In this document: positions 1 to 64,000 of the stretch, piece after piece
Position numbering within the stretch: position 1 is the first letter of the stretch
Layout: the number at the start of each line of letters is the position of its first letter
Source of the DNA: Achromobacter aloeverae
GTDB taxonomy: Bacteria > Pseudomonadota > Gammaproteobacteria > Burkholderiales > Burkholderiaceae_B
Assembly (NCBI RefSeq): GCF_004121055.1
Contig: NZ_PYAL01000004.1
Coordinates: 372,001 to 436,000 of the forward strand
Reading direction: 5' to 3'
DNA length: 64,000 nucleotides
The notes under the pieces: model-generated
The model's input: the letters and a program-made list of their open reading frames with translations, nothing else
What the model was told of the DNA's origin: nothing
Databases searched by the model: none
Translations under genes and position numbers: made by a program

Positions 1-1
1 G

Positions 2-925
2 CTAATTTGGAACGGATCCACTACGGGTACATTGTGCGCCACCGCAACGAAATGGGCCGGGCGCATAGATAACATCCAATTCAACGCAAACGGCGGCGCT
101 ACGTGTCAAAAGTTCTTTAGTATCGGTGGATGCTTGTTCAACAATGTCCGCTGGATCAATTCCACACTGATCGGTGTGGATTGGAGTTCCATCTCGGGGG
201 CGCCGTCTGGGCTAAACACGTTCGTAAACTGCATGTCGTCGCAGCATCAGAACGTAGGCTTCCAGATGAGCGGCCTTGTGGATGCTGCGATTACGTTGAA
301 TACGTTTGTGAATTGCAGGTTTAGTGGCGCGGATATCAATCTTCGGCTTCTGGAGTACGCAGATACCAACCAATGGTTTGGTGGCAGGGTTGAAGGCGGC
401 ACGGCCTATGGGCTCATAGTCAATGATCCAAGCGGAGGTTTGAATACCGATTCAATCCTCTTCTCCGGGACAACCTTTGATGGGAATCCTGATATCCCAC
501 GTCCGATGTGCTATATCGGCCCCCCGGTATCTCCCATGCCATCTGGTGGAGGTAGTACGGTCGTCACGTTTCGTGACTGCCACTTCACAGGAAGCACGGC
601 GCTCAATGGTGCCGACCCGAGCAATGGGGCGAATATCAAGGTTATTGATTGCCCCGCCTTTGCAATGATGTATGGATATACAGGCGATTATGTACCGGCC
701 AACGATGTGGCTGTCGGCGCCTCTCCCTTCACGTATACGCATCACGATCCTTATGCCGTGAACGTCGTGATATCTGGAGGCAGCGTGTCGCAAATTAGCT
801 TCATACGAAGCGGCTTCGAAAGGGCGCTTAGTACGGGATCTGGCTCCTTCATCCTCAATCCGGGCGATGCTCTGAAGATCACATATTCCTCTCCCCCGGT
901 AGTGTTTACCCGCTGGCAAATCTAG
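2..925 (+). CDS. Phage tailspike/pectate-lyase-like protein (5' partial)
   Basis: The frame is open through the left edge of the window, so the N-terminus is missing and the TTG at 32 is probably internal. The visible part (about 300 residues) has recurring short beta-strand segments with stacked Asn/Phe/Val patterns (for example NTFVNC appears twice, about 40 residues apart), as expected for a right-handed beta-helix tailspike or receptor-binding protein. It lies 8 bp upstream of a second tail-fibre-like gene and ahead of a lysis cassette, which supports a virion adhesion role. The exact substrate or receptor cannot be read from the sequence. Confidence 0.6.
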   Translation, partial: LIWNGSTTGTLCATATKWAGRIDNIQFNANGGATCQKFFSIGGCLFNNVRWINSTLIGVDWSSISGAPSGLNTFVNCMSSQHQNVGFQMSGLVDAAITLNTFVNCRFSGADINLRLLEYADTNQWFGGRVEGGTAYGLIVNDPSGGLNTDSILFSGTTFDGNPDIPRPMCYIGPPVSPMPSGGGSTVVTFRDCHFTGSTALNGADPSNGANIKVIDCPAFAMMYGYTGDYVPANDVAVGASPFTYTHHDPYAVNVVISGGSVSQISFIRSGFERALSTGSGSFILNPGDALKITYSSPPVVFTRWQI

Positions 926-933
926 GACCGACC

Positions 934-1620
934 ATGACGACGCTCAATCCATATCAACTAGTCAACCCAGGAACGTCTACATCAGGGCAGGCCCTTGTGT
1001 CCCAAGGTGCTGGTGTAGCCCCCAAATGGGGGAATGTTCCGGTAGCTAACGTCACTAATGGCGCCTCGACAGCAGGCACTTTGGGGCAGTTCGCTTCCAC
1101 CACATCGGCGCAACTCGCGGGGATCATATCCGATAAGACGGGTAGTGGGTCGCTAGTATTCGGTTCTGCCCCAATGTTGACCACACCGAACATTGTTGGA
1201 TCAGGAAACGGATCGAATGCCGCAGCGGGTTCCGTGGGTGAATTTTTGTCCGTCTCTGTAGCCTCTGGATCTGCCGTATCGTTGACCTCGAATACGGCAG
1301 CTACGATTGCTACCCTGTCCCTAAGCCCTGGCGACTGGGATGTTTGGGGGAATATATGGACGGCGCCGGCAGGAACCACTGCACAAACATTGACAGTAGC
1401 AGGCATCAATATCGCGGCATCGCTGCCGACTGCCCCAGGCAATGGTGCGCTCGTGCAATATCCGTTTTCTGTGGCGGCTGGTGCCGCCATAGGAGCCCCA
1501 GTCGGGACCGTCCGCATAAACATATCAACCGCGACAACCGTTTATCTGGTTTGTCTATCCCAATTTGCCTCAGGCACCAATGGTGCCTACGGTTTCCTAG
1601 GCGCGCGCCGGAGGCGTTGA
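934..1620 (+). CDS. Phage tail-fibre-like protein
   Basis: 228 residues, low complexity, rich in Gly/Ala/Ser/Thr. The N-terminal 60 residues resemble collar or fibre repeats (GQALVSQGAG, TLGQFAST). The C-terminal half (LSPGDWDVWG... ending GFLGARRRR) resembles the compact beta-sandwich tips of phage fibres, which commonly end in a 'G-(F/L)-x-ARR' tail. It starts 8 bp after the tailspike-like gene and its stop TGA overlaps the next ATG (ATGA), so it is translationally linked to the lysis module. Fibre function is inferred from composition and context. Confidence 0.55.
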   Translation: MTTLNPYQLVNPGTSTSGQALVSQGAGVAPKWGNVPVANVTNGASTAGTLGQFASTTSAQLAGIISDKTGSGSLVFGSAPMLTTPNIVGSGNGSNAAAGSVGEFLSVSVASGSAVSLTSNTAATIATLSLSPGDWDVWGNIWTAPAGTTAQTLTVAGINIAASLPTAPGNGALVQYPFSVAAGAAIGAPVGTVRINISTATTVYLVCLSQFASGTNGAYGFLGARRRR

Positions 1621-1883
1621 TGGATGGCGATGTAAAGAAGTGGGCCATCAGCGCAAAAACGATAGTTTCTACGATCGCGTCGTTCTTCGTGATCATGTCA
1701 GCGCTCGTAGCTGCAATTGGCGGTTGCGTTGGGCTGTATTACGGCCTGGCGAATCGAGTCACGATCCTGGAGGCTAACAGCCAGCATATGGGCGACGATG
1801 TGAAGGACATTAAGGCGATGCTAACTCAGATGGTTATGAACCGCGTCGATAACCGGGCAGACGTGCAGAGGTGGGCGAAATGA
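1620..1883 (+). CDS. Small phage membrane protein with coiled coil (holin-accessory/XhlA-like)
   Basis: 87 residues. The ATG at 1620 overlaps the upstream stop (ATGA), which is why this start is chosen over longer in-frame options. One strong membrane segment lies at about residues 15-43 (TIVSTIASFFVIMSALVAAIGGCVGLYYGL), here given by position, followed by an amphipathic heptad-like helix (VTILEANSQHMGDDVKDIKAMLTQMV region). This layout resembles small phage haemolysin/holin-accessory proteins. It is followed with overlap by a second one-TM protein and then the endolysin, so a lysis role is likely but unproven. Confidence 0.6.
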   Translation: MDGDVKKWAISAKTIVSTIASFFVIMSALVAAIGGCVGLYYGLANRVTILEANSQHMGDDVKDIKAMLTQMVMNRVDNRADVQRWAK

Positions 1884-2101
1884 GGCTTGTAGATAACTGG
1901 CGCGAGGCCAAGAAATGGTTCTCGATGCACTGCATGGGGGTCGCCACTGGAGTTCAGGGGGCGTGGATCGCATTGCCTGACGACATGCGGCGGTCTATCC
2001 CGCTGTGGGCCGTCGCAACCCTGACCATCATTATTCTGGTTCTAGGGATGTGGGGGCGCTTGATCGATCAGTCCAAGGGGGAGAAAGATGGAGGGGTATG
2101 A
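1880..2101 (+). CDS. Small phage holin-like protein
   Basis: 73 residues from the ATG at 1880, which overlaps the stop of the previous gene. A GTG 9 bp upstream is possible but less attractive. The N-terminus (MRLVDNWREAKKWFSMHC) resembles a family of small phage proteins found directly before endolysins and annotated as putative holins. A single membrane helix is visible near residues 38-58 (PLWAVATLTIIILVLGMWG). It overlaps the endolysin gene by 14 bp. It would let the endolysin reach the cell wall. Function is inferred from size, membrane segment and position. Confidence 0.65.
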   Translation: MRLVDNWREAKKWFSMHCMGVATGVQGAWIALPDDMRRSIPLWAVATLTIIILVLGMWGRLIDQSKGEKDGGV

Positions 2102-2513
2102 CCTGGGTGCGCTTCAAGCCGAACTGATCCGAGACGAGGGCGAGCGTTTGAAACCCTACAAGGATACGGTAGATAAGACCACCATCGGCATCGGCCGGAA
2201 CCTGGACGATAAGGGCATTAGCCACGACGAATCCCTGATGCTGCTGGCGAACGACATCGCGGATGCGGAAGACTTCCTAAATCGCAACCTGCCGTGGTGG
2301 GCGGAGCTAGACGACGTGCGCATGCGCGTGCTGCTCAATATGGCATTCAACCTGGGCGGCAAGCTTCTTCAGTTCAAAAACACATTGGGTGCCGTGCAAC
2401 GTCACGATTGGCAGGCAGCGCACGATGGCATGCTGGACAGCCTGTGGGCCAAGCAGGTCGGAGCGCGCGCCCAACGGCTGGCCTACATGATGCTCCATGG
2501 AGAAACGCAATGA
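2088..2513 (+). CDS. Phage endolysin, T4-lysozyme type (GH24)
   Basis: 141 residues, close to the usual GH24 length. The T4-lysozyme catalytic triad is visible: Glu17 in RDEGERLKPY, Asp26 in YKDT and Thr32 in TTIGIG, with the expected spacing (E-x8-D-x5-T). It hydrolyses the MurNAc-GlcNAc bonds of peptidoglycan at the end of the lytic cycle. No signal peptide or SAR segment is visible, so export should depend on a pore-forming holin, and two candidate small membrane proteins lie directly upstream. Its stop overlaps the start of the Rz-like spanin gene (ATGA). Confidence 0.93.
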   Translation: MEGYDLGALQAELIRDEGERLKPYKDTVDKTTIGIGRNLDDKGISHDESLMLLANDIADAEDFLNRNLPWWAELDDVRMRVLLNMAFNLGGKLLQFKNTLGAVQRHDWQAAHDGMLDSLWAKQVGARAQRLAYMMLHGETQ

Positions 2514-2824
2514 CGGCAATCCTCGCTCTCCTAACCCAATTCTGGCAGCCCATTGCTGGCGCTCTCGTAGCTGCCCTAGGCGTCCTGTACGCCATCTTCG
2601 TGAAGAGGGGCGCCACTGCTGACGTAGCGACCGCACGCCAGAGTGAAGCGGATGCCCATGTGAAGGTTGCCCAACTTTCCCAGGCTCAGGCAGAGGCGAA
2701 TGCCAAAGCCGCTCAAACCGCCGCCGATGCGGCCAAGGATCGCACCGATGTGGAAAATCAAATTGCTGCTTCTCCTGCCGGTCAGTCTGCTGGCGTCCTG
2801 CGCGAATCCTGGAGCCGCGACTGA
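2510..2824 (+). CDS. Rz: Rz-like inner-membrane spanin subunit
   Basis: 104 residues from the ATG at 2510, which overlaps the endolysin stop. It has one N-terminal membrane segment (ILALLTQFWQPIAGALVAAL, about residues 3-28) followed by a long Ala/Gln/Glu/Asp-rich periplasmic helix (about residues 36-85), the standard i-spanin architecture. It would pair with the lipoprotein encoded in another frame inside it to disrupt the outer membrane after endolysin action. Identification rests on architecture, position and the nested Rz1-like frame. Confidence 0.85.
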   Translation: MTAILALLTQFWQPIAGALVAALGVLYAIFVKRGATADVATARQSEADAHVKVAQLSQAQAEANAKAAQTAADAAKDRTDVENQIAASPAGQSAGVLRESWSRD

Positions 2825-2996
2825 TGCTGCCCCTGAAGTGATCACCCAGACCAGGGTGGTTGATAATTCCTGCTCCTGGGTAAAACCAATCTGGGTCAGC
2901 AAGTCGGACGTGCTTTCAGACGGGACGGCGGACCAAATCAGAGTGCACAATGAGACCGGCGCCAAACGGTGCGGGTGGAAGCCACGGGCTAAGTAG
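2748..2996 (+). CDS. Rz1: Rz1-like outer-membrane spanin lipoprotein (nested in Rz)
   Basis: 82 residues starting at the ATG at 2748, inside the 3' part of the Rz-like gene in a different frame and running 172 bp past its stop. A lipoprotein signal is clear: MWKIKLLLLLPVSLLASC with lipobox LAS-C and Cys18 as the acylation site. Unlike lambda Rz1, the mature part is not strikingly Pro-rich but contains Cys/Trp pairs (SCSW, RCGW). The Met-Trp-Lys start is chosen because it gives a canonical signal length. The nested arrangement is a hallmark of two-component spanins. Confidence 0.85.
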   Translation: MWKIKLLLLLPVSLLASCANPGAATDAAPEVITQTRVVDNSCSWVKPIWVSKSDVLSDGTADQIRVHNETGAKRCGWKPRAK

Positions 2997-3222
2997 CCTC
3001 TCGCCTCGCACAAGCCGGTGGCACCTCATCATCCGCCCCCGGCTCCCTTTCCCAGAACGCGCAGCCGTAGTCCGGCAGGCTGGGGCATATCGGCCGGCCG
3101 GGCTCCCTCTCGCAGATCACGGCGTGCCGGTCGCCATTCGTCCGACCGTGCCAATGCGTGCAGGTCCAGCAGCCACCAGGATGCAGAGAGGAGTCGTAGG
3201 GGTTATGGGAGTCGGATGGCAT
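2989..3222 (-). CDS. Small Cys-rich phage-associated protein of unknown function
   Basis: 77 residues, antisense to the end of the o-spanin gene (8 bp overlap, convergent). It contains a CWTCTHWHG segment followed by ICER and GCAFWEREPGADDE, so at least four Cys plus His could bind a metal. I recall similar short proteins with a C-x2-C-x-H and a 'G-C-x-(F/Y)-W-x-R-E-P-G-x-D-D' tail in Burkholderiales prophages; this is memory, not a search. It is the last gene before the prophage edge and may be separately transcribed cargo (a moron). No function is assigned. Confidence 0.6.
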   Translation of the reverse strand: MPSDSHNPYDSSLHPGGCWTCTHWHGRTNGDRHAVICEREPGRPICPSLPDYGCAFWEREPGADDEVPPACARREAT

Positions 3223-3305
3223 GGCGGCTTATACAGTGGTTTATCCAGTATATGGCGGCCGGGCTCCATTTCTGGCCGGTCAATATTTCCCCCACCACAG
3301 GCAAC

Positions 3306-3331
3306 AAAAAGCCCACCGCTTAGGGTGGGCT
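3306..3331 (-). terminator. Rho-independent terminator of tRNA-Ser(CGA)
   Basis: Read on the minus strand, GCCCACC / GGTGGGC form a 7-bp stem with a CTAAGC loop, followed by TTTTTG. It lies 28 bp downstream of the encoded CCA end of the tRNA gene, so it terminates tRNA transcription and shields the prophage end from it. Confidence 0.85.
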
Positions 3332-3356
3332 TGATGCAAGCTAAATGCTTGATTTG

Positions 3357-3449
<93 letters not shown>

Positions 3450-3782
3450 GGGGTACTGCGGATTCCAATGACCTCGTGGTCGAGGCAAGGTCACGGTCTT
3501 GCCGCTCGATCGAAACGCGGCATAAGCAATCGGGACTGGCCCACACCCTTCCGGGATATCGCTTATCGCCCGTCTCGCACCCGGTTTCCGGTTTGTCCGA
3601 AAGCCGCGTGGAGCAGCAAAGCTCGCTATTCTAGCAGAGATTTCCAAAAATTAGCTAGCCGTCCAAAAAGTTGTCGAATTGCCCCGCACCAAGGCGACCC
3701 GCATGGGTAATTTCTTGTCAGAATGCGTGTCGTAGCGCCTTCTTGGCGCCTTGCCAGGCGCCGCCGACGCCAGGACGACCGC
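3450..3782. other. Intergenic stretch with possible tRNA-Ser promoter
   Basis: 333 bp without a convincing gene. On the minus strand an extended -10 (TG at 3636-3635, then TAGAAT at 3633-3628) could drive tRNA-Ser(CGA) with a leader of about 175 nt. The -35 is weak. No conserved RNA or repeat was seen otherwise. Confidence 0.35.
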
Positions 3783-4952
3783 ATGCAAATCGTCATCATC
3801 CTCCTGCTATCCGCCGTGATCTGCGTGCCGCTGACACAAGTGCTGGGCCTGGGCGCGATTCCGGGCTACCTGTTGGCGGGCATCCTGATCGGACCCTACG
3901 GCCTCGGCCTGGTGCAGGACGTGCCCGCCATCACCAATATTTCCCAACTGGGCGTGGTCATGATGCTGTTCGTGATCGGCCTGGAGCTGGCGCCGTCGCG
4001 CCTGTGGGCCATGCGGCGGGAGGTGTTCGGCCTCGGCTCGCTGCAAATGTTCGCCAGCGCGGCCGCCTTGACCTTCCTGCTGGGCGGCGTCCTGCGCCAC
4101 CTGGTTGGGATGTCCCTGGCCGGCGCCGTCCTGTGCAGCCTGGCCCTGTCGCTATCGTCCACCGCCGTCGCCATGCGCCTGCTCGACGAGCGCGGGCTCA
4201 GCCGCACGCCCATGGGCCGCACTGCCGTGGGTATCCTGCTGTGGCAGGACATGGCGGCCATTCCTGTTCTGGTCGCCGTGGGGATCATCGGCGGCGGCGG
4301 GACGCGCGCGCCTTCGTTCGTCGAAGGCCTGGTCGCCGTCGCGGTCGTCGTCCTGGGGCGGGTCTTCAGGCTGATGCGCTGGGTCAAGGTGGCGCAGCTT
4401 CAGGAACTCTTCACCGCTGCCACGCTGCTGGTGGTCATCGGAACCGCGCAGCTGTTCGACCACGCGGGCCTGTCGGCCGGCCTGGGCGGCTTCCTCGTGG
4501 GCGTGGTGCTGGCCAAGTCCCGCTACCGCGAAGACATGGAAACGAGTATCGAGCCGTTCAAGGGACTGCTGCTGGGCCTGTTCTTCCTGTCCATCGGCAT
4601 GGTGATCAACCTGAACGTCCTGCGGCAGGACTGGCCCTTCGTGGTCATGGGCGTCGTCGGCCTGCTGGCCATCAAGGGGCTGATCCTCTATGGCATCGCC
4701 CGCTGGAGCGGCCTGCCGTCCTATCACCGGCTGCCTTTCGCCCTGGGCCTGGCACAGGGCGGGGAGTTCGGCTTCGCGATCTTCAACGAGGCCGTGGACA
4801 ACAATCTGCTGTCGGTCCCGCACCGCGACCTCATCGCGGTGGTGGTGGCCGTTTCCATGGCCGTGGTCCCCGTATGGCTGAAATGGCTGGAACGCCTGCG
4901 CATGCGTGCCAGGGAGCGGCGCGGCTACGCGCCGGAAGCGGCGGGGGACTGA
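3783..4952 (+). CDS. CPA2-family cation:proton antiporter (Kef-like, membrane domain only)
   Basis: 389 residues from the ATG at 3783; an in-frame ATG 60 bp upstream would add a basic, non-membrane leader (RRRRQDDR) and is not preferred. About 11-12 membrane segments run the length of the protein, with family hallmarks PGYLLAGILIGPYGLG near the N-terminus and GLSAGLGGFLVGVVLA / LAQGGEFGFAIF in the second half. It exchanges K+ or Na+ for protons in the inner membrane. The usual C-terminal RCK/TrkA-N nucleotide-binding domain of KefB/KefC is absent, so gating must differ. Ion specificity is not visible. It stands alone with no operon partner. Confidence 0.88.
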   Translation: MQIVIILLLSAVICVPLTQVLGLGAIPGYLLAGILIGPYGLGLVQDVPAITNISQLGVVMMLFVIGLELAPSRLWAMRREVFGLGSLQMFASAAALTFLLGGVLRHLVGMSLAGAVLCSLALSLSSTAVAMRLLDERGLSRTPMGRTAVGILLWQDMAAIPVLVAVGIIGGGGTRAPSFVEGLVAVAVVVLGRVFRLMRWVKVAQLQELFTAATLLVVIGTAQLFDHAGLSAGLGGFLVGVVLAKSRYREDMETSIEPFKGLLLGLFFLSIGMVINLNVLRQDWPFVVMGVVGLLAIKGLILYGIARWSGLPSYHRLPFALGLAQGGEFGFAIFNEAVDNNLLSVPHRDLIAVVVAVSMAVVPVWLKWLERLRMRARERRGYAPEAAGD

Positions 4953-5171
4953 GTTCGGCGCCGTCCTCGCCCCGCCCGGTATTTGCCCGCGCCGGCGACC
5001 GGGATGTTATTGCCCCAGGCAATGGTCGCGCCAGCGCGACCCCGCGGCTACACTCCAGGAGCGGCGGCGGATCGATCCCGTGCCGCGCGGTCTCCGGCGG
5101 TGGGCCAGGCGCCCGGCCGGCTGGCGGCCCAGCCCCCTTCATCATGCCCTCATGCGGTTAGGAGAATCTTC

Positions 5172-5954
5172 ATGCTCAAAGGAAAAGTAGCGGTCGTCAC
5201 CGGGTCCACCAGCGGCATCGGATTGGGGATTGCGACGGCGTTGGCCGCACAGGGGGCGGATGTGGTGTTGAACGGCTTCGGCGACGCCGCCGAGATCGAG
5301 AAGACCCGCGCCGGCCTGGCGCAGACCCACGGCACCAAGGTGCTCTATGACGGCGCCGACCTCAGCCGCGGCGACGCGGTGCGCGGGCTGGTGGAAAACG
5401 CCGTCAAGCAGCTTGGCCGCATCGATATCATCGTCAACAACGCCGGCATCCAGCACACCTCGCTGATCGAGGATTTTCCCGTGGAACGCTGGGACGCCAT
5501 CATCGCCCTGAACCTGTCCGCCGTCTTTCACGGCACGGCGGCGGCCCTGCCGCACATGAAGAAGCAGGGCTGGGGCCGCATCATCAACATCGCGTCCGCG
5601 CATGGCCTGGTCGGCTCGGCCAACAAGTCGGCCTACGTGGCCGCCAAGCACGGCGTGGTCGGCCTGACCAAGGTGACGGCGCTGGAAACGGCGGGGCAGG
5701 GCATTACGGCCAACGCCATCTGCCCGGGCTGGGTGCGCACCGCCCTGGTGGAAAAGCAGATCAGCGCCATCGCCGCGCAGAAGGGCATCAGCCAGGAAGA
5801 TGCCGCGCGCGAACTTCTGGGCGAGAAGCAGCCTTCGCTGCAATTCGTCACGCCCGAGCAACTGGGCGGCACCGCCGTCTACCTGGCCTCGCCCGCGGCC
5901 GAGCAGGTCACCGGGACCACGATCTCGGTCGACGGCGGCTGGACCGCCCGCTGA
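5172..5954 (+). CDS. bdhA: 3-hydroxybutyrate dehydrogenase (SDR)
   Basis: 260 residues from the ATG at 5172, preceded by a TAGGAGAA ribosome-binding site; longer in-frame starts lack an RBS and add Arg/Pro-rich sequence. A classical short-chain dehydrogenase: cofactor loop TGSTSGIG (10-17), NNAG (89-92), catalytic Ser142, Tyr155 and Lys159 (YVAAK). The KxAYVAAKHGVVGLTKVTALE and ICPGWVRTALVEKQI segments match D-3-hydroxybutyrate dehydrogenases. It interconverts 3-hydroxybutyrate and acetoacetate with NAD+ in ketone-body or polyhydroxybutyrate turnover. It is followed 47 bp later by yaaA in the same direction. Confidence 0.85.
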   Translation: MLKGKVAVVTGSTSGIGLGIATALAAQGADVVLNGFGDAAEIEKTRAGLAQTHGTKVLYDGADLSRGDAVRGLVENAVKQLGRIDIIVNNAGIQHTSLIEDFPVERWDAIIALNLSAVFHGTAAALPHMKKQGWGRIINIASAHGLVGSANKSAYVAAKHGVVGLTKVTALETAGQGITANAICPGWVRTALVEKQISAIAAQKGISQEDAARELLGEKQPSLQFVTPEQLGGTAVYLASPAAEQVTGTTISVDGGWTAR

Positions 5955-6001
5955 ACGACCCAGGACACTCACCCTCCAAGCAAGAGAAAGGACCCGTTTC
6001 C

Positions 6002-6778
6002 ATGCTGTACCTGCTGTCTCCCGCCAAGAAGCTGGACTACGACACCCCCGTCCATATCCAGGCGCACACCCAGCCGCTGTTCGTCGACCAGGCCGCCGCG
6101 CTGATCAAGGTCCTCAAGACCAAGTCGGCCGACGATATCTCGGCCTTGATGGACCTGAGCGCGGCCCTGTCCGAACTGAACGTGCGCCGCTATGCCGAGT
6201 GGAAGCCCACGTTCACCCAGGCCAATTCGCGCCAGGCCATCCTCGCCTTCAACGGCGACGTCTACGAAGGCTTGCAGGCCGACACGCTGACGCCGGCCCA
6301 GCTGGATTGGGCGCAGGAACACGTGGCCATTCTCAGCGGCCTGTACGGCGTGCTGCGGCCGCTGGACCTGATGCAGCCCTACCGCCTGGAAATGGGCACC
6401 CGCCTGGAAACGAAGCGCGGCAAGAACCTGTACGACTTCTGGGGCGCCAGCATCGCCGAGTACCTGAACGAACGACAGGCCGGCGCGAAGAAACCCATCG
6501 TCGTCAACCTGGCGTCGGAGGAGTACTTCAAGTCAGTCGACCTGAAGACCTTGCAGGCGCGCGTGGTGCAGTGCGTGTTCCAGGACTGGAAGAACGGCGC
6601 CTGGAAAATCATCAGCTTCCATGCCAAGCGTGCGCGTGGGCTGATGGCGCGCTACGCCATCACGCACAAGGCGGGCACGCCGGAGAAGCTGCAAGGCTTC
6701 GACAGCGAAGGCTATGCCTACGCGGCGGACGCCTCGACGCCGGACAAGCTGGTGTTCCGGCGCAAGCTGGAAGGTTGA
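6002..6778 (+). CDS. yaaA: Peroxide-stress resistance protein YaaA (UPF0246)
   Basis: 258 residues, the family's normal length, opening with the diagnostic MLYLLSPAKKLDY. Other family segments are IMDLSxxL-like ALMDLSAALSELNVRRYAEW, SGLYGVLRPLDLMQPYRLEMG, and the C-terminal FHAKRARGLMARY. In E. coli the family lowers free iron and limits oxidative DNA damage during peroxide stress, and its fold binds DNA. It is a cytosolic protein. It sits 47 bp after bdhA with an AAGAGAAAGGA-type RBS, so the two may be co-transcribed. It converges on the FUSC gene 41 bp downstream. Confidence 0.93.
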   Translation: MLYLLSPAKKLDYDTPVHIQAHTQPLFVDQAAALIKVLKTKSADDISALMDLSAALSELNVRRYAEWKPTFTQANSRQAILAFNGDVYEGLQADTLTPAQLDWAQEHVAILSGLYGVLRPLDLMQPYRLEMGTRLETKRGKNLYDFWGASIAEYLNERQAGAKKPIVVNLASEEYFKSVDLKTLQARVVQCVFQDWKNGAWKIISFHAKRARGLMARYAITHKAGTPEKLQGFDSEGYAYAADASTPDKLVFRRKLEG

Positions 6779-6819
6779 AGAGGGCAGGGGCCGGTTCGGC
6801 GGGCCCTCCGCCCGCCCCC

Positions 6820-9048
6820 TCAGCCCAGCGCGCCGCTCTCCTGCCGGATCATCTGCCCGGCCTTCACCATCAGCTTCAGCGGATAGGCCAGGGCGGCCAG
6901 GTCCCCCTGGGTGTCCAGCTGTTCCGGCAGCGGCGGCACCGGCGGCCGTGCCGGATCCAGCATGATCACAATGTCGTCCAGCGTGTCCTTGATGGACGGC
7001 GGCGGCTCCTCGGCCAGGGTCGACAGCGTGGGCAGCGCCGCCGTGGTCTGCGACGCCAGGATATGGTTCTGTATCAGCAGGTTGTTCAGTTCCGGCACGA
7101 ACTGCTGGCGCGAGCGCGGCTCGCTGATCATGCGGTAGAAGGCTTCGGCGAAATTGCTGAAGGAAATGTGCACGTTCTTGCGCGCCAGGCGCCAGTTCAG
7201 GTCGGCTTCCTCCTCGTCCGGCTGCGGCGGCACGTCGGGCTGCGGACCCTGCACCAGCGCGGCGGTGACCGGCGCCTGGGCGGCCTTGGCCATCTGCTTG
7301 CGCCGCAGCACCTCCGCATAGTGCAGCCCCGCCTTCAGGTATTCGCGATTGGCGTTGATGGCCGCGCGCGCCAGCGGGGCCATGTAGCGCGATTCCCACC
7401 AGGGAAAGGCGTAGCTGCACAGCAGGGCCACGCCGCAGCCGATCAGCGTGTCGAGGGCGCGTTCGCCGATCACCTCCATCGACACGGTCCCGGGCGACAC
7501 GAAGTGAAAGACCAGGACCACGAACAGCGTGTTGAACACCGCGCTGCCCATGTAGTTCAGCAGCACCAGGCTGTTGCCCATGACGCAGGCCACCACCAGT
7601 GCGCCGAACAGGATGGCGGGCTTGTCGGTGAGATGCAGCAGGATGGCCGCGAGCAGGCAGCCGATCAGGGTCCCCATCAGGCGCCAGCCGTTGCGCTGGC
7701 GGGTCAGCGCAAAGCCGGGCTTCATGACGATGACGATGGTCAGGATGATCCAGTAGTTGTGCGCCGAAAACGCCTCGGTCACCCATAGCTCGGTAAGAAT
7801 CATCGCCAGCGAGGCGGCCAGCGTGACGCGCAGCGCATAGCGGAAGTTGGGCGAGTCGCGCCGCAGGTTGCTGGTCAGCATGCCCAGGCGGAACTCCTGG
7901 CGCGACATGAAGCGGGTCAGCGACTTGTCGATGCGCAGCGCGCTGGTCGGCTTGGCGTCGGGGCTGGCCTGGGTGTGGTCGGCCAGGCGGTCGACGATGC
8001 GGCTGGCATTGCGCAGGCGGCGCTGGATCTGGATCAGCACGGCCAGGGTTTCCGGTTCGCGCTCGGCCAGGCCCTGCTGCTTGAGCAGGTCGATCTCGTA
8101 CTCCATGGCCCGCAGTTCCGCCTTGATGCTGGTGCGGCGGCGGACCTTGTCGTTGCTGGACAGCGCCAGGGCGACACGATTCATCTCCAGCGACATCTTG
8201 ATCAGCGAGTCATGCATGAACAGCAGGATATCGTTGCCGGCGAGCTTGCGCCGCAGCACCGCGTAGTCGGTGTGGGTGGCAAACAGCGTGTCCATCAACT
8301 GCAGCATATCGACGAACATATTCCACACCATCACGCGGCGGCTGTCGCCCGCGCCCCGGCCGCGGGGCAACTGGCGCAGCACCATGTCGCGGGCGGCCTG
8401 GTGCTTCTCGGTCATGGCGGACTGGCGCTGGATCACGGTGCTGTAGCAGGTGTCCAGGTCTTCGGCCTCGTCGTAGAACGCCGCGCGCGCCTCCATGTAG
8501 TCGGCCGTGGCGAACAGCGCCACCGACATGGCCTGCTGCTCCTCGCGCAGCCAGAAGACGCGGCTGAATGTCAGGCTGAAGACCAGGTAGAAGAGGGCGC
8601 CGCCCAGGGTGCCGGCCGCGTGCAGCAGCACCTCGTCGGGTTGCAGGGGCGAGTGCATGGTCAGCGCCATCACCAGCAGGCCGCCGAAGCCGATCAGGCC
8701 GCCGCGCTTGCCGAACACCGTCAGCATGGAATAGGCGAAGCACTGTACGGTGACCACCGCCCACAGGATGGGGGGATGCGTCGAGGCAAACCCGGTGATG
8801 ATCACCGTGATGGTCGCCACCAGGGCGCCGCCCAGCATCTCGTTGGTTCGATGGCGTTGCGGACCGCCGGGCTGGTCGATGATGGAAACGCACTGGGCGC
8901 CGAAGGTGGCGACCAGGCCCAGCGTGTACTGGCCGAACAGGACGCCCAGTATCAGTACGGGCAGCAGCATCCCCGTGGCCTGCCGTACCCCCCCGAAAAA
9001 ATAGTGGCTGTAGAGAAATTTGCGGAGGCTGGTAAGGCGCAAATCCAT
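6820..9048 (-). CDS. FUSC-family inner-membrane transporter (YccS/YhfK type)
   Basis: 742 residues from the ATG at 9048 (MDLRLTSLRKFLYSHYFFGG); the open frame continues upstream but adds Arg-rich sequence without membrane character. Two repeated halves, each of about six membrane helices: roughly residues 20-190 and 410-560 (NFRYALRVTLAASLAMILTELW...HNYWIILTIVIVMKPGF, the FUSC_2 signature), separated by a long charged cytosolic region. The family is related to aromatic-acid and fusaric-acid exporters and is often annotated YccS; the substrate here is unknown. It is transcribed alone, convergent with yaaA. Confidence 0.85.
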   Translation of the reverse strand: MDLRLTSLRKFLYSHYFFGGVRQATGMLLPVLILGVLFGQYTLGLVATFGAQCVSIIDQPGGPQRHRTNEMLGGALVATITVIITGFASTHPPILWAVVTVQCFAYSMLTVFGKRGGLIGFGGLLVMALTMHSPLQPDEVLLHAAGTLGGALFYLVFSLTFSRVFWLREEQQAMSVALFATADYMEARAAFYDEAEDLDTCYSTVIQRQSAMTEKHQAARDMVLRQLPRGRGAGDSRRVMVWNMFVDMLQLMDTLFATHTDYAVLRRKLAGNDILLFMHDSLIKMSLEMNRVALALSSNDKVRRRTSIKAELRAMEYEIDLLKQQGLAEREPETLAVLIQIQRRLRNASRIVDRLADHTQASPDAKPTSALRIDKSLTRFMSRQEFRLGMLTSNLRRDSPNFRYALRVTLAASLAMILTELWVTEAFSAHNYWIILTIVIVMKPGFALTRQRNGWRLMGTLIGCLLAAILLHLTDKPAILFGALVVACVMGNSLVLLNYMGSAVFNTLFVVLVFHFVSPGTVSMEVIGERALDTLIGCGVALLCSYAFPWWESRYMAPLARAAINANREYLKAGLHYAEVLRRKQMAKAAQAPVTAALVQGPQPDVPPQPDEEEADLNWRLARKNVHISFSNFAEAFYRMISEPRSRQQFVPELNNLLIQNHILASQTTAALPTLSTLAEEPPPSIKDTLDDIVIMLDPARPPVPPLPEQLDTQGDLAALAYPLKLMVKAGQMIRQESGALG

Positions 9049-9585
9049 AGGGTGGCGGGTCCGGGCTGAGATCCGACAAGTATAGAGAGTGCGGCGGCGG
9101 CTGGGTTGGCTATGTCCCCCGATCGCGCGGCATGAACGCGCATCCCGGCGATCATGGCCGGATTGTGTGGCATTTTTACGCTTACGGGCCGCAATTTCGC
9201 GCCCGGGCGCCTGATTGATTTGCCACGGCGTGTGCAAAACGGTAAAGTCGCAGGCTCGCACTGGCCCGTCATCTCCGGCCCGTGTCGAATGGTCAGCAAG
9301 ACCGCCGGTCCACCGACCGGCAGCAAGCGCCAGCAGTACCCTGCCGTTGGCCGCGCCAAAAGCGTGTAGTCAAGGCTTCCATTTCGATCTCCGGCGCCCA
9401 TGTGGGCGCATGCACTGCGTTTTAGATGAACGCGTGCCGGGTCGTCAGGGCGTTCGGGTGGCGCGGTTCCGTGAACCGCAAAGCGCCGATCGTGTTGCCG
9501 TAGCCGGTATCGGGTTCCGCCGTCGCCGTATCCGGGCGAGCGGCATTCCAGGACGTGGGGCCGGAAACAGGGAAAGGAACACAAT
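9049..9585. other. Intergenic region between FUSC gene and ilvI
   Basis: 537 bp between divergent genes. It holds the candidate ilvI promoter at 9220-9248 and a leader of about 330 nt. Short frames in the leader (for example from the ATG at 9412) are not rich in Ile, Leu or Val, so I see no classical attenuator peptide, and no clear terminator/antiterminator pair. Confidence 0.4.
9220..9248 (+). promoter_or_regulatory. Candidate sigma-70 promoter of ilvIN
   Basis: TTGCCA (9220-9225) and TAAAGT (9243-9248) are separated by exactly 17 bp. It would give a leader of about 330 nt before ilvI. This is sequence matching only. Confidence 0.45.
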
Positions 9586-11295
9586 ATGGAACTCAATGGC
9601 GCCGACATCGTCGTGCGCTGCCTCGCGGACGAGGGCGTGGAACACGTCTTCGGATATCCGGGCGGCGCGGTGCTTTACATCTACGACGCAATTTTCAAGC
9701 AGGACAAGTTCCAGCACATCCTCGTTCGCCACGAACAGGCTGCCGTGCATGCGGCCGACGCCTATTCGCGTTCGTCGAACAAGACGGGTGTCTGTATCGT
9801 CACCAGCGGCCCCGGCGTGACCAATGCGGTCACCGGCATCGCCACGGCGTATATGGACTCCATTCCGATGGTGATCATCAGCGGCCAGGTGCCGACCGCC
9901 GCCATCGGCGAGGACGCCTTCCAGGAATGCGATACCGTGGGCATCACGCGCCCCTGCGTGAAGCACAATTTCCTGGTGCGCGACGTCAAGGACCTGGCCG
10001 ATACGATGCGCCGCGCCTTCTACATCGCGCGCACCGGACGTCCCGGCCCCGTGCTGGTCGACATTCCCAAGGACATCACCCTGGCGCCGTGCAAGTACAC
10101 GCCGCCCAAGGGCGAGATCACCATGCGCTCCTACGCGCCGGTGACCAAGGGCCACCAGGGCCAGATCAAGAAGGCCGTGCAGATGCTGCTGGCGGCCGAA
10201 CGCCCCATGGTCTACACCGGCGGCGGCGTGATCCTGTCCGACGCGGCCGCGGAACTGACCGAACTGGTGGACCTGCTGGGCGCGCCCTGCACCAACACCC
10301 TGATGGGCCTGGGCGGCCTGCCGGCCAGCCATCCCAGCTTCCTGGGCATGCCCGGCATGCATGGCACGTACGAAGCCAACATGGCGATGCAGCACTGCGA
10401 CGTGCTGCTGGCCATCGGCGCGCGCTTCGACGACCGCGTGATCGGCAATCCCAAGCATTTCGCGCAGAACCCACGCAAGATCATCCACATCGATATCGAC
10501 CCCTCGTCGATCTCGAAGCGGGTGCGGGTGGACGTGCCCATCGTCGGCAACGTCAAGGACGTGCTGGTCGACATGCTGGCGCAGTTCCGCGCGGCCGACA
10601 GCAAGCCGCCGGCCCTGCCCAAGTGGTGGCAGCAGGTCAATGCCTGGCGCGGCAAGGAATGCCTCAAGTACGCCGGCTCGGACGAAGTCATCAAGCCGCA
10701 GTTCGTGGTCGAGAAACTGTGGGAAGTGACCGGCGGCAATGCCTTCGTCACTTCCGACGTGGGCCAGCACCAGATGTGGGCGGCCCAGTACTACCGCTTC
10801 GGCGCGCCGCGCCGCTGGATCAATTCCGGCGGCCTGGGAACCATGGGCGTGGGGCTGCCCTACGCCATGGGCGTGCAGATGGCCAACCCGGGGCAGGATG
10901 TCGCCGTCATCACCGGCGAAGCGTCCATCCAGATGAATATCCAGGAGCTGTCGACCTGCCAGCAATACCACCTGACGCCCAAGATCGTGTGCCTGAACAA
11001 CCGGTTCCTGGGCATGGTGCGGCAGTGGCAGCAGATCGACTACGGCTCGCGCTATTCCGAGTCCTACATGGATTCGCTGCCGGACTTCGTCAAGGTGGCG
11101 GAGGCCTATGGCCACGTCGGCTTGCGCATCGAGCGCCCGGCGGACGTCGAACCGGCGCTGCGCGAGGCCTTCAACAAGCACAAGAAGCGGTTGGTCTTCC
11201 TGGACTTCATCACCGACCGGACCGAGAACGTGTGGCCCATGGTCAAGGCCGGCCGCGGCCTGACCGAGATGCTGCTCGGCTCGGAAGACCTGTAG
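9586..11295 (+). CDS. ilvI: Acetolactate synthase large (catalytic) subunit
   Basis: 569 residues with a GGGAAAGGAA RBS. It condenses two pyruvates to 2-acetolactate, or pyruvate and 2-oxobutyrate to 2-aceto-2-hydroxybutyrate, the first common step of Val/Leu/Ile synthesis, using thiamine diphosphate, Mg2+ and FAD. Visible are the N-terminal ThDP domain with FGYPGGAVLYIYDA and the catalytic Glu in RHEQAAVHAADAY, the central domain, and the C-terminal ThDP domain. The ThDP motif usually written GDG reads GEA here (444-446), followed by the conserved SIQMNIQEL and NN. I recall GEA/GEG variants in Bordetella and Burkholderia relatives. It is co-transcribed with the regulatory subunit 9 bp downstream. 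Confidence 0.96.
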   Translation: MELNGADIVVRCLADEGVEHVFGYPGGAVLYIYDAIFKQDKFQHILVRHEQAAVHAADAYSRSSNKTGVCIVTSGPGVTNAVTGIATAYMDSIPMVIISGQVPTAAIGEDAFQECDTVGITRPCVKHNFLVRDVKDLADTMRRAFYIARTGRPGPVLVDIPKDITLAPCKYTPPKGEITMRSYAPVTKGHQGQIKKAVQMLLAAERPMVYTGGGVILSDAAAELTELVDLLGAPCTNTLMGLGGLPASHPSFLGMPGMHGTYEANMAMQHCDVLLAIGARFDDRVIGNPKHFAQNPRKIIHIDIDPSSISKRVRVDVPIVGNVKDVLVDMLAQFRAADSKPPALPKWWQQVNAWRGKECLKYAGSDEVIKPQFVVEKLWEVTGGNAFVTSDVGQHQMWAAQYYRFGAPRRWINSGGLGTMGVGLPYAMGVQMANPGQDVAVITGEASIQMNIQELSTCQQYHLTPKIVCLNNRFLGMVRQWQQIDYGSRYSESYMDSLPDFVKVAEAYGHVGLRIERPADVEPALREAFNKHKKRLVFLDFITDRTENVWPMVKAGRGLTEMLLGSEDL

Positions 11296-11304
11296 GAGGG
11301 CGCC

Positions 11305-11796
11305 ATGAAACACGTTATCTCCATTCTGCTCGAGAACGAGCCCGGCGCCTTGTCCCGCGTGGTCGGCCTGTTCTCGGCCCGTGGCTACAACATCGAAACC
11401 TTGACCGTGGCGCCCACCGAGGATGACACGCTGTCCCGCATGACCATCGTCACCACCGGTTCGGACGAAGTGATCGAACAGATCACCAAGCACCTGAACC
11501 GCCTGGTCGACGTGGTCAAGGTGGTGGACCTGACCGAAGGGGCGCACATCGAACGCGAGCTCATGCTCGTGAAGGTGCGGGCGGTCGGCAAGGAGCGCGA
11601 GGAAATGAAGCGCATGGCCGACATTTTCCGCGGACGCATCATCGACGTGACCGACAAGTCCTACACCATCGAGCTGACCGGTGTGCAGGAAAAGATCTCG
11701 GCCTTCATCGAGGCGCTGGATCGCAGCGCGATTCTGGAAACCGTCCGCACTGGCGTTTCCGGCATCGGACGCGGTGAACGGGTACTGAAGCTGTAG
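11305..11796 (+). CDS. ilvN: Acetolactate synthase small (regulatory) subunit
   Basis: 163 residues, the standard length (also named ilvH). RBS TAGGAGG overlaps the ilvI stop region. It starts MKHVISILLENEPGALSRVVGLFSARGYNIETLTVAPT, the N-terminal ACT domain that binds valine for feedback inhibition; a second ACT-like half follows (ELMLVKVRAVG...IIDVTDKSYTIELTG). It activates the catalytic subunit and confers valine sensitivity. The Gly14-region and Asn29-type contacts of the valine site (NEPGALSRV, YNIETL) are intact, so feedback control is expected. Confidence 0.96.
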   Translation: MKHVISILLENEPGALSRVVGLFSARGYNIETLTVAPTEDDTLSRMTIVTTGSDEVIEQITKHLNRLVDVVKVVDLTEGAHIERELMLVKVRAVGKEREEMKRMADIFRGRIIDVTDKSYTIELTGVQEKISAFIEALDRSAILETVRTGVSGIGRGERVLKL

Positions 11797-11874
11797 CACG
11801 GCGGAGGCGCCCGGCCGTCGCGGCGACAAGCCTCCTCCAACCTTTTTTGATTTGAACCAGATTTCAATAGATAA

Positions 11875-12906
<1,032 letters not shown>

Positions 12907-12989
12907 TGGGCGTCCGGGGAAGGGTACAATCCTTGCCCCGCCACTCGGGCGGCGCCTCGCGCGCGGCCCGGGTACATAATTTGCAACTG

Positions 12990-13018
12990 GCGGCATGCTT
13001 AGGCATGCCGCTTTTTTT
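12990..13018 (+). terminator. Rho-independent terminator after ilvC
   Basis: Perfect 9-bp stem GCGGCATGC/GCATGCCGC with a TTAG loop, then seven T residues. It ends the ilvIN-ilvC transcription unit 84 bp past the ilvC stop. Confidence 0.93.
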
Positions 13019-13189
13019 GCCTTGCGACCGTTCCTGGACGGGCGCCGCGCCGCCGCCGGCAGGGGATTTTCCCTGTGGAAGGCGGCGCGGGCGCCCGGGC
13101 CGAAGCGCGCCGACAGGGCGCTTTCTGTCTCGTGTTGCCACAGCCGCTGGGGGCACAAACGGGGCCATATCGGTTAACCTTCGCCTACG

Positions 13190-13864
13190 ATGAATAAACC
13201 CCCTTATCCCCATCCCATCATTGCCCGCGAGGGCTGGCCCTTCCTGGCCGGCGCCGTGGTGATCGCCGTGCTGGTGACGCTCTGGTCGCCCGCCGTGTCG
13301 GTGATCTTCTGGATCCTGGCCCTGTTCGTACTGCAGTTCTTCCGCGATCCGCCGCGCCTGGCGCCGGATTCCGAGAGCGCCGTGCTGTCGCCGGCCGACG
13401 GCCGCGTCGTCGCGGTGGAAACCGTGCGCGACCCCTATGCCGACCGCGACGCGCTGAAGATCAGCGTGTTCATGAATGTCTTCAATGTGCACTCCAATCG
13501 CGCGCCGGTCGATGGCGAAGTGCTGGACGTGCAATATTTTCCCGGCAGGTTCGTCAATGCCGCGCTGGACAAGGCCTCGCTGGAGAATGAGCGCAATGCC
13601 ATGGTATTGCGCACGCCCGCCGGCCATGTGGTCACCGCGGTGCAGGTGGCCGGCCTGGTTGCCAAGCGCATCCTCTGTTATGCGCGCAAGACCGACAAGC
13701 TGACGCGTGGCCAGCGCTATGGTTTCATCCGCTTCGGCTCGCGGGTTGACGTCTATCTGCCGCCTTCCGCGCGTCCGCGCGTGGCCCTCGGCGACAAGGT
13801 CAGCGCCACGAGCTCGGTGCTGGCCGACCTGCCGGCCGCGGTCACGGGGGCGTCCGCGGGCTGA
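13190..13864 (+). CDS. psd: Phosphatidylserine decarboxylase proenzyme (short form)
   Basis: 224 residues, the short PSD-A form rather than the roughly 300-residue enterobacterial form. It decarboxylates phosphatidylserine to phosphatidylethanolamine at the inner membrane. A hydrophobic N-terminus (about 18-50) anchors the protein; conserved LSPADGRVV (66-74), [16 protein letters not shown] (94-109) and the self-cleavage site RFGSRVD follow, with cleavage expected between Gly183 and Ser184 so that Ser184 becomes the pyruvoyl group. It is followed by pssA, the preceding enzyme of the pathway, 61 bp downstream. Confidence 0.96.
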
Positions 13865-13925
13865 GGCGCCGACGCGCCTTACGTCCCCCACGCCATCGAC
13901 GTTATCACTGCCACACTAGAACGCC

Positions 13926-14699
13926 ATGCCCAAACTTTCGATGCGCGACGCCGAAAACCGCCACCGCAGCATCTACCTGCTGCCCAATGCGTTCACCACG
14001 GCTGCCCTGTTCGCCGGCTTCTATGCCGTGGTGCAGGCCATGAACAACCAGTTCGAGGCCGCCGCCATCGCGATTTTCGCGGCCATGGTGCTGGACGGCA
14101 TGGACGGCCGGGTCGCGCGCCTGACCAATACCCAGTCCGCCTTCGGCGAGCAGTACGACTCGCTGTCGGACATGACCTCGTTCGGCGTGGCGCCGGCCCT
14201 GGTCATGTATGAATGGATGCTCAACGAGCTGGGGCGCTGGGGCTGGCTGGCCGCCTTCGTGTACGTGGCGGGCGCGGCGCTGCGGTTGGCGCGGTTCAAC
14301 GCCAATATCGGGGTGGTCGACAAGCGTTTCTTCCAGGGGCTGCCCAGCCCGTCGGCGGCGGCGCTGGTAGCCGGCTTCGTCTGGCTGGCGGTCGACAACA
14401 AGCTGCCCATCCATGACGCCTTCATGGCCTGGACGGCGTTCGTCGTTACCATGTACGCCGGCATCGCGATGGTCACCAACGTGCCCTTCTACAGCGGCAA
14501 GAGCTTCGCCCTGGGCCGCAGCGTGCCGTTCTGGGTGATCCTGGTGGTGGTCGCGGCCTTTGTCTTCGTTTCCAGCGACCCCCCGGTTGTCCTGTTCGGC
14601 CTGTTCGTCATCTATGGCGTATCCGGCTGGTTCCTGCTCGCCTGGCGCTGGAGCCGCGCCCGCCGCCTGCAGCGCAACCGCCTGCGCAACGGCGGGTGA
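13926..14699 (+). CDS. pssA: CDP-diacylglycerol-serine O-phosphatidyltransferase
   Basis: 257 residues, a multi-pass membrane enzyme of the CDP-alcohol phosphotransferase family. The signature DG-x2-AR-x8-G-x3-D-x3-D is present as DGMDGRVARL...FGEQYDSLSD (about 56-84), with all acidic residues needed for metal and CDP-DAG binding. It makes phosphatidylserine from CDP-diacylglycerol and serine, supplying Psd, which is encoded just upstream. About seven hydrophobic segments are visible. The C-terminus is basic (WRWSRARRLQRNRLR). Confidence 0.95.
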   Translation: MPKLSMRDAENRHRSIYLLPNAFTTAALFAGFYAVVQAMNNQFEAAAIAIFAAMVLDGMDGRVARLTNTQSAFGEQYDSLSDMTSFGVAPALVMYEWMLNELGRWGWLAAFVYVAGAALRLARFNANIGVVDKRFFQGLPSPSAAALVAGFVWLAVDNKLPIHDAFMAWTAFVVTMYAGIAMVTNVPFYSGKSFALGRSVPFWVILVVVAAFVFVSSDPPVVLFGLFVIYGVSGWFLLAWRWSRARRLQRNRLRNGG

Positions 14700-15039
14700 T
14701 AGGGCCCACCCCCTACCGCGCTGCGCGCGGCCCCCTCCAGGGGGCGACACCAGCGGACCGGGGGACCCGGATCCGCGGTGTCCCCGCTAGGGCTGCGGTT
14801 CTTGCGCGGGGGCGCGCTCGGCCCGGAGTCCGCGCTCCGCGCGGTACGGGGATTGCGTGCTCAATTTGAGCTATAATGCTCCGGCTTTCCCTGCATGACG
14901 TCCGGGAAGCGTGTATTCCAAGGCATACAGTACCTGCCTGCAAGACGCATCGAAATCGATGCCTGGCTCGTAGTACAAATACATTTTTAACCCACGTCCG
15001 GGCGCCTCGGCCCTGACGCATGTTCGAAGAGGTCAATAC
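14700..15039. other. Intergenic region pssA-rpsO with GC-rich hairpin cluster
   Basis: 340 bp. The left half (14704-14790) packs several short inverted repeats: CCGCGC-TGC-GCGCGG, CCCCCT-CC-AGGGGG and GCGGA...TCCGC. I recall similar GC-rich hairpin strings between genes in Burkholderiales genomes, so this may be a dispersed intergenic repeat. The right half holds the rpsO promoter and leader. Confidence 0.5.
14872..14877 (+). promoter_or_regulatory. -10 element of the rpsO-pnp promoter
   Basis: Perfect TATAAT at 14872-14877; the -35 is poor. It gives a leader of about 155 nt before rpsO, long enough for the S15 autoregulatory RNA structures known in other bacteria, though no specific fold is recognised here. 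Confidence 0.6.
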
Positions 15040-15309
15040 ATGTCCGTCGCTGACATCAAGAAGTCCGATATCGTTGCGCAATTCCAGCGCGCCCAGGGCG
15101 ATACCGGCTCCCCCGAAGTCCAGGTGGCTCTGCTCACCGCCCGTATCAACGAGTTGACCGGTCACTTCAAGGAACACATGAAGGACCACCATTCGCGCCG
15201 CGGTCTGCTGCGCATGGTCAGCCGCCGTCGCAAACTGCTCGACTACCTCAAGGGCCGTAATCCCGATGCTTATCGCGCTCTGATCGAAAAACTCGGTCTG
15301 CGCAAGTGA
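15040..15309 (+). CDS. rpsO: 30S ribosomal protein S15
   Basis: 89 residues, exactly the usual S15 length. It starts [40 protein letters not shown] and contains the 16S rRNA-binding [25 protein letters not shown] region (about 42-72). It binds the 16S central domain early in 30S assembly. It precedes pnp with an intergenic hairpin, the same order as in E. coli. Confidence 0.99.
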
Positions 15310-15335
15310 TCGACGGGGTCGGTTCCCCATGACGC

Positions 15336-15376
15336 AACCGTGGTCGGTGCGACGTTGTCGCAGCGGCCACGGTTTT
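15336..15376 (+). terminator. rpsO-pnp intergenic hairpin / rpsO terminator
   Basis: Outer stem AACCGTGG (15336-15343) / CCACGGTT (15367-15374) encloses an inner stem TGCGAC/GTCGCA with a GTT loop, followed by a short T run. It can act as a partial terminator of rpsO and as a double-stranded processing site ahead of pnp, by analogy with the E. coli rpsO-pnp junction. Confidence 0.75.
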
Positions 15377-15398
15377 TCATTTGTAAGGAATAACCGTC

Positions 15399-17561
15399 AT
15401 GTTCAATAAAGTGACAAAAACGTTCCAGTACGGCCAGCACACGGTCGTCCTGGAAACCGGCGAAATCGCCCGCCAGGCCTCTGGCGCTGTCGTCGTGTCG
15501 GTTGAAGACACGGTCGTGCTCGCAACGGTTGTCGCGGCCAAGAAGGCCAAGCCCGGCCAGGATTTCTTCCCGCTGACCGTCGACTACATCGAGAAGACCT
15601 ACGCTGCCGGTCGCATTCCCGGTGGTTTCTTCAAGCGCGAAGGCAAGCCGTCGGAAAAAGAGACGCTTACCTCGCGCCTCATCGATCGTCCGCTGCGTCC
15701 GCTGTTCCCGGAAGGTTTCTACAACGATGTGCAGGTGGTGATCCACACCGTCTCGGTCAACCCCGAGATCGATCCTGACATCCCCGCCATGATCGGCGCG
15801 TCCGCCGCGCTGGCCATTTCCGGCATCCCCTTCAATGGTCCGATCGGCGCCGCCCGCGTCGCCTACATCGATGGCCAGTACGTGCTGAACCCGACCGCCA
15901 GCCAGACCAAGACGTCGAAGCTGAACCTGGTCGTGGCCGGCACCGAAACCGCCGTGCTGATGGTGGAATCGGAAGCCGACCAGTTGTCGGAAGACGTGAT
16001 GCTGGGCGGCGTGGTCTATGGCCACGAGCAAATGCAGGCAGCCATCAACGCCATCCATGACCTGGTGCGCGATGCCGGCAAGCCCGACTGGGACTGGGCC
16101 CCCGCGCCCAAGGACGAGGCCCTGATCGCCGCCGTCGCCGCCGTCGGCCAGGAAGGCCTGGTCGCCGCCTACCAGATCCGCGAAAAGCAGGCTCGCACCA
16201 CCAAGCTGCGTGAAGTCTACGCCGACGTGCGCACCCGCCTGGCCGCGCAGGCCGTCGAGACCGGCGCCGCCGAGCCCGATGGCGTCACCGTCGACAACAT
16301 CCTGTTCGATATGGAATCGCGCATCGTGCGCAGCCAGATCCTGAACGGCGAACCGCGCATCGACGGCCGCGACACCCGCACCGTGCGTCCGATCAGCGTC
16401 CGCCTTGGCGTGCTGCCGCGCGCGCACGGCAGCGCGTTGTTCACCCGCGGTGAAACGCAGGCCCTGGTGGTCGCCACGCTCGGCACCAAGCAGGACGAGC
16501 AGATCATCGACGCGCTGATGGGCGAGTACCGCGACCGCTTCATGCTGCACTACAACATGCCTCCGTTCGCCACCGGCGAAACCGGTCGCATCGGCGTGCC
16601 CAAGCGTCGTGAAATCGGCCACGGCCGTTTGGCCAAGCGCGCCCTGGTGCCGCTGCTGCCCGCGCCCGAGGACTTCCAGTACACCATCCGCATCGTCTCC
16701 GAAATCACGGAATCGAACGGTTCGTCGTCGATGGCGTCGGTGTGCGGCGGTTCGCTGGCCATGATGGACGCAGGCGTGCCGGTGAAGGATCACGTGGCCG
16801 GCGTGGCCATGGGCCTGATCCTGGACAACGGCAAGTTCGCCGTGCTGACCGACATCCTGGGCGACGAAGATCACCTGGGCGACATGGACTTCAAGGTCGC
16901 CGGTACCGAGAAGGGCGTCACCGCCTTGCAGATGGACATCAAGATCCAGGGCATCACCAAGGAAATCATGCAGGTCGCGCTGGCGCAAGCCCGTGAAGGC
17001 CGCCTGCACATCCTCGGCAAGATGAAGGAAGCCCTGGGCGAGTCGCGCGGCGAGCTGTCGGCGTTCGCGCCGCGCATGCTGACCATCAAGATCAACCCCG
17101 AGAAGATCCGCGACGTGATCGGCAAGGGCGGCGCCACCATCCGTGCGCTGACCGAGGAAACCGGCACGCAGATCGACATCTCGGACGACGGCACCATCGT
17201 GATCGCCAGCGTGGACGAAAACCAGGCCAAGGAAGCACAACGCCGCATCGTCGAACTGACCGCCGATGTCGAGGTGGGCCAGGTCTACGACGGTTCGGTG
17301 CTGCGCCTGCTGGACTTCGGCGCCATCGTGCAAGTGCTGCCGGGCCGCGACGGCCTGCTGCACATCTCGGAGATCGCCAACTACCGCATCGCCAACATCA
17401 ACGACGTGTTGAAGGTGGGCCAGGCGGTGCGCGTGAAGGTCATCGAGGCCGACGACAAGGGCCGTCTGCGCCTGTCGGTCAAGGCGATCGGCGGCATCGA
17501 GCAGCAACAGAACCAGGCGGCCCCGGAAACCCCGGCCGCCACGGAAACCCCGGCGAACTAA
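15399..17561 (+). CDS. pnp: Polynucleotide phosphorylase
   Basis: 720 residues. It degrades RNA 3' to 5' phosphorolytically in the cytosol and is a degradosome component. Domains in order: RNase PH-like 1 (about 1-225), helical linker, RNase PH-like 2 (about 310-540) with DRPLRPLFP in the first half and the catalytic acidic cluster [16 protein letters not shown] (about 488-502), KH domain with [17 protein letters not shown] (about 573-589), and S1 domain (about 622-695, [21 protein letters not shown]). The C-terminus is Ala/Thr/Pro-rich. The intergenic hairpin upstream suggests autoregulation through transcript processing as known in enterobacteria. Confidence 0.98.
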
Positions 17562-17618
17562 GCCGCCTGGGTGAGCGTGGACGTATCCCGCTGCCCAGGC
17601 GGCGGGATGCTTCAGCGA

Positions 17619-17646
17619 AACGGCGCCTTCGGGCGCCGTTTTTTTT
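17619..17646 (+). terminator. Rho-independent terminator after pnp
   Basis: Nine-bp stem AACGGCGCC/GGCGCCGTT with a stable TTCG tetraloop, then a run of T. It closes the rpsO-pnp unit. Confidence 0.95.
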
Positions 17647-17805
17647 CGCCGGGCCGTTCCAGGACAAAGGTCCAAGGGGTGGCAGGCGACGCTAGGACTC
17701 GGGCGCCATGGGGCGGTGGCGAGCCTTTTCGTCGTTTTGGGGTAAAGTTTTGTCGGCATTGTGATGGCAAGGGGGGCCCGGTGACGAATGCAAGCATGAC
17801 CGAGC

Positions 17806-18600
17806 ATGGGCGGCGCGTTGCGCAGGATTAGCCGCGCGACGGGCGCGAGCCCCGGCGGAGCCCGCGCGCTGGCCAGGACGGCAGGGCGGGTCATGGCTTT
17901 ATCGGTGGCGCTGATGCTGCCGCTGCCCGGCTGCGTGAACCCGACGCCGCCCCGTGACGGCAAGGGGCCGCGCAGCGAGAATATGTCCGCCGACCAGTTC
18001 GGCCAGACCGATTTCAATCGGACGGTCACGCTGGCGATGCGCGACAACCTCAATAGCCTGTACTCCCTGGCGGACAAGCTCTATCGCCGCAATCCGCGCG
18101 AATGGCACAAGTCGGGCATGGCCGACCAGGCCGCCGCCATGAAGCACGTGCGGCACCTGGTCGACAACCGCATGCCGCCGGCCGGGCTCAATGGCCTGCG
18201 CGATATCCAGGTGCTGGCTGTCTCGCTGGATCCCAATTACCAGGGCGACCGGGTGGCCGCGTTCATCTACGGCCTGGCCGACACGATGATCGAGGCGCAC
18301 AATGGCAAGACGCGCTTCTATGTCTCCGATGTACTCGACGGCCAGCGTATCTACAACGCGGCCCGCAACGTCGAGGCGGCGGCGTGGCTGCTGGCCAGCC
18401 GGCGCGATGGCGCCGGTAATCCCCTGCTGCTGGCCAATGAAATGAGCAGTACGGCGGTGAACCTGAGCTTCGAGCGGGAGTTCGGCGCGATCATCGGGCG
18501 GCTGGACCTGATAGCCAACCTGCTGGGCGAAAACGGCCGCCGCATCGGGATCAATTATGCTCAGGGCTTGCTGTTCTTCAATTTCCTGCCGGTGCGATAA
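17806..18600 (+). CDS. Conserved lipoprotein of unknown function
   Basis: 264 residues from the ATG at 17806. An unusually long basic N-terminal region (about 29 residues with several Arg) precedes a hydrophobic core (MALSVALMLPLPGC) and a lipobox-like LPGC with Cys43; starting at the internal Met30 would leave too short a signal without positive charge. The mature protein is mostly helical (TDFNRTVTLAMRDNLNSLYSLADKLYRRN, SARNVEAAAWLLASRR-like NAARNVEAAAWLL). I do not recognise a named domain, and it has no cofactor or catalytic motif. It lies between pnp and ilvA and may be membrane-anchored at the periplasmic face. Confidence 0.7.
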   Translation: MGGALRRISRATGASPGGARALARTAGRVMALSVALMLPLPGCVNPTPPRDGKGPRSENMSADQFGQTDFNRTVTLAMRDNLNSLYSLADKLYRRNPREWHKSGMADQAAAMKHVRHLVDNRMPPAGLNGLRDIQVLAVSLDPNYQGDRVAAFIYGLADTMIEAHNGKTRFYVSDVLDGQRIYNAARNVEAAAWLLASRRDGAGNPLLLANEMSSTAVNLSFEREFGAIIGRLDLIANLLGENGRRIGINYAQGLLFFNFLPVR

Positions 18601-18641
18601 GCGGTTCTACCGGGCCCGTACTTCCTACTCAGGACGCCATC

Positions 18642-19859
18642 GTGATCGATCTTTCCGATATCCAGGCTGCGCGGCAAAATCTCCAGGGGCAGGTGCTGAA
18701 TACGCCGTTCACGCACTCGCGCACGCTGTCCGACATGCTGGGCGCGGAAATCTGGCTGAAATTCGAGAACCTGCAATTCACCGCTTCCTTCAAGGAGCGC
18801 GGCGCCTTCAACCGCATGCGCCTGTTGACCGATGATGAGCGGGCCGCCGGGGTAATCGCCGTTTCGGCCGGCAATCATGCGCAAGGCGTGGCCTACCATG
18901 CGCAGCGCATGGGCGTGCCGGCGGTGATCGTGATGCCGCGCTTCACGCCGACGGTGAAAGTGGCCAATACGCGCCGCTACGGGGCCGAGGTGGTGCTCGC
19001 GGGCGACACCTTCGACGATGCGCAGGCGCACGGCTACACCCTGGCCGACAGCCGCGGCCTGGTGATGATCCATCCCTATGACGACGCGGCGGTCATCGCC
19101 GGCCAGGGCACGATAGGCCTGGAAATGCTGGAGGCGCGCCCGGACCTGGATATGCTGGTCGTGCCCATAGGCGGCGGCGGCCTGATCGCCGGCATCGCCA
19201 CGGCGGCAAAGGCCTTGCAGCCGAAGCTGCAGGTCCTCGGCGTCCAGACCGAACGCTTTCCTTCCATGTACGCGACGGTGACCGGGAACTCCTTGCCCCA
19301 GGGACCGTACACCATCGCCGAGGGAATAGCCGTCAAATCGCCCGGCAGGATTACGCGCGAGATCGTGGCCCGCCATGTCGACGACATCCTGCTGGTGAGC
19401 GAAAGCGATATCGAGCACGCCATCGTGGTGTTGCTGGAGATCGAGAAGAGCGTGGTCGAGGGCGCCGGCGCGGCCGGCCTGGCGGCCTTGCTGCATGCGC
19501 GGGCGAACGGCGAAACGCGCTTCATGGACAAGCGCATCGGGCTGGTGTTGACCGGCGGCAATATCGATCCCCTGATGCTGGGCGAGCTGATCGAGCGCGG
19601 CATGGTGCGCGCCGGCCGCCTGGCCCGCATCCGCGTCGACATGGGGGACTTGCCCGGCGCGCTGGCGCGGGCGACTTCGCTCATCGCCGACGCCCAGGCC
19701 AATATCACGGAGGTGCACCATCAGCGCGCCTTCACGGCCTTGCCGGTACGCAACGTGGAAGTCGATTTCGTCTTGCAGACACGCGGGCCCGAGCATATCG
19801 CCGAAGTCATCGACAGGTTGAACGCGGCGGGATTTTCCGCCAGCAACCACGACCATTGA
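18642..19859 (+). CDS. ilvA: Threonine ammonia-lyase with C-terminal ACT domain
   Basis: 405 residues starting with GTG at 18642. It deaminates threonine to 2-oxobutyrate with PLP, feeding isoleucine synthesis. The PLP lysine is Lys51 in TASFKERGAFN; the phosphate-binding Gly loop IGGGGL is at 176-181. The C-terminal about 75 residues (RIRVDMGDLPGALARATSLIADAQANITEVHHQRAF) form one ACT domain. Total length is shorter than the two-ACT biosynthetic enzyme of E. coli (514), matching the shorter ACT-containing class. Not linked to the ilvIN-ilvC unit, but the same pathway is served. Confidence 0.93.
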   Translation: MIDLSDIQAARQNLQGQVLNTPFTHSRTLSDMLGAEIWLKFENLQFTASFKERGAFNRMRLLTDDERAAGVIAVSAGNHAQGVAYHAQRMGVPAVIVMPRFTPTVKVANTRRYGAEVVLAGDTFDDAQAHGYTLADSRGLVMIHPYDDAAVIAGQGTIGLEMLEARPDLDMLVVPIGGGGLIAGIATAAKALQPKLQVLGVQTERFPSMYATVTGNSLPQGPYTIAEGIAVKSPGRITREIVARHVDDILLVSESDIEHAIVVLLEIEKSVVEGAGAAGLAALLHARANGETRFMDKRIGLVLTGGNIDPLMLGELIERGMVRAGRLARIRVDMGDLPGALARATSLIADAQANITEVHHQRAFTALPVRNVEVDFVLQTRGPEHIAEVIDRLNAAGFSASNHDH

Positions 19860-19936
19860 TGCCGGTAGGCCGAAGCCCGTTCGCGCGCGGGTAGGCGGCC
19901 GGCGCCGCCGCCTGGCCATCGGGTCCTGAATGAAGT

Positions 19937-19989
19937 GGCCTGACCTGCTGTGATCTAACCTGACCTGACCTGCCCTGGTCCGACCTGCC
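19937..19989. repeat. Degenerate CCTGACCTG short repeats
   Basis: The gap after ilvA contains several imperfect copies of (C)CTGACCTG in direct orientation within about 50 bp, including two adjacent 5-bp-offset copies. It looks like slippage-derived low-complexity DNA; no regulatory role is evident. Confidence 0.5.
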
Positions 19990-20099
19990 GGAAAGCGCGC
20001 TCACATGACGAGGGAACCAGCGCCCGCGGATGCCGACTCACCGCCACGCGCGATTCGTCTTCGCGTGATTCTTCATTCAGGCAAGGAGGCAAGGTCATC

Positions 20100-20861
20100 G
20101 TGACATATTCCGTCCATAACGAATCTCACATCGTCAGTCCGCCCGGAGATGATGCGTCCGTAAACCGGCCCGCCGAAGCCGGCTTTTATACGGCCCTGGG
20201 GGCCTCGGCGCATGAGGGCATTTCCCTGCATCCGTCCGTGGCCGAGGACTATGCCGGCCGGTTCGCGCCACCCGGTCGCATGCGTTTCGACGTGACGGTC
20301 GGCACGGGCGAGGACACGGCCGGGCAGCTGGACCGGGTGCTGGCTGAAATGAAACGCCGGGCGCCGGACGGCACGTATGCCATCCAGGAAATCAATGTGG
20401 CCGGGACGGTCTTTACCGGTGGCGCCGCCGCCGATCTCGGGCATAACCGGGAGCTGGCGCTGCGCAACGAAGCCTATGTCCAGCAGTACTTCGCCTTGGC
20501 GGGCGTGCGGCCGGAACTGGGCGTGAATACGCACGGAAAGATATCGGCCGAGTTTCCAGGCCTGCTGCTCCAGCCGGAGCACGCAACCCGGCGCAATGCC
20601 GTGCACGTGGATATCGTGTACCGCCGGCGTGCCGGGGGCGACCCGGCACCGAAGGGGGCGGACAGGACCACGCGGTGCTCGAAGGCGGCCTCGGCCTTGC
20701 TGGGGACGCATACGGCAAGCCCCGGTTTGCGCGCGCTGTCCGCACCGCCGCCCATGGCCTGGCCGGACGGCGGTGCCATGGACGAGATCACGGTTTCCCG
20801 GCCGGCTGCGTCCACGGACAAACCGTGGCTGCGCCGTTGTCCGGTTCGGCAGCGCGCGTGA
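20100..20861 (+). CDS. Hypothetical protein with divergent OmpA-like C-terminal fold
   Basis: 253 residues from a GTG start after AGGAGGCAAGG. No signal peptide or membrane helix. Residues about 60-176 show the order expected of an OmpA-type peptidoglycan-binding domain: strand with FDVTVGTGEDTAG, helix of NRELALRNEAYVQQYFALAGV, strand with LGVNTHGK, and a final strand RRNAVHVDIVYRRR. The usual Asp and Arg that bind diaminopimelate are not clearly conserved and the protein lacks an export signal, so binding to peptidoglycan is doubtful. The last 70 residues look disordered. Function unknown. Confidence 0.55.
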   Translation: MTYSVHNESHIVSPPGDDASVNRPAEAGFYTALGASAHEGISLHPSVAEDYAGRFAPPGRMRFDVTVGTGEDTAGQLDRVLAEMKRRAPDGTYAIQEINVAGTVFTGGAAADLGHNRELALRNEAYVQQYFALAGVRPELGVNTHGKISAEFPGLLLQPEHATRRNAVHVDIVYRRRAGGDPAPKGADRTTRCSKAASALLGTHTASPGLRALSAPPPMAWPDGGAMDEITVSRPAASTDKPWLRRCPVRQRA

Positions 20862-20862
20862 G

Positions 20863-20887
20863 ACCCCGGGGGCAGGGGCCGGGGTTT
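20863..20887. terminator. Bidirectional GC-rich hairpin between convergent genes
   Basis: Perfect 7-bp stem ACCCCGG/CCGGGGT between the stop codons of two convergent genes, with only three T residues on the plus side. A plausible weak terminator. Confidence 0.4.
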
Positions 20888-21486
20888 CAGGCCGCTTGCG
20901 CGGCCATCATCAGGCCGCGCAAGCGATGCAGCCGCTCGCGGTTCAGCGTGACCGCCAGGGGTTCGGGCTGGCGGCCGGTCGCCACCAGTTGCTCCATGGT
21001 GAGCGCCAGGGCGTCGCGCAGCGGCTCGGGGTCCTGCTCCCACCAGAATGACAGCAGGCGGTCGGGGCTATAGACGTCCATGCCCAGTCGGCGCAACTCC
21101 GACCGGTTGAAGTCCTTCAGGTTCCACGTCAGCACGCCCGTGGCGGGCGCGATCTGTTCGCCACAGCGCGCGCGCCGCGCCAGTCCGGCGGCGATCACAT
21201 GGCGGTCCTTGGGATCGCTGTAGCGCAACCCGCTTTCGTAGGCATCGAATTCGCCCGCGTCGGCGTCGGGAAAGCGGGCCTGCATGGCCTGCCAGTCCTG
21301 CTCCACGAGCGCGCGGTCCACCTCCCAGATGCGGGCGGCGTTGCGTACCCATTCCTGGCCGATGCGGGCGCTCCAGACCGGCCGGTAGGCGTCCCGGCCG
21401 GCCAGTTGCAGCAGTAGCGGGCGCAGCACCGATGACATCAGCACGCAGGCGTCCAGCACCAGCAGCGGCGGGCTGCCGGCCGCCAT
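20887..21486 (-). CDS. PIN-domain protein (VapC/PIN_3-type), no visible antitoxin
   Basis: 199 residues from the ATG at 21486 (MAAGSPPLLVLDACVL). PIN nuclease features: first acidic residue in LVLDACVLMS (Asp12), a conserved Glu/Asp cluster in the middle (DADAGEFDAYESG) and the D-x2-D motif YSDPKDRHVIAAG. These residues bind Mg2+/Mn2+ in RNA-cleaving toxins. The C-terminal half (TWNLKDFNRSELRRLGMDVYSPDRLL) matches larger PIN_3 proteins. No small antitoxin gene lies next to it: gdhA ends 44 bp upstream on the same strand. Toxin activity is therefore uncertain. Confidence 0.75.
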   Translation of the reverse strand: MAAGSPPLLVLDACVLMSSVLRPLLLQLAGRDAYRPVWSARIGQEWVRNAARIWEVDRALVEQDWQAMQARFPDADAGEFDAYESGLRYSDPKDRHVIAAGLARRARCGEQIAPATGVLTWNLKDFNRSELRRLGMDVYSPDRLLSFWWEQDPEPLRDALALTMEQLVATGRQPEPLAVTLNRERLHRLRGLMMAAQAA

Positions 21487-21530
21487 GGCCCGGCCGGCGA
21501 TGGGGATTAGCGTGTAGGACAAGGGATGCC

Positions 21531-22877
21531 TTAGATCACGCCCTGCGCCAGCATCGCGTCGGCCACCTTCACGAAGCCCGCCACGTTGGCGCCGTCGATG
21601 TAGCTGACGCTGCCGTCCTCGCGGCGGCCGTACTTGACGCAGGCCGCATGTATGCCTTGCATGATCAGCAGCAGGCGGGCATCCACTTCCTCGCGGGTCC
21701 AGGACAGGCGCATGGCGTTCTGGCTCATTTCCAGGCCCGACGTGGCCACGCCGCCGGCGTTCGATGCCTTGCCGGGGGCATAGAGCACGCCGGCCGTCTC
21801 GAAGGTCCGGGCTGCCTCGTTGGTCGAAGGCATGTTGGCGCCTTCGGCCACGCACAGCACGCCGTTGGCGATCAGGGTCTTGGCGTCGTCCTCGTTCAGC
21901 TCGTTCTGGGTGGCGCAGGGCAGGGCCACATCCACCTTGATGGACCAGGGGCTCTTGCCGGCAAGGAATTGCACGCCGGGCACCTTTGCGGCGTAGTCGC
22001 TGACGCGCCCGTAGTGGTGGTTCTTGATGTCCATCAGGACGGCCAGCTTTTCGCTCGTGAATCCCTCGGGATCGTAGGCGGTGCCGGAAGAGTCGGACAC
22101 CGTCACGACCTTGGCGCCCAGTTCCATGGCTTTCTCCACGGCATATTGGGCCACGTTGCCCGAGCCGGAGACCGACACGGTCTTGCCTTCGATCGACTGG
22201 CCGCGTGTGGCCAGCATTTCCTGGGCGAAGTAGACGACGCCGTAGCCCGTTGCCTCCGGGCGGATCAGCGAGCCGCCGAACGACAGGCCCTTGCCCGTGA
22301 ATACGCTGCCCGCGGTATTGGACAGCTTCTTGTACATGCCGGCCATGTAGCCCACTTCGCGGCCGCCCACGCCCATGTCGCCGGCCGGCACGTCGGTATC
22401 GGGGCCGACGTGGCGGAACAGCTCGGTCACGAAGGCCTGGCAGAAGCGCATCACTTCCGCGGAGGTCTTGCCCTTCGGGTCGAAATCCGAGCCGCCCTTG
22501 CCGCCGCCCATGGGCAGCGTGGTCAGCGCGTTCTTGAAGGTCTGCTCGAAGGCCAGGAATTTCAGGACGGATTGGTTCACCGACGGGTGGAAACGCATGC
22601 CGCCCTTGTAGGGGCCGATGGCCATGCTGTGCTGGACGCGGAAGCCACGGTTGATGTGCACCTGGCCCTTGTCGTCGGTCCAGCTCACGCGGAACTGGAT
22701 GATGCGTTCGGCTTCGACCAGGCGTTCGAGCAGCGCGCTTTCCGCATACTTGGGATGCTTCTCGATGAAAGGCCACAGGCTTTCCATCACCTCGGTGACC
22801 GCCTGCAGGAACTCGGGCTGGCCCGGGTTGCGATGCGCGACTTCTTCGAGGAACTGGCCGACGGATTGGTATTTCAT
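21531..22877 (-). CDS. gdhA: Glutamate dehydrogenase (NADP-type)
   Basis: 448 residues, the hexameric bacterial length. It aminates 2-oxoglutarate to glutamate. The active-site segment LPMGGGKGGSDFDPKGKT contains the catalytic Lys127; the substrate-binding Lys residues lie in GPYKGGMRFHPSVN (about 87-100), and the Rossmann loop is SGSGNVAQYA (about 236-245). RBS CCAGGAGAC precedes the ATG. NADP preference is inferred from overall similarity to the E. coli enzyme. Followed 44 bp later by the PIN-domain gene on the same strand. Confidence 0.96.
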   Translation of the reverse strand: MKYQSVGQFLEEVAHRNPGQPEFLQAVTEVMESLWPFIEKHPKYAESALLERLVEAERIIQFRVSWTDDKGQVHINRGFRVQHSMAIGPYKGGMRFHPSVNQSVLKFLAFEQTFKNALTTLPMGGGKGGSDFDPKGKTSAEVMRFCQAFVTELFRHVGPDTDVPAGDMGVGGREVGYMAGMYKKLSNTAGSVFTGKGLSFGGSLIRPEATGYGVVYFAQEMLATRGQSIEGKTVSVSGSGNVAQYAVEKAMELGAKVVTVSDSSGTAYDPEGFTSEKLAVLMDIKNHHYGRVSDYAAKVPGVQFLAGKSPWSIKVDVALPCATQNELNEDDAKTLIANGVLCVAEGANMPSTNEAARTFETAGVLYAPGKASNAGGVATSGLEMSQNAMRLSWTREEVDARLLLIMQGIHAACVKYGRREDGSVSYIDGANVAGFVKVADAMLAQGVI

Positions 22878-23030
22878 GGCGGGAAGTCTCCTGGCTTTAT
22901 CTAAGTATGTGGGCAGGGCGGAATTATGCCAAAAAGTTATAGGGTCCCGTTTTTCGAGGGGGAATGATCGTTGTCGCAGCGGCCGTTGCCGCGGCGGCGT
23001 AGCGATGTCCGCCGCGCGGGCTGCGCCAGG

Positions 23031-23441
23031 CTATCTGGCCGGTTGCGCGGGGACGGAGCGCATTGGAGGGGCTGGCGAGGGCGCCTGCTCTGCCATGGGC
23101 GGAGCGGCCAACCGGGGCTCGGTGGGCCGGCCCAGGGTTCCACCCGCCTGGAACGCCGACAGCATATTGGATGTCAGCGAGGCATTGAACGAGGCAACGC
23201 CGAAGATGACCGTGAGCGCGGTCGCGATGCCTGTGACGATCAGGGTCACGGTCAGTGACGAGAACCTGGCGTCGAACTTCGTTTCGATGGCCTTGATCTC
23301 GGCGCGCGCGGCTGCGCCGTCGCGTTGAATTTGCGCGCAGGTGGCTGCGATCGCGTCGACCTTGGCATCCATGTGGGCTTCGAGCGCGGAAAGCCTGCTG
23401 TCCAGTTCGTAGCGGTTGACGTAGTTCCTCGTTCTCGGCAT
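23031..23441 (-). CDS. Hypothetical coiled-coil membrane protein
   Basis: 136 residues, RBS GAGAGGAACC. An N-terminal basic segment (PRTRNYVNRYELDSRLSALEAHMDAKVDAIAATC) leads into a coiled coil up to about residue 60; one or two membrane helices follow (LTVTLIVTGIATALTVIFGVASF region), then a Pro/Ala-rich tail. No known catalytic domain. Comparable short proteins occur in related Burkholderiales, as far as I recall, without assigned function. Alone between gdhA and the chemoreceptor gene. Confidence 0.6.
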   Translation of the reverse strand: MPRTRNYVNRYELDSRLSALEAHMDAKVDAIAATCAQIQRDGAAARAEIKAIETKFDARFSSLTVTLIVTGIATALTVIFGVASFNASLTSNMLSAFQAGGTLGRPTEPRLAAPPMAEQAPSPAPPMRSVPAQPAR

Positions 23442-23624
23442 GCGGTTCCTCTCCTCGGCCAGGCCTGCACGTGAGTAACGCGGGCCCGCGCCGCAATCCT
23501 CGATGCCCGTGTCGTTTTGATGCCCGGGCAGGCCAGGAAAGCCCGGGCCAGCCCCTATTCGCCAGTTGGCCGGAAGGGTGACGAGACGGCCGTACGACGC
23601 GCCAGGGCTTTTTATATGGAAAGT

Positions 23625-23652
23625 TAAAGTTCCCGATTGGGAACGCCGTTAA
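23625..23652 (+). promoter_or_regulatory. Candidate sigma-28 (FliA) promoter of the chemoreceptor gene
   Basis: TAAA (23625-23628) and GCCGTTAA (23645-23652) match the FliA consensus TAAA / GCCGATAA with a 16-bp spacer (usual 15). The spacer is itself a perfect inverted repeat, GTTCCC-GATT-GGGAAC. It lies 51 bp before the ATG of a methyl-accepting chemotaxis protein, the expected class of target. Confidence 0.65.
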
Positions 23653-23703
23653 AGGGTGCACATTCTTGTCCCCTTTTCAGGGCCGCTTCTACCCGGAGAC
23701 GTC

Positions 23704-25320
23704 ATGCCCCGACTAACGCTACGCCAGAAACTCTGGATTCCCCTGGCCATGGCTTGGCTGGGCCTGCTGGCCATCACGGTCTTTAACGCCTATTCGGCGC
23801 GCTCGCTGCAGATGGCCGAACGCCGCCAGGATCTGTCCAACCTCGCCGAAGCAGCCCACAGCCTGATCGTCGATTCGATGAAGCAGGTCGAGCAGGGCAA
23901 GCTCACGCCGGCGCAGGGCCGCCAGCAGGCGATCGAACGCGTGGTCGCGCTGCGCTTTGGCAGCGACGGCTATGTCACCTTGACCGACGCGCAGTCGAAC
24001 ATCGTGGCGCATCCGATCAACGCCAGCTTGAACGGCAAGAATATGTCAGGTTTCCGGGACGCAAAGGGGGGCGCGCTCTATGGCGACATCGCCCGCGCCG
24101 GCAGTTCGGCCGCCGGCAATGGATACATCCAATACTGGTGGCCGCGTCCGGGCGCCAAGGAAGCCAGCCTCAAGCTGGGCTACGTGCTGCGATACAAACC
24201 GTTCGGATGGGACATCATCGTGGGCGCCTACATGGACGATATCGAAGCGGCGTTCATCCGATCGCTGCTCGAATCCATCGGCTTGCTGGTGGTGCTGGGC
24301 GTGCTCATCTCCTGTATCGCCGCGCTCGTGGTGCGCAGCATCCAGCGTTCGGTGGGTGGCGAGCCCGCCACGGCCGCGCGGATCGCCGGCCGGATCGCCG
24401 CGGGCGACCTCACGACCGAGGTCGCGCTGCGCAAGGGCGACCGCGACAGCGTGATGGCCGCCATGGCTCACATGCGAGACCGCCTTGCCGACACCGTGGG
24501 CCAGATCCAGGTAGCGGCCGGCTCCATCGATGCCGCCACGCGCGAGATATCCGCCGGCAACACCGACCTCTCATCGCGTACTGAAGAGCAGGCTGCCTCG
24601 CTGGAAGAGACCGCCTCCAGCATGGAAGAACTTACCTCCACCGTTCGCCAGAACGCCGACAACGCGCGCCTGGCCAGCGACCTCGCCGGCCAGGCCTCGG
24701 CCGTCGCGGGCCGGGGCGGCGAAGCGGTGAACCAGGTGGTGGAAAAGATGCGCGGCATCACGGCCAGCTCGCGCAAGATCGGCGACATCATCGGCGTGAT
24801 CGACGGCATCGCGTTCCAGACCAACATCCTGGCGCTCAACGCCGCCGTGGAAGCGGCGCGCGCCGGCGAGCAGGGCCGCGGCTTCGCCGTGGTGGCCGGC
24901 GAAGTGCGCAGCCTGGCGCAACGCAGCGCCAGCGCCGCGCGCGAGATCAAGGACCTGATCGGCGTATCGGTCGGCCAGGTGGAAAGCGGCTCGGCCCTGG
25001 TGGAACAGGCAGGCTCCACGATCGAGGAAGTGGTGCAGGCCGTGCATCGCGTGACCAGCATCATGAGCGAGATCGCCCAGGCTTCGTCGGAGCAGACGCG
25101 CGGCCTGGAGGAGGTCAACCGCGCGGTCTCGCAGATGGACGACGTGACGCAGCAGAACGCCGCGCTGGTCGAAGAGGCGGCCGCCGCCGCGGCATCGCTC
25201 GAAGACCAGGCCCGGCACCTGCAGCGCGCCGTGGCGATCTTCCGCCTGGCGCAGGTGCAGGCGCACAGCGCCGCGCCGGGCGCCCCGGTGCGGTTGGGCT
25301 GGGAGCCGGCGGCGGCCTGA
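23704..25320 (+). CDS. Methyl-accepting chemotaxis protein with periplasmic Cache domain
   Basis: 538 residues from the ATG at 23704; the more upstream in-frame ATG would put a non-polar leader before the basic [11 protein letters not shown] that normally precedes TM1. TM1 is about 12-30; the periplasmic region (about 35-190) is an sCache_2-like sensor ([47 protein letters not shown]); TM2 about 197-217; HAMP about 218-270; the signalling tip [43 protein letters not shown] lies near 380-425. No C-terminal NWETF pentapeptide, so CheR/CheB tethering is not expected. The ligand is unknown; sCache domains often bind small carboxylates. Confidence 0.93.
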
Positions 25321-25376
25321 CGCATTGGAGGCGGGCTGGGTGGGAGACGTCTCGGAGGCCGAGGACTTGGCAATCT

Positions 25377-27020
25377 TCACGAGACCGTTTTCCTCTCTCG
25401 CTCCGCATCCTGGAGTTGGCGCCATGCAATTTTCCCGGTCGCAAGCCGGGGAAGTTCGTCTACGAACTCCACCAGCCTGGGGTATTTGTAAGCGGCCATC
25501 CTGCCTTTGCACCATTCGATGATGTCCGTGGCGCTGACACGGCAGGCCGCGTTTTTTTGCAGGACAATAACGGCCTTCACGGTTTCGCCGCGATAGGCAT
25601 CGTGCGCGGCGATGACGCAGGCCTCCCTCACGTCGGGATGTTCGTGCAGCATCGCCTCTATTTCCGTCGGCCAAACCTTATATCCCGACGCGTTGACCAT
25701 CCGCTTGAGACGGTCCACCAGGAAGAAGTAGCCCTCGTCATCGACGTAGCCCAGATCTCCCGTACGGAAGAAGGGCTTCCCGTCCAGGGTAACGAATGCC
25801 TCTCGCGTGGCCTGTTCGTTTCGCCAATAGCCGCTGAACATCTTGTCGCTGGAAATGACGATCTCGCCCACGTTGTTGTCCGATACTTCAGACCCGGTCT
25901 CTGGATCGAGGATGCGTGTATCCGTGTTGAAGAGCGGAATGCCCAGGCACTGGCGCTTGAAATTGTTCGCGGGATTTCCCATGAGGGGCATGCCTTCGGA
26001 CAAACCGTAGCCTTCCAGGAAGTCCACCCCCAGCAGCGCCTTGATACGTTCGCCGACCGCCTGCGGCATGCCGGCCCCGCCGCCCCCGACGCGCCTGAGT
26101 GACCGCAGGTCGTAGCTGGAAAGACGATCGCTGGCGAGAAAATCGATCATCACGGTGGGCATCGTGTTCCAGTGGGTGACCTTGTGGCGCGCGATCAGGT
26201 CGGCAGCGCTGTCGCGATTCCACCGCTGCAACATGACCAGCGTCCCGCCAACGAAGATCGGCGTGTTCATCATGTTTTGCATACCGGTAATGTGGAAGAA
26301 CGGCAAGGCCGCCAATACCACCGTCTCGGATTGCATGTTCATCCAGTGAGCTACCGTATTGATGCTCGCCATCATGGACCGGTGCGTGTGCATGCACCCC
26401 TTGGGCATGCCGGTAGTGCCTGAGCTGTAAAGAATCACGGCCAGCTGGTCCGGGTTCTGGTCGACGCCTCGTGCGGCAATATGGCCCGCGGCGAGGGCGC
26501 CATCGAAGTCGTGCAGCTCAGGCGCCGGGCGCCGCGGCGCGGCGGCCATATCGCGCCGCGCCGCCGGCGTGTTGGTGACGATGATGCCACGTAGTTCCGA
26601 GGCGCCCTCCATCCCTAACAGTTCCGGAACCATGTCGGCGCTGGAAAACGCGATGCACGCGCCCGTATCAGTCCGGTAGTGACCCAGTTCGCCGCGTTTG
26701 TTCATCGGGTTGATCGGCACGACCACGGCGCCAAGACGCAGGATCGCATAGTAGGCGATCACGAATTCCCGACAGTTCTGCATATAGAGCAAGACGGGCT
26801 CGGAGGCGGCCACGCCGACGATATTCTGCAGGAAACCGGACATCCGCTCGACGGCAGCCAGCAGTTCGCGATAACTCAAGGCTCCCCGTTCGTCGATCAG
26901 CACGGTCTTGCCAGGGAAACGGGTCGCCGAAACCTGCAGGTTGAAATGCAGGTTGGTCGAGGGGGTTGCCATCTGGTGAGGGAGGTGCGGGGGCCAGTGA
27001 CTGACGGTTTGCGGTGTCAT
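25377..27020 (-). CDS. Acyl-CoA synthetase (AMP-forming)
   Basis: 547 residues from the ATG at 27020, with GGAG 10 nt upstream. It activates a carboxylic acid to its CoA thioester with ATP. ANL-superfamily motifs: A3 loop YSSGTTGMPKGCMHTHR (about 206-222), A5 EGYGLSEG, A7 FFRTGDLGY, hinge A8 DRLKRMVNASGYKVWPTEIE and the C-terminal catalytic Lys in LPRLATGKIAWRQL. It is the last gene of a minus-strand acyl-CoA degradation cluster, so it probably primes that cluster's substrate. The acid itself cannot be deduced. Confidence 0.9.
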   Translation of the reverse strand: MTPQTVSHWPPHLPHQMATPSTNLHFNLQVSATRFPGKTVLIDERGALSYRELLAAVERMSGFLQNIVGVAASEPVLLYMQNCREFVIAYYAILRLGAVVVPINPMNKRGELGHYRTDTGACIAFSSADMVPELLGMEGASELRGIIVTNTPAARRDMAAAPRRPAPELHDFDGALAAGHIAARGVDQNPDQLAVILYSSGTTGMPKGCMHTHRSMMASINTVAHWMNMQSETVVLAALPFFHITGMQNMMNTPIFVGGTLVMLQRWNRDSAADLIARHKVTHWNTMPTVMIDFLASDRLSSYDLRSLRRVGGGGAGMPQAVGERIKALLGVDFLEGYGLSEGMPLMGNPANNFKRQCLGIPLFNTDTRILDPETGSEVSDNNVGEIVISSDKMFSGYWRNEQATREAFVTLDGKPFFRTGDLGYVDDEGYFFLVDRLKRMVNASGYKVWPTEIEAMLHEHPDVREACVIAAHDAYRGETVKAVIVLQKNAACRVSATDIIEWCKGRMAAYKYPRLVEFVDELPRLATGKIAWRQLQDAERERKTVS

Positions 27021-27050
27021 GAGCAACCTGCTCCATGTCGGAAAAGGCGG

Positions 27051-28034
27051 TTAGTCGAGGGTGATATGCAGATCGGAAATCGCTTTTTGCCACGTCTGCC
27101 GGTCATGGGCGACGCGTTTTCCGAACGTATCCTGATCGGTACCCGTGGGCTCCTGCCCGGTGACGAGAATGCGGTCGGCCACATCTTTCCGATGGACCGC
27201 GGCCAGCACCGCTTGCGACACCTTCTCGATGACGGTCTTGGGCGTTCCGACTGGCGCGAAGATTCCACACCACCCGCTGGCGTTCATTTCGGGGTAGCCG
27301 GCCTCGATAAACGTGGGTACGTCGGGAAGCAGCACCGACCGGACGGGATTGGCCACCGCAATGATGCGGATCTTGTGCGCGTCGGCGTATTGCTTGTAAG
27401 TACCCACCGCACCCCAGGCACTCGTAATGCGGCCCGCCAACATATCCTGCAAAGCGGGTATTTCCCCGCCGTAAGGGACATGGATCAGCTTGATGCCGGC
27501 ATGCTGGGAGAATTGTTCCGCCCAGATGTGAGCCGAGGTGCCCTTGCCGTAGGAGCCATAGCTCAGCTTTTCGGGTTCTTCCTTCGCGAGTTGCACGAAG
27601 GACTGCAGATCCGTGACGGGAACCTGCATCCCCACGCCGAACGCGACGGGGGTATTCGACACCTCCGCCACGGGCGCCAGGTCGCTCAACCGGTACGAGG
27701 AGTTCTTGTGCAATAAGTCCGCCTGCAGAACGCCCGTGTGGGTAATCAGCAGGGTGTAGCCGTCACGGGGCGCCTGCGCCACCGTGGATGCGGCGATCAT
27801 GCCGCTCGCGCCGGTCCTGTTTTCCACGATGACCGACTGCTTCAATTGGTTGGACAGCTCGGCGCCGAGGATCCGCGCGATGGTGTCGATACTGCCGCCA
27901 GGGTTGGTGGGAACGATAAGCCGGATCGGTTTTTCCGGAAACTCGGGAGGAGCCGCCCCTGCCGTGGCTTGCGAGCTGATTCCGGCAAAGAGGCAAAGGA
28001 TTCTGCATACCGACAGGAAAGCATGATGATTCAT
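27051..28034 (-). CDS. Bug-family periplasmic solute receptor (tripartite tricarboxylate transporter type)
   Basis: 327 residues from the ATG at 28034 (MNHHAFLSVCRILCLFAGISSQATA signal peptide). The mature protein starts with EFPEKPIRLIVPTNPGGSIDTIARI, followed by GASGMIAA and DGYTLLITH, the hallmarks of Bug/TctC receptors; HVPYGGEIPALQDMLAGRI is the family's ligand-loop segment. It binds a small carboxylated compound in the periplasm. No TctA/TctB membrane genes are nearby, as is common for Bug receptors in Bordetella relatives. Placement inside the acyl-CoA cluster suggests capture of the cluster's acid substrate. Confidence 0.9.
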   Translation of the reverse strand: MNHHAFLSVCRILCLFAGISSQATAGAAPPEFPEKPIRLIVPTNPGGSIDTIARILGAELSNQLKQSVIVENRTGASGMIAASTVAQAPRDGYTLLITHTGVLQADLLHKNSSYRLSDLAPVAEVSNTPVAFGVGMQVPVTDLQSFVQLAKEEPEKLSYGSYGKGTSAHIWAEQFSQHAGIKLIHVPYGGEIPALQDMLAGRITSAWGAVGTYKQYADAHKIRIIAVANPVRSVLLPDVPTFIEAGYPEMNASGWCGIFAPVGTPKTVIEKVSQAVLAAVHRKDVADRILVTGQEPTGTDQDTFGKRVAHDRQTWQKAISDLHITLD

Positions 28035-28092
28035 GACGACTCCAGCATGGCGAAAGAGGCACGAGGGAAGGGCGGAAGGCGGGAATGCCGGC

Positions 28093-29244
28093 TCAGGCGG
28101 CCGCGACGTCGCCGAGAAATTGGGGCTGGCCGGCAAACCGCGCCAAGTGGTGATCGGTGTCGCCCAACGTCGATTCGAGTATGGTCAGGCGCTTCACGTA
28201 GTGAGAAACAGGCAGTTCGTCCGACAAGCCCATTCCACCGTGCAGCTGGACGGCTTGCTGAGAGATGAATCGCATCGCCTGCCCGACGCGGACCTTGGCC
28301 GCGGAGGCCATCCGCTTGCGCTCTTCCGCTTCCAGGGGCGTGGACAGCCTGGTCGCCGCCAAGGTGGCCACGGCGCGGGCCTGGGCCAGGTGTATGGCCA
28401 TGTCGACCATGCGATGCTGAAGCACCTGGAAGCTGCCGATGGCCACGCCGAATTGCTGCCGCGTCTTCAGGTACTCCAGCGTGGCGGCATTCAACGCTTC
28501 CATTGCGCCGATAGCCTCGCCGCACATCAATACGATGCCGTGGTCGATGACGGCTTCCAGCAAGTCCCAACCCGAGCCCGAGGGAGCGAGGAGGGCAGAG
28601 GTGGGAACACAGACATCGGATAGCTGGATGTCGGCCGCGCGCAGGCCGTCTATCGTCCTGTAGTCGCGCCGACTCAGGCCCGCGGCATGCGCCGGGACAA
28701 GGAATAGCGCGATGCCGCTTGCGTCGCGCTGCGTGCCGGCGGTGCGCGCCGAAACGATAAGCTGACCCGCTTGCGCGCCGTGCAAAACGACCGTTTTCGT
28801 TCCGTCGAGGTGGTAATGCCCATCTTCCAACCTGGCCGATGACGCTACATCGAAAAGTTCATGGCGTGACTGCCGTTCTCCAAAAGCACAAGCCATGGTC
28901 AACGTTCCGGACGAAACCTGTTCGAGCAGCGCATCTTGGCCGCCCGCCAGGCGCAGGCACTCCGCGCCCATCGCCGTGGCGATAACGGGCTCCACGACGA
29001 GACCTCGGCCCAGTTGCTCCATGATAATGAACATGTCGGCCAGGCTGCCGTCCAGCCCGCCCGCGGATGCCGGAATGGGCAGGGCGGGAACGCCCAGTTC
29101 GGTCAGTGCCTGCCAGGCTTCTTCCGACACCCCGACCTTGCCATGGATGATCGCCCGGCGTGCCTCGATGCCGTAGTCCTTCTCTATCCAACGGGACACC
29201 GCATCGGAGAACTGCCGTTGTTCTTGCGTGTAGTCGAAGTTCAC
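28093..29244 (-). CDS. Acyl-CoA dehydrogenase, non-catalytic-looking small subunit
   Basis: 383 residues, acyl-CoA dehydrogenase fold (FDYTQEQRQFSDAVSRW N-terminus, LHGGMGLSDELPVSHYVKRLTILESTLGD C-terminus). Neither known catalytic-base position carries Glu: the isovaleryl-type helix reads VIDHGIVLMCGEA (His235 at the Glu place) and the C-terminal YEG-type site reads TLGDTDHHL. This pattern, with a catalytic partner encoded 11 bp upstream, resembles two-subunit dehydrogenases such as PimC/PimD or steroid ChsE1-ChsE2. It probably supplies FAD/substrate binding surface in an alpha2beta2 enzyme. Confidence 0.85.
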   Translation of the reverse strand: MNFDYTQEQRQFSDAVSRWIEKDYGIEARRAIIHGKVGVSEEAWQALTELGVPALPIPASAGGLDGSLADMFIIMEQLGRGLVVEPVIATAMGAECLRLAGGQDALLEQVSSGTLTMACAFGERQSRHELFDVASSARLEDGHYHLDGTKTVVLHGAQAGQLIVSARTAGTQRDASGIALFLVPAHAAGLSRRDYRTIDGLRAADIQLSDVCVPTSALLAPSGSGWDLLEAVIDHGIVLMCGEAIGAMEALNAATLEYLKTRQQFGVAIGSFQVLQHRMVDMAIHLAQARAVATLAATRLSTPLEAEERKRMASAAKVRVGQAMRFISQQAVQLHGGMGLSDELPVSHYVKRLTILESTLGDTDHHLARFAGQPQFLGDVAAA

Positions 29245-29255
29245 GTGCTTGCTCC

Positions 29256-30473
29256 TCAGAGTCCCAGTACGAGTTTCGCGATGACGTTCTTCTGGATCTC
29301 GTTGGATCCTCCGTAGATCGCGATCTTCCGGTAGTTGAGATACAAGGAGGCCAACGGCGCCGCGTCGTCATTTCCGGTCACCGAATGTGCCTCCTCCCCC
29401 GCAATGAAGGCCGGATCGAAAGGTGCCCCGTAGGGGCCGACGGATTCAAGCATCAGTTCGGTGATGGCCAGCTGGATCTCGCTGCCCTTGACCTTCAACA
29501 TTGAAGCTTCCGGCGAGGGCGCCTTGCGATGATCGGCTTGGGATACGGTCTTCTGGACCAATATCTCCAGGCCCATCAAGTCGATCTCCAGGGAAGCGAT
29601 CTTGGCGGCGAATACAGGGTCTTGAATCAGCGGCGCACCGTTCTTGAGTTGCTTGCCAGCGAGGCGCTTCAATGCGCGAAGCTCGCGTTTCGATCGCCCG
29701 ACGGCCGCGATGTTGGTGCGTTCGTGACCCAGCAGATACTTGGCGTAGGTCCAGCCCTTGTTTTCTTCGCCGATGAGGTTTTCTACCGGCACCTTCACAT
29801 TGTCGAAGAAGACCTCGTTTACCTCATGTTCCTCGTCGAGCATCACGATCGGACGGACAGTGATGCCCGGCGAGTCCATGTCCATCAGAAGGAACGAGAT
29901 GCCGTCCTGTTTTCGCGCGCCGGGGTCGGTGCGCACCAGGCAGAAAATCATGTTGGCGTACTGGGCCCAGGTCGTCCAGGTCTTCTGTCCGTTTACGACG
30001 TAGTGGTCACCGACGCGTTCGGCGCGGGTCTTGATGGCCGCGAGATCGGAGCCCGCGCCAGGCTCGGAATAGCCTTGGCACCACCAATCGTCGCAGTTGA
30101 GGATGCGGGGAAGATAATGGCGCTTCTGTTCCTCGGTGCCGAAGGCCATGATGACGGGGGCTACCATGTTCACGCCGAAAGGCATGATGATGGGCGCCCC
30201 GGCCGCGGCGCAGGCTTCGTCCCAGATGTGGCGCTGTACCGGCGTCCAGCCTGTGCCGCCGTGCTCCACGGGCCAACTTGCCCCCGCCCAACCCTGGGCC
30301 GCCACGATCTTGTGCCAGCGCACGAAATCTTCCCGTTCCAGGCGCTTGTGATTGAGCACCTTGAGGCGTAGCTCGTCGGGAAGGTTATGCCGTAGCCATG
30401 TGTCCACGACATTGCGAAATTCCAGGTCCTGCGGACTGTAACTGAGATCCACGATATCTCCAGCTGTATCCAT
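29256..30473 (-). CDS. Acyl-CoA dehydrogenase, catalytic large subunit
   Basis: 405 residues. It introduces the alpha-beta double bond into an acyl-CoA, passing electrons to ETF through FAD. FAD/substrate motifs QGYSEPGAGSDLAAIKTR (about 133-150) and NGQKTWTTWAQYA are intact; the likely base is Glu251 in GHERTNIAA, in the isovaleryl-CoA dehydrogenase position, because the C-terminal site reads IYGGSNEIQKN rather than YEG. It lies 11 bp before the second, base-less subunit, so a heteromeric enzyme is likely. It resembles pimeloyl-CoA dehydrogenase large subunits, but the substrate is not proven. Confidence 0.87.
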   Translation of the reverse strand: MDTAGDIVDLSYSPQDLEFRNVVDTWLRHNLPDELRLKVLNHKRLEREDFVRWHKIVAAQGWAGASWPVEHGGTGWTPVQRHIWDEACAAAGAPIIMPFGVNMVAPVIMAFGTEEQKRHYLPRILNCDDWWCQGYSEPGAGSDLAAIKTRAERVGDHYVVNGQKTWTTWAQYANMIFCLVRTDPGARKQDGISFLLMDMDSPGITVRPIVMLDEEHEVNEVFFDNVKVPVENLIGEENKGWTYAKYLLGHERTNIAAVGRSKRELRALKRLAGKQLKNGAPLIQDPVFAAKIASLEIDLMGLEILVQKTVSQADHRKAPSPEASMLKVKGSEIQLAITELMLESVGPYGAPFDPAFIAGEEAHSVTGNDDAAPLASLYLNYRKIAIYGGSNEIQKNVIAKLVLGL

Positions 30474-30505
30474 TGCGGTGGGAAAACGGGCGCCTGCGAT
30501 AGACC

Positions 30506-31429
30506 TCAGATGGGAGGCCAGTTGAAGACATCCGCCGTTTCCTCAAGCGGCGTCAGCGCCCCGCGCATGGCGGGCATGGCGATCTCTCCTATGCTCTCCG
30601 GCGTCCAGCCTTCGGCCTGGTGCACGGATTTCACAGGCCGCGGCTGGCTCATCAGCATGATCTCGTTGCCGCGCACCGCAAAGACCTGCCCGTTGATGTC
30701 GCCCGCCAGGTCGCTGCCAAGATAGACGGCAAGGGGCGCCACCTTCCCGGGCGTCATCAACTTCTGCTTGCGCTCCGCCGCGACCTTCTGTGCTTCGGTC
30801 GTCACCGGTATCGATGCAACCATGCGCCCCCAGGCGAAGGGAGCGATGCAGTTGGACCGTACGCCGGCCCGCTGCATGTCGATGGCGATGGTTCGCGAAA
30901 GCCCGACGATGCCCATCTTGGCGGCCGCATAGTTGGCCTGGGCGCGGTTTCCGACCAGGCCGGAAGTCGACGTCATGTGGACGTATGCGCCGCTACCTTG
31001 CTCCTTGAAGAAGGGGGCCGCGGCGCTACTGGTGTAGAAGGAGCCATACAGATGGACCTTCAGCACGGCGTCCCACTCTTCATCGCTCATCTTGTGAAAG
31101 AAGCGATCGCGCAGGATGCCGGCGTTGTTGACGACGCAGTCGACGCGGCCGAACGTATCGACGGCTTGTTCGACCAGACGTCTTGCACCGTCGCGGGAGG
31201 AAATGGAATCCGTGTTGGCGCTTGCGTCGCCCCCGTTGGCGCGGATCTCCGCAACCACGGCGGCGGCGGGCCCTGTATCGCTGCCTTCGCCGCTCAGTGA
31301 AACGCCTATGTCGTTCACCACGACGCGGGCGCCTGCCTGTGCCAGCTGGATTGCGATGTCGCGACCGATGCCGCCCCCGGCGCCCGTGACGATCGCGACC
31401 TTGCCGGCCATGGATAGGGATGGTGTCAT
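30506..31429 (-). CDS. SDR-type hydroxyacyl-CoA dehydrogenase (MFE-2/HSD17B4-like)
   Basis: 307 residues. N-terminal SDR domain with TGAGGGIGRDIA (15-26), the insertion VVNDIGVSLSGEGSD typical of multifunctional-enzyme type 2 dehydrogenases, NNAGILRD, catalytic Ser (MTSTSG), and YAAAK. The extra C-terminal 50 residues (RPVKSVHQAEGWTPESIGEIAMPAM) are also typical of this subgroup. It oxidises a 3-hydroxyacyl-CoA with NAD+. Its start overlaps the stop of the upstream hydratase gene (ATGA at 31426-31429), fitting sequential steps of one oxidation round. Confidence 0.87.
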   Translation of the reverse strand: MTPSLSMAGKVAIVTGAGGGIGRDIAIQLAQAGARVVVNDIGVSLSGEGSDTGPAAAVVAEIRANGGDASANTDSISSRDGARRLVEQAVDTFGRVDCVVNNAGILRDRFFHKMSDEEWDAVLKVHLYGSFYTSSAAAPFFKEQGSGAYVHMTSTSGLVGNRAQANYAAAKMGIVGLSRTIAIDMQRAGVRSNCIAPFAWGRMVASIPVTTEAQKVAAERKQKLMTPGKVAPLAVYLGSDLAGDINGQVFAVRGNEIMLMSQPRPVKSVHQAEGWTPESIGEIAMPAMRGALTPLEETADVFNWPPI

Positions 31430-32313
31430 GATTTGCCTCTCGATGGTTGTAAGCGCGCTTCCGCGTGGCTGATGACGACCGCGTCACGGGCGGGAACGCG
31501 CCCTTCGAGCGCGACGTGGCCGCCGTTGTCCCACATGCGGAACTCGATGACGTCAGATGGATAGACTGGCGCGGAGAACCGGGCGCCGAAGGCGGTCAGA
31601 CGCTCGGCGTCGCCGTCGGCGTAAGCCTGGATGATGGCCACGGCTGCATAGCCGTATGTCGCCAGGCCGTGCAGGACGGGACGGGGAAAGCCCGCCCGGC
31701 GAGCGACCTCGGGGTCGATATGCAGCCGGTTGTTGTCGCCGCACAGTCGGTAGAGAAGCGCGGCGTCGCTGCGCACGGCGTGCACGGCTTGTCGATCCGG
31801 CTCGCGCGCCGGTGCGGCGGTCAAGGGCGCCGGCGTATCGCCCAGTGTGATGTCCTCCGAGCCGCTGGCCGAGAAGCCGCCGTCTCCGCGGCAGTAGAAC
31901 AACTGCCAGGCGCGTCCATATACATCGCCGCTTTCCGACTGCAAGGTCTTGCACACGGTGATGAGCGCGCCTTTGGCCGGCCCCTTGTCCACCACGCGGC
32001 AAATCCGGGAGATGCCCAGCATGCGGCCCTGTGCTGGTAGCGGACGATCGATTTCGATGCGCTGTTCGCCCTGGACCAGCTTCGTCGCGTCCAAGCCTAG
32101 CGTTTGCTCGTCGCGGGCCCAGAAGCCGGGCGACGCAACGACGGCGGCCATGGTCGGCACCGCGACCTGGTCGCGCTCGTCGACCAAGCGCAGTTGGCGA
32201 GAATCGAGCGGATTCGAGACAGCACCGATGGCCAAGGCGTAAAGGGCCGAGTCGCGGAGGCTGTATTCGTGGAGGGTGGTTTTGCTCCACGTTTTCACTG
32301 CATCGAGATTCAT
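31426..32313 (-). CDS. Double-hotdog enoyl-CoA hydratase 2 (MaoC type)
   Basis: 295 residues with two hotdog halves, as in the hydratase-2 part of HSD17B4. The catalytic hydratase-2 motif is in the second half: YRLCGDNNRLHIDPEVARRAGFPRPVLHG, with Asp, Asn and His in the expected spacing. It hydrates trans-2-enoyl-CoA to (R)-3-hydroxyacyl-CoA, which the neighbouring SDR would oxidise. Its start overlaps the stop of the DUF35 gene (ATGA at 32310-32313). Confidence 0.88.
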   Translation of the reverse strand: MNLDAVKTWSKTTLHEYSLRDSALYALAIGAVSNPLDSRQLRLVDERDQVAVPTMAAVVASPGFWARDEQTLGLDATKLVQGEQRIEIDRPLPAQGRMLGISRICRVVDKGPAKGALITVCKTLQSESGDVYGRAWQLFYCRGDGGFSASGSEDITLGDTPAPLTAAPAREPDRQAVHAVRSDAALLYRLCGDNNRLHIDPEVARRAGFPRPVLHGLATYGYAAVAIIQAYADGDAERLTAFGARFSAPVYPSDVIEFRMWDNGGHVALEGRVPARDAVVISHAEARLQPSRGKS

Positions 32314-32717
32314 GCCTTCGCCTCCGTGTCGTCCAGGACGAATACCGGAACCCTGACGGCTCCGGCGCGGCCAAAGGCGACGCGCACGGGGGCGCCTATG
32401 CGCAGGCTTTGGGCGCGGGCATCGACGATATTGCTGAGCATGCGGACGCCTTCATCCAGCTCGATGAAGGCGAGTACGCGTTCCCCCGCATCGCCGTTGA
32501 GCACCGTGTAGGAGTAGATATGGCCATGGCCGCCAGCCTCGACCCATTCCACCTCGGCCGAAAAACAGTTCGGGCAAATGCGGCGGGGATAGTAGTGTGC
32601 TTGCGCGCACGCGTGGCAGCGGCCATAAAGCAGCTTGCCTTGCGAGGCGGCGGTGAAGAAGGCCAGGTTTTCGGGATTGGCGGCCGGGGCCGGCCACTCG
32701 GGATTGTCTATGTACAT
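32310..32717 (-). CDS. DUF35 OB-fold zinc-ribbon protein (aldolase/thiolase partner)
   Basis: 135 residues from the ATG at 32717; upstream in-frame codons are Arg-rich and unlikely to be translated. Four cysteines in C-x2-C and C-x2-C form a rubredoxin-like zinc ribbon (GRCHACAQAHYYPRRICPNC), followed by an OB fold (GHGHIYSYTVLN...RVLAFIELDEGVRMLSNIVD). In steroid degradation such proteins (the ChsH2 DUF35 domain) form a complex with a thiolase-fold aldolase. The adjacent gene 4 bp upstream encodes such a protein, supporting the pairing. Confidence 0.88.
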   Translation of the reverse strand: MYIDNPEWPAPAANPENLAFFTAASQGKLLYGRCHACAQAHYYPRRICPNCFSAEVEWVEAGGHGHIYSYTVLNGDAGERVLAFIELDEGVRMLSNIVDARAQSLRIGAPVRVAFGRAGAVRVPVFVLDDTEAKA

Positions 32718-32721
32718 TCGG

Positions 32722-33882
32722 TCAGCTCCTTCCCAGGATGAGCGTTGCACTGCCATGGCGCGTACCGAGGTTCCCCCCCGTGCCCTGGGCCAACGCGATC
32801 TCGCAGCCGGGGACCTGGACCTCGGGGTGCGCTTCCCCACGAAGCTGGCGTACGGCTTCGATCACTTTCGTGATGCCGCCGCGGTTGGCGGGATGGTTGT
32901 TGCACAAGCCGCCTCCGTCAGTGTTGAAGGGCAGCTTGCCGACACCGGAGATCAGGTTTCCGTCTTGGACGTATCGTCCGCCCTCGCCCTTGCGGCAGAA
33001 GCCGAGATCCTCCAGCTGAAGCAGCACGGTGATGGTGAAGCTGTCATAAATTGAGGCGTATTGGATATCGGCGGGGGTGACGCCGGCTTCCGCAAAGGCC
33101 TGCGCCCCGGATTGCGCGGCTCCCGTGACCAGCAGATCGCCGCCGCCGTACGCGGCGCCGACAGCTTCGCCCGCTCCCAGGACGTCGACGACCGGCCGTG
33201 AGAGGCTGCGCGCGATCTCGGGGCGCGTGACGACCAGGGCGCCGCCGCCGTCGCTGACGACGCAGCAATCCAGGCGGTGCAGGGGATCGGCTACCAGGGG
33301 CGAATTGACGACGTCTTCCACCGTCACGGGCTTGCGCAGCATGGCGTGTGGGTTGTATTGGGCATGGACGGAGGCCGCGACCTTGATCCATGCCAGCTGC
33401 TCGGCGGTTGTTCCGTATTCGTACATGTGCCGCCGGGCGACCATGGCATACCCGGCCAGGGTATTCATGCCGAACGGCTGCTCAAAGGCGGTGTCCGGCG
33501 AGATGGCGCCGTACTCCCGCGGCCTTGCGGTGGAGGGATCGGAGCGCGGCCTGCCGGCCAGGGTGATCAACGCGACATTGCACTTACCGGCGGCAATCGC
33601 CTGCGCGGCGTGCGCCACGTGTATGAGATAGGACGAGCCGCCGGTCTCGGTGGTGTCCAGGTGCCTGACCCGCAGGCCAAGGTAATCCAGCATGGATAGC
33701 GGGCCCAGCCCCGGCGCATCGCCCGCACAGAAATATGCGTCGACGTCCTTGGCGGTAAGGCCGGCATCGGCGAGCGCGCCCTGTGCGCACTCCGCATGTA
33801 ATTGCGCCACCGAGTGCTGCTCGGCCTTGCGCAAGGGATGTTCGAAGACGCCAGCAATACAGGCTCTTTTCTTGATCGTCAT
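32722..33882 (-). CDS. Thiolase-superfamily protein lacking catalytic cysteines (Ltp2-like aldolase candidate)
   Basis: 386 residues, thiolase/SCP2-thiolase fold (TVEDVVNSPLVADPLHRLDCCVVSDGGGALVV, IYDSFTITVLLQLEDLGFC, CNNHPANRGG). The position of the acylated Cys is in TTETGGSSYLIHV (about 77-89) and has no Cys; the second catalytic Cys motif near the C-terminus reads QGTGGNLG, again without Cys; the active-site His is kept in NHPAN. This matches Ltp2-type retro-aldolases better than true thiolases. First gene of the minus-strand cluster, immediately before its DUF35 partner. The likely reaction is cleavage of a 3-hydroxyacyl-CoA, but thioester transfer cannot be excluded. Confidence 0.82.
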   Translation of the reverse strand: MTIKKRACIAGVFEHPLRKAEQHSVAQLHAECAQGALADAGLTAKDVDAYFCAGDAPGLGPLSMLDYLGLRVRHLDTTETGGSSYLIHVAHAAQAIAAGKCNVALITLAGRPRSDPSTARPREYGAISPDTAFEQPFGMNTLAGYAMVARRHMYEYGTTAEQLAWIKVAASVHAQYNPHAMLRKPVTVEDVVNSPLVADPLHRLDCCVVSDGGGALVVTRPEIARSLSRPVVDVLGAGEAVGAAYGGGDLLVTGAAQSGAQAFAEAGVTPADIQYASIYDSFTITVLLQLEDLGFCRKGEGGRYVQDGNLISGVGKLPFNTDGGGLCNNHPANRGGITKVIEAVRQLRGEAHPEVQVPGCEIALAQGTGGNLGTRHGSATLILGRS

Positions 33883-33911
33883 AGACCCTACCTGATGAAA
33901 TTCTGCCTAAA

Positions 33912-33940
33912 AGAACGGCGTTCTGTATTCAGGTCTGAAT
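33912..33940. promoter_or_regulatory. Two adjacent palindromes in the divergent promoter region
   Basis: AGAAC-GGC-GTTCT (33912-33924) and ATTCAG-GT-CTGAAT (33927-33940) lie 2 bp apart between the acyl-CoA cluster and the divergent GntR gene. They are candidate operators for that regulator. Confidence 0.5.
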
Positions 33941-34066
33941 TTTGGTCTAAGTTCAGGGTGATTGCAACGGCGTTAATATCGGGGTTTACGATTGGTCCGG
34001 CCGCGGCGCTGCCATGCAACTCGCGGCCTTGCACAGAAGGCACGGCGCGAGCGCCGATGGGATGAC

Positions 34067-34777
34067 ATGGTTACTGCGGTTCCGATTGATCGCGAGATAC
34101 TCGCCGACAACATTGCGGCGTCGGTCTACGCTGCCGTGCGGGCAAAGGCGGTGAGCCACGCCTTTCTGCCCGGTGAGCGCTTGAATGAAGGCGAGCTGGC
34201 CCGCGAACTGAATGTTTCCCGCACGCCGTTGCGCGAGGCCTTGTACCGCCTGACGACGGAGGGCTTTTTACGCAACGTCGCGGGTAAGGGGTTCTTCTTC
34301 AGGAACCTGGATCCCAAGGAGCTCTTCAGTCTTTATGAGCTTCGCACCGCCCTTGAGGTCGCCGCGACGCAGTTGGCCATCGAGCGGGCAAGCGATGAAC
34401 AGATTCATGCGCTGGCGGAGGTGGTGCGTGAGGAGGGGGCTGGCGAGGCGTGTACCCAGAAGGAGCTGATCGCGCAGGACGAACGCTTCCATACGCATCT
34501 GGTGGCCTTGGCGGGAAACCTGGAAATGTCCCGGGTCCTGGACAACATCAATGCGCGTATACAGTTCGTGCGCTGGATGGACATCGGCGCCACCACGCGC
34601 AAGGCCGCGCACCATGACCACAACAAGATCGTTGCCGTGCTTGCCCGCCGTGACTTCGATACCTGCTGCGCGCTTCTGAAAAAGCACATCGAGCGCCGTC
34701 AGGACGAGATCGTCGCCGCGGCCCATGCGCGTGTAGGGCAGCTATACACTGAAAGAGCTGCCCGGGCGCAAGCATGA
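34067..34777 (+). CDS. GntR-family regulator (FCD type)
   Basis: 236 residues from the ATG at 34067; the longer reading adds Arg-rich sequence. N-terminal winged helix (about 14-80: GERLNEGELARELNVSRTPLREALYRLTTEGFLR) and C-terminal FCD ligand domain with metal/ligand His and Asp residues (LYELRTALEVAATQLAI, RFHTHLVALAGN, DHNKIVAVLARRD). It is transcribed away from the acyl-CoA degradation cluster and most likely represses it until an acid or its CoA ester accumulates. Confidence 0.88.
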   Translation: MVTAVPIDREILADNIAASVYAAVRAKAVSHAFLPGERLNEGELARELNVSRTPLREALYRLTTEGFLRNVAGKGFFFRNLDPKELFSLYELRTALEVAATQLAIERASDEQIHALAEVVREEGAGEACTQKELIAQDERFHTHLVALAGNLEMSRVLDNINARIQFVRWMDIGATTRKAAHHDHNKIVAVLARRDFDTCCALLKKHIERRQDEIVAAAHARVGQLYTERAARAQA

Positions 34778-34847
34778 CGGGGTCCGTTGGCGAAAGCACG
34801 GCACGGCACACGCGCCACACGCGACGGCTTGCACAGGAGACGCGCGC

Positions 34848-34899
34848 GCCGTCGCATAAGGCCCTCGCATAAGGCCGTCGCATAAGGCCGTCGCATAAG
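34848..34899. repeat. Four tandem copies of a 13-bp unit
   Basis: GCCGTCGCATAAG is repeated four times head to tail (34848, 34861, 34874, 34887); copy 2 has one change (GCCC for GCCG). It fills the gap between the convergent GntR and Bug genes. It resembles a VNTR. Confidence 0.95.
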
Positions 34900-34906
34900 G
34901 CATCGA

Positions 34907-35941
34907 TCAAAACACCTTGATATCCCCGTCCTTCACGACCTTGCCCCAGCGTGCGGTCTCTTCACGCAGCCACGTGGCGATCTCGGCCGGCGTCTTATGC
35001 ACCGGCTCGGAACCCAGTTCGACAAAGCGCTGCTTCGTGTCGGCCTGCGCGGTGATCTCGGTGATGGCCGCATGGATTTTTTCCACGACGCCGGGGGGTG
35101 TGCCTGCCGGGGCAAGCAAGGCTTGCCAGGAGCCGGTCACGAAATCCGGCACACGCTCCGCGATCGCGGGGGTGTCGGGAATGGGCGCATAACGTTGGGG
35201 GCTCGCCACCGCGATCAACCGTATCGCGCCGCCCTTCACCAGCGGATAGGTCGCGAGGAAGCTGTTCATCGTGACGTCGATCTGCCCGCCTGTCAGGTCG
35301 GTCAGCACCTGCGATCCGCCCTTGTATCCGATGTAGTTCCAGTCGATGCCTTCTTTCTGCGCGAGCAGCACGCCGGCCAGGTGGGTGATCGAGCCCGCGG
35401 TCTCGCCGTAGTTCAGCTTGCCCTTGTTCGCCTTCGCGTAGGCGATCAGCTCCTGCAGGTTGTGGACAGGCAGCTTGTTGCTGACCACGAGAATATGCGG
35501 GGAATAGGCCACGATGGAAATCGGCGTAAGGTCCTCGGTAGGGCTGTAGTTGAGCTTCATGATGCTCGGCGAGATCGTCAGGCTGCCGGAGTCCATCAAC
35601 AGCAGCGTATAACCATCCGCATCGGACTTCGCGACGAAATTCGCCCCGATGCTGCCGTTGGCGCCCGCCTTGTTCTCGACGACGACGGACTGCCCCCACT
35701 TCTCGGTCAGCTTCTTGCCCAGCAGCCGCGCCAACACGTCGGACGCGCCGCCCGGCGGATTGGGGACGATGATGCGTATTACTTTGCTTGGATAGCTGGC
35801 GACAGGCTCGGCCGCGCGCGCCGGGATGGGGTGGGCGAATACCAGCGCGGCAGCGGCGGCGGTCACGGCCAGCCAGGCGAGGGCGCGGCGCTTGCCCCGC
35901 GCCAATGGCCGGGCCTGCCCAAGCGAGTGGCGAAAAACCAT
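34907..35941 (-). CDS. Bug-family periplasmic solute receptor
   Basis: 344 residues with an Arg-rich N-region and Ala-rich signal peptide ending ...ARA (about residue 43). The mature part shows YPSKVIRIIVPNPPGGASDVLARLLG, ENKAGANGSIGANFVAKSDADGYTLLL and WNYIGYKGGSQVLTDLTGGQIDV, the Bug/TctC signature segments. It binds a small carboxylate. Its promoter region contains one of two identical 17-bp elements shared with the enolase-superfamily gene at 36882, so it is probably co-regulated with that sugar-acid type module through the GntR gene next door. Confidence 0.9.
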   Translation of the reverse strand: MVFRHSLGQARPLARGKRRALAWLAVTAAAAALVFAHPIPARAAEPVASYPSKVIRIIVPNPPGGASDVLARLLGKKLTEKWGQSVVVENKAGANGSIGANFVAKSDADGYTLLLMDSGSLTISPSIMKLNYSPTEDLTPISIVAYSPHILVVSNKLPVHNLQELIAYAKANKGKLNYGETAGSITHLAGVLLAQKEGIDWNYIGYKGGSQVLTDLTGGQIDVTMNSFLATYPLVKGGAIRLIAVASPQRYAPIPDTPAIAERVPDFVTGSWQALLAPAGTPPGVVEKIHAAITEITAQADTKQRFVELGSEPVHKTPAEIATWLREETARWGKVVKDGDIKVF

Positions 35942-36011
35942 GATGTCTCCTTCTCATTGTTTGAATGATGGGCCCGGACTGGAAGCGGGGCGGAGACATC
36001 TTCCTCTATAT

Positions 36012-36028
36012 CTGTAAAATCTGTCAAT
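36012..36028 (-). promoter_or_regulatory. 17-bp element, copy 1 (upstream of Bug gene)
   Basis: Minus-strand reading ATTGACAGATTTTACAG, identical to the plus-strand copy at 36808-36824. Within it TTGACAGAT is followed by the near-copy TTTACAGAT. It lies 71 bp upstream of the Bug start codon, in the same orientation relative to its gene as copy 2, and is a candidate GntR operator. Confidence 0.7.
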
Positions 36029-36034
36029 AGCTGC

Positions 36035-36736
36035 CTATCTTGTGTTTCCGAAAAGGCGCGCGATCCCACCTTCCAGGTGAGCCGACATGGCGGCGCGGGC
36101 CGCGACGGGGTCGCCAGCCTCTATGGCCGCGACGATGGCACGATGCTCGGCGAGCACCGCTTGCCGCCGTTGCGCCTGCATCGGGCCGCCGAGCTTGCGC
36201 ACCAGGTCGATGCTGAAACGGGTTTGCGCCACCAGCGCCGTCATCGTCATCTCGAAGAAGCGATTGCCGCAGGCCGCGGCAATCGCCACGTGGAAAGCGA
36301 TGTCCTCGTCGATCCCGGACCCCCCTGCCAGCAAGGCCTGCTCCAAGGCATCCTGGCGCCGGGCCACCTCCTGGACCGCCGAGGGGGGCGCGTCCTGGGC
36401 GGTGCGCGCGACGATTTCCCCCTCCAGCGCGCAACGAAAATCCAGGAAGGCCTTGATGTCCGGAATGCTGGTCAACGGACCGAATTCCACGATCTCCGCT
36501 TGGGGCTGCAACGCTTCCACGTAGTTGCCGGAACCTTTGCGCGCGGAGATCCGGCCTTCCGCACGTAGCCGCGCCAAGGCCTGGCGCAATACCGGCCGGG
36601 ATACCGCGAAGCGCCGTGCCAGCTCTATCTCGCCAGGCAGGCGCGCATGAGGCTCGAAACCCTCGGTACCAAGAAGGGCGAGGAGTTGTTCATAGACCTT
36701 ATCGCCTAGGCGGCGATCGGGAGAGGCTTCAGTCAT
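36035..36736 (-). CDS. GntR-family regulator (FadR/FCD type)
   Basis: About 233 residues from the ATG at 36736 (MTEASPDRRLGDKVYEQLLALL). An ATG at 36802 or 36799 is possible but overlaps the putative promoter/operator. Winged helix about 12-75 (ARLPGEIELARRFAVSRPVLRQALARLRAEGRISARKGSGNYV), then an FCD domain (FLDFRCALEGEIVARTA, IAFHVAIAAACGNRFF, EHRAIVAAIEAGD). Identical 17-bp elements flank the gene, upstream of the Bug gene on one side and of the enolase-superfamily gene on the other, so it probably controls both and itself. Confidence 0.88.
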   Translation of the reverse strand: MTEASPDRRLGDKVYEQLLALLGTEGFEPHARLPGEIELARRFAVSRPVLRQALARLRAEGRISARKGSGNYVEALQPQAEIVEFGPLTSIPDIKAFLDFRCALEGEIVARTAQDAPPSAVQEVARRQDALEQALLAGGSGIDEDIAFHVAIAAACGNRFFEMTMTALVAQTRFSIDLVRKLGGPMQAQRRQAVLAEHRAIVAAIEAGDPVAARAAMSAHLEGGIARLFGNTR

Positions 36737-36807
36737 GGGGCGGGAGTGTGAAGCATGGGCGCGCTCGGGGCAAGTGGCCCGGGGGGCTGGTTGGCTCATC
36801 ATATTTA

Positions 36808-36824
36808 ATTGACAGATTTTACAG
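36808..36824 (+). promoter_or_regulatory. 17-bp element, copy 2 (upstream of enolase-superfamily gene and gntR)
   Basis: ATTGACAGATTTTACAG. Its TTGACA could also serve as a -35 box, with CAAACT 17 bp downstream as a weak -10 for the gene at 36882. The element sits between the divergent gntR and enolase-superfamily genes, so one protein bound here could control both. Confidence 0.7.
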
Positions 36825-36881
36825 CTTTGAGCAAACTGCGGCCTTGCGAGATCCATCCGCCAACACCGAGACGTCGCCCAT

Positions 36882-38084
36882 ATGCCCATCATCACCGCCC
36901 TGCGTACCTACCGCTGCGCCGACCGCCCCAGCCTCATATGGCTCGAAATCGACACCGATGAGGGCTTGACCGGCTTGGGCGAAACGTTTCGCGGGGCGGC
37001 CGCCGTGGAAACCGTCGTCCATGCCGAGGTCGCGCCGCAGCTGCTCGGGCGCGATGCGTCCGCCATCGAGGGCATCAACGGCCTGCTCACCTTGCCCTAT
37101 GTGGGTTACAACGCGTCGGGCGCCGAAGTCCGTGCCGCCAGCGCCGTCGACATCGCCCTGTGGGACCTGGCCGGACAACGCCAGCGCGTGCCGCTGTACC
37201 AGGCGCTCGGCGGCGCCGCCCGTTCCAGTATCCCTGTCTACAACACCTGCGCCGGATACGCGTACAACTCCACCGGCAAGCGGCGCGATATCGGCGGCAA
37301 GGACGTGGCTGCGGGTCCCTACGACGACCAGGTGGCCTTCATGCGCGATGCCGGCGCGCTGGCGGCCAGCCTGCGGGACGAAGGCTACGGCGCCATGAAA
37401 ATATGGCCTTTCGATATCTATGCGCCCAAGACCCAGGGCCAGGTGATCAGCCTGCCGGACCTGAAGCGTGGGCTGGAGCCCTTCAAGCGTGCGCGGCAGG
37501 CCGTCGGCGACGACATCGAGATCATGTGCGAACTCCACGGCCTGTGGGGCAATCATGCCGCGCTGCGCATCTGCCAGGCGCTGGAGGATTACGGCGTTTT
37601 CTGGGCAGAGGACCCGATTTCCAAGATGGATGACGTGCGCACGCTGGCCGACCTGCGCAGCCGCACGCGCACGCCGATTTGCGGCAGTGAATCGCTGGCC
37701 GGACTACCTGTTTTTCGTGACCTGCTGGCGGCCGACGCACTGGATGTGGTCATGCTGGACCTTTGCTGGTGCGGCGGCCTGACCGTGGCGCGCAAGATCG
37801 CCGCGCTGGCCCAGGCCTATGCGAAGCCTTTGGCGCCGCATGATTGCACGGGCCCGGTGGCGCTCATGGCCGGCCTGCACCTGGCGTTGCATGCGCCCAC
37901 GGCGATCTACCAGGAGGTGGTGCGCGCCACGCTTGCGACCTGGTACCGCGACCTGGTCACCGACCTGCCCGAGATCGAGGCCGGCATCGCGCAGCCGCCC
38001 GCGGGCCATGGCCTCGGCACCCGGCTTACCGACGAATTCAAGGGCCGCACCGATCTGACGGTGCGTACCAGCAACGCCATCTAA
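36882..38084 (+). CDS. Mandelate racemase/muconate lactonizing enzyme family dehydratase
   Basis: 400 residues, enolase superfamily. Capping domain 1-120; barrel with Lys173 (MKIWPF), metal ligands Glu217 (CELHG), Glu243 (AEDPI) and Glu270 (GSESL), and His320 (APHDCTGP). The E-x-H pair 217/219 recalls the mannonate/gluconate dehydratase branch, where a His on this strand acts as acid. It would abstract the alpha proton of a sugar acid or related hydroxyacid. Followed 12 bp later by a 2-hydroxyacid dehydrogenase, suggesting a short oxidative or reductive pathway. Confidence 0.87.
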   Translation: MPIITALRTYRCADRPSLIWLEIDTDEGLTGLGETFRGAAAVETVVHAEVAPQLLGRDASAIEGINGLLTLPYVGYNASGAEVRAASAVDIALWDLAGQRQRVPLYQALGGAARSSIPVYNTCAGYAYNSTGKRRDIGGKDVAAGPYDDQVAFMRDAGALAASLRDEGYGAMKIWPFDIYAPKTQGQVISLPDLKRGLEPFKRARQAVGDDIEIMCELHGLWGNHAALRICQALEDYGVFWAEDPISKMDDVRTLADLRSRTRTPICGSESLAGLPVFRDLLAADALDVVMLDLCWCGGLTVARKIAALAQAYAKPLAPHDCTGPVALMAGLHLALHAPTAIYQEVVRATLATWYRDLVTDLPEIEAGIAQPPAGHGLGTRLTDEFKGRTDLTVRTSNAI

Positions 38085-38096
38085 GGAAGATTTCCC

Positions 38097-39056
38097 ATGA
38101 AGATCCTGGTCGCGGGACTGCATGCTCCCAACGCGCCGCGGCTCGCGGCCCTGCTGGGCGCCGGCTTTGACGTACTAGCCGCCAAGACGCTGCCGGCGCA
38201 AGGCAAGATCGACGTCGACGTGCTGGTGACCAACCGCCTGGCGCCCGACGAGGCGGCTCGCTTTGGCGGCCGTCTTGTACAGGTTCCCGGCGCGGGTGTC
38301 GATGCTATAGCCGTGGATGCGGTGCCCGCGTCCAGCAACGTATGCAACGTTCACGGGCACGAGATCCCCATCGCCGAATACGTCGTGCACGCTGTGCTGG
38401 AACATTTCCTGGAGCCCTGGCGCCTGCCGGCCACCCTGGATGAAAAAAACTGGCCAGCTGTGTATGCGGACCGTCCCTACCACCGCGAAGCCCACGGCAA
38501 TAACGTCGCCATCCTCGGCTACGGGCACATCGGCGCGGAGATCGCGCGGCGCGTGCAGGCACTGGGCATGGGCGTCATTGCCGTCACCCGCGGTGGTCAG
38601 GTGAAATCCAGCGTCGCGCCTGATGACGTTGCGACGACGCGCGAACTGGAAACGGTGCTGACTCGATGTGCCGCGCTGGTGCTGTGCTGCCCGCTGACTG
38701 ACGAGACGCGCGGACGTGTGGGCGACGCGGCACTGCGGGCGTTGGGGCCGCGGGGTTTGCTGGTAAACGTCGCGCGTGCCGAAGTCGTTGACGAGGCCGC
38801 GCTCCATGACAACCTGAGCGCCGGCAGGCTGGGGCGCGCGGTGCTAGACGTTTGGTATCGCTACCCCGGCGCCGGCGAGACCTCCGTCACGCCGGCTCGC
38901 CTGCCCTTGCATGCCCTGCCCAATGTACGCGGCACGCCGCACGTGTCGGCTTTGACGCCGGGGCTGCTTGAACGCCGCTACGACGTCATCGCCGCCAATA
39001 TCCGTGCCTTGCGGGGGGGAACCGCATTGCGGCATGTCGTGCGGCCGGCGGTGTGA
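38097..39056 (+). CDS. D-2-hydroxyacid dehydrogenase family protein
   Basis: 319 residues; AAGGAAGA RBS. NAD-binding GYGHIG (141-146), catalytic Arg227 in NVARAEVVDE and His282 in GTPHVS. The usual catalytic Glu, expected about 29 residues after the Arg in a DVF-x2-EP context, is replaced by Tyr256 in DVWYRYP; I recall this YRYP/YNYP variant in a subset of the family. It likely interconverts a 2-hydroxy and 2-oxo acid, acting next to the upstream dehydratase. Substrate unknown. Confidence 0.85.
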   Translation: MKILVAGLHAPNAPRLAALLGAGFDVLAAKTLPAQGKIDVDVLVTNRLAPDEAARFGGRLVQVPGAGVDAIAVDAVPASSNVCNVHGHEIPIAEYVVHAVLEHFLEPWRLPATLDEKNWPAVYADRPYHREAHGNNVAILGYGHIGAEIARRVQALGMGVIAVTRGGQVKSSVAPDDVATTRELETVLTRCAALVLCCPLTDETRGRVGDAALRALGPRGLLVNVARAEVVDEAALHDNLSAGRLGRAVLDVWYRYPGAGETSVTPARLPLHALPNVRGTPHVSALTPGLLERRYDVIAANIRALRGGTALRHVVRPAV

Positions 39057-39077
39057 CGCTGGCGCTGGAAAGGTCTT

Positions 39078-39162
39078 TGGTGCCCGGGACCGGAATCGAA
39101 CCGGTACGCCTTGCGGCGGGAGATTTTAAGTCTCCTGTGTCTACCAATTTCACCACCCGGGC
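39078..39162 (-). tRNA. tRNA-Leu(UAA)
   Basis: Minus strand: acceptor GCCCGGG/CCCGGGC with encoded ACCA; anticodon stem GGAGA/TCTCC with loop CTTAAAA giving anticodon UAA; class II variable arm; T-arm CCGG-TTCGATT-CCGG. The gene is uninterrupted. A TACAAT box on the minus strand (39228-39223) may be its -10. Confidence 0.95.
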
Positions 39163-39281
39163 GACGTGGCAAGGGCTCCACCGGATGGGAGAACGATGCT
39201 GGCGGTGCGTGAGCGAAGCGGGATTGTACCGCCTGTTTGACCGCGCCCCGGCCGCGCGGCAGGGCTACGCGAGAAATCCGA

Positions 39282-39287
39282 TACAAT
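39282..39287 (+). promoter_or_regulatory. -10 element of the intron-containing tRNA-Ser gene
   Basis: TACAAT ends 9 bp before the first tRNA nucleotide (39297), so transcription would begin at or within a few bases of the 5' end. The -35 is not obvious. Confidence 0.45.
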
Positions 39288-39296
39288 GGCCGCCGT

Positions 39297-39619
39297 GGAA
39301 GGTTGGCAGAGTGGTTGAATGCACCGGTCTTGTTCAATCGAGCGCCACGCGGGAAACCGTGTGGATGTAAGGAGTCAAATTCGGTGAAGCCCCTGGACCA
39401 CTGGTCCGAGGTAATGCCGAGCGAAGATCGAAGGCGGCATGGCCGCCTCGATAACGTGTAGAGACTTGACGGCTCCCACCTAAGGCTCAGCGGGGCTAGG
39501 GTGAAGGCAAAGTCCAGACCCGCAAACAGGCGCAATGCCTGGTGGCGAAAGCCATAGGGGTAAGGAAAACCGGCGGGGCTTCACAGCCCTCGTGAGTTCG
39601 AATCTCACACCTTCCGCCA
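39297..39619 (+). tRNA. tRNA-Ser(UGA) interrupted by a group I intron
   Basis: Exon 1 (39297-39331) ends CACCGGTCTT; exon 2 (39565-39619) begins GAAAACCGG. Joined, they form a complete class II tRNA: acceptor GGAAGGT/ACCTTCC, discriminator G, encoded CCA, anticodon stem CCGGT/ACCGG with loop CTTGAAA (anticodon UGA), variable arm GGGCT/AGCCC, T-arm GTGAG-TTCGAAT-CTCAC. The intron sits between anticodon bases U34 and G35. No other tRNA-Ser(UGA) is in the window, so decoding of UCA may depend on splicing. Confidence 0.93.
39332..39564 (+). ncRNA. Self-splicing group I intron (Azoarcus-like, subgroup IC3 type) in tRNA-Ser
   Basis: 233 nt, no open frame. Visible core: P1 with CTT (exon) against GAG (39340-39342), placing a U-G wobble at the 5' splice site; P2 CCACGCGG/CCGTGTGG capped by a GAAA tetraloop (39345-39364); P3 GGAG (39371) / CTCC (39473); the segment AGTCAAATTCGGTGAAG; P7 GACTT (39463-39467) / AAGTC (39510-39514); the segment TAGAGACTTGACGGC; P9 TGGC-GAAA-GCCA with a second GNRA loop; terminal G at 39564. 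From memory the Azoarcus tRNA-Ile intron has the same blocks, with compensatory changes in P3 (GGUG/CACC) and P7 (GACUA/UAGUC). Confidence 0.93.
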
Positions 39620-39711
39620 GATCGCCATGAAAATCGCGGATAGACCGGGCGTCCGGCGCCCGGTCCGGCGTGGGCCTCGGCCTTCCGGCCGGATGCCCTC
39701 CCGATATCCGC

Positions 39712-41025
39712 CTAGCGCGCGGCCCCCACCTCATTGACGCCGCACCACTGCGCAATGAACAAGGCGATGGTCTTGGTGATCAACCGCACCGACTCGATGT
39801 GGACACGCTCGTCGAAGCCATGGATGTCGAGCGATTTCGGGCCATACACCAAGGTAGGCATATTTCCGTAGATCACGAACACGCGGGCATCGAGATAGCC
39901 CGGCGTGGTGAAGCTTTCCAGGTCGCTCTGGAAGGCCTGCTTATGGCATTCGCGTAACGTGTTCTCCGCGTCGCTGCCTTCTTCCAGCACATAGCCCTCG
40001 GCATAGAACCCGGTATACGTGACCTCGGGCGGTGTGCCGCCCAGGCGGGGGTCCGATACCGCCTCGCGCAGGCAGGCATCGATTTCCGCGCGCGCTTCGT
40101 CGGCGGTGGTGCCGGGATAGATCGCCGCCCGCACGTCGAACTCGCACCAGGGCGGCACGGTCGACGGCCAATCGCCGCCCTCGATCTTGCCGATGTTGAA
40201 ATTGATGGGGTGGTCCAGATGCTCGAAGTGCCGATGGCAATGATGCTGGCCATTCCATTTCGCCTCGATGCGGCGCAGCGCTTCGATGGTGGCATAGGCG
40301 GCGTCGATCGCATTGAAGCCGTTGGCCATTTCGCGCGTATGCGTGGGGTGCCCTTGCACGCGCACCTTGAACCACAGCACGCCGACATTGGCCCGCACCA
40401 GCATGTTCTCCTCGGGTTCGGGAATGATCACGGCATCGGCCTGGTAGCCGCGCAGCAGCGCCGCCAGCGCGCCGTTGCCGGTGCATTCCTCTTCCACCAC
40501 CGACTGGAAGTAGATGGGGGCCGCGGGCTCGTAGCCGGCGGCGCGGACGGCATCGTAGGCGTACAGGTTGGCGGCCAGGCCGGCCTTCATGTCGGCCGCG
40601 CCGCGGCCATACATCCAGCCGTCGACGATGGCTGGGTCCCAAGGGGACCGGCTCCACATATCGACGGGCCCGGTCGGCACGACATCGATATGGCCGTTGA
40701 GGATAAGCGAGCGTCCGGTCTGCTTTTCGGGACGATGGGTGCCGACGACGTTGTAGGCATTTTCGTAGGAGATCGTCACGGGTCCGAAGCCCGGATGCGA
40801 TTCGATGTCCTTGACGTCGATTTTCCAGCGGTCCATCGCGAAGCCACGCTTGCGCATCGCTTCGTACAGGAAGTCCTGCGCGGTGTGTTCCTGTTCGCGC
40901 AGCGACGGAAAGCGCACCAGGTCCTGGGTAAAGGCCAACTGGGCATCGAAATGCGCGTCCACCGCGCGCAGGATGCGCTGGCGTTGTTCCTCGGTGAGCG
41001 CGGGAGGGGTGGGGGAGGTCGTCAT
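39712..41025 (-). CDS. M20-family metallopeptidase/deacylase (ArgE/DapE type)
   Basis: 437 residues. Metal-binding residues are in the family positions: His112 and Asp114 in LNGHIDVVP, Asp145 in GRGAADMKAG, the Glu pair at 178-179 in VVEEECTGNG, and a late His in DIHGFDERVH. It would hydrolyse an N-acyl amino acid, peptide or carbamoyl amino acid in the cytosol. It lies 36 bp downstream of an MHS transporter gene on the same strand, so the transporter probably imports its substrate, with the divergent LysR regulator controlling both. Confidence 0.88.
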   Translation of the reverse strand: MTTSPTPPALTEEQRQRILRAVDAHFDAQLAFTQDLVRFPSLREQEHTAQDFLYEAMRKRGFAMDRWKIDVKDIESHPGFGPVTISYENAYNVVGTHRPEKQTGRSLILNGHIDVVPTGPVDMWSRSPWDPAIVDGWMYGRGAADMKAGLAANLYAYDAVRAAGYEPAAPIYFQSVVEEECTGNGALAALLRGYQADAVIIPEPEENMLVRANVGVLWFKVRVQGHPTHTREMANGFNAIDAAYATIEALRRIEAKWNGQHHCHRHFEHLDHPINFNIGKIEGGDWPSTVPPWCEFDVRAAIYPGTTADEARAEIDACLREAVSDPRLGGTPPEVTYTGFYAEGYVLEEGSDAENTLRECHKQAFQSDLESFTTPGYLDARVFVIYGNMPTLVYGPKSLDIHGFDERVHIESVRLITKTIALFIAQWCGVNEVGAAR

Positions 41026-41061
41026 GAAGTTCCTTCTACGGATATGGAGATGAATGTTGGC

Positions 41062-42387
41062 TCAGGCGGCCGGCACGCTCGCGCCCTGTGGCGCGTTCAA
41101 CGCCAGGCGGCGTTTGTGGCCAGCCAGCGCCCAGATGGAGACCAGCGTGATGGCCGAGAGTATCGAATAGAAGATCGCCAGCGGCAGCCACTGGCCGGGA
41201 TAGTGGTAGGTCAGCCAGGTGCCGACCAGCGGCGTGAGGCCGCCGGCGACGGCGCCGCACAGCTGGTACGAAAGCGAAATGCCGGAGTAGCGCACGTGCG
41301 TGGCGAACGCCGAGCTGATGTAGCCCGCCATCGCCGAATAGATCGCCGCCATGAAGACCAGGACGATGGCGATGCCGGCGATGATGCTGGACGCATTGCC
41401 GCGCGTCACCAGCATGAACATCGGGTAGGGCGCCAGCACCGAGCAGACGGCGGCCGTGATAAGCACGCGGGCCGGCCCCAGCGCGTCGGCCAGCCAGGCG
41501 GCCAGCGGCTGGACCAGGAACTGGATGACGGCGACGGCGAACAGGCAGTCCAGGATCAGCGCGCGGCTCAGGCCTAGCGTCTGCGTGGTGTACGACAGCA
41601 TGAACGTGTTGGTGAAGTAGATCCCGCCGATGGCCACCGTGCAGACGCCCATGCACAGCAGTACGGTGCGCCAGGCGGTGCGCAAGACCTCCTTGGCCGG
41701 GACCTCGGCGCGTTGCTGGCGCTCCAGCACCTGCGCGAAGTCGGGCGACTCGTTCACGCCTACCCGGATGAAGTAGCCGACGACCAGCAGTACGGCGCTG
41801 ACCAGGAACGGCACGCGCCAGCCCCAGCTGATGAAATCCGCTTCGTCCAGGGTGGTCAGAAGGCGGAACGCCAGTAGCGACAGGATCAGGCCCGCGGGGC
41901 TGCCCAGCTGCGCGAACGACGCCGCGAAGGTGCGCCGGCGCTGCGAGGCGTGTTCGCCGGCCATGAGGACCGCGCCACCCCATTCGCCCCCCACGGCGAG
42001 GCCTTGGGCAAGGCGCAGCAGCAGGAGCAGGGCGGGCGCCCACAGGCCGGCGCTGGCGTAGCTGGGCAACAGGCCGATGCCCACCGTGGCCACGCCCATG
42101 ATGACCAAGGTGGCCATCAGCGCGTTCTTGCGGCCGACCCGGTCCCCAAGATGGCCGAAGATGACGCCGCCCAGGGGCCGCGCCAGGAAGCCGGCCGCGA
42201 AGGTGCCGAACGAGGCCATCGTGCTGATGAAGGGATCGGCGGTGGGGAAAAATACCTTGCCGAAGATCAGCGCGGCGGCGGTGGCATAGATGTAGAAGTC
42301 ATACCACTCGATGGTGGTGCCGATGAAGGCGGCGGCTGCGGCCCGGACAGGCTGGCGCGCCGTGGCGGGGCTGGGGGGAGCGGACAT
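41062..42387 (-). CDS. MFS metabolite:H+ symporter (MHS family)
   Basis: 441 residues, about 12 membrane helices. Hallmarks of the MHS family: EWYDFYIYATAAALIFGKVFFP at the start, GVIFGHLGDRVGRKNALM between TM2 and TM3, and LRLAQGLAVGGEWGGAVLMAGEHA in TM4-5. Members import organic acids, betaines or amino-acid derivatives with protons. Co-directional with the M20 hydrolase 36 bp downstream and divergent from a LysR regulator, forming a likely uptake-and-hydrolysis unit. Confidence 0.9.
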   Translation of the reverse strand: MSAPPSPATARQPVRAAAAAFIGTTIEWYDFYIYATAAALIFGKVFFPTADPFISTMASFGTFAAGFLARPLGGVIFGHLGDRVGRKNALMATLVIMGVATVGIGLLPSYASAGLWAPALLLLLRLAQGLAVGGEWGGAVLMAGEHASQRRRTFAASFAQLGSPAGLILSLLAFRLLTTLDEADFISWGWRVPFLVSAVLLVVGYFIRVGVNESPDFAQVLERQQRAEVPAKEVLRTAWRTVLLCMGVCTVAIGGIYFTNTFMLSYTTQTLGLSRALILDCLFAVAVIQFLVQPLAAWLADALGPARVLITAAVCSVLAPYPMFMLVTRGNASSIIAGIAIVLVFMAAIYSAMAGYISSAFATHVRYSGISLSYQLCGAVAGGLTPLVGTWLTYHYPGQWLPLAIFYSILSAITLVSIWALAGHKRRLALNAPQGASVPAA

Positions 42388-42475
42388 GGTTTCCTCTTGG
42401 ACTGATGTCGTTATTCGAGAGGCCGTTTATCGCTCCAGGCTGGACAGTACGTCAATTTATGCTTTTTAATAATCC

Positions 42476-42494
42476 ACTTTAATCGGATTAAAGT
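42476..42494. promoter_or_regulatory. Perfect 9-1-9 palindrome before the LysR gene
   Basis: ACTTTAATC-G-GATTAAAGT ends 1 bp before the GTG start codon of the LysR gene, so it covers its ribosome-binding region, and lies 88 bp from the divergent transporter gene. A strong operator candidate for autoregulation. Confidence 0.7.
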
Positions 42495-42495
42495 T

Positions 42496-43473
42496 GTGAA
42501 AATTCCCGCTTCCTTCGAAAACCGCGGCGGCGATCGTCTCGACTGGAACCTGCTGCGGACCTTCCTGGTCATCGTCCAGGAAAGAAGCATCAGCGGCGCG
42601 GCAACCAAGCTGCACCTGACGCAATCGGCCGTCAGCCAGGCGCTCAAGCGGCTGGAGGCGCGCCTGGACCGCCGGTTGATCGAACGCCACAACACGGCCT
42701 TCACCATCACGAATGCCGGCGAGGAGGTATGCCGGGCGGCCGAGGCGATACATGGCAATGTGTCCCGCTTGCTGGCCGATGTCTCGCAGACCGAGGTCGA
42801 GGCCTCCGGCCGTGTTCACCTGCTCGTCGCCAGCCGGATCCACTCGGCGGTCTACGACAACTTCTGGGCGGACTTCCATCGCGAGTATCCGCGCATCGAC
42901 GTCACGATGGATGTGCTACCCAGTAGCGAGATCGTGACGCTGATGCAGCAGGGCGCCGCCACCGCCGGCATCGCGCTGTGCCGGCAAATGCCCAAGCGCC
43001 TGGAAAACAAGGTGTTCCTGCAACAGCGCTATGCCTTGTTCTGCGGGCGCAACCATGCGTTGTTCGGCAAGCCCGACATTCATATCGAGGATCTGCTGGG
43101 CGAGAACTTCGTCTCGTTCGCCAGCGATGCGCTGGGGGACAGTCTGTCGCCGCTGACGATCTTCCGGGACCAGCGCGGTTTCTCGGGCCGCGTCGTGGCC
43201 ACGTCCACCCAGCACGATGAGGTCAAGCGGCTGCTGGTCGCGGGCTTCGGCATCGGTTGCCTGCCCGAGCATAGCGTGCAGGCGGACCTGGCCGAAGGCC
43301 GTCTATGGCGCCTGCCGCCCGGCGAGGGCGTGTGCCTGGTGGATTTGCACCTGCTATGGCACCGCGACGCGCAGCGCACGCCGGCCGAAGACGCTTTCCT
43401 GAAGCACTTCCGTGGGTATATAGACGGGTATTCGATGGCGGAGCGGCTGGCTCAGGGGGACGGTGCAGGCTGA
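42496..43473 (+). CDS. LysR-family transcriptional regulator
   Basis: 325 residues from a GTG at 42496, with no visible Shine-Dalgarno sequence; the first conserved segment (LDWNLLRTFLVIVQERSISGAATKLHLTQSAVSQALKRLEARL, about 15-57) is the winged helix. The effector domain follows (RVHLLVASRIHSAVYDNFWADFHREYPRIDVTMDV... to about 300). It is divergent from the MHS transporter and M20 hydrolase genes, the classic position for their regulator; the coinducer is probably the transported substrate. Confidence 0.9.
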   Translation: MKIPASFENRGGDRLDWNLLRTFLVIVQERSISGAATKLHLTQSAVSQALKRLEARLDRRLIERHNTAFTITNAGEEVCRAAEAIHGNVSRLLADVSQTEVEASGRVHLLVASRIHSAVYDNFWADFHREYPRIDVTMDVLPSSEIVTLMQQGAATAGIALCRQMPKRLENKVFLQQRYALFCGRNHALFGKPDIHIEDLLGENFVSFASDALGDSLSPLTIFRDQRGFSGRVVATSTQHDEVKRLLVAGFGIGCLPEHSVQADLAEGRLWRLPPGEGVCLVDLHLLWHRDAQRTPAEDAFLKHFRGYIDGYSMAERLAQGDGAG

Positions 43474-43554
43474 CCACGGGGCCATGTGCGCCGGCCGATG
43501 GAGAACCGGCTATTGCCGGTTCGTGCGTCGGGCCGCTCGCAGCCGCGTCCCGGT

Positions 43555-45714
43555 CTACTTCGTCACGGGACGCAGCGGCAGTCCCGCCGCCACCCAGGCC
43601 TCGATACCGCCCCGGTACCAGAACGTATTGAGCTTGCCCTCGCCGGAACGCAGCGCGGCATTGTAGGAAGAGCGGTCGTTCAGTCCGGACCCGAAGAAGA
43701 CGATGGGCAGCTTCGCGTCGCCTTGCGTCTTCGAGGCCAGCCATTCGACCAGCCTTTCCTGCATGGTGTCGGTCAGGCTGCCATCGCGTCCCGTCTCCGG
43801 CTCCTGGATGGCGCCGGGGATGGTCTGGTCGCCGCGGCTGGTGTCGATCAGCAGGACCTTGTCGCCTGACTTCAGGAAATCGGCCAGTTGCGCGGTGGTC
43901 ACCACCCGCGCGCGCGGATTGGTGGTCGGCGTGGGACCCTTGTATGGCGCGGGAAACAGGACGAGGGTGGGCGGCGTGCCAAAGTCCTTGGCTTCGTTGA
44001 AGCTGCCGCTGGATGACGGGGCATTGGACGGCGCGTTCGAGGGGGCATTGGAGGGCGCATTCGACGGCGCCGCCCCACCGGCACCCTTGGCGGTCGCGGC
44101 GCTCCTGGCCGTCGTCCAGCCATCCGACGTCTTCATCTCGATGTCGGAAATCATGTTGATCATCGAGCCCAGCAGGTTGTAGCACATGGTGATGCTGGCG
44201 TCGTCGTGGCTGTACCAGGCGTTCAACTCGTCGCAGTCGCGATAGACCACGGTAAGCGGACGCGGCAAGACATAGGTCTTGGAGAGCTCGTCCGCGTTGC
44301 TGATCACGCCATCCGAGAAAGCATCCTTGAAGAACTGCCCGACCCGGTACTTGGATGGCTCGAAGCGCACCGTGATCCTGGCGCCCCGCGCATTCGCGGG
44401 CTGCGTGCCTTCGGGATGCCAGGGGCCCACCCGGGTATACGGTGCGAGGATGGTTCGCCACGCCCTGTTCTGCTTGGTGTATTCCCCCTCGCAGCGGCTC
44501 AGCGTGCGTTCATCCATGCCGGTGCCGTCGGCGATGTTCTGGAAAACCGTGGGGTTGCCGCCGTAGATGACGCAGAAAAAATTGCGGAACCGCTTCAGGT
44601 CGGTGGTGTGTTCGTCCTGCCAGGGCGTTTCGCCACGGCCATTCGCCTCGCCCAGCTTGCCGCTGTAATACCACTGCAGCGCGCCATATACCGCGACCTC
44701 GCGGCCGATGGCCTCGATATCCTTGTCGTCGGTCTTGTAAATGGTCGGATCGACCAGGTGCAGCGCCGAGAATATATCGACCGCGTCTTCTTCCGGCCCG
44801 GTCGACGGCAAGTCCAGCTCGCCGATCAGCGCGTGGCCAAACTCGTGAATGAAAATGCTTTGCGTAATGCCCAGATAGGCGGCGACGCGACGCACGGAGG
44901 TGCCGTCGAATTCGGGAATGGGGCCGATACCCTGGTAACGCTGTTCCATGGCGTTGGGAATGACGCCGGGCGGATCGCCTGCGGGAGTACCGGATTTTCT
45001 GTCACTGGCTTTTTCTGTCGGTTTCTGATCATTTCCAGCTCCCGCATTATCCGCGGCCTGCTTGGCTTCCGCCAAGGTCATGGCCTTGAATCCGGCGATG
45101 CCGAACATGCCCGTGTCGTAGGCCATGATGCCCACCTGGTCGACCGCCAGCGTACCCGGATCGACCGTGCCTATTTTCTTTCCATTCAAGAAAAACGTGG
45201 CGCCGTCGTCGGCCTCGACCAGTTGGGCGAAATCATCGCCACCGAGTTTTGCCGCCTTCGGCACGTTGGCGATCTTGATGTTTTTCCCGCGTACGACGCA
45301 GAGCAGGTTCACATCGGCGGAAGCCGTGACTTCCATCAGGCAGAGGTCGCCGCTGCCTGTATTGCGGGTGAGCAGGCCGATGGACGCCGCCGGCTGCTTG
45401 GATTCCACGGCCAGGCGCGCGGAGACATAACGCCCGGCCTTGCCTGCCGCGCCGCGCCCAAGCACCAGCGTTTGCTCGGTTTCCTTGGCGTCGTCGTTCT
45501 GGAGGACGAACCAGGGTCCTTGGTCGCGTGAAGTCCAGCCCTGGCGCAATTGGGTTTTCTCCGCGCCTCGCAGGGGGCCGAGCGGATCGGGCGTGGCCGC
45601 CGACGCGGGATTAATGCAAAGAACCGCAAGTCCGAATGCCAGCGGCACCAGCGCGTTGCGGGATATCCGGAAGGCGACTCGCCTCGCGCCCGCACCCACG
45701 TCATTCCGATTCAT
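43555..45714 (-). CDS. Secreted DUF4344-type metallopeptidase fused to a degenerate rhodanese domain
   Basis: 719 residues. Signal peptide to about residue 39 (PASA-A). Residues 40-215 form a beta-rich region resembling a carbohydrate-binding-like sandwich. Residues 250-530 match putative DUF4344 metallopeptidases: HEFGH at 290-294, acidic GPEEDAVDIF at 307-315 as likely third ligand region, CDELNAWYSHDDASITMCYNLL at 494-515. A linker with repeated NAPS (about 549-567) leads to a rhodanese-like domain (602-719: LLIDTSRGDQTIPGAI, FWYRGGIEAWVAAGLPL) whose active-site loop reads FFGSGLNDRSS with no Cys. Probably periplasmic or exported; the rhodanese part likely binds rather than transfers sulfur. 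Confidence 0.82.
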   Translation of the reverse strand: MNRNDVGAGARRVAFRISRNALVPLAFGLAVLCINPASAATPDPLGPLRGAEKTQLRQGWTSRDQGPWFVLQNDDAKETEQTLVLGRGAAGKAGRYVSARLAVESKQPAASIGLLTRNTGSGDLCLMEVTASADVNLLCVVRGKNIKIANVPKAAKLGGDDFAQLVEADDGATFFLNGKKIGTVDPGTLAVDQVGIMAYDTGMFGIAGFKAMTLAEAKQAADNAGAGNDQKPTEKASDRKSGTPAGDPPGVIPNAMEQRYQGIGPIPEFDGTSVRRVAAYLGITQSIFIHEFGHALIGELDLPSTGPEEDAVDIFSALHLVDPTIYKTDDKDIEAIGREVAVYGALQWYYSGKLGEANGRGETPWQDEHTTDLKRFRNFFCVIYGGNPTVFQNIADGTGMDERTLSRCEGEYTKQNRAWRTILAPYTRVGPWHPEGTQPANARGARITVRFEPSKYRVGQFFKDAFSDGVISNADELSKTYVLPRPLTVVYRDCDELNAWYSHDDASITMCYNLLGSMINMISDIEMKTSDGWTTARSAATAKGAGGAAPSNAPSNAPSNAPSNAPSSSGSFNEAKDFGTPPTLVLFPAPYKGPTPTTNPRARVVTTAQLADFLKSGDKVLLIDTSRGDQTIPGAIQEPETGRDGSLTDTMQERLVEWLASKTQGDAKLPIVFFGSGLNDRSSYNAALRSGEGKLNTFWYRGGIEAWVAAGLPLRPVTK

Positions 45715-45937
45715 CGAAACTCCCCTCGGCCACTCGGCCAGCTGCTGAAATCGAAGACAGCATATTATCCGTTACAACACGAAATTGTCGCCGGTTTCGA
45801 AGCGCGATAAATGAATCCGGCCCCAGTGTGCATTGTCGAAATTTGTCACATCGGCCGCGCGCGGATGTGGTATTTCCCGGTCGCTGCAAAGCCTTCCGGT
45901 ATTTGTCTGATGGGTGGATTTTTATTTGATTATTCAA

Positions 45938-46651
45938 ATGGGGAAAATAAATAAGATAATCGGCGGCCGCGTATCCCGGGAGGCATGCATCAACGTCGCG
46001 ATGGTCGAGGACGATGCCGCCTGCCTGCAGGCGCTGGCACATGCCGTGCAGGCCGCCGAAGGACTGCGCATGGCGTGGATGGCGGCCAGCCGTGGCGAAG
46101 CCATGGCCTGCCTGCCGCGCGAGCGGCTGGACGTATTGTTGGTGGACCTGGGCCTGCCCGATGGCTCCGGCCTGGACGTGATCGCGGCCGCGCGCACCTG
46201 CTGGCCGGATTGCGCGGTGATGGTGAGCACCATCTTCGGCGACGAGACCCACGTGCTGCGGGCCATCGAAGCAGGCGCCATGGGCTATGTGCTCAAGGAC
46301 CTGAGCGCCGGGCAATTGGTGACCGAGATCCGCAGCCTGCACGCGGGAGGCAGCCCCATCAATCCCATGGTCGCCAGGAAACTCCTCATGCAGCGCGCCA
46401 TGCCGGCGCCCCCGCCCGTGCCCCCGTCCCTGCCCGCCACGGCGCCCGCCGTCTCGCCCTCCGCACGCGAAGTGGAGACGTTGCGCCTGGTCTCCCGGGG
46501 ATATACGGTGGAGGAAGTGGCCGGGGCCCTCGGCGTTTCGCCGCACACGGTGCAGACGTTCGTACGGCGCATCTATACCAAGTTGCAGGTGAATTCGCGC
46601 GCGGCCGCCGTGCGCGAGGGCACGCGCCAAGGGTGGCTGAGTGACGATTGA
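45938..46651 (+). CDS. LuxR/NarL-type response regulator
   Basis: About 237 residues from the ATG at 45938; a GTG 24 bp upstream is an alternative and no start has a good RBS. Receiver domain with acidic pocket VEDD (about 23-26), phospho-acceptor Asp70 (LLVDLGLPDGSG) and Lys in YVLKDLSA; Pro-rich linker (APPPVPPSLPATAPAV); NarL-type HTH at the C-terminus (SAREVETLRLVSRGYTVEEVAGALGVSPHTVQTFVRRIYTKL). Its stop overlaps the start of the sensor-kinase gene by 11 bp, making a two-component pair. Divergent from the metallopeptidase gene, a possible target. Confidence 0.9.
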   Translation: MGKINKIIGGRVSREACINVAMVEDDAACLQALAHAVQAAEGLRMAWMAASRGEAMACLPRERLDVLLVDLGLPDGSGLDVIAAARTCWPDCAVMVSTIFGDETHVLRAIEAGAMGYVLKDLSAGQLVTEIRSLHAGGSPINPMVARKLLMQRAMPAPPPVPPSLPATAPAVSPSAREVETLRLVSRGYTVEEVAGALGVSPHTVQTFVRRIYTKLQVNSRAAAVREGTRQGWLSDD

Positions 46652-48620
46652 ACCGAGGTCGCTCCTGCGGCTGCTGGCCGCGATCCTGCTGATCACCGGC
46701 TGCACCCTGGTCCGCGCCCAGTCCACCGTGCTCCACATCACCGAAGCGCAGCGCTGGTCTTCGTCCAGCAAGGCATGGCTGCAACCCGCGTCCATGGACG
46801 CGCTGGATGCCGGCGACCAGGCGATGGCGGCGGCGGACGCGGACTGGCGGCAGGTGAGCTTGCCGGATATCGAGCCGCGGGTATTCTGGCCGCGCGGCAT
46901 GCCGGCGGCAGCGCTGCCGGAGGTGTGGTGGTACCGCATGCATATTCCCGCCGACGCGCTTGCGTCGCAGGGGACGCGGCTCTATGTGCCGCGCTGGCAG
47001 GCAACGGGTACGCTGGCCGTGTACGTGAACGGGCGGCGCGCCTGGCAGTCGCGTGGCGACCGGGCATGGAACAACTTCAACCATCCGCTATGGGTGGACC
47101 TGGGAGGCCTGTTGCCGCCGGGGCGCGACGCATGGGTGTACGTGCGCATGGCCAGCCAGCCCAACGTGGGCGGCGCCCTGTCGTCGATATGGGTGGGACC
47201 GGTCGCCGACCTGCTGCCCCGATGGCGCTGGCGCGCGTTCCTGCAGACCGGGCTGCCGGCCTATTGGCGGGGCGCGTTCATGGTGCTGGGCGTGCTCGCC
47301 CTGGGCCTGGCCGCGTGGCTGCGCATCAACTGGCGCCGGCACCGCGAACTGGCGTCGGCCGGCGGGGCGCGGCCATTCGCCCTGTTCTTCTGCATGGCGG
47401 TGGGGCAGGCGCTGGGCGCCTTGCTGTTCCTGGTGAACGACGAAGGCCTGGACATGAACTTCGCCTGGTTCTCCTGGATAACGCTGGTCGGGATGCTCAG
47501 CGTTCCCGTCTGCGCGTTCCACTTCCTGGGCGTGGTGCAGCACCGTCCGCGGCCGCGCCTGGGCCGCGTCCTGGTGGTGTATTGGCTGGTCGTGGTGGTG
47601 GCCACGCTGCCGACCTGGTGGACCGACCATCCGGGAATCGTGCCCCTGCAGCGCCTTGCCATCCTGCCGCCGGTGCTGGCGCAGATCTATGCGGCCGTGG
47701 CGAATGCCTGGGCCCGGCGCAATGCGGCCAATGTGCTGCTGGCGGCGTGGGGTCCCCTGTCGCTCCTGATGGCATGGCATGACATGGCCATGCAGAACTA
47801 CCGGCTGGATATCGAGGGCATCTACCTGACGCCCTACGTGAACCTGGGCCTGCTCACCCTGTTCCTGATACTCGCCTTCACCCGCTATACCCACGCCCTG
47901 GAGTCGGCCGTGCGCGCCCGGTCGGTGCTGGACGAGCGCCTGGCCGCGCAGGCGCGCGAGCTGATCCAGGCGCATGAGCGCGTACGCAACGCGGAAAGGG
48001 AACAGACGCTGCTGAACGAGCGCCAGCGCCTGATGAGCGACATGCACGATGGCGTGGGATCGTCGCTCATGAGCGCGCTGCGCCTGGTGGAAATGGGCAA
48101 GGAGCCGGTCAACATCGCGCAGGTCCTCAAGGAATGCATCGACGATCTCAAGATCGCCATCGATTCGCTGGAAAGCGCCGATGCCGACCTGCTGGCCTTG
48201 CTGGGCGCCTTGCGCTTCCGCCTGGGACCCAGGCTGACGGGAGCCGGCATCGCGCTGCGCTGGCGCATGAGCGACCTGCCGCCGCTGCCGTGGCTGGATG
48301 CGCAAAGCGCGCTGCATGTGCTGCGTATCCTGCAGGAGGTGCTGACCAATATCGTCAAGCATGGCGCGGCCAGCGAGATCACCGTGACCACCGCCGTCGC
48401 GCAGCCGCCGGCGGGGATGGTGGGGGAGGGCGTGCAAGTTTGCGTGCAGGATAACGGGCGTCCTTTCACCCCATCGACCGAGGCCAGGCTGCCCGGGCGC
48501 CGTGGCCTTGCCAACGTGCGCAACCGGGTATCGACGCTGGGCGCGCACTGCGCCTGGCAGCCGTTGCAGGAGGGCACCTCGTTCACGTTGTGGCTGCCCT
48601 TGGTCAGACCCGGGACCTGA
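46641..48620 (+). CDS. 7TMR-DISM-like sensor histidine kinase (HisKA_3)
   Basis: 659 residues from a GTG at 46641. N-terminal signal/lipoprotein-like segment (LLAAILLITGCTLVRAQ), an extracytoplasmic jelly-roll domain (about 30-200, LPEVWWYRMHIPADAL...VYVNGRRAW), about seven membrane helices (205-410), a coiled coil, then the HisKA_3 dimerisation domain with phospho-acceptor His469 (LMSDMHDGVGSSL) and an ATPase domain (EVLTNIVKHGAAS, QDNGRPF, RRGLANVRNRVSTLG). The architecture fits kinases sensing carbohydrates or periplasmic ligands. Partner of the overlapping NarL-type regulator. Confidence 0.88.
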   Translation: MTIEPRSLLRLLAAILLITGCTLVRAQSTVLHITEAQRWSSSSKAWLQPASMDALDAGDQAMAAADADWRQVSLPDIEPRVFWPRGMPAAALPEVWWYRMHIPADALASQGTRLYVPRWQATGTLAVYVNGRRAWQSRGDRAWNNFNHPLWVDLGGLLPPGRDAWVYVRMASQPNVGGALSSIWVGPVADLLPRWRWRAFLQTGLPAYWRGAFMVLGVLALGLAAWLRINWRRHRELASAGGARPFALFFCMAVGQALGALLFLVNDEGLDMNFAWFSWITLVGMLSVPVCAFHFLGVVQHRPRPRLGRVLVVYWLVVVVATLPTWWTDHPGIVPLQRLAILPPVLAQIYAAVANAWARRNAANVLLAAWGPLSLLMAWHDMAMQNYRLDIEGIYLTPYVNLGLLTLFLILAFTRYTHALESAVRARSVLDERLAAQARELIQAHERVRNAEREQTLLNERQRLMSDMHDGVGSSLMSALRLVEMGKEPVNIAQVLKECIDDLKIAIDSLESADADLLALLGALRFRLGPRLTGAGIALRWRMSDLPPLPWLDAQSALHVLRILQEVLTNIVKHGAASEITVTTAVAQPPAGMVGEGVQVCVQDNGRPFTPSTEARLPGRRGLANVRNRVSTLGAHCAWQPLQEGTSFTLWLPLVRPGT

Positions 48621-48789
48621 TGCGAACGCATCGCGCCATTCCCCGCCGGTACGGGCGTTCGTGCCCTGGTCCCTGATCCCTGGGCCGCGCCCGGAAACCG
48701 GGTTATCCGAAATAGTGCCGAGGCCGAGGCCCGTGGCCGCGGCCCGCCCGAACGCCACTCTGCAAGAAAAATTGCAACGGTAAAGATTT

Positions 48790-48805
48790 TGCAATATATT
48801 TTGCA
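48790..48805. promoter_or_regulatory. TGCAA-N6-TTGCA inverted repeat upstream of rpiR-type gene
   Basis: TGCAA-TATATT-TTGCA, with a further ATTGCAA 15 bp upstream (48771-48777). It lies 21 bp before the ATG of the RpiR-family gene and is a candidate autoregulatory operator overlapping the promoter. Confidence 0.55.
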
Positions 48806-48826
48806 GTACCATTCAGCTCCCATTCA

Positions 48827-49705
48827 ATGACCCGCACCCGCGGGCCTGTTCGAGAGCCACGCGGCATGCGCTTCGAAGACCTGGTCGCCGAGAAAAACGA
48901 CACCCTGACACCGTCGGATATCAAGCTGGTCAACGTCCTGCTGACGGACCCGACCATCGGCAGCTTCATGCCTGCGCAAACCGTCGCTGCCCGCGCCGGC
49001 GTCCATCCTTCCACGGCGAGCCGGCTGGCGCGCAAGCTGGGTTTCGAGACGTACCGTGCCATGCGGGAGGCGCTGGAGTTCGAGCAGGATGCATCGGCGC
49101 GCGTGCGTAAACGCATCGAGAGCGCTGGCGGCCGCTCCTTGCTGGAATCGGTGGTCGCCGGTGAGATGCTGGCGCTCAGCCGCCTGATGGCGCAGGTCAG
49201 CCAGGAACAGATCGCGGCGGCGACCCATGGCTTGCGCCGCGCCGCCAGGATCATCGTCATCGGCGAAAGCCACGCGGGCAGCCTGGCGCAATTGTTCGCC
49301 CGCCGCCTGAAGCGTTCCGGCTACCTGGCAAGCGGCCTGGCGCACGCCGACTGGGAGGCGGCCGACGAGCTGATCAGCCTGACGCGGAAAGACCTGGTGT
49401 TCGGCATGATCTTCCGCCATGAAAGTCCGGGCGTGGAGCGCGCCCTGGCGCTGGCGGCGGAGCGTGGCGCCGGCACGGTGCTGTTGACCGACCGCAGTCC
49501 GGCGCCCCCGGCCCAGGTCTCCATCATCGCCAGGCGGGGCGAGCCGGGCGAGTTTCACTCCCTGACCGTCCCCATGGCGATCTGCAACACACTGGTGCTG
49601 GAACTTTCCCGCGTGGACCGTGGCCGTTCGATGGCGGCGCTGGCCCAGCTTGAGGACATACGGCTGTCTTTTGAGAATGCCGGCGCTCCGGGCAAGCGCG
49701 CCTGA
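48827..49705 (+). CDS. MurR/RpiR-family regulator
   Basis: 292 residues. N-terminal HTH_6 domain (about 15-90: LTPSDIKLVNVLLTDPTIGSFMPAQTVAARAGVHPSTASRLARKLGFETYRAMREAL) and a C-terminal SIS sugar-phosphate-binding domain (about 125-260: AARIIVIGESHAGSLAQLFARRLKRSG, DLVFGMIFRHESPGVERAL, GTVLLTDRS). Members sense phosphosugars or polyol phosphates. It lies 44 bp upstream of an ABC transporter operon that contains a glycerophosphodiesterase, so glycerol phosphate or a related ester is a reasonable effector. Confidence 0.88.
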   Translation: MTRTRGPVREPRGMRFEDLVAEKNDTLTPSDIKLVNVLLTDPTIGSFMPAQTVAARAGVHPSTASRLARKLGFETYRAMREALEFEQDASARVRKRIESAGGRSLLESVVAGEMLALSRLMAQVSQEQIAAATHGLRRAARIIVIGESHAGSLAQLFARRLKRSGYLASGLAHADWEAADELISLTRKDLVFGMIFRHESPGVERALALAAERGAGTVLLTDRSPAPPAQVSIIARRGEPGEFHSLTVPMAICNTLVLELSRVDRGRSMAALAQLEDIRLSFENAGAPGKRA

Positions 49706-49749
49706 GTACCGATTATCCGTAAACACACCGCGCAAGCGGAGGAATTGGC

Positions 49750-51375
49750 ATGTTGAAACTGAAACGGCGCGCCGCGCATGGCGTCCTCTCGTGTCTGTCG
49801 GCCCTGGTCCTGCCCTTGCTGTCCGGCGCGCCCGCGCATGCCCAGGGCGCGGCCGACTCGCGGCCCGACCTCACGGTCGCGGTGAATGAACTGGCGCGCA
49901 CGCTGGATCCCGCCGCCGGCAACGGCAACGTGGACGTGCGCATCTACTACTCGATTTTCGACACGCTCATCCGCCGCGACTTCAACCATCCGGATGTCGG
50001 CGGCGGCGCGAAGCTGGTGCCGGGCCTGGCGACCAGCTGGTCCTGGACCACGCCCACCACGTTCGAGGTGAAGCTGCGCACCGGCGTCACGTGCCACGAC
50101 GGCAGCCCGTTCAACGCCGACGACGTCCTGGCCACTTTTTCGCCCGAACGGCTGTGGGGGCCGGACGCCTACTACGCGGAGGGCCCCGCTTATTTCGGCA
50201 CGCTGCGCAAGGTCGAGAAGGTCGACGATACGACCGTGCGCTTTACCACCGCCGAGCATGACGCCTCGCTGGAACAGCGGCTGTCCAGCTATATGTCCTT
50301 CGTCATCTGCGACGAAGCCTGGAACAAGTACAGGAAGGACGGCGTGCCCGCCAAGGCGTGGATGGACGAAGCCGCCAAGGCCTTGCGCTGGAATCCCGTG
50401 GGCACGGGGCCCTACAAGTTCGTCGATTACCAGAAGAACGACCACGTCACGCTGCAGGCCTTCGATGGCTACTACGAGGGCAAGCCCGCCGCGAAGAAAG
50501 TGATATTCAAGTCGGTGCCCGAGGTGGCGGCCCGCGTCGCCGGCCTGGTGGCGGGCGACTACGATATCGCCGCCGAGATTCCGCCGGACCAGTGGCAGGC
50601 GCTGGCCGGCTACAAGGACCTGGCCTTGAAGACCGTGCCGCTGGAGAACAGCCACGTCGTGGTCTTCAATACCAACGACCCGCTGCTGTCCGACAAGAAC
50701 CTGCGCCACGCATTGAGCCTGGCGATCGACCGCCAGGCCCTCATCGACGCCCTGTGGCGCGGCAAGACCTATGCGCCGAATGGCTACCAGTTGCCCAGTT
50801 TCGGCAATCTCTACGACAAGAATCGCGTCGGCTATGCCTACGACCCGGAACAGGCCCGCAAGCTGTTGAAACAGAGCCGGTACAAGGGGCAGGAGATCTC
50901 CTACCGCCTGATCCCGAACTACTACCTCTATAACGTCGAGGCAGCGCAGATCATGCAGGAGATGTGGCGCGCCGTCGGCATCAACGTGCGCATCGACTTC
51001 GTCGACAGCTTCAAGGATGTGCGCAAGGCCGGCGTGCAGATGTTCGCCTGGTCCAATACCTATCGCATCCCGGACCCGACGGGTTCCTTGCTGATACTGT
51101 GGGGCGCCGACTCGGAAACGCAGAAATCGCAGAGGCTCTATGCGGCGAATCCGGCCTTCAACACGCTGTCCAGGACCTTGTACACGGAGACCGATCCGGC
51201 GCGACGGCGCGCGACGTACGCGAAGGTGCTCGATGTCTTCGAGGACGATATGCCGATGACCATGCTGTACAACCCGGTCACCGGCTATGCCATGAAAAAG
51301 CGCGTGTCCTGGCAGCCGTATGCCCAGTACTACATGGACCTGCGCCCCGACAACCTGTCTTTCGGCGCGCCCTGA
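49750..51375 (+). CDS. Oligopeptide-type ABC transporter solute-binding protein (SBP_bac_5)
   Basis: 541 residues, AGGAGG-like RBS (GCGGAGGAATT). Signal peptide to about residue 31 (APAHA-Q). Family segments: LVPGLATSWSWTTPTTFEVKLRTGVTCHDGSPFNADDVLATF, NPVGTGPYKFVDYQKNDHVTLQAFDGYYEGKP, and LRHALSLAIDRQALIDALWRG. It captures peptides or other medium-sized solutes in the periplasm for the ATPases and permeases encoded downstream. Linkage to a glycerophosphodiesterase suggests a non-peptide ligand. Confidence 0.92.
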   Translation: MLKLKRRAAHGVLSCLSALVLPLLSGAPAHAQGAADSRPDLTVAVNELARTLDPAAGNGNVDVRIYYSIFDTLIRRDFNHPDVGGGAKLVPGLATSWSWTTPTTFEVKLRTGVTCHDGSPFNADDVLATFSPERLWGPDAYYAEGPAYFGTLRKVEKVDDTTVRFTTAEHDASLEQRLSSYMSFVICDEAWNKYRKDGVPAKAWMDEAAKALRWNPVGTGPYKFVDYQKNDHVTLQAFDGYYEGKPAAKKVIFKSVPEVAARVAGLVAGDYDIAAEIPPDQWQALAGYKDLALKTVPLENSHVVVFNTNDPLLSDKNLRHALSLAIDRQALIDALWRGKTYAPNGYQLPSFGNLYDKNRVGYAYDPEQARKLLKQSRYKGQEISYRLIPNYYLYNVEAAQIMQEMWRAVGINVRIDFVDSFKDVRKAGVQMFAWSNTYRIPDPTGSLLILWGADSETQKSQRLYAANPAFNTLSRTLYTETDPARRRATYAKVLDVFEDDMPMTMLYNPVTGYAMKKRVSWQPYAQYYMDLRPDNLSFGAP

Positions 51376-51376
51376 A

Positions 51377-52204
51377 TTGGAACCGGTGCTTCACGTAGAG
51401 GGCTTGCGGGTCGGCTTCCACGGCGCGGCCGGATGGACCGACGTGCTCCACGACGTCGGCTTTCGCGTCGACCCGGGCCGTACGCTGTGCATCGTGGGCG
51501 AGAGCGGCAGCGGCAAGAGCATCACCTGCCAGGCCATACTGGGCATCCTCGCGCGCAACGGGCGGCAGACGGGCGGGCGCATCCTGTTCCAGGGACGCGA
51601 TCTTGCCGCGCTGCCCGAGCGGGAACTCCAGCGCGTGCGCGGCGGCGAGATCGGCATGGTGTTCCAGGACCCGCTGGGATCGCTGAACCCGGTCCACACC
51701 GTAGGCAGGCAACTGACCGAAGTGCTGGCGCTGCACACGGACCTGCCGGCCGCGCGGCGCGCCGCGCGTGCGCTTGAATTGCTGGAGATGGTGGGTATCC
51801 CGGAGCCCAGGCAGCGGTTGGCTTCCTATGTGCATCAGTTCTCCGGCGGCATGGCGCAACGGGTCATGATCGCCATGGCGCTGGCCTGCGGCCCGCGGCT
51901 GCTTATCGCGGATGAGCCCACCACCGCGCTCGACGTGACCATACAGGCCCAGATCCTGGACCTGCTCAATCGCCTGAAGACGCAATTGGGCATGGCCATG
52001 CTGTTCATCACGCACGACCTGGGCGTGGTGGCGGAAATGGCGGACGACGTCGTGGTCATGCGCCACGGGCGCGTGGTCGAGTCCGCCACCGCGGCCGCGC
52101 TGTTCGCCAGTCCGGCCGAGGCCTACACCCGTGAACTGCTGGATGCCATGCCGCGCCTGGATGTCCGCGCGCCGGTATATCGGCCCAGGGAGGCCTGGCT
52201 ATGA
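51377..52204 (+). CDS. ABC transporter ATPase (DppD-like)
   Basis: About 275 residues. The start is uncertain: TTG at 51377 or GTG at 51386, both just after the stop of the binding-protein gene; longer readings overlap it out of frame. Walker [10 protein letters not shown]-loop [11 protein letters not shown], signature FSGGMAQR, Walker [13 protein letters not shown] and H-loop THD are all present. The C-terminus ([15 protein letters not shown]) is the oligopeptide-transporter type. Its stop overlaps the ATG of the second ATPase (ATGA). Confidence 0.92.
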
Positions 52205-53214
52205 CTCAACCCGACCATGACGATGGCGGCGACCTGCTGGAGGTGAGCGCGCTGCGGCGCTATTTCGACGGGCGCCGCGCCTGGCTGGGGCGACCTCGCA
52301 GGATCCATGCCGTCGAGAACGTATCGTTCAACCTGCGCATCGGCGAGACCCTGGGCCTGGTCGGCGAAAGCGGCTGCGGCAAATCCACCACCGGCCGCAT
52401 GATCGTGGGCCTGGACCGGCCCACGGCGGGCGCGATCCGGTTCAAGGGGCAGGACCTGGTATCCCTGTCCGCCGCGCAGTGGCGCGCCAAGCGGGCCGAA
52501 GTCCAGATCGTTTTCCAGAATCCGCTGTCGTCGCTGGATCCACGCCTGCCCATAGGGCGGCAGATACGCGAGCCGCTGGACCTGCACGATATCGGTGCGC
52601 CCGGCGAGCGCGATGCCGAGGTGGCCGAGCTCATGCGGGCGGTATCGCTGCCGGCCGCGCTGGCGGACCGCTATCCCCACCAGATCAGCGGGGGCCAGGC
52701 CCAGCGCGTGGTGATCGCGCGGGCGCTGGCGCTCAAGCCCAGCCTGATCGTTTGCGACGAGCCGGTGTCCGCGCTGGACGTGTCGGTGCAGGCCACGGTC
52801 ATCGCCTTGCTGGAACACCTGCAGCAGGAATACGGCATCGCCTACCTCTTCATCTCGCACGACCTGCGCGTCGTCCGGCGCCTGTCGCACCGCGTCGCCG
52901 TCATGTACCTGGGACAGATCGTGGAGGAGGGCTGGACCGACGACGTGTACGAGCAGCCCTTGCACCCCTATACCCGCGCGCTGCTTTCGGCGATCCCCGA
53001 CGTTTCGAAGGGGCCCGGCCAAGGCGCGGGGCAGCGCGTCGTCCTCAAGGGCGAACCGCCCAGTCCCGCGCATCCGCCCAGCGGTTGCCATTTTCATACC
53101 CGCTGTCCGTACGTGCTGCGCCGTTGCCTGGGCGAGGCGCCCCAGTTGCGCGTCATCGATGGCATCCACGCCGTGCGTTGCCACTACGCGGAGCAAATCA
53201 AGGAACTTCGATGA
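52201..53214 (+). CDS. ABC transporter ATPase (DppF-like)
   Basis: 337 residues. Walker A GESGCGKS, Q-loop VFQNPLSSLDP, signature ISGGQAQR, Walker B LIVCDEPVSALD, H-loop SHD. The C-terminal oligo_HPY extension has the Cys motif CHFHTRCPYVLRRC typical of DppF/OppF, which binds an iron-sulfur cluster in some members. ATGA overlap with the upstream ATPase and with the downstream phosphodiesterase start, so all three are translationally coupled. Confidence 0.93.
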   Translation: MTQPDHDDGGDLLEVSALRRYFDGRRAWLGRPRRIHAVENVSFNLRIGETLGLVGESGCGKSTTGRMIVGLDRPTAGAIRFKGQDLVSLSAAQWRAKRAEVQIVFQNPLSSLDPRLPIGRQIREPLDLHDIGAPGERDAEVAELMRAVSLPAALADRYPHQISGGQAQRVVIARALALKPSLIVCDEPVSALDVSVQATVIALLEHLQQEYGIAYLFISHDLRVVRRLSHRVAVMYLGQIVEEGWTDDVYEQPLHPYTRALLSAIPDVSKGPGQGAGQRVVLKGEPPSPAHPPSGCHFHTRCPYVLRRCLGEAPQLRVIDGIHAVRCHYAEQIKELR

Positions 53215-53960
53215 ATCGTCCCCTCGTCATTGCCCATCGGGGATATTCCTCGCGTTATGTTGAAAACACCCAGAGCGCCTACCAGGGCGCCATCGATATC
53301 GGCGCGGACATCGTCGAAAGCGATGCGCGCCTGACCCGGGATGGGCGGGTGTACGCCTGTCACGACGCCGACCTCGCGCGCATCGCCGCTAACGGCGACG
53401 CGCGTGCGCTTGCCGACCTGGACGCGGCCGCCCTGGACGCCGTCGTCCTGCTGCGCAACGAACGCCTGTCGCCCTTGCCGCTGACGCTGGCGCGGATCTC
53501 GCCGCGCCGGCCGGTGCTGATCGACGTGAAGACCCCCGACCAGCCGCTGATAGAGGCGGTGGTGCGGGACGTCATGGCGGCGGACGCCGTCGATCGCGTC
53601 TGGGTCGGCGTGCGCGATGTGGCGCAACTGCGCAGGGCGCTCATGCTGGCGCCGCGGCTGAAAATGCTCGCTTTCCTGCCGGATTACGCGCGCGCGGACG
53701 AGTTCGAGCAGGCGGGTGCGCAGGCTTTCCGCGTGTGGGAGGGCGAGGCGGCGCAACCGGCCGCGGCGCGCGTGCTGCGGGACAAGCCGACCTGGATCAC
53801 CATGGGCGGCAAGGGAACGCCGTGCGAGGTCGGCGACACCACGCCGTCGCGTTTGGCGCGGATACTGGATTTGCTGCCGCGGGGCGTGCTGGTGAATGAT
53901 CCCGCGCTCCTGCTCGCCCCGGGGGGCGCCAGTCCGTCTTCGACCTCTCACTCCTCGTAG
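53211..53960 (+). CDS. Glycerophosphodiester phosphodiesterase (cytosolic)
   Basis: 249 residues from the ATG at 53211, overlapping the upstream ATPase stop. GDPD hallmarks: IAHRGYSSRYVENTQSAYQGAIDIGADIVESDARLTRDGRVYACHD, with His9/Arg10, Glu18-Asn19, the metal ligands Glu36 and Asp38 and the second catalytic His51. It hydrolyses glycerophosphodiesters to glycerol-3-phosphate and an alcohol. No signal peptide, so it acts on substrate already imported, probably by the transporter whose genes surround it. Confidence 0.92.
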   Translation: MNRPLVIAHRGYSSRYVENTQSAYQGAIDIGADIVESDARLTRDGRVYACHDADLARIAANGDARALADLDAAALDAVVLLRNERLSPLPLTLARISPRRPVLIDVKTPDQPLIEAVVRDVMAADAVDRVWVGVRDVAQLRRALMLAPRLKMLAFLPDYARADEFEQAGAQAFRVWEGEAAQPAAARVLRDKPTWITMGGKGTPCEVGDTTPSRLARILDLLPRGVLVNDPALLLAPGGASPSSTSHSS

Positions 53961-53969
53961 GGGCGCGGC

Positions 53970-54902
53970 ATGGACACGCGAACATTGGCGCGCAAGCTGC
54001 TGCGGGGCTTCCTGACAGTGTGGGTCGTGGTCACGTTCACCTTCGTGGCCTTGAACCTGTCGGGCGACCCCATCGAGGCCCTGGTCGGCGACCAGGCCTC
54101 GCCGGAGGTGGTGCAGCAATACCGGCAGAAATTCGGCCTGGACCGTCCGCTGTGGGAGCAATACGTTTCCTACCTGGGCAACCTGGTGCAGGGCGATTTC
54201 GGCCTGTCGCTGTCCGACCAGAAGCCGGCCTCCGAATTGATAGGCGCGGCGCTGCCCTATACCTTGCGCTTGGGATTCACCGCGTTCGGGCTGGGCCTGG
54301 CCGCCGGGCTGGCCCTGGGCATCGTCGCCGCGCTGCACCGCAATCGTCCCGTCGACCGCTTCGTCATGAGCTTCGCGGTGCTCGGTTTCAGCCTGCCCAA
54401 TTTTTTCCTGGGCATCCTGTTGATATTGCTGTTCGCGCTGCGCTGGCGCCTGCTGCCCAGCGCGGGCGCGGACACGCCCTGGCACCTGGTGCTGCCGGCG
54501 ATCACGCTGGGCACGCACTTCGCCGGAGTGTTCGCACGCTTCACGCGATCGGCCATGCTGGAAGTGCTCAACCGCCAGTACATGGTGGCTGCGCGAGCCA
54601 AGGGCGTGCCGGCCGCGCGCCGCACGCTCTGGCACGCATTGCCCAATGCGGCCATCCCCATCATCACCATCGTCGGCCTGAAGCTGGGCGACCTGGTCGC
54701 GGGCTCCATCATCGTGGAGACGGTGTTCGGCTGGCCCGGCGTCGGCCGCCTGTTGATCGGCGCGGTCACGTCGCGGGACTTTGCCGTGGTGCAGGCCATC
54801 CTGATCCTGACGGCGGTCACCATGGTGCTGGCCAACCTGGCGGTGGACTTCGTCTACACACTGGTCGACCCGCGCATGCGGTCGGCGCGCAAGGAGGAAT
54901 AG
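53970..54902 (+). CDS. ABC transporter permease (DppB-like)
   Basis: 310 residues with six membrane helices. It starts with the typical short cytosolic tail then LLRGFLTVWVVVTFTFVALNLSGDPIEALVGDQASPE, and contains the EAA-like coupling loop (YMVAARAKGVPAARRTLWHALPNAAIPIITIVGLKLGDLVAGSIIVETVFGWPGVGRLL), characteristic of dipeptide/oligopeptide permeases. It starts 9 bp after the phosphodiesterase gene. Confidence 0.93.
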   Translation: MDTRTLARKLLRGFLTVWVVVTFTFVALNLSGDPIEALVGDQASPEVVQQYRQKFGLDRPLWEQYVSYLGNLVQGDFGLSLSDQKPASELIGAALPYTLRLGFTAFGLGLAAGLALGIVAALHRNRPVDRFVMSFAVLGFSLPNFFLGILLILLFALRWRLLPSAGADTPWHLVLPAITLGTHFAGVFARFTRSAMLEVLNRQYMVAARAKGVPAARRTLWHALPNAAIPIITIVGLKLGDLVAGSIIVETVFGWPGVGRLLIGAVTSRDFAVVQAILILTAVTMVLANLAVDFVYTLVDPRMRSARKEE

Positions 54903-54906
54903 GGAT

Positions 54907-55818
54907 ATGTCGCTGATCCTGCCGCGCCGCTGGAGAAAGCCAGCGGATCCGCGCCCCGAATTTGGCTCTGGATCTCGCCCGGAATTCCGTCCCGAACGGC
55001 GCTACCCGGCCCTGGTCGTCCTGGCCTTGGCCTTCATCGCCATCCTGCTGTGCGCGGCCTGCCTGGCCGATGTCCTGGCGCCATACGATTACCGCACGCA
55101 AGCCTTGCGCATGCGGTTGGCGCCGCCTTTTTTCCTGGGCGGCACGAGCGCGCATTGGCTGGGCACCGACGAATTGGGGCGCGATATCCTCAGCCGCCTG
55201 CTCTATGCGATCCGATTCAGCATCCTGGTGGCGCTGGGCGGCACCGCCATCGGCGCCGCCGTAGGCACCCTGCTGGGCTTTCTTGCCGCGCATTTCCGCG
55301 GCTGGGTCGAAGAGGCCATCATGATGCTGGCCGACGTACAGGCCTCGCTGCCTTTCATATTGATCGCGCTGGCGCTGATCGCGGTCTTCGGCGGCAGCTT
55401 CGCGCTGTTCATCCTGATCATGGGCTTCTATGGATGGGAAGTCTTCGCGCGCCTGACCCGGGGCGTGGTCATCGCCGCGGGCAACCAGGGCTACGCCTTG
55501 GCCGTGACGGCACTGGGCGCGTCGCCCTGGCATCTCTATGCCAGGCACATCCTGCCCAACATCCTCAGCGTGCTGATCGTGCAGTTCACCTTGAACTTCC
55601 CGCAAGTGATCCTGCTGGAGACGTCCCTGAGCTTCCTGGGCCTGGGCATACGGCCGCCCCTGACCAGCCTTGGACAGATGCTCGGCGCCGGCCGCGCCTT
55701 TCTCACCACGGCCTGGTGGATCGCCATCTTCCCGGGCACGATCATTTTCCTTACGACGATGTCGATTTCCATCGTCGGCGACTGGATCCGCGACCGGCTG
55801 GATCCGGCCTTGCGCTAG
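54907..55818 (+). CDS. ABC transporter permease (DppC-like)
   Basis: 303 residues. Basic/Pro-rich cytosolic N-terminus, first membrane helix at about 35-58 (ALVVLALAFIAILLCAACLADVLAP region), then LGTDELGRDILSRLLYAIRFSILVAL and the coupling loop YALAVTALGASPWHLYARHILPNILSVLIVQFTLNFPQVILLETSLSFLGLGI with PPLTSLGQML. It completes the ABC transporter; a terminator follows. Confidence 0.93.
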   Translation: MSLILPRRWRKPADPRPEFGSGSRPEFRPERRYPALVVLALAFIAILLCAACLADVLAPYDYRTQALRMRLAPPFFLGGTSAHWLGTDELGRDILSRLLYAIRFSILVALGGTAIGAAVGTLLGFLAAHFRGWVEEAIMMLADVQASLPFILIALALIAVFGGSFALFILIMGFYGWEVFARLTRGVVIAAGNQGYALAVTALGASPWHLYARHILPNILSVLIVQFTLNFPQVILLETSLSFLGLGIRPPLTSLGQMLGAGRAFLTTAWWIAIFPGTIIFLTTMSISIVGDWIRDRLDPALR

Positions 55819-55864
55819 CGCGTGAGCGGAGTCCGCTAGACCCGGCCGGTCAGTGCCGGCCGAT

Positions 55865-55895
55865 GCCCCCTGCCTGTCTGGCACGGGGCTTTTTT
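55865..55895 (+). terminator. Rho-independent terminator of the ABC-transporter operon
   Basis: Stem GCCCC (55865-55869) / GGGGC (55885-55889), with an inner GCC/GGC pairing, then a run of six T residues, 47 bp after the last permease stop. Confidence 0.85.
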
Positions 55896-56020
55896 CATGG
55901 CCGCATGGTAGCCGACCGGATTCTTTCCCGCGGGAAATGGCGCGCATCCGGACGTTGTCGCGTGCTCCGCGCTCGGCCGTCAACTTCGTAATCAAGCCCA
56001 TTTCGCCCGCGCGGACTTTA

Positions 56021-56050
56021 TTGAATCCAGTTGAATTCAATTGAATTCAT
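56021..56050. repeat. Three direct 10-bp repeats overlapping the FAH-family gene promoter
   Basis: TTGAATCCAG, TTGAATTCAA and TTGAATTCAT lie exactly head to tail (56021, 56031, 56041). One helical turn per copy places them on one face of the DNA. They contain two GAATTC palindromes and overlap the -35 and spacer. Confidence 0.85.
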
Positions 56051-56059
56051 CGATATGAT
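56031..56059 (+). promoter_or_regulatory. Sigma-70 promoter of the FAH-Bug operon
   Basis: TTGAAT (56031-56036), 17-bp spacer, TATGAT (56054-56059). The transcription start would fall near 56066, about 29 bp before the start codon. The 10-bp repeats cover the -35 and spacer, so a repressor bound there would block RNA polymerase. Confidence 0.75.
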
Positions 56060-56094
56060 TCGTCGCTCCGAAACCGACTTTGAGGCGCTATGCC

Positions 56095-57039
56095 ATGAGA
56101 CTCGCCACTTTTTCCGTCCCAGGGGACGGCCACGCTACCCGTGTCGGCGCATTGTGCGAAGACCGCATGCTGGATCTCGTCGAGTGCGCTCGAGCCCTGC
56201 AGCCAAAGCTGCCATTCCCCACGTCGATGCGCGGCTTGCTGGAAACCGGGGAGGACGGCCTGGGTCGGACGCGCGGCCTGCTGAAGGCGGCCGCCAGCGA
56301 CCAGGCCTTGCTGGCCCGGTTTTCCCACGGAGCCGACGCGATCAAGCTGCTGCCGCCGGTGCCGGACGCCGACAAGTTTCTGTGCGTGGGAAAGAACTAC
56401 CGATCCCACCTCGAAGAACTGAAGCGGACGGACCTGATCAAGGAGCTGCCCCAGGAGCCCACGGGCTTTGTCAAGCTGAACTCCTGCCTGGTGGGCCATG
56501 ACAGCGAGGTCGAGCGGCCGGAAAGCGTCGCCAGGCTCGATTACGAGCCCGAACTGGTTTTCGTGATCGGCAAGCGTGTCGAATCAGGCGCTCCGGGGGA
56601 CCCTCTGGACTACATCGCCGGCATTACGCTGCTCAACGACCTCACGTGCCGGGATACCCAGAAGAAGGAAGTGGCCTCCGGAACCCGATTCTGGACGTCC
56701 AAGAATGCGCCCGGCTTCGGGCCCATGGGGCCTTGCATCATCACGATGGATGAAGTGCCCGACCCCTATGACCTCTGGGTGACATGCAGCGTGAATGGCG
56801 AGCTTCGCATGCGGGTCAATACTGTCGACCAGATCTGGAAGCTGGGCGACATCCTCAAGCATTTCTCCCGCTTGCTCGCGCTCCAGCCCGGCGACATGTT
56901 CTCGACGGGAGCGCCTGGCGGCGTGGCGGTGGGCAAGGCAAACGCGGAAGCCCTGTTCCTGCGCCCTGGTGACATCGTCGAGTGCGGTTTCGAAGCACCC
57001 GCGATGACATTGCGAACGAAGATCGTCGCGCCGCGTTGA
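56095..57039 (+). CDS. Fumarylacetoacetate hydrolase (FAH) family protein
   Basis: 314 residues from the ATG at 56095; the TTG 15 bp upstream is a weaker alternative. FAH-fold hallmarks: KFLCVGKNYRSHLEELKR, metal ligands in LDYEPELVFVIGK (Glu-x-Glu) and Asp in TLLNDLTCRDTQKKE, GPMGPCIITMDEVPDP and FSTGAPGGVAVGK. Members hydrolyse or hydrate 2-oxo/1,3-dicarbonyl acids (acylpyruvases, 2-oxo-hydratases, sugar-acid lyases). Linked to a Bug receptor and a GntR regulator, so probably part of degradation of an imported organic acid. Confidence 0.88.
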   Translation: MRLATFSVPGDGHATRVGALCEDRMLDLVECARALQPKLPFPTSMRGLLETGEDGLGRTRGLLKAAASDQALLARFSHGADAIKLLPPVPDADKFLCVGKNYRSHLEELKRTDLIKELPQEPTGFVKLNSCLVGHDSEVERPESVARLDYEPELVFVIGKRVESGAPGDPLDYIAGITLLNDLTCRDTQKKEVASGTRFWTSKNAPGFGPMGPCIITMDEVPDPYDLWVTCSVNGELRMRVNTVDQIWKLGDILKHFSRLLALQPGDMFSTGAPGGVAVGKANAEALFLRPGDIVECGFEAPAMTLRTKIVAPR

Positions 57040-57120
57040 GCGGTTTTCCTGGCCGGCCTCGAATGGGGCCGCGCTTGAGCCCCTCGCACCAAGCCGCCCC
57101 GTGAGCGGAGAGGAGACACC

Positions 57121-58116
57121 TTGAATACCCCCGAATGCAAGCTCGCGACACGCGGGCAGGATTCCCCTGCACGCCGCCGCGCCGTAAGCGCACTCCTGTC
57201 GCTGCCATGGATGCTTGCCCTGTCGCGCGCGCAGGCGCAGATGGGCGCATTCCCCGGCCGTACCGTAACCATCGTCGTTCCATTTCCGCCGGGAGGCGGG
57301 GCCGATACCCTAGGCCGCATACTGGGTGTGTATCTCGGCAATGCCTGGAAAACGTCCGTCATCGTGGACAACCGCGCGGGCGCCAGCGGTCACATCGGCG
57401 CAAATTTCGTCTCGCGCGCCAAGCCTGACGGCTATACCTTGCTGATGAGCTCGACCGCATCGCTGGACAGGAAAAACGTCTCGCAGTTCGCGCCCATCGC
57501 CCTGGTGTCGGCGTCGGCCTACGTCATCGTCGTCAATGTGAAACTGGGCGTGACCAACATCGGGGAACTGATCGCGAAGGCCAAGGGTGCGCCCGGTCGC
57601 CTGACCTTTGGTTCGTCGGGCGCGGGCGCCGCATCGCATTTGACGGTGGAGTTGTTCAAGCAGGCGGCCGGCGTCGACATGATGCATGTGCCTTATAAAG
57701 GAACGGGGCAGGCTGTCACCGATTTGTTGAGCGGCACCGTGGACGTGATGTTCGCGCCCGGCGAGACGGTGATGCCCTATGTACAGAGCGGCATGTTGAA
57801 GGCCTTGGCCGTCACGGGCGCGAAGCGAGCCGAGGCGTTTCCTGACCTGCCCACCGTGGCCGAGGCTGGCGTGCCGGGCTATGCCGCGGTCGGCTGGTTC
57901 GGGCTGCTGGCGCCGGCGGCGACACTGCCGGAGGTGGTCGCCAGGATCAACGCGGACGTCAACGCTGCGTTGAACGATCCCGGCATCGTCGAAAAGATGA
58001 GGGCGCATGGCGCTGAGCCATCGCCCATGACGCCCGATCAGTTCGGTCGCTTCATCAAGGACGAAGTCGCCAAGTGGGCCCAACTGACCGATAAACTTGG
58101 CATTACCCTGGGGTAG
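57121..58116 (+). CDS. Bug-family periplasmic solute receptor
   Basis: 331 residues from a TTG start with a good RBS (GAGAGGAGA). The signal peptide carries Arg-Arg-Arg before the hydrophobic core (ARRRAVSALLSLPWMLALSRAQAQ), possibly Tat-like. The mature part shows FPGRTVTIVVPFPPGGGADTLGRILG, DNRAGASGHIGANFVSRAKPDGYTLLM and HVPYKGTGQAVTDLLSGTVDV, the Bug signature. Downstream of and probably co-transcribed with the FAH-family hydrolase gene. No membrane transporter genes adjoin it. Confidence 0.9.
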   Translation: MNTPECKLATRGQDSPARRRAVSALLSLPWMLALSRAQAQMGAFPGRTVTIVVPFPPGGGADTLGRILGVYLGNAWKTSVIVDNRAGASGHIGANFVSRAKPDGYTLLMSSTASLDRKNVSQFAPIALVSASAYVIVVNVKLGVTNIGELIAKAKGAPGRLTFGSSGAGAASHLTVELFKQAAGVDMMHVPYKGTGQAVTDLLSGTVDVMFAPGETVMPYVQSGMLKALAVTGAKRAEAFPDLPTVAEAGVPGYAAVGWFGLLAPAATLPEVVARINADVNAALNDPGIVEKMRAHGAEPSPMTPDQFGRFIKDEVAKWAQLTDKLGITLG

Positions 58117-58144
58117 GCGCGCATGGCGGCGGCTCGCTGGCTTT

Positions 58145-58816
58145 TCAGGTCGGCGGCTGTTGCCTGCCAAGCAGGTACTTGATGTGGACCCGCTGGCCTT
58201 CGGCAAGGTGCCGGGCGATGAGTTTCTCGGCACCATTGGCATCCCGCGCAGCAATGCATTCGACAAGATCGACATGCTCCGCATACGCCGTCTTGAGCCG
58301 ATCTGGATTGTTTGCCGTAGCGGGGCCGAGCAGGATCATGGATGTCTGCAGCGCGTTCAGCGTGCTGATCACATAACGGTTGTGCGCGGTTCGATAGACG
58401 GCTTCGTGGAAGCGGCGGTTGTGCCGGGCGCGCTCGATGGCGTTGTCCAATATCGACTGCTCGAAGACGACCATCTCCTTCAGCACGGCGATTTCTGCGT
58501 CGGTCGCGTTCCGCGCGGCCATCGCCGCGGCAGCGGGCTCCAGCATCATGCGAACCGCGTACAACTCATTAACCATTTGATGATCGAGTTGCGCAACCAC
58601 CCGCCCCAGATAGGGCTGATGCACGATGAGGCCATCGGTTTCCAGCCACGCGATGGCTTCGCGCACCGGCGTGCGGCTGATGCTCAACTGGTCGGCCAGT
58701 CCATTGACGCTGATACGGTCGCCCGGCGCAAGCACACCGGTCTCGATCGCTTCGCGCAACTGCCGATACGCGGTCTGGCCCATGGATTCGGGCTTCTTGT
58801 CGGGAGCGAGAGGCAT
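58145..58816 (-). CDS. GntR-family regulator (FCD type)
   Basis: 223 residues. Winged helix (about 12-72: TGVLAPGDRISVNGLADQLSISRTPVREAIAWLETDGLIV) and an FCD ligand domain (ELYAVRMMLEPAAAAMAARN, NRRFHEAVYRTAHNRYVISTLNAL, AEHVDLVECIAARD with His/Asp metal-type residues). Convergent with the FAH-Bug operon, 28 bp from its end, and probably its regulator acting at the 10-bp repeats 2 kb away; the link is by proximity only. Confidence 0.87.
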   Translation of the reverse strand: MPLAPDKKPESMGQTAYRQLREAIETGVLAPGDRISVNGLADQLSISRTPVREAIAWLETDGLIVHQPYLGRVVAQLDHQMVNELYAVRMMLEPAAAAMAARNATDAEIAVLKEMVVFEQSILDNAIERARHNRRFHEAVYRTAHNRYVISTLNALQTSMILLGPATANNPDRLKTAYAEHVDLVECIAARDANGAEKLIARHLAEGQRVHIKYLLGRQQPPT

Positions 58817-58909
58817 GAAAAAGGGTGCGCAAAGCGAGGGTGCGGAAGCCAGGAATTATACGTCATGGCTTTGCGCCGGGGCAGGCGCGGGCCGAGGGGC
58901 AGGCCTCTA

Positions 58910-59605
58910 TCAGGACTTGGCGCCGCCCTTCACGTCGCACAAATAGCTGGTGACCATCTCCGCCACGTGCTTGACCCGGTTGGCGACCCTTTCCTTCGCG
59001 CCCAGGTCCACGTCCAGCACGTACGACAAGGTATAGCGGTTCGACAGCGAGTAGGATCCGAGGCCGGAGATGGAGACGTAGAGATCTATCCAGTCCGCGT
59101 CCTGCCGGAACACCCCTTTCCGCTTGCCCTGTTCGAGGATGTCGTGCAGCGCGTTGCGCAGCGGATTGAACATCTCCGGGATGATCCTGGACTTCCTGAT
59201 GTGCGCGGCCTTGTGCAGGTTTTCGGTCGAGAGCAGCTGTATGAAGTCCGGCTGGTCGATGAAGTGCTGGACCGTCTTCACCACCAGTTCGCGCATGTCG
59301 GCCACCGGGTCCTCGCCCGACAGCGATAGTTCGTTCTGTCGTTCGCGCATCGCGCCGTAGGCCCGTTCCATCACCTCGATGAAAAGCGCTTCCTTGCTGG
59401 CGAAGTAGTGATAGACCAGGTTCTTGCTGATCTTGCAGCGGGCCACGATGGCGTCTATGCGCGCGCCGTCATAACCACGGGTAGCGAACTCCTTGCTGGC
59501 GACCGCCAGGATGCGCTCGCGCGTCGCCGCGGCATTGCGCGTGCGGCGCGCGCCATCCTTGTCCGGATGGCCGGTGGCGGCGGGTTTGGTTTTGTCTTTG
59601 CTCAT
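58910..59605 (-). CDS. TetR-family regulator
   Basis: 231 residues. N-terminal HTH (about 25-72: TRERILAVASKEFATRGYDGARIDAIVARCKISKNLVYHYFASKEALFIEVMERAY) after a basic, Lys/Arg-rich tail; the C-terminal helical ligand domain matches the TetR_C_7/HTH-type regulators of catabolic genes (ELVVKTVQHFIDQPDFIQLLSTENLHKAAHIRKS). Divergent from the hydantoinase genes, which it probably controls. The intergenic DNA has repeated GGTTA motifs. Confidence 0.9.
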   Translation of the reverse strand: MSKDKTKPAATGHPDKDGARRTRNAAATRERILAVASKEFATRGYDGARIDAIVARCKISKNLVYHYFASKEALFIEVMERAYGAMRERQNELSLSGEDPVADMRELVVKTVQHFIDQPDFIQLLSTENLHKAAHIRKSRIIPEMFNPLRNALHDILEQGKRKGVFRQDADWIDLYVSISGLGSYSLSNRYTLSYVLDVDLGAKERVANRVKHVAEMVTSYLCDVKGGAKS

Positions 59606-59723
59606 CTCGATTTCTCATGGCGAGTGTACATGCCGGACCTGCCCGACCTGCTGTAAACCCTGATGCCGCTGTCCTTGACAGGACTCGCGCGGATTCCATA
59701 TCGTACTCCTTATTGTACTTACT

Positions 59724-59763
59724 GGTTAGTTAGTTAAGTGCTTGGTTAACTGGCCGGTTAGCG
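59724..59763. promoter_or_regulatory. Cluster of GGTTA/GTTAA motifs in the tetR-hyuA intergenic region
   Basis: Within 40 bp GGTTA occurs three times and GTTAA or GTTAG several more, including CTGGTTAG and CCGGTTAG at the two ends. A possible TetR operator zone; no single clean palindrome stands out. Confidence 0.35.
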
Positions 59764-59843
59764 GCTTGTTCAATGGCCCGTGATGGGCCGATCCGTAGGC
59801 TGGTTCACCTGTACGCCAGGCGCGGCGCGCGTGGCACGGAGAG

Positions 59844-61967
59844 ATGATGGACACTGCATTTCATGCCCGCGCCGGCGTGCGCGTAGGCTGCGATATCGGC
59901 GGCACCTTCACGGATATCGTCCTGGCCATGCCGGACGGCCGGCTCTATGTCAACAAGACCTCCACCACGCCCGAGAACCTTGGGCTGGCGATCACCCGGG
60001 GCCTGCAAGCGCTGATCGAGCAGGCCGGCATCGCGGCGGGCGATATCACCGAGATCGTCCATGGCACGACCACCGCGTCCAACACCATTCTGCAGAAAGT
60101 GGGCGCCCGGACCGCCGTGCTGACCACCGAGGGATTCCGCGACGTGCTGGAGATCGCGCGCATTCGCACCCCCACCATGTTCGACCTGGGCTGGTCCAAG
60201 CCGCAGCCGCTGGCGCCGCGCCGCTACCGGCGTGGCATCCGCGAACGCATCGACGCGCAGGGCCGCATCGTCACGCCCCTGGACGAACAGCAGCTGCTGC
60301 GGGAGGTGGGAGAACTGGCCGCGGAGGGCGTGACCGCCATCGCCATCTGCTTCCTGAACAGCTACATCAATCCCGCTCATGAACGGCGGGCGAAGGCGCT
60401 GATCGAGGCCGCCTTTCCCGACCTGCTGCTAAGCGTATCGTGCGAGGTGCTGCCGGAAATCAAGGAGTACGAGCGCACCAGCACGACGGTCGTCAACGCC
60501 TACATCCTGCCGGCCATGCGCACGTACCTGGCGCGCCTGAAACAGGACCTGGCCGGCATGGGCGTCACCGCGTCGCTGCAAGTCATGGCCTCCAATGGCG
60601 GCATGATGGGCATTGCGTCGGCGACCGAGAAGCCGGTGTTCGCGGTGGCCTCGGGGCCGGCGGGCGGCGTGGCCGGGGCGGCGCAGATCGGCACCCTGAG
60701 CGGGGATCGCGACCTGATCGTGTTCGACATGGGCGGCACCACCGCCAAGGCGTCCATCATCGCGGCGGGCGTGCCCTCGCTGACCAATGAGTACGAGTTC
60801 CGCGATGGCATCAGCGCGCCCAGCCGCTTCATCAAGGGCGGCGGCTATGTGCTCAAGGTGCCTGCCATCGACATCGCCGAGGTGGGCGCCGGCGGCGGGT
60901 CCATCGCGGGCATCGACGCCGGCGGCCTGCTGTGCGTGGGACCGGAATCGGCGGGCGCCTATCCGGGGCCGGCCTGCTATGGCAACGGTAACGACCGCCC
61001 CACGGTCACCGATGCCAACATGGTCCTGGGCTACCTGAATCCCAAGGCGCTCGCGGGCGGCAGCCTGGCGGTGACGCCGGCGTTGTCCCATGACGCCATC
61101 GCACGGCATATCGCCGAGCCCCTGGGCCTGGACGTGCTGGCGGCGGCCCACGGCATACGACAGGTGGCCAACGTCAACATGGCGCGAGCCATCCGCGCCG
61201 TGACCGTCGAGCGGGGGAGGGACCCGCGCGAGATGGCGATGATCGCGTTCGGCGGCGGCGGACCCCTGCATGCTGTCTCGGTGGCGCGCCTGCTGGGCAT
61301 CACGCGCGTGATCGCGCCCATCATGGCTGGCGTGTTCTGCTCGGCTGGCATGCTCTCGGCGGACGCCGAGCACAATTTCGTGAAGGCCGTGTTGCGGCGC
61401 CTCGACGCTTGCGATCCGGCGTCGCTGGCGGCGATCGCCGACGACCTGCGCGGGCAGGGCCGGGAGATCCTGGCATCCGAAGGCTATGCGCATGGCGCGG
61501 TGGAGACGGTGGCCTTCGCGGATGTGCGCTACCTGGGCCAGAGCTCCGAACTGACGGTGCCGCTGGCCGCGGGCGCCCTCGACGCGCGGGCGCTGGCACG
61601 GCTGAAGGACGACTTCAATGCCGAGTATGCGCGCACCTTCGGCTACAGCAGCGACGAGCCGCTGGAGCTGGTGAACCTCCGTGTGTCGGCCTACGGGCGC
61701 AGCGGACAGCGCCTGGACTTCGGCCATTGCAAGGTGGATGCCACCGCGCTGGCCGGCGAGTCGGGCACCCGCATGGTCAGCTTCTCGGCGCAGGAGCCGC
61801 CCCGCGAGACGCGGCTGGTGCCGCGCGGCGCGCTGACGCGGGAGAAGCTGGCCGGACCGCTGATCATCGAGTCCTACGACACGACCATCGTCGTGCCGCC
61901 GAATTGCAGCGCCCATGCCGACGACGTGGGCAACATCATCATCGACCTGCACCAGGAAGCCGCATGA
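59844..61967 (+). CDS. Hydantoinase/oxoprolinase A subunit (HyuA family)
   Basis: 707 residues, RBS GGAGAG; Met at 59844 or 59847. ATPase-fold hallmarks: GCDIGGTFTDIVL (about 12-24), HGTTTASNTILQK, PVFAVASGPAGGVAGAAQIG, DLIVFDMGGTTAKASII and FGGGGPLHAVSVARLLG. The family performs ATP-dependent opening of hydantoin or 5-oxoproline type rings (N-methylhydantoinase, oxoprolinase) or carboxylation of ketones in related enzymes. Its stop overlaps the B-subunit start (ATGA). Confidence 0.9.
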   Translation: MMDTAFHARAGVRVGCDIGGTFTDIVLAMPDGRLYVNKTSTTPENLGLAITRGLQALIEQAGIAAGDITEIVHGTTTASNTILQKVGARTAVLTTEGFRDVLEIARIRTPTMFDLGWSKPQPLAPRRYRRGIRERIDAQGRIVTPLDEQQLLREVGELAAEGVTAIAICFLNSYINPAHERRAKALIEAAFPDLLLSVSCEVLPEIKEYERTSTTVVNAYILPAMRTYLARLKQDLAGMGVTASLQVMASNGGMMGIASATEKPVFAVASGPAGGVAGAAQIGTLSGDRDLIVFDMGGTTAKASIIAAGVPSLTNEYEFRDGISAPSRFIKGGGYVLKVPAIDIAEVGAGGGSIAGIDAGGLLCVGPESAGAYPGPACYGNGNDRPTVTDANMVLGYLNPKALAGGSLAVTPALSHDAIARHIAEPLGLDVLAAAHGIRQVANVNMARAIRAVTVERGRDPREMAMIAFGGGGPLHAVSVARLLGITRVIAPIMAGVFCSAGMLSADAEHNFVKAVLRRLDACDPASLAAIADDLRGQGREILASEGYAHGAVETVAFADVRYLGQSSELTVPLAAGALDARALARLKDDFNAEYARTFGYSSDEPLELVNLRVSAYGRSGQRLDFGHCKVDATALAGESGTRMVSFSAQEPPRETRLVPRGALTREKLAGPLIIESYDTTIVVPPNCSAHADDVGNIIIDLHQEAA

Positions 61968-63679
61968 AAACCACCATCGACCCGATTACCTTCGCGGTAG
62001 TCAAGAACGCCATGGACGCCATCGTGGACGAAGTGGCCTATACGGTCCTGCGCACCGCGCGATCGGAGATCGTCAAGGACGTCATGGATTACTCGGCGGC
62101 GATCTGCGACCGTCATGGCCAGATGATCGCCCAGGCCAAGACCATCGCGCTGCACCTGGGCGCGATTCCCGAGGCCATGGCGTCGGTGCGGGCGCGCTAT
62201 GGCGATTCCCTGCGCCCGGGCGACGCCGTCATCGTCAACGACCCCTACGACGGCGGCATGCACCTGCCGGATATCTTCATGTTCGTTCCCTTCTTCTACC
62301 AGGGCGAGCTGGAGGGGTATTGCGTGGTGATCTGCCATCACACGGACGTGGGCGGCCGCGTGCCGGGGTCCAACGCCAGCGATTCGACGGAAATCTACCA
62401 GGAAGGCCTGCGTATTCCGGTGGTGAAGTTCTACGAGGAGGGGCGGGTCAATGACATCATGGAGCGTGTCATCGCGCGCAACGTGCGCGTGCCCGACCGC
62501 GTGCTGGGCGACCTGCGCGCGCAGTACGCGGCCTGCCAGGTCGGCGTGCGGGAGCTGACGTCCCTGCTGGATCGCTACGGCCGCGAGTCGGCGCGCGCCT
62601 ACTTCGCGGAGCTGCTGGACTACGCGGAGCGCCTGACCCGCGAGGAAATCCGCCGCTGGCCCAAGGGCACGTACAGCTTCCTGGACCATATCGACGACGA
62701 CGGGCTGTCGCCGGACCCCATCCCGATCCAGGTGGCGGTAACCGTGCACGAGGACCACGTCAGCGTCGACTATGCCGGCTCTTCCCCGCAGGTACGGGCG
62801 GCCATCAACTCCACCCTGTCCTATACGAAGTCCTGCACCTACCTGAGCGTGCGCTGCGCGCTCAAGGGCGATGTTCCGAACAACGCCGGCGTGTTCCGCT
62901 GCGTGGATATCTCCGTGCCGGAAGGGTCGGTGCTCAATCCCCTGGAGCCGGCCGCGGTCGCCGCGCGCGCGCTGACCGGCTACCGGGTATTCGACGCCAT
63001 GCTCGGCGCCTTGGCGCAGGTCGTGCCCGACCGGGTGCCCGCGGCCGGCGAGGGCGGCAACACGGTGGTCTGCCTGTCGGGCAAGAGCGACGAGGGCAAG
63101 CCCTACATCATCGTCGACATGGTGTGCGGCGCCTGGGGCGCGCGGCCGCAAGCCGACGGCATCGAGGCCATCACGAACGCGTCCCAGAACCTGTCCAACA
63201 CGCCGGTCGAGACGCTGGAGGCGCAGCACCCGGTCCGCGTCGAGGCTTATGAGCTGCTGCCCGATTCCTGCGGCGCGGGCCGCTTCCGCGGTGGCCTGGG
63301 CATCCGGCGCAGCTATCGCGTGCTGGGCGACGACGTGCTGCTGCAATTGAGAGCGGACCGGATGAAATTCCAGCCCTACGGCCTGAGCGGCGGCAAGCCG
63401 GCGCGGGCGGCGGCCAATACGCTGCACAGCGGCGAGGAAGAGATCTCCCTGCCCAGCAAGGTGGGCATGCTGATACAGCGCAACGACGTGGTCACGCACG
63501 ACCAGCCCGGCGGGGGCGGCTTTGGCGATCCCCTGTTGCGCGACGACGCGGCCATCGAGGAGGATGTCTGGAACCAGAAGCTGACGGCCGCGTATGTGCG
63601 GGACCATTATCGCGTGGTCGTGGACCCCGGCACGGGGAAGATCGATCGCGCCGCCACGCAGGCGCTGCGGGCGCGGTGA
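61964..63679 (+). CDS. Hydantoinase B subunit (HyuB family)
   Basis: 571 residues from the ATG at 61964 that overlaps the HyuA stop; a much longer open reading upstream in this frame is antisense-like noise inside hyuA. Family hallmarks: DPITFAVVKNAMDAIVDEVAYTVLRTARSEIVKDVMDYSAAICD, GDAVIVNDPYDGGMHLPDIFMFVPFFY, ICHHTDVGGRVPGS, and GGLGIRRSYRVLG near the C-terminus. It forms the catalytic complex with the A subunit in the cytosol. The downstream ABC binding protein suggests the substrate is imported. Confidence 0.92.
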   Translation: MKTTIDPITFAVVKNAMDAIVDEVAYTVLRTARSEIVKDVMDYSAAICDRHGQMIAQAKTIALHLGAIPEAMASVRARYGDSLRPGDAVIVNDPYDGGMHLPDIFMFVPFFYQGELEGYCVVICHHTDVGGRVPGSNASDSTEIYQEGLRIPVVKFYEEGRVNDIMERVIARNVRVPDRVLGDLRAQYAACQVGVRELTSLLDRYGRESARAYFAELLDYAERLTREEIRRWPKGTYSFLDHIDDDGLSPDPIPIQVAVTVHEDHVSVDYAGSSPQVRAAINSTLSYTKSCTYLSVRCALKGDVPNNAGVFRCVDISVPEGSVLNPLEPAAVAARALTGYRVFDAMLGALAQVVPDRVPAAGEGGNTVVCLSGKSDEGKPYIIVDMVCGAWGARPQADGIEAITNASQNLSNTPVETLEAQHPVRVEAYELLPDSCGAGRFRGGLGIRRSYRVLGDDVLLQLRADRMKFQPYGLSGGKPARAAANTLHSGEEEISLPSKVGMLIQRNDVVTHDQPGGGGFGDPLLRDDAAIEEDVWNQKLTAAYVRDHYRVVVDPGTGKIDRAATQALRAR

Positions 63680-63718
63680 GCGGTAGGAAAGCAGAACCAA
63701 CTCGTCAAGGGGAACGGA

Positions 63719-64000
63719 ATGAATCGTAGAAAAGCGTTGTCCAGGGTATGCGGCGCGGTCGCGCTGGCGGCGGGCCTGGCGTTGTCGCCAGCGGCGCGCG
63801 CGGCCGACAAGTTATTGGTGCGCCTGGATTTCTCGCCATGGGGCATGCATGGCGCCATGCACCTGGCGCTGCAAAAAGGATGGTTCAAGCAAGCGGGCCT
63901 GGAGGTGGAAGTGCAGGACGGCACCGGCACCATCAATACCTTGCAGCTGCTGGCGGCTGGGCAGGTGGACGTGGGCCAGGTCGCCCTGGGCACCATGGCG
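63719..64000 (+). CDS. NitT/TauT-type ABC solute-binding protein (3' partial)
   Basis: Starts with ATG at 63719 after an AAGGGGAACGG RBS and runs off the window at residue 94. A signal peptide is clear (MNRRKALSRVCGAVALAAGLALSPAARAA). The mature start KLLVRLDFSPWGMHGAMHLALQKGWFKQAGLEVEVQDGTG and INTLQLLAAGQVDVGQVALGTMA match NMT1/THI5-like (SsuA/TauA) receptors. It lies 39 bp after hyuB and is probably the first of an ABC transporter for the hydantoinase substrate. Confidence 0.88.
   Translation, partial: MNRRKALSRVCGAVALAAGLALSPAARAADKLLVRLDFSPWGMHGAMHLALQKGWFKQAGLEVEVQDGTGTINTLQLLAAGQVDVGQVALGTMA

Follow-up and report, generated by a model that had tools for sequence, protein, structure and literature searches.

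The only tRNA-Ser(UGA) gene found in the genome of Achromobacter aloeverae carries, with a probability that we put at roughly 0.93, an Azoarcus-type (IC3) group I ribozyme that has no ORF, that would be spliced out by means of a guide matched to its host tRNA, and that would have moved together with the gene as a unit. The gene lies in the stretch of 64,000 nt analyzed here ("the window," to which coordinates refer unless another record is named). According to this reading, the precursor would be transcribed whole, intron included; the intron would fold, and its guide, UCGAG, would pair with both exons; a guanosine held in P7 would cut after U34; and U34 would be joined to G35 to give the mature tRNA, in the cell either with or without helper proteins. 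The intron-bearing tRNA gene would in turn have passed between lineages in one piece. Serine would be added to the few tRNA hosts in which bacterial group I introns are known, a needed single-copy tRNA would depend on RNA splicing, and default scans would report the gene as missing.

The split gene and the fold of its intron

The gene consists of a 5' exon at 39297..39331 (+ strand), ending C32 U33 U34; a 233-nt intron without an ORF of its own at 39332..39564 (+); and a 3' exon at 39565..39619 (+), starting G35 A36 and including an encoded CCA. The intron lies inside the anticodon, between U34 and G35. With the insert left out, ARAGORN calls the joined exons as a tRNA-Ser(tga) of 90 nt, class II, with a complete cloverleaf and a long variable arm, as the initial annotation had proposed for 39297-39331 plus 39565-39619 once 39332-39564 is removed. 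Shifting the junction one base 3' gives identical joined exons, a one-base ambiguity in the DNA; we place the splice site at 39331/39332, after U34, because the pair at the 5' splice site of group I introns is by rule a U.G. The initial annotation had also held that standard scans miss the gene. This is correct for ARAGORN run without introns, which called no tRNA at 39297-39619, and for Rfam RF00005, which had no match there, but not for ARAGORN run with its intron option, which calls the split tRNA-Ser(UGA) gene in place.

The predicted core helices P3, P4, P6, P7, and P8 occur in the correct order, with P3 and P7 forming a pseudoknot. The fold was assessed on an alignment (A2) of 21 split tRNA-Ser(UGA) genes, window included ("Ser set"), with a structure of 66 pairs drawn on the window sequence; all elements are on the + strand, and percentages are of cells paired. 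P1 (39329..39342) pairs exon CUU with guide bases GAG (39340-39342), puts a U.G at the splice site in every one of the 21 rows, and adds the pair G39332-C39339; a P10 may form between guide bases UC (39338-39339) and G35 A36 of the 3' exon. The P2 hairpin (39345..39364; 87.5%), with a GAAA loop at 39353-39356, has 8 pairs, 6 of them changed on both sides. P4 (39380-39385 with 39416-39421; 93.7%) encloses P5 (39390-39411; 100%) in a P4-P5 region at 39380..39421, and is followed at 39422..39456 by P6 (39422-39423 with 39455-39456; one of two pairs changed on both sides across hosts) and the P6a hairpin (four of four pairs so changed in the Ser set). The P8 hairpin (39478..39502) is 100% paired in its outer part and 88.1% in its inner part. 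The P9 region (39518..39561) has 7 doubly changed pairs among the 21 Ser genes and comprises an outer stem (39518-39521 with 39558-39561; 84.6%), a first hairpin (39527-39541; 97.6%), and a second hairpin (39542-39555; 100%) with a GAAA loop at 39547-39550. P3 (GGAG/CUCC; strands 39371..39376 and 39468..39476) and P7 (GACUU, 39463..39467, with AAGUC, 39510..39514; the expected guanosine-binding site) are invariant in the Ser set and change across hosts, as set out below. The terminal base is G39564, and G is invariant at that column in the 21 rows. The group I elements that had been read from the window alone, namely the U.G, the P2 and P9 GAAA loops, P3, P7, and the terminal G, were each found at the place given for them.

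Within the Ser set, 96.0% of 1363 cells are paired, as compared with at most 41.4% when the structure is slid along the alignment; 23 of 66 pairs are changed on both sides, against a shuffled mean of 15.9; and the covariation score is 0.263, against 0.115 shuffled and no more than 0.053 when slid. One of the five measures, further pair types, is modest (52 against 47.1 shuffled, a value reached in 22 of 500 shuffles). Because the rows are related and the structure derives from one of them, the shuffles flatter it. Doubly changed pairs concentrate in P2, P6a, P8, and P9; P1, P3, and P7 are invariant, and their support therefore comes from the four non-Ser rows (Leu(UAA), Leu(CAA), phage Lys, and Thr) that, together with 12 Ser cores, make up a cross-host set of 16 cores. 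In this set 98.4% of 384 cells are paired, 11 of 24 pairs are doubly changed as compared with 3.7 in shuffles, and the four outer pairs of P3, one of the two pairs of P6, and three of the five pairs of P7 change on both sides yet stay paired. The initial annotation had described compensatory differences in P3 and P7 relative to the Azoarcus tRNA-Ile intron; differences of this kind are borne out with Leu, Lys, and Thr cores, introns of Ile2, Leu, Arg, Thr, and Lys tRNAs having taken the place of Azoarcus in the comparisons. We conclude that the predicted group I fold is supported by covariation, both among the 21 Ser introns and across host tRNAs.

The initial annotation had pointed to the Rfam group I model as a check. 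RF00028 does match in place (E 5.3e-6 on 521 bases), but at 30.6 bits, under its gathering score of 50, and it has no match at E<=1 against the whole 6.5-Mb genome. A sub-cut-off score with this model is not rare, because it matched in 8 of 14 control genomes and passed the cut-off in 2 of the 14. Since RF00028 was weak in place and absent genome-wide, group I identity was judged from relatives. R1, a covariance model of the intron core that the window sequence helped build, matches at 39369-39519 with E 3.2e-34, and the intron alone folds to -96.4 kcal/mol (z -3.2). Azoarcus-type (IC3) introns are short, with a single P2 hairpin and a P9 hairpin, both with GAAA loops, and no large P5 extension. 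The window intron has each of these features, and the Ile2 introns of the order, 10 of which align to the same core model, match the model as it does. Judged by these features and the shared core model, the window intron is an Azoarcus-type (IC3) group I intron.

Hosts, guides, and probable movement of the introns

BLAST in 61 genomes found a split Ser gene, besides that of the window, in two genomes of the same genus (G001, G005) and three of the same family (G017, G024, G025); among plasmids it gave matches in 4 records and among phages in 7, none of which covered 80% of the query. Three further genomes of the genus (G002-G004) carry Ser(UGA) without an intron, near Leu(UAA), so that intron-plus and intron-minus alleles, which the initial annotation had suggested looking for, both occur in the genus. 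A scan of genome collections with a pattern running from splice site to P3 yielded 69 stretches, 18 of which are split Ser(UGA) genes, 16 by ARAGORN and two (L118, L131) by reading; ARAGORN had labeled L118 'Pro ggg.' The records of these 18 include Pusillimonas, Allopusillimonas, Giesbergeria, Methyloversatilis, Propionivibrio, Sulfuritalea, other betaproteobacteria, and one Steroidobacteraceae bin, together with metagenome bins assigned to Acidobacteriaceae (L113, L118) and Mycobacteriaceae (L116) that may be misbinned. ARAGORN found no split Ser gene in the remaining 51 stretches, three of which (L065, L074, L091) were also re-examined, and no tRNA was found in L134, one of two viral-collection stretches.

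R1, whose filters lose some weak matches, matches 63 of 399 genomes of the order and 107 of 268 of the family. By ARAGORN with correction by eye, the commonest host in the order is Leu(UAA), followed by CAU tRNAs, in which the intron lies either 3' of position 36 or ahead of the anticodon, and then by Arg(CCU), Leu(CAA), and Thr(UGU). By eye, loci labeled 'Ser tga' (L197, L200) and 'Ser aga' (L193) are misread CAU tRNAs, 'Phe aaa' (L159) is a Leu(UAA), and 'Pro cgg' (L161) is a CAU tRNA. Ser introns are rare: split Ser(UGA) genes occur in 4 of 399 order genomes (G000, G005, G017, G197), in 9 of 268 family genomes (12 pattern matches less three chance matches, G428, G434, and G650, with no tRNA there), and in 1 of 369 genomes of a class sample, the window's own (two pattern matches less one likewise due to chance, G834). 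In one genus of the family (g4), all 43 genomes searched match the intron model, and the 19 with a host read all have it in tRNA-Leu(UAA). Two order genomes (L204, L205) have a tRNA-Asn(GUU) with an anticodon-loop insert and weaker core-model matches.

The guide was looked for in the first 30 intron bases (L203, with no ARAGORN intron, was left out). UCGAG is present in 26 of 26 Ser introns, window included, and in 0 of 83 others, and it fits both Ser exons, GAG to exon CUU and UC to exon GA. Among the Leu introns, 35 of the 37 in Leu(UAA) and all 9 in Leu(CAA) have UUGAG. UUGUG is present in 9 of 10 Ile2 introns. All 7 Arg introns have UUGGG, which turns up as well in 5 of the 37 Leu(UAA) introns and in a single one of the 26 Ser introns. 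UUGCA is present in 2 of 3 Thr introns, the third (L136) having a boundary apparently misplaced by ARAGORN. The sequences indicate that the guide tracks the host, introns of other hosts carrying guides for their own exons. A guide match to both exons of each host would be a plain rule for the adaptation of a ribozyme to a new tRNA. Three observations concern individual hosts. In the nine tRNA-Leu(CAA) introns (L013, L167, L168, L179, L224, L233, L236, L238, L239) the 5' exon ends CUC, and the splice site would be a C-G with guide GAG, not the usual U.G. In CAU tRNAs L182, L186-L193, L195, L197, L199, L200, and L202, several of them misread by ARAGORN as Leu, Ser, or Val, the intron apparently lies between U33 and C34, unlike the Ile2 site, and a simple rule found no guide. 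L136 itself, on a large alphaproteobacterial plasmid (Tritonibacter mobilis, 1.26 Mb, NZ_CP015231.1, 823-1150), is a tRNA that ARAGORN labels Ile, that reads by eye as Thr(UGU), and that has a similar group I intron.

An intron tree was built from 100 cores over 138 columns. Its columns are few, several of its rows are long, its bootstrap is not settled, and it lacks resolution in the deeper branches and in what is sister to the Ser clade. All 26 Ser introns fall in a single clade of this tree (95/82; recovered in 93% of 200 bootstrap trees), and the Leu(UAA) host label needs 6 changes. The tree bears on the idea that the Ser gene recently acquired its intron locally, as a copy of an intron of the adjacent tRNA-Leu(UAA), which has the same CUU target. 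Leu(UAA) introns are frequent in order and family, Leu(UAA) adjoins Ser(UGA), and GAG suits both 5' exons; yet the Ser introns make up a clade of their own, whereas the Leu introns of the family belong to the large Leu clade; compensated changes set the two apart in P3 and P7; and the guide bases that would form P10 read UC in Ser and UU in Leu. Because the Ser introns form a separate clade, such a recent jump from the neighboring gene is disfavored, and we consider it very unlikely. The sequences instead place the Ser introns in one clade that is spread over several families and tied to a particular tRNA body: the acceptor 5' strand GGAAGGU is present in 24 of 25 intron-bearing and 4 of 63 intronless Ser(UGA) genes (Fisher 2e-16, relatedness ignored). 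For this comparison 73 loci were read, 10 of which proved not to be Ser(UGA); 70 of the 73 were taken one per genome from 105 matched genomes, and the others are those of G002-G004.

The history of the locus was followed with the neighboring tRNA-Leu(UAA) gene (39078..39162, - strand), intronless and divergent, as a control. The Ser exons of the window share 98.9% identity with their counterparts in G001, G005, and G503, the last from another genus, and 81-83% with those of intronless, same-genus G002-G004. The window Leu(UAA), by contrast, is 97-100% identical to that of G002-G004 and 86.5% identical to that of G001 and G005. Upstream, a GAAATCCGATACAAT stretch is common to intronless G002-G004 and three intron-bearing genes of the genus. 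Because the adjacent Ser and Leu tRNA genes show opposite affinities, the best explanation is that the Ser gene was exchanged between lineages in its entirety, intron included, and this probably took place. The conflict between these neighbors makes it testable whether an intron that lacks a homing enzyme spreads by itself or along with the entire tRNA gene.

A more far-reaching version, in which ribozyme and tRNA body travel together as one allele by exchange of the whole tRNA-Ser(UGA) gene between lineages, and introns in anticodon loops may persist by breaking prophage attachment sites, is improbable. On the exon tree the intron label has to change at least 6 times, as compared with a shuffled mean of 21.7, which counts against a single travelling allele; so do the intronless L322 and L323 of the order, which are 90% identical to the window tRNA, nearer than most intron-bearing ones outside its cluster. 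The attachment-site part draws on an IMG/VR record (G1019, with L133, L330, and L331), also a hint at what might have carried the gene, in which a 62-bp exact direct repeat (1084-1106 and 46620-46642, 45.5 kb apart) corresponds to the 3' part of Leu(UAA) from the anticodon stem on and covers the anticodon loop, the site of Leu introns in other genomes. By collection class and ORF reading, the stretch between the repeats looks like a prophage inserted in tRNA-Leu; an integrase search of the record (PF00589) gave no match. The split Ser gene lies about 0.2 kb past the complete Leu gene, outside the prophage repeats, and a viral origin of the gene in this contig (L133) was rejected.

A single gene that has to work

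A gene interrupted in its anticodon could also be dead, a tRNA pseudogene with an intron relic, with UCA read by another tRNA. Splicing is deduced here from sequence, and UCA is rare: 42 long ORFs read in the window (picked by length, and not proven genes) have it 41 times in 17,947 codons. Standard decoding rules require a UGA-anticodon tRNA to read UCA, however, and UCA is present in 25 of the 42 ORFs. The genome has 44 other tRNA-model matches, which by ARAGORN include Ser CGA, GGA, and GCU; a second Ser(UGA), the finding that the initial annotation had named as fatal to a functional split gene, was looked for among these matches and not found. R1 has a single match in the genome, where a further intron-bearing copy would give another. 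Since no other Ser(UGA) was found in the genome, the split gene must work; its exons make a complete tRNA, and core and guide are conserved in relatives. A dead gene is accordingly highly improbable. Introns that are spliced by proteins, as in archaea and eukaryotes, likewise lie in tRNA anticodon loops, usually at 37/38, according to the relevant passages of PMC4033280. The probability that the window intron is one of these is next to negligible given its length, its full covarying group I core, and its 34/35 site. We conclude that the intron very probably cuts itself out of the tRNA-Ser(UGA) precursor.

Comparison with known tRNA introns

An intron is known in Agrobacterium tRNA-Arg(CCU), and the Azoarcus tRNA-Ile intron is reportedly associated with the work of Tanner and Cech. 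In the passages available from open-licence PMC papers, bacterial group I introns are reported in tRNA-Leu(UAA), fMet, and Ile (PMC3984707, PMC8450103, PMC11835236, PMC5733544, PMC4033280, PMC6293099), including Ile2 introns of Acidovorax and Burkholderia (PMC8450103) and fMet introns of cyanobacteria (PMC8450103, PMC4033280); inserts of 22-49 nt in cyanobacterial Arg, Gly, and Lys tRNAs are called group I in the same set. The passages searched in these open-licence papers name no tRNA-Ser host of a bacterial group I intron, in agreement with the initial annotation, to which no described one was known. Phage introns known by 2014 are said in PMC3984707 to be all in protein genes. In Gordonia phage Daredevil (L135; NC_048021.1, about 1454-1765), an unannotated tRNA-Lys(UUU) gene adjoining a gene annotated as integrase appears to be interrupted behind its CUU by a ~238-nt group I intron; its joined exons are called as tRNA-Lys(ttt).

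The cyanobacterial tRNA-fMet introns, as described in the passages available from PMC8450103 and PMC4033280, are self-splicing, as the Ser intron very probably is, lie like it in the anticodon loop of a tRNA that default scans then miss, and differ in host. The order's tRNA-Arg(CCU), Leu(CAA), and Thr(UGU) introns share with it the core model and a host-matched guide, and differ in host, guide, and, in part, clade. With the tRNA-Leu(UAA) introns, the Ser intron shares the 34/35 site, as had been noted for cyanobacterial examples and holds for those of the order and family, as well as the CUU target, the GAG guide core, and a class II host; the Leu(UAA) introns of the order differ in having 3' exon AA, guide bases UU before GAG, and a separate clade, as compared with GA and UC for Ser. 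With the IC3 introns of Azoarcus tRNA-Ile(CAU) and of Ile2 tRNAs, it shares small size, lack of an ORF, location in the anticodon loop, GAAA loops in P2 and P9, and the same core blocks. The Ile2 introns, as represented by sequences from the order, have a different host, splice after U36, and carry guide UUGUG and P3 GGTG, whereas the Ser intron would splice after U34 and carries guide UCGAG and P3 GGAG.
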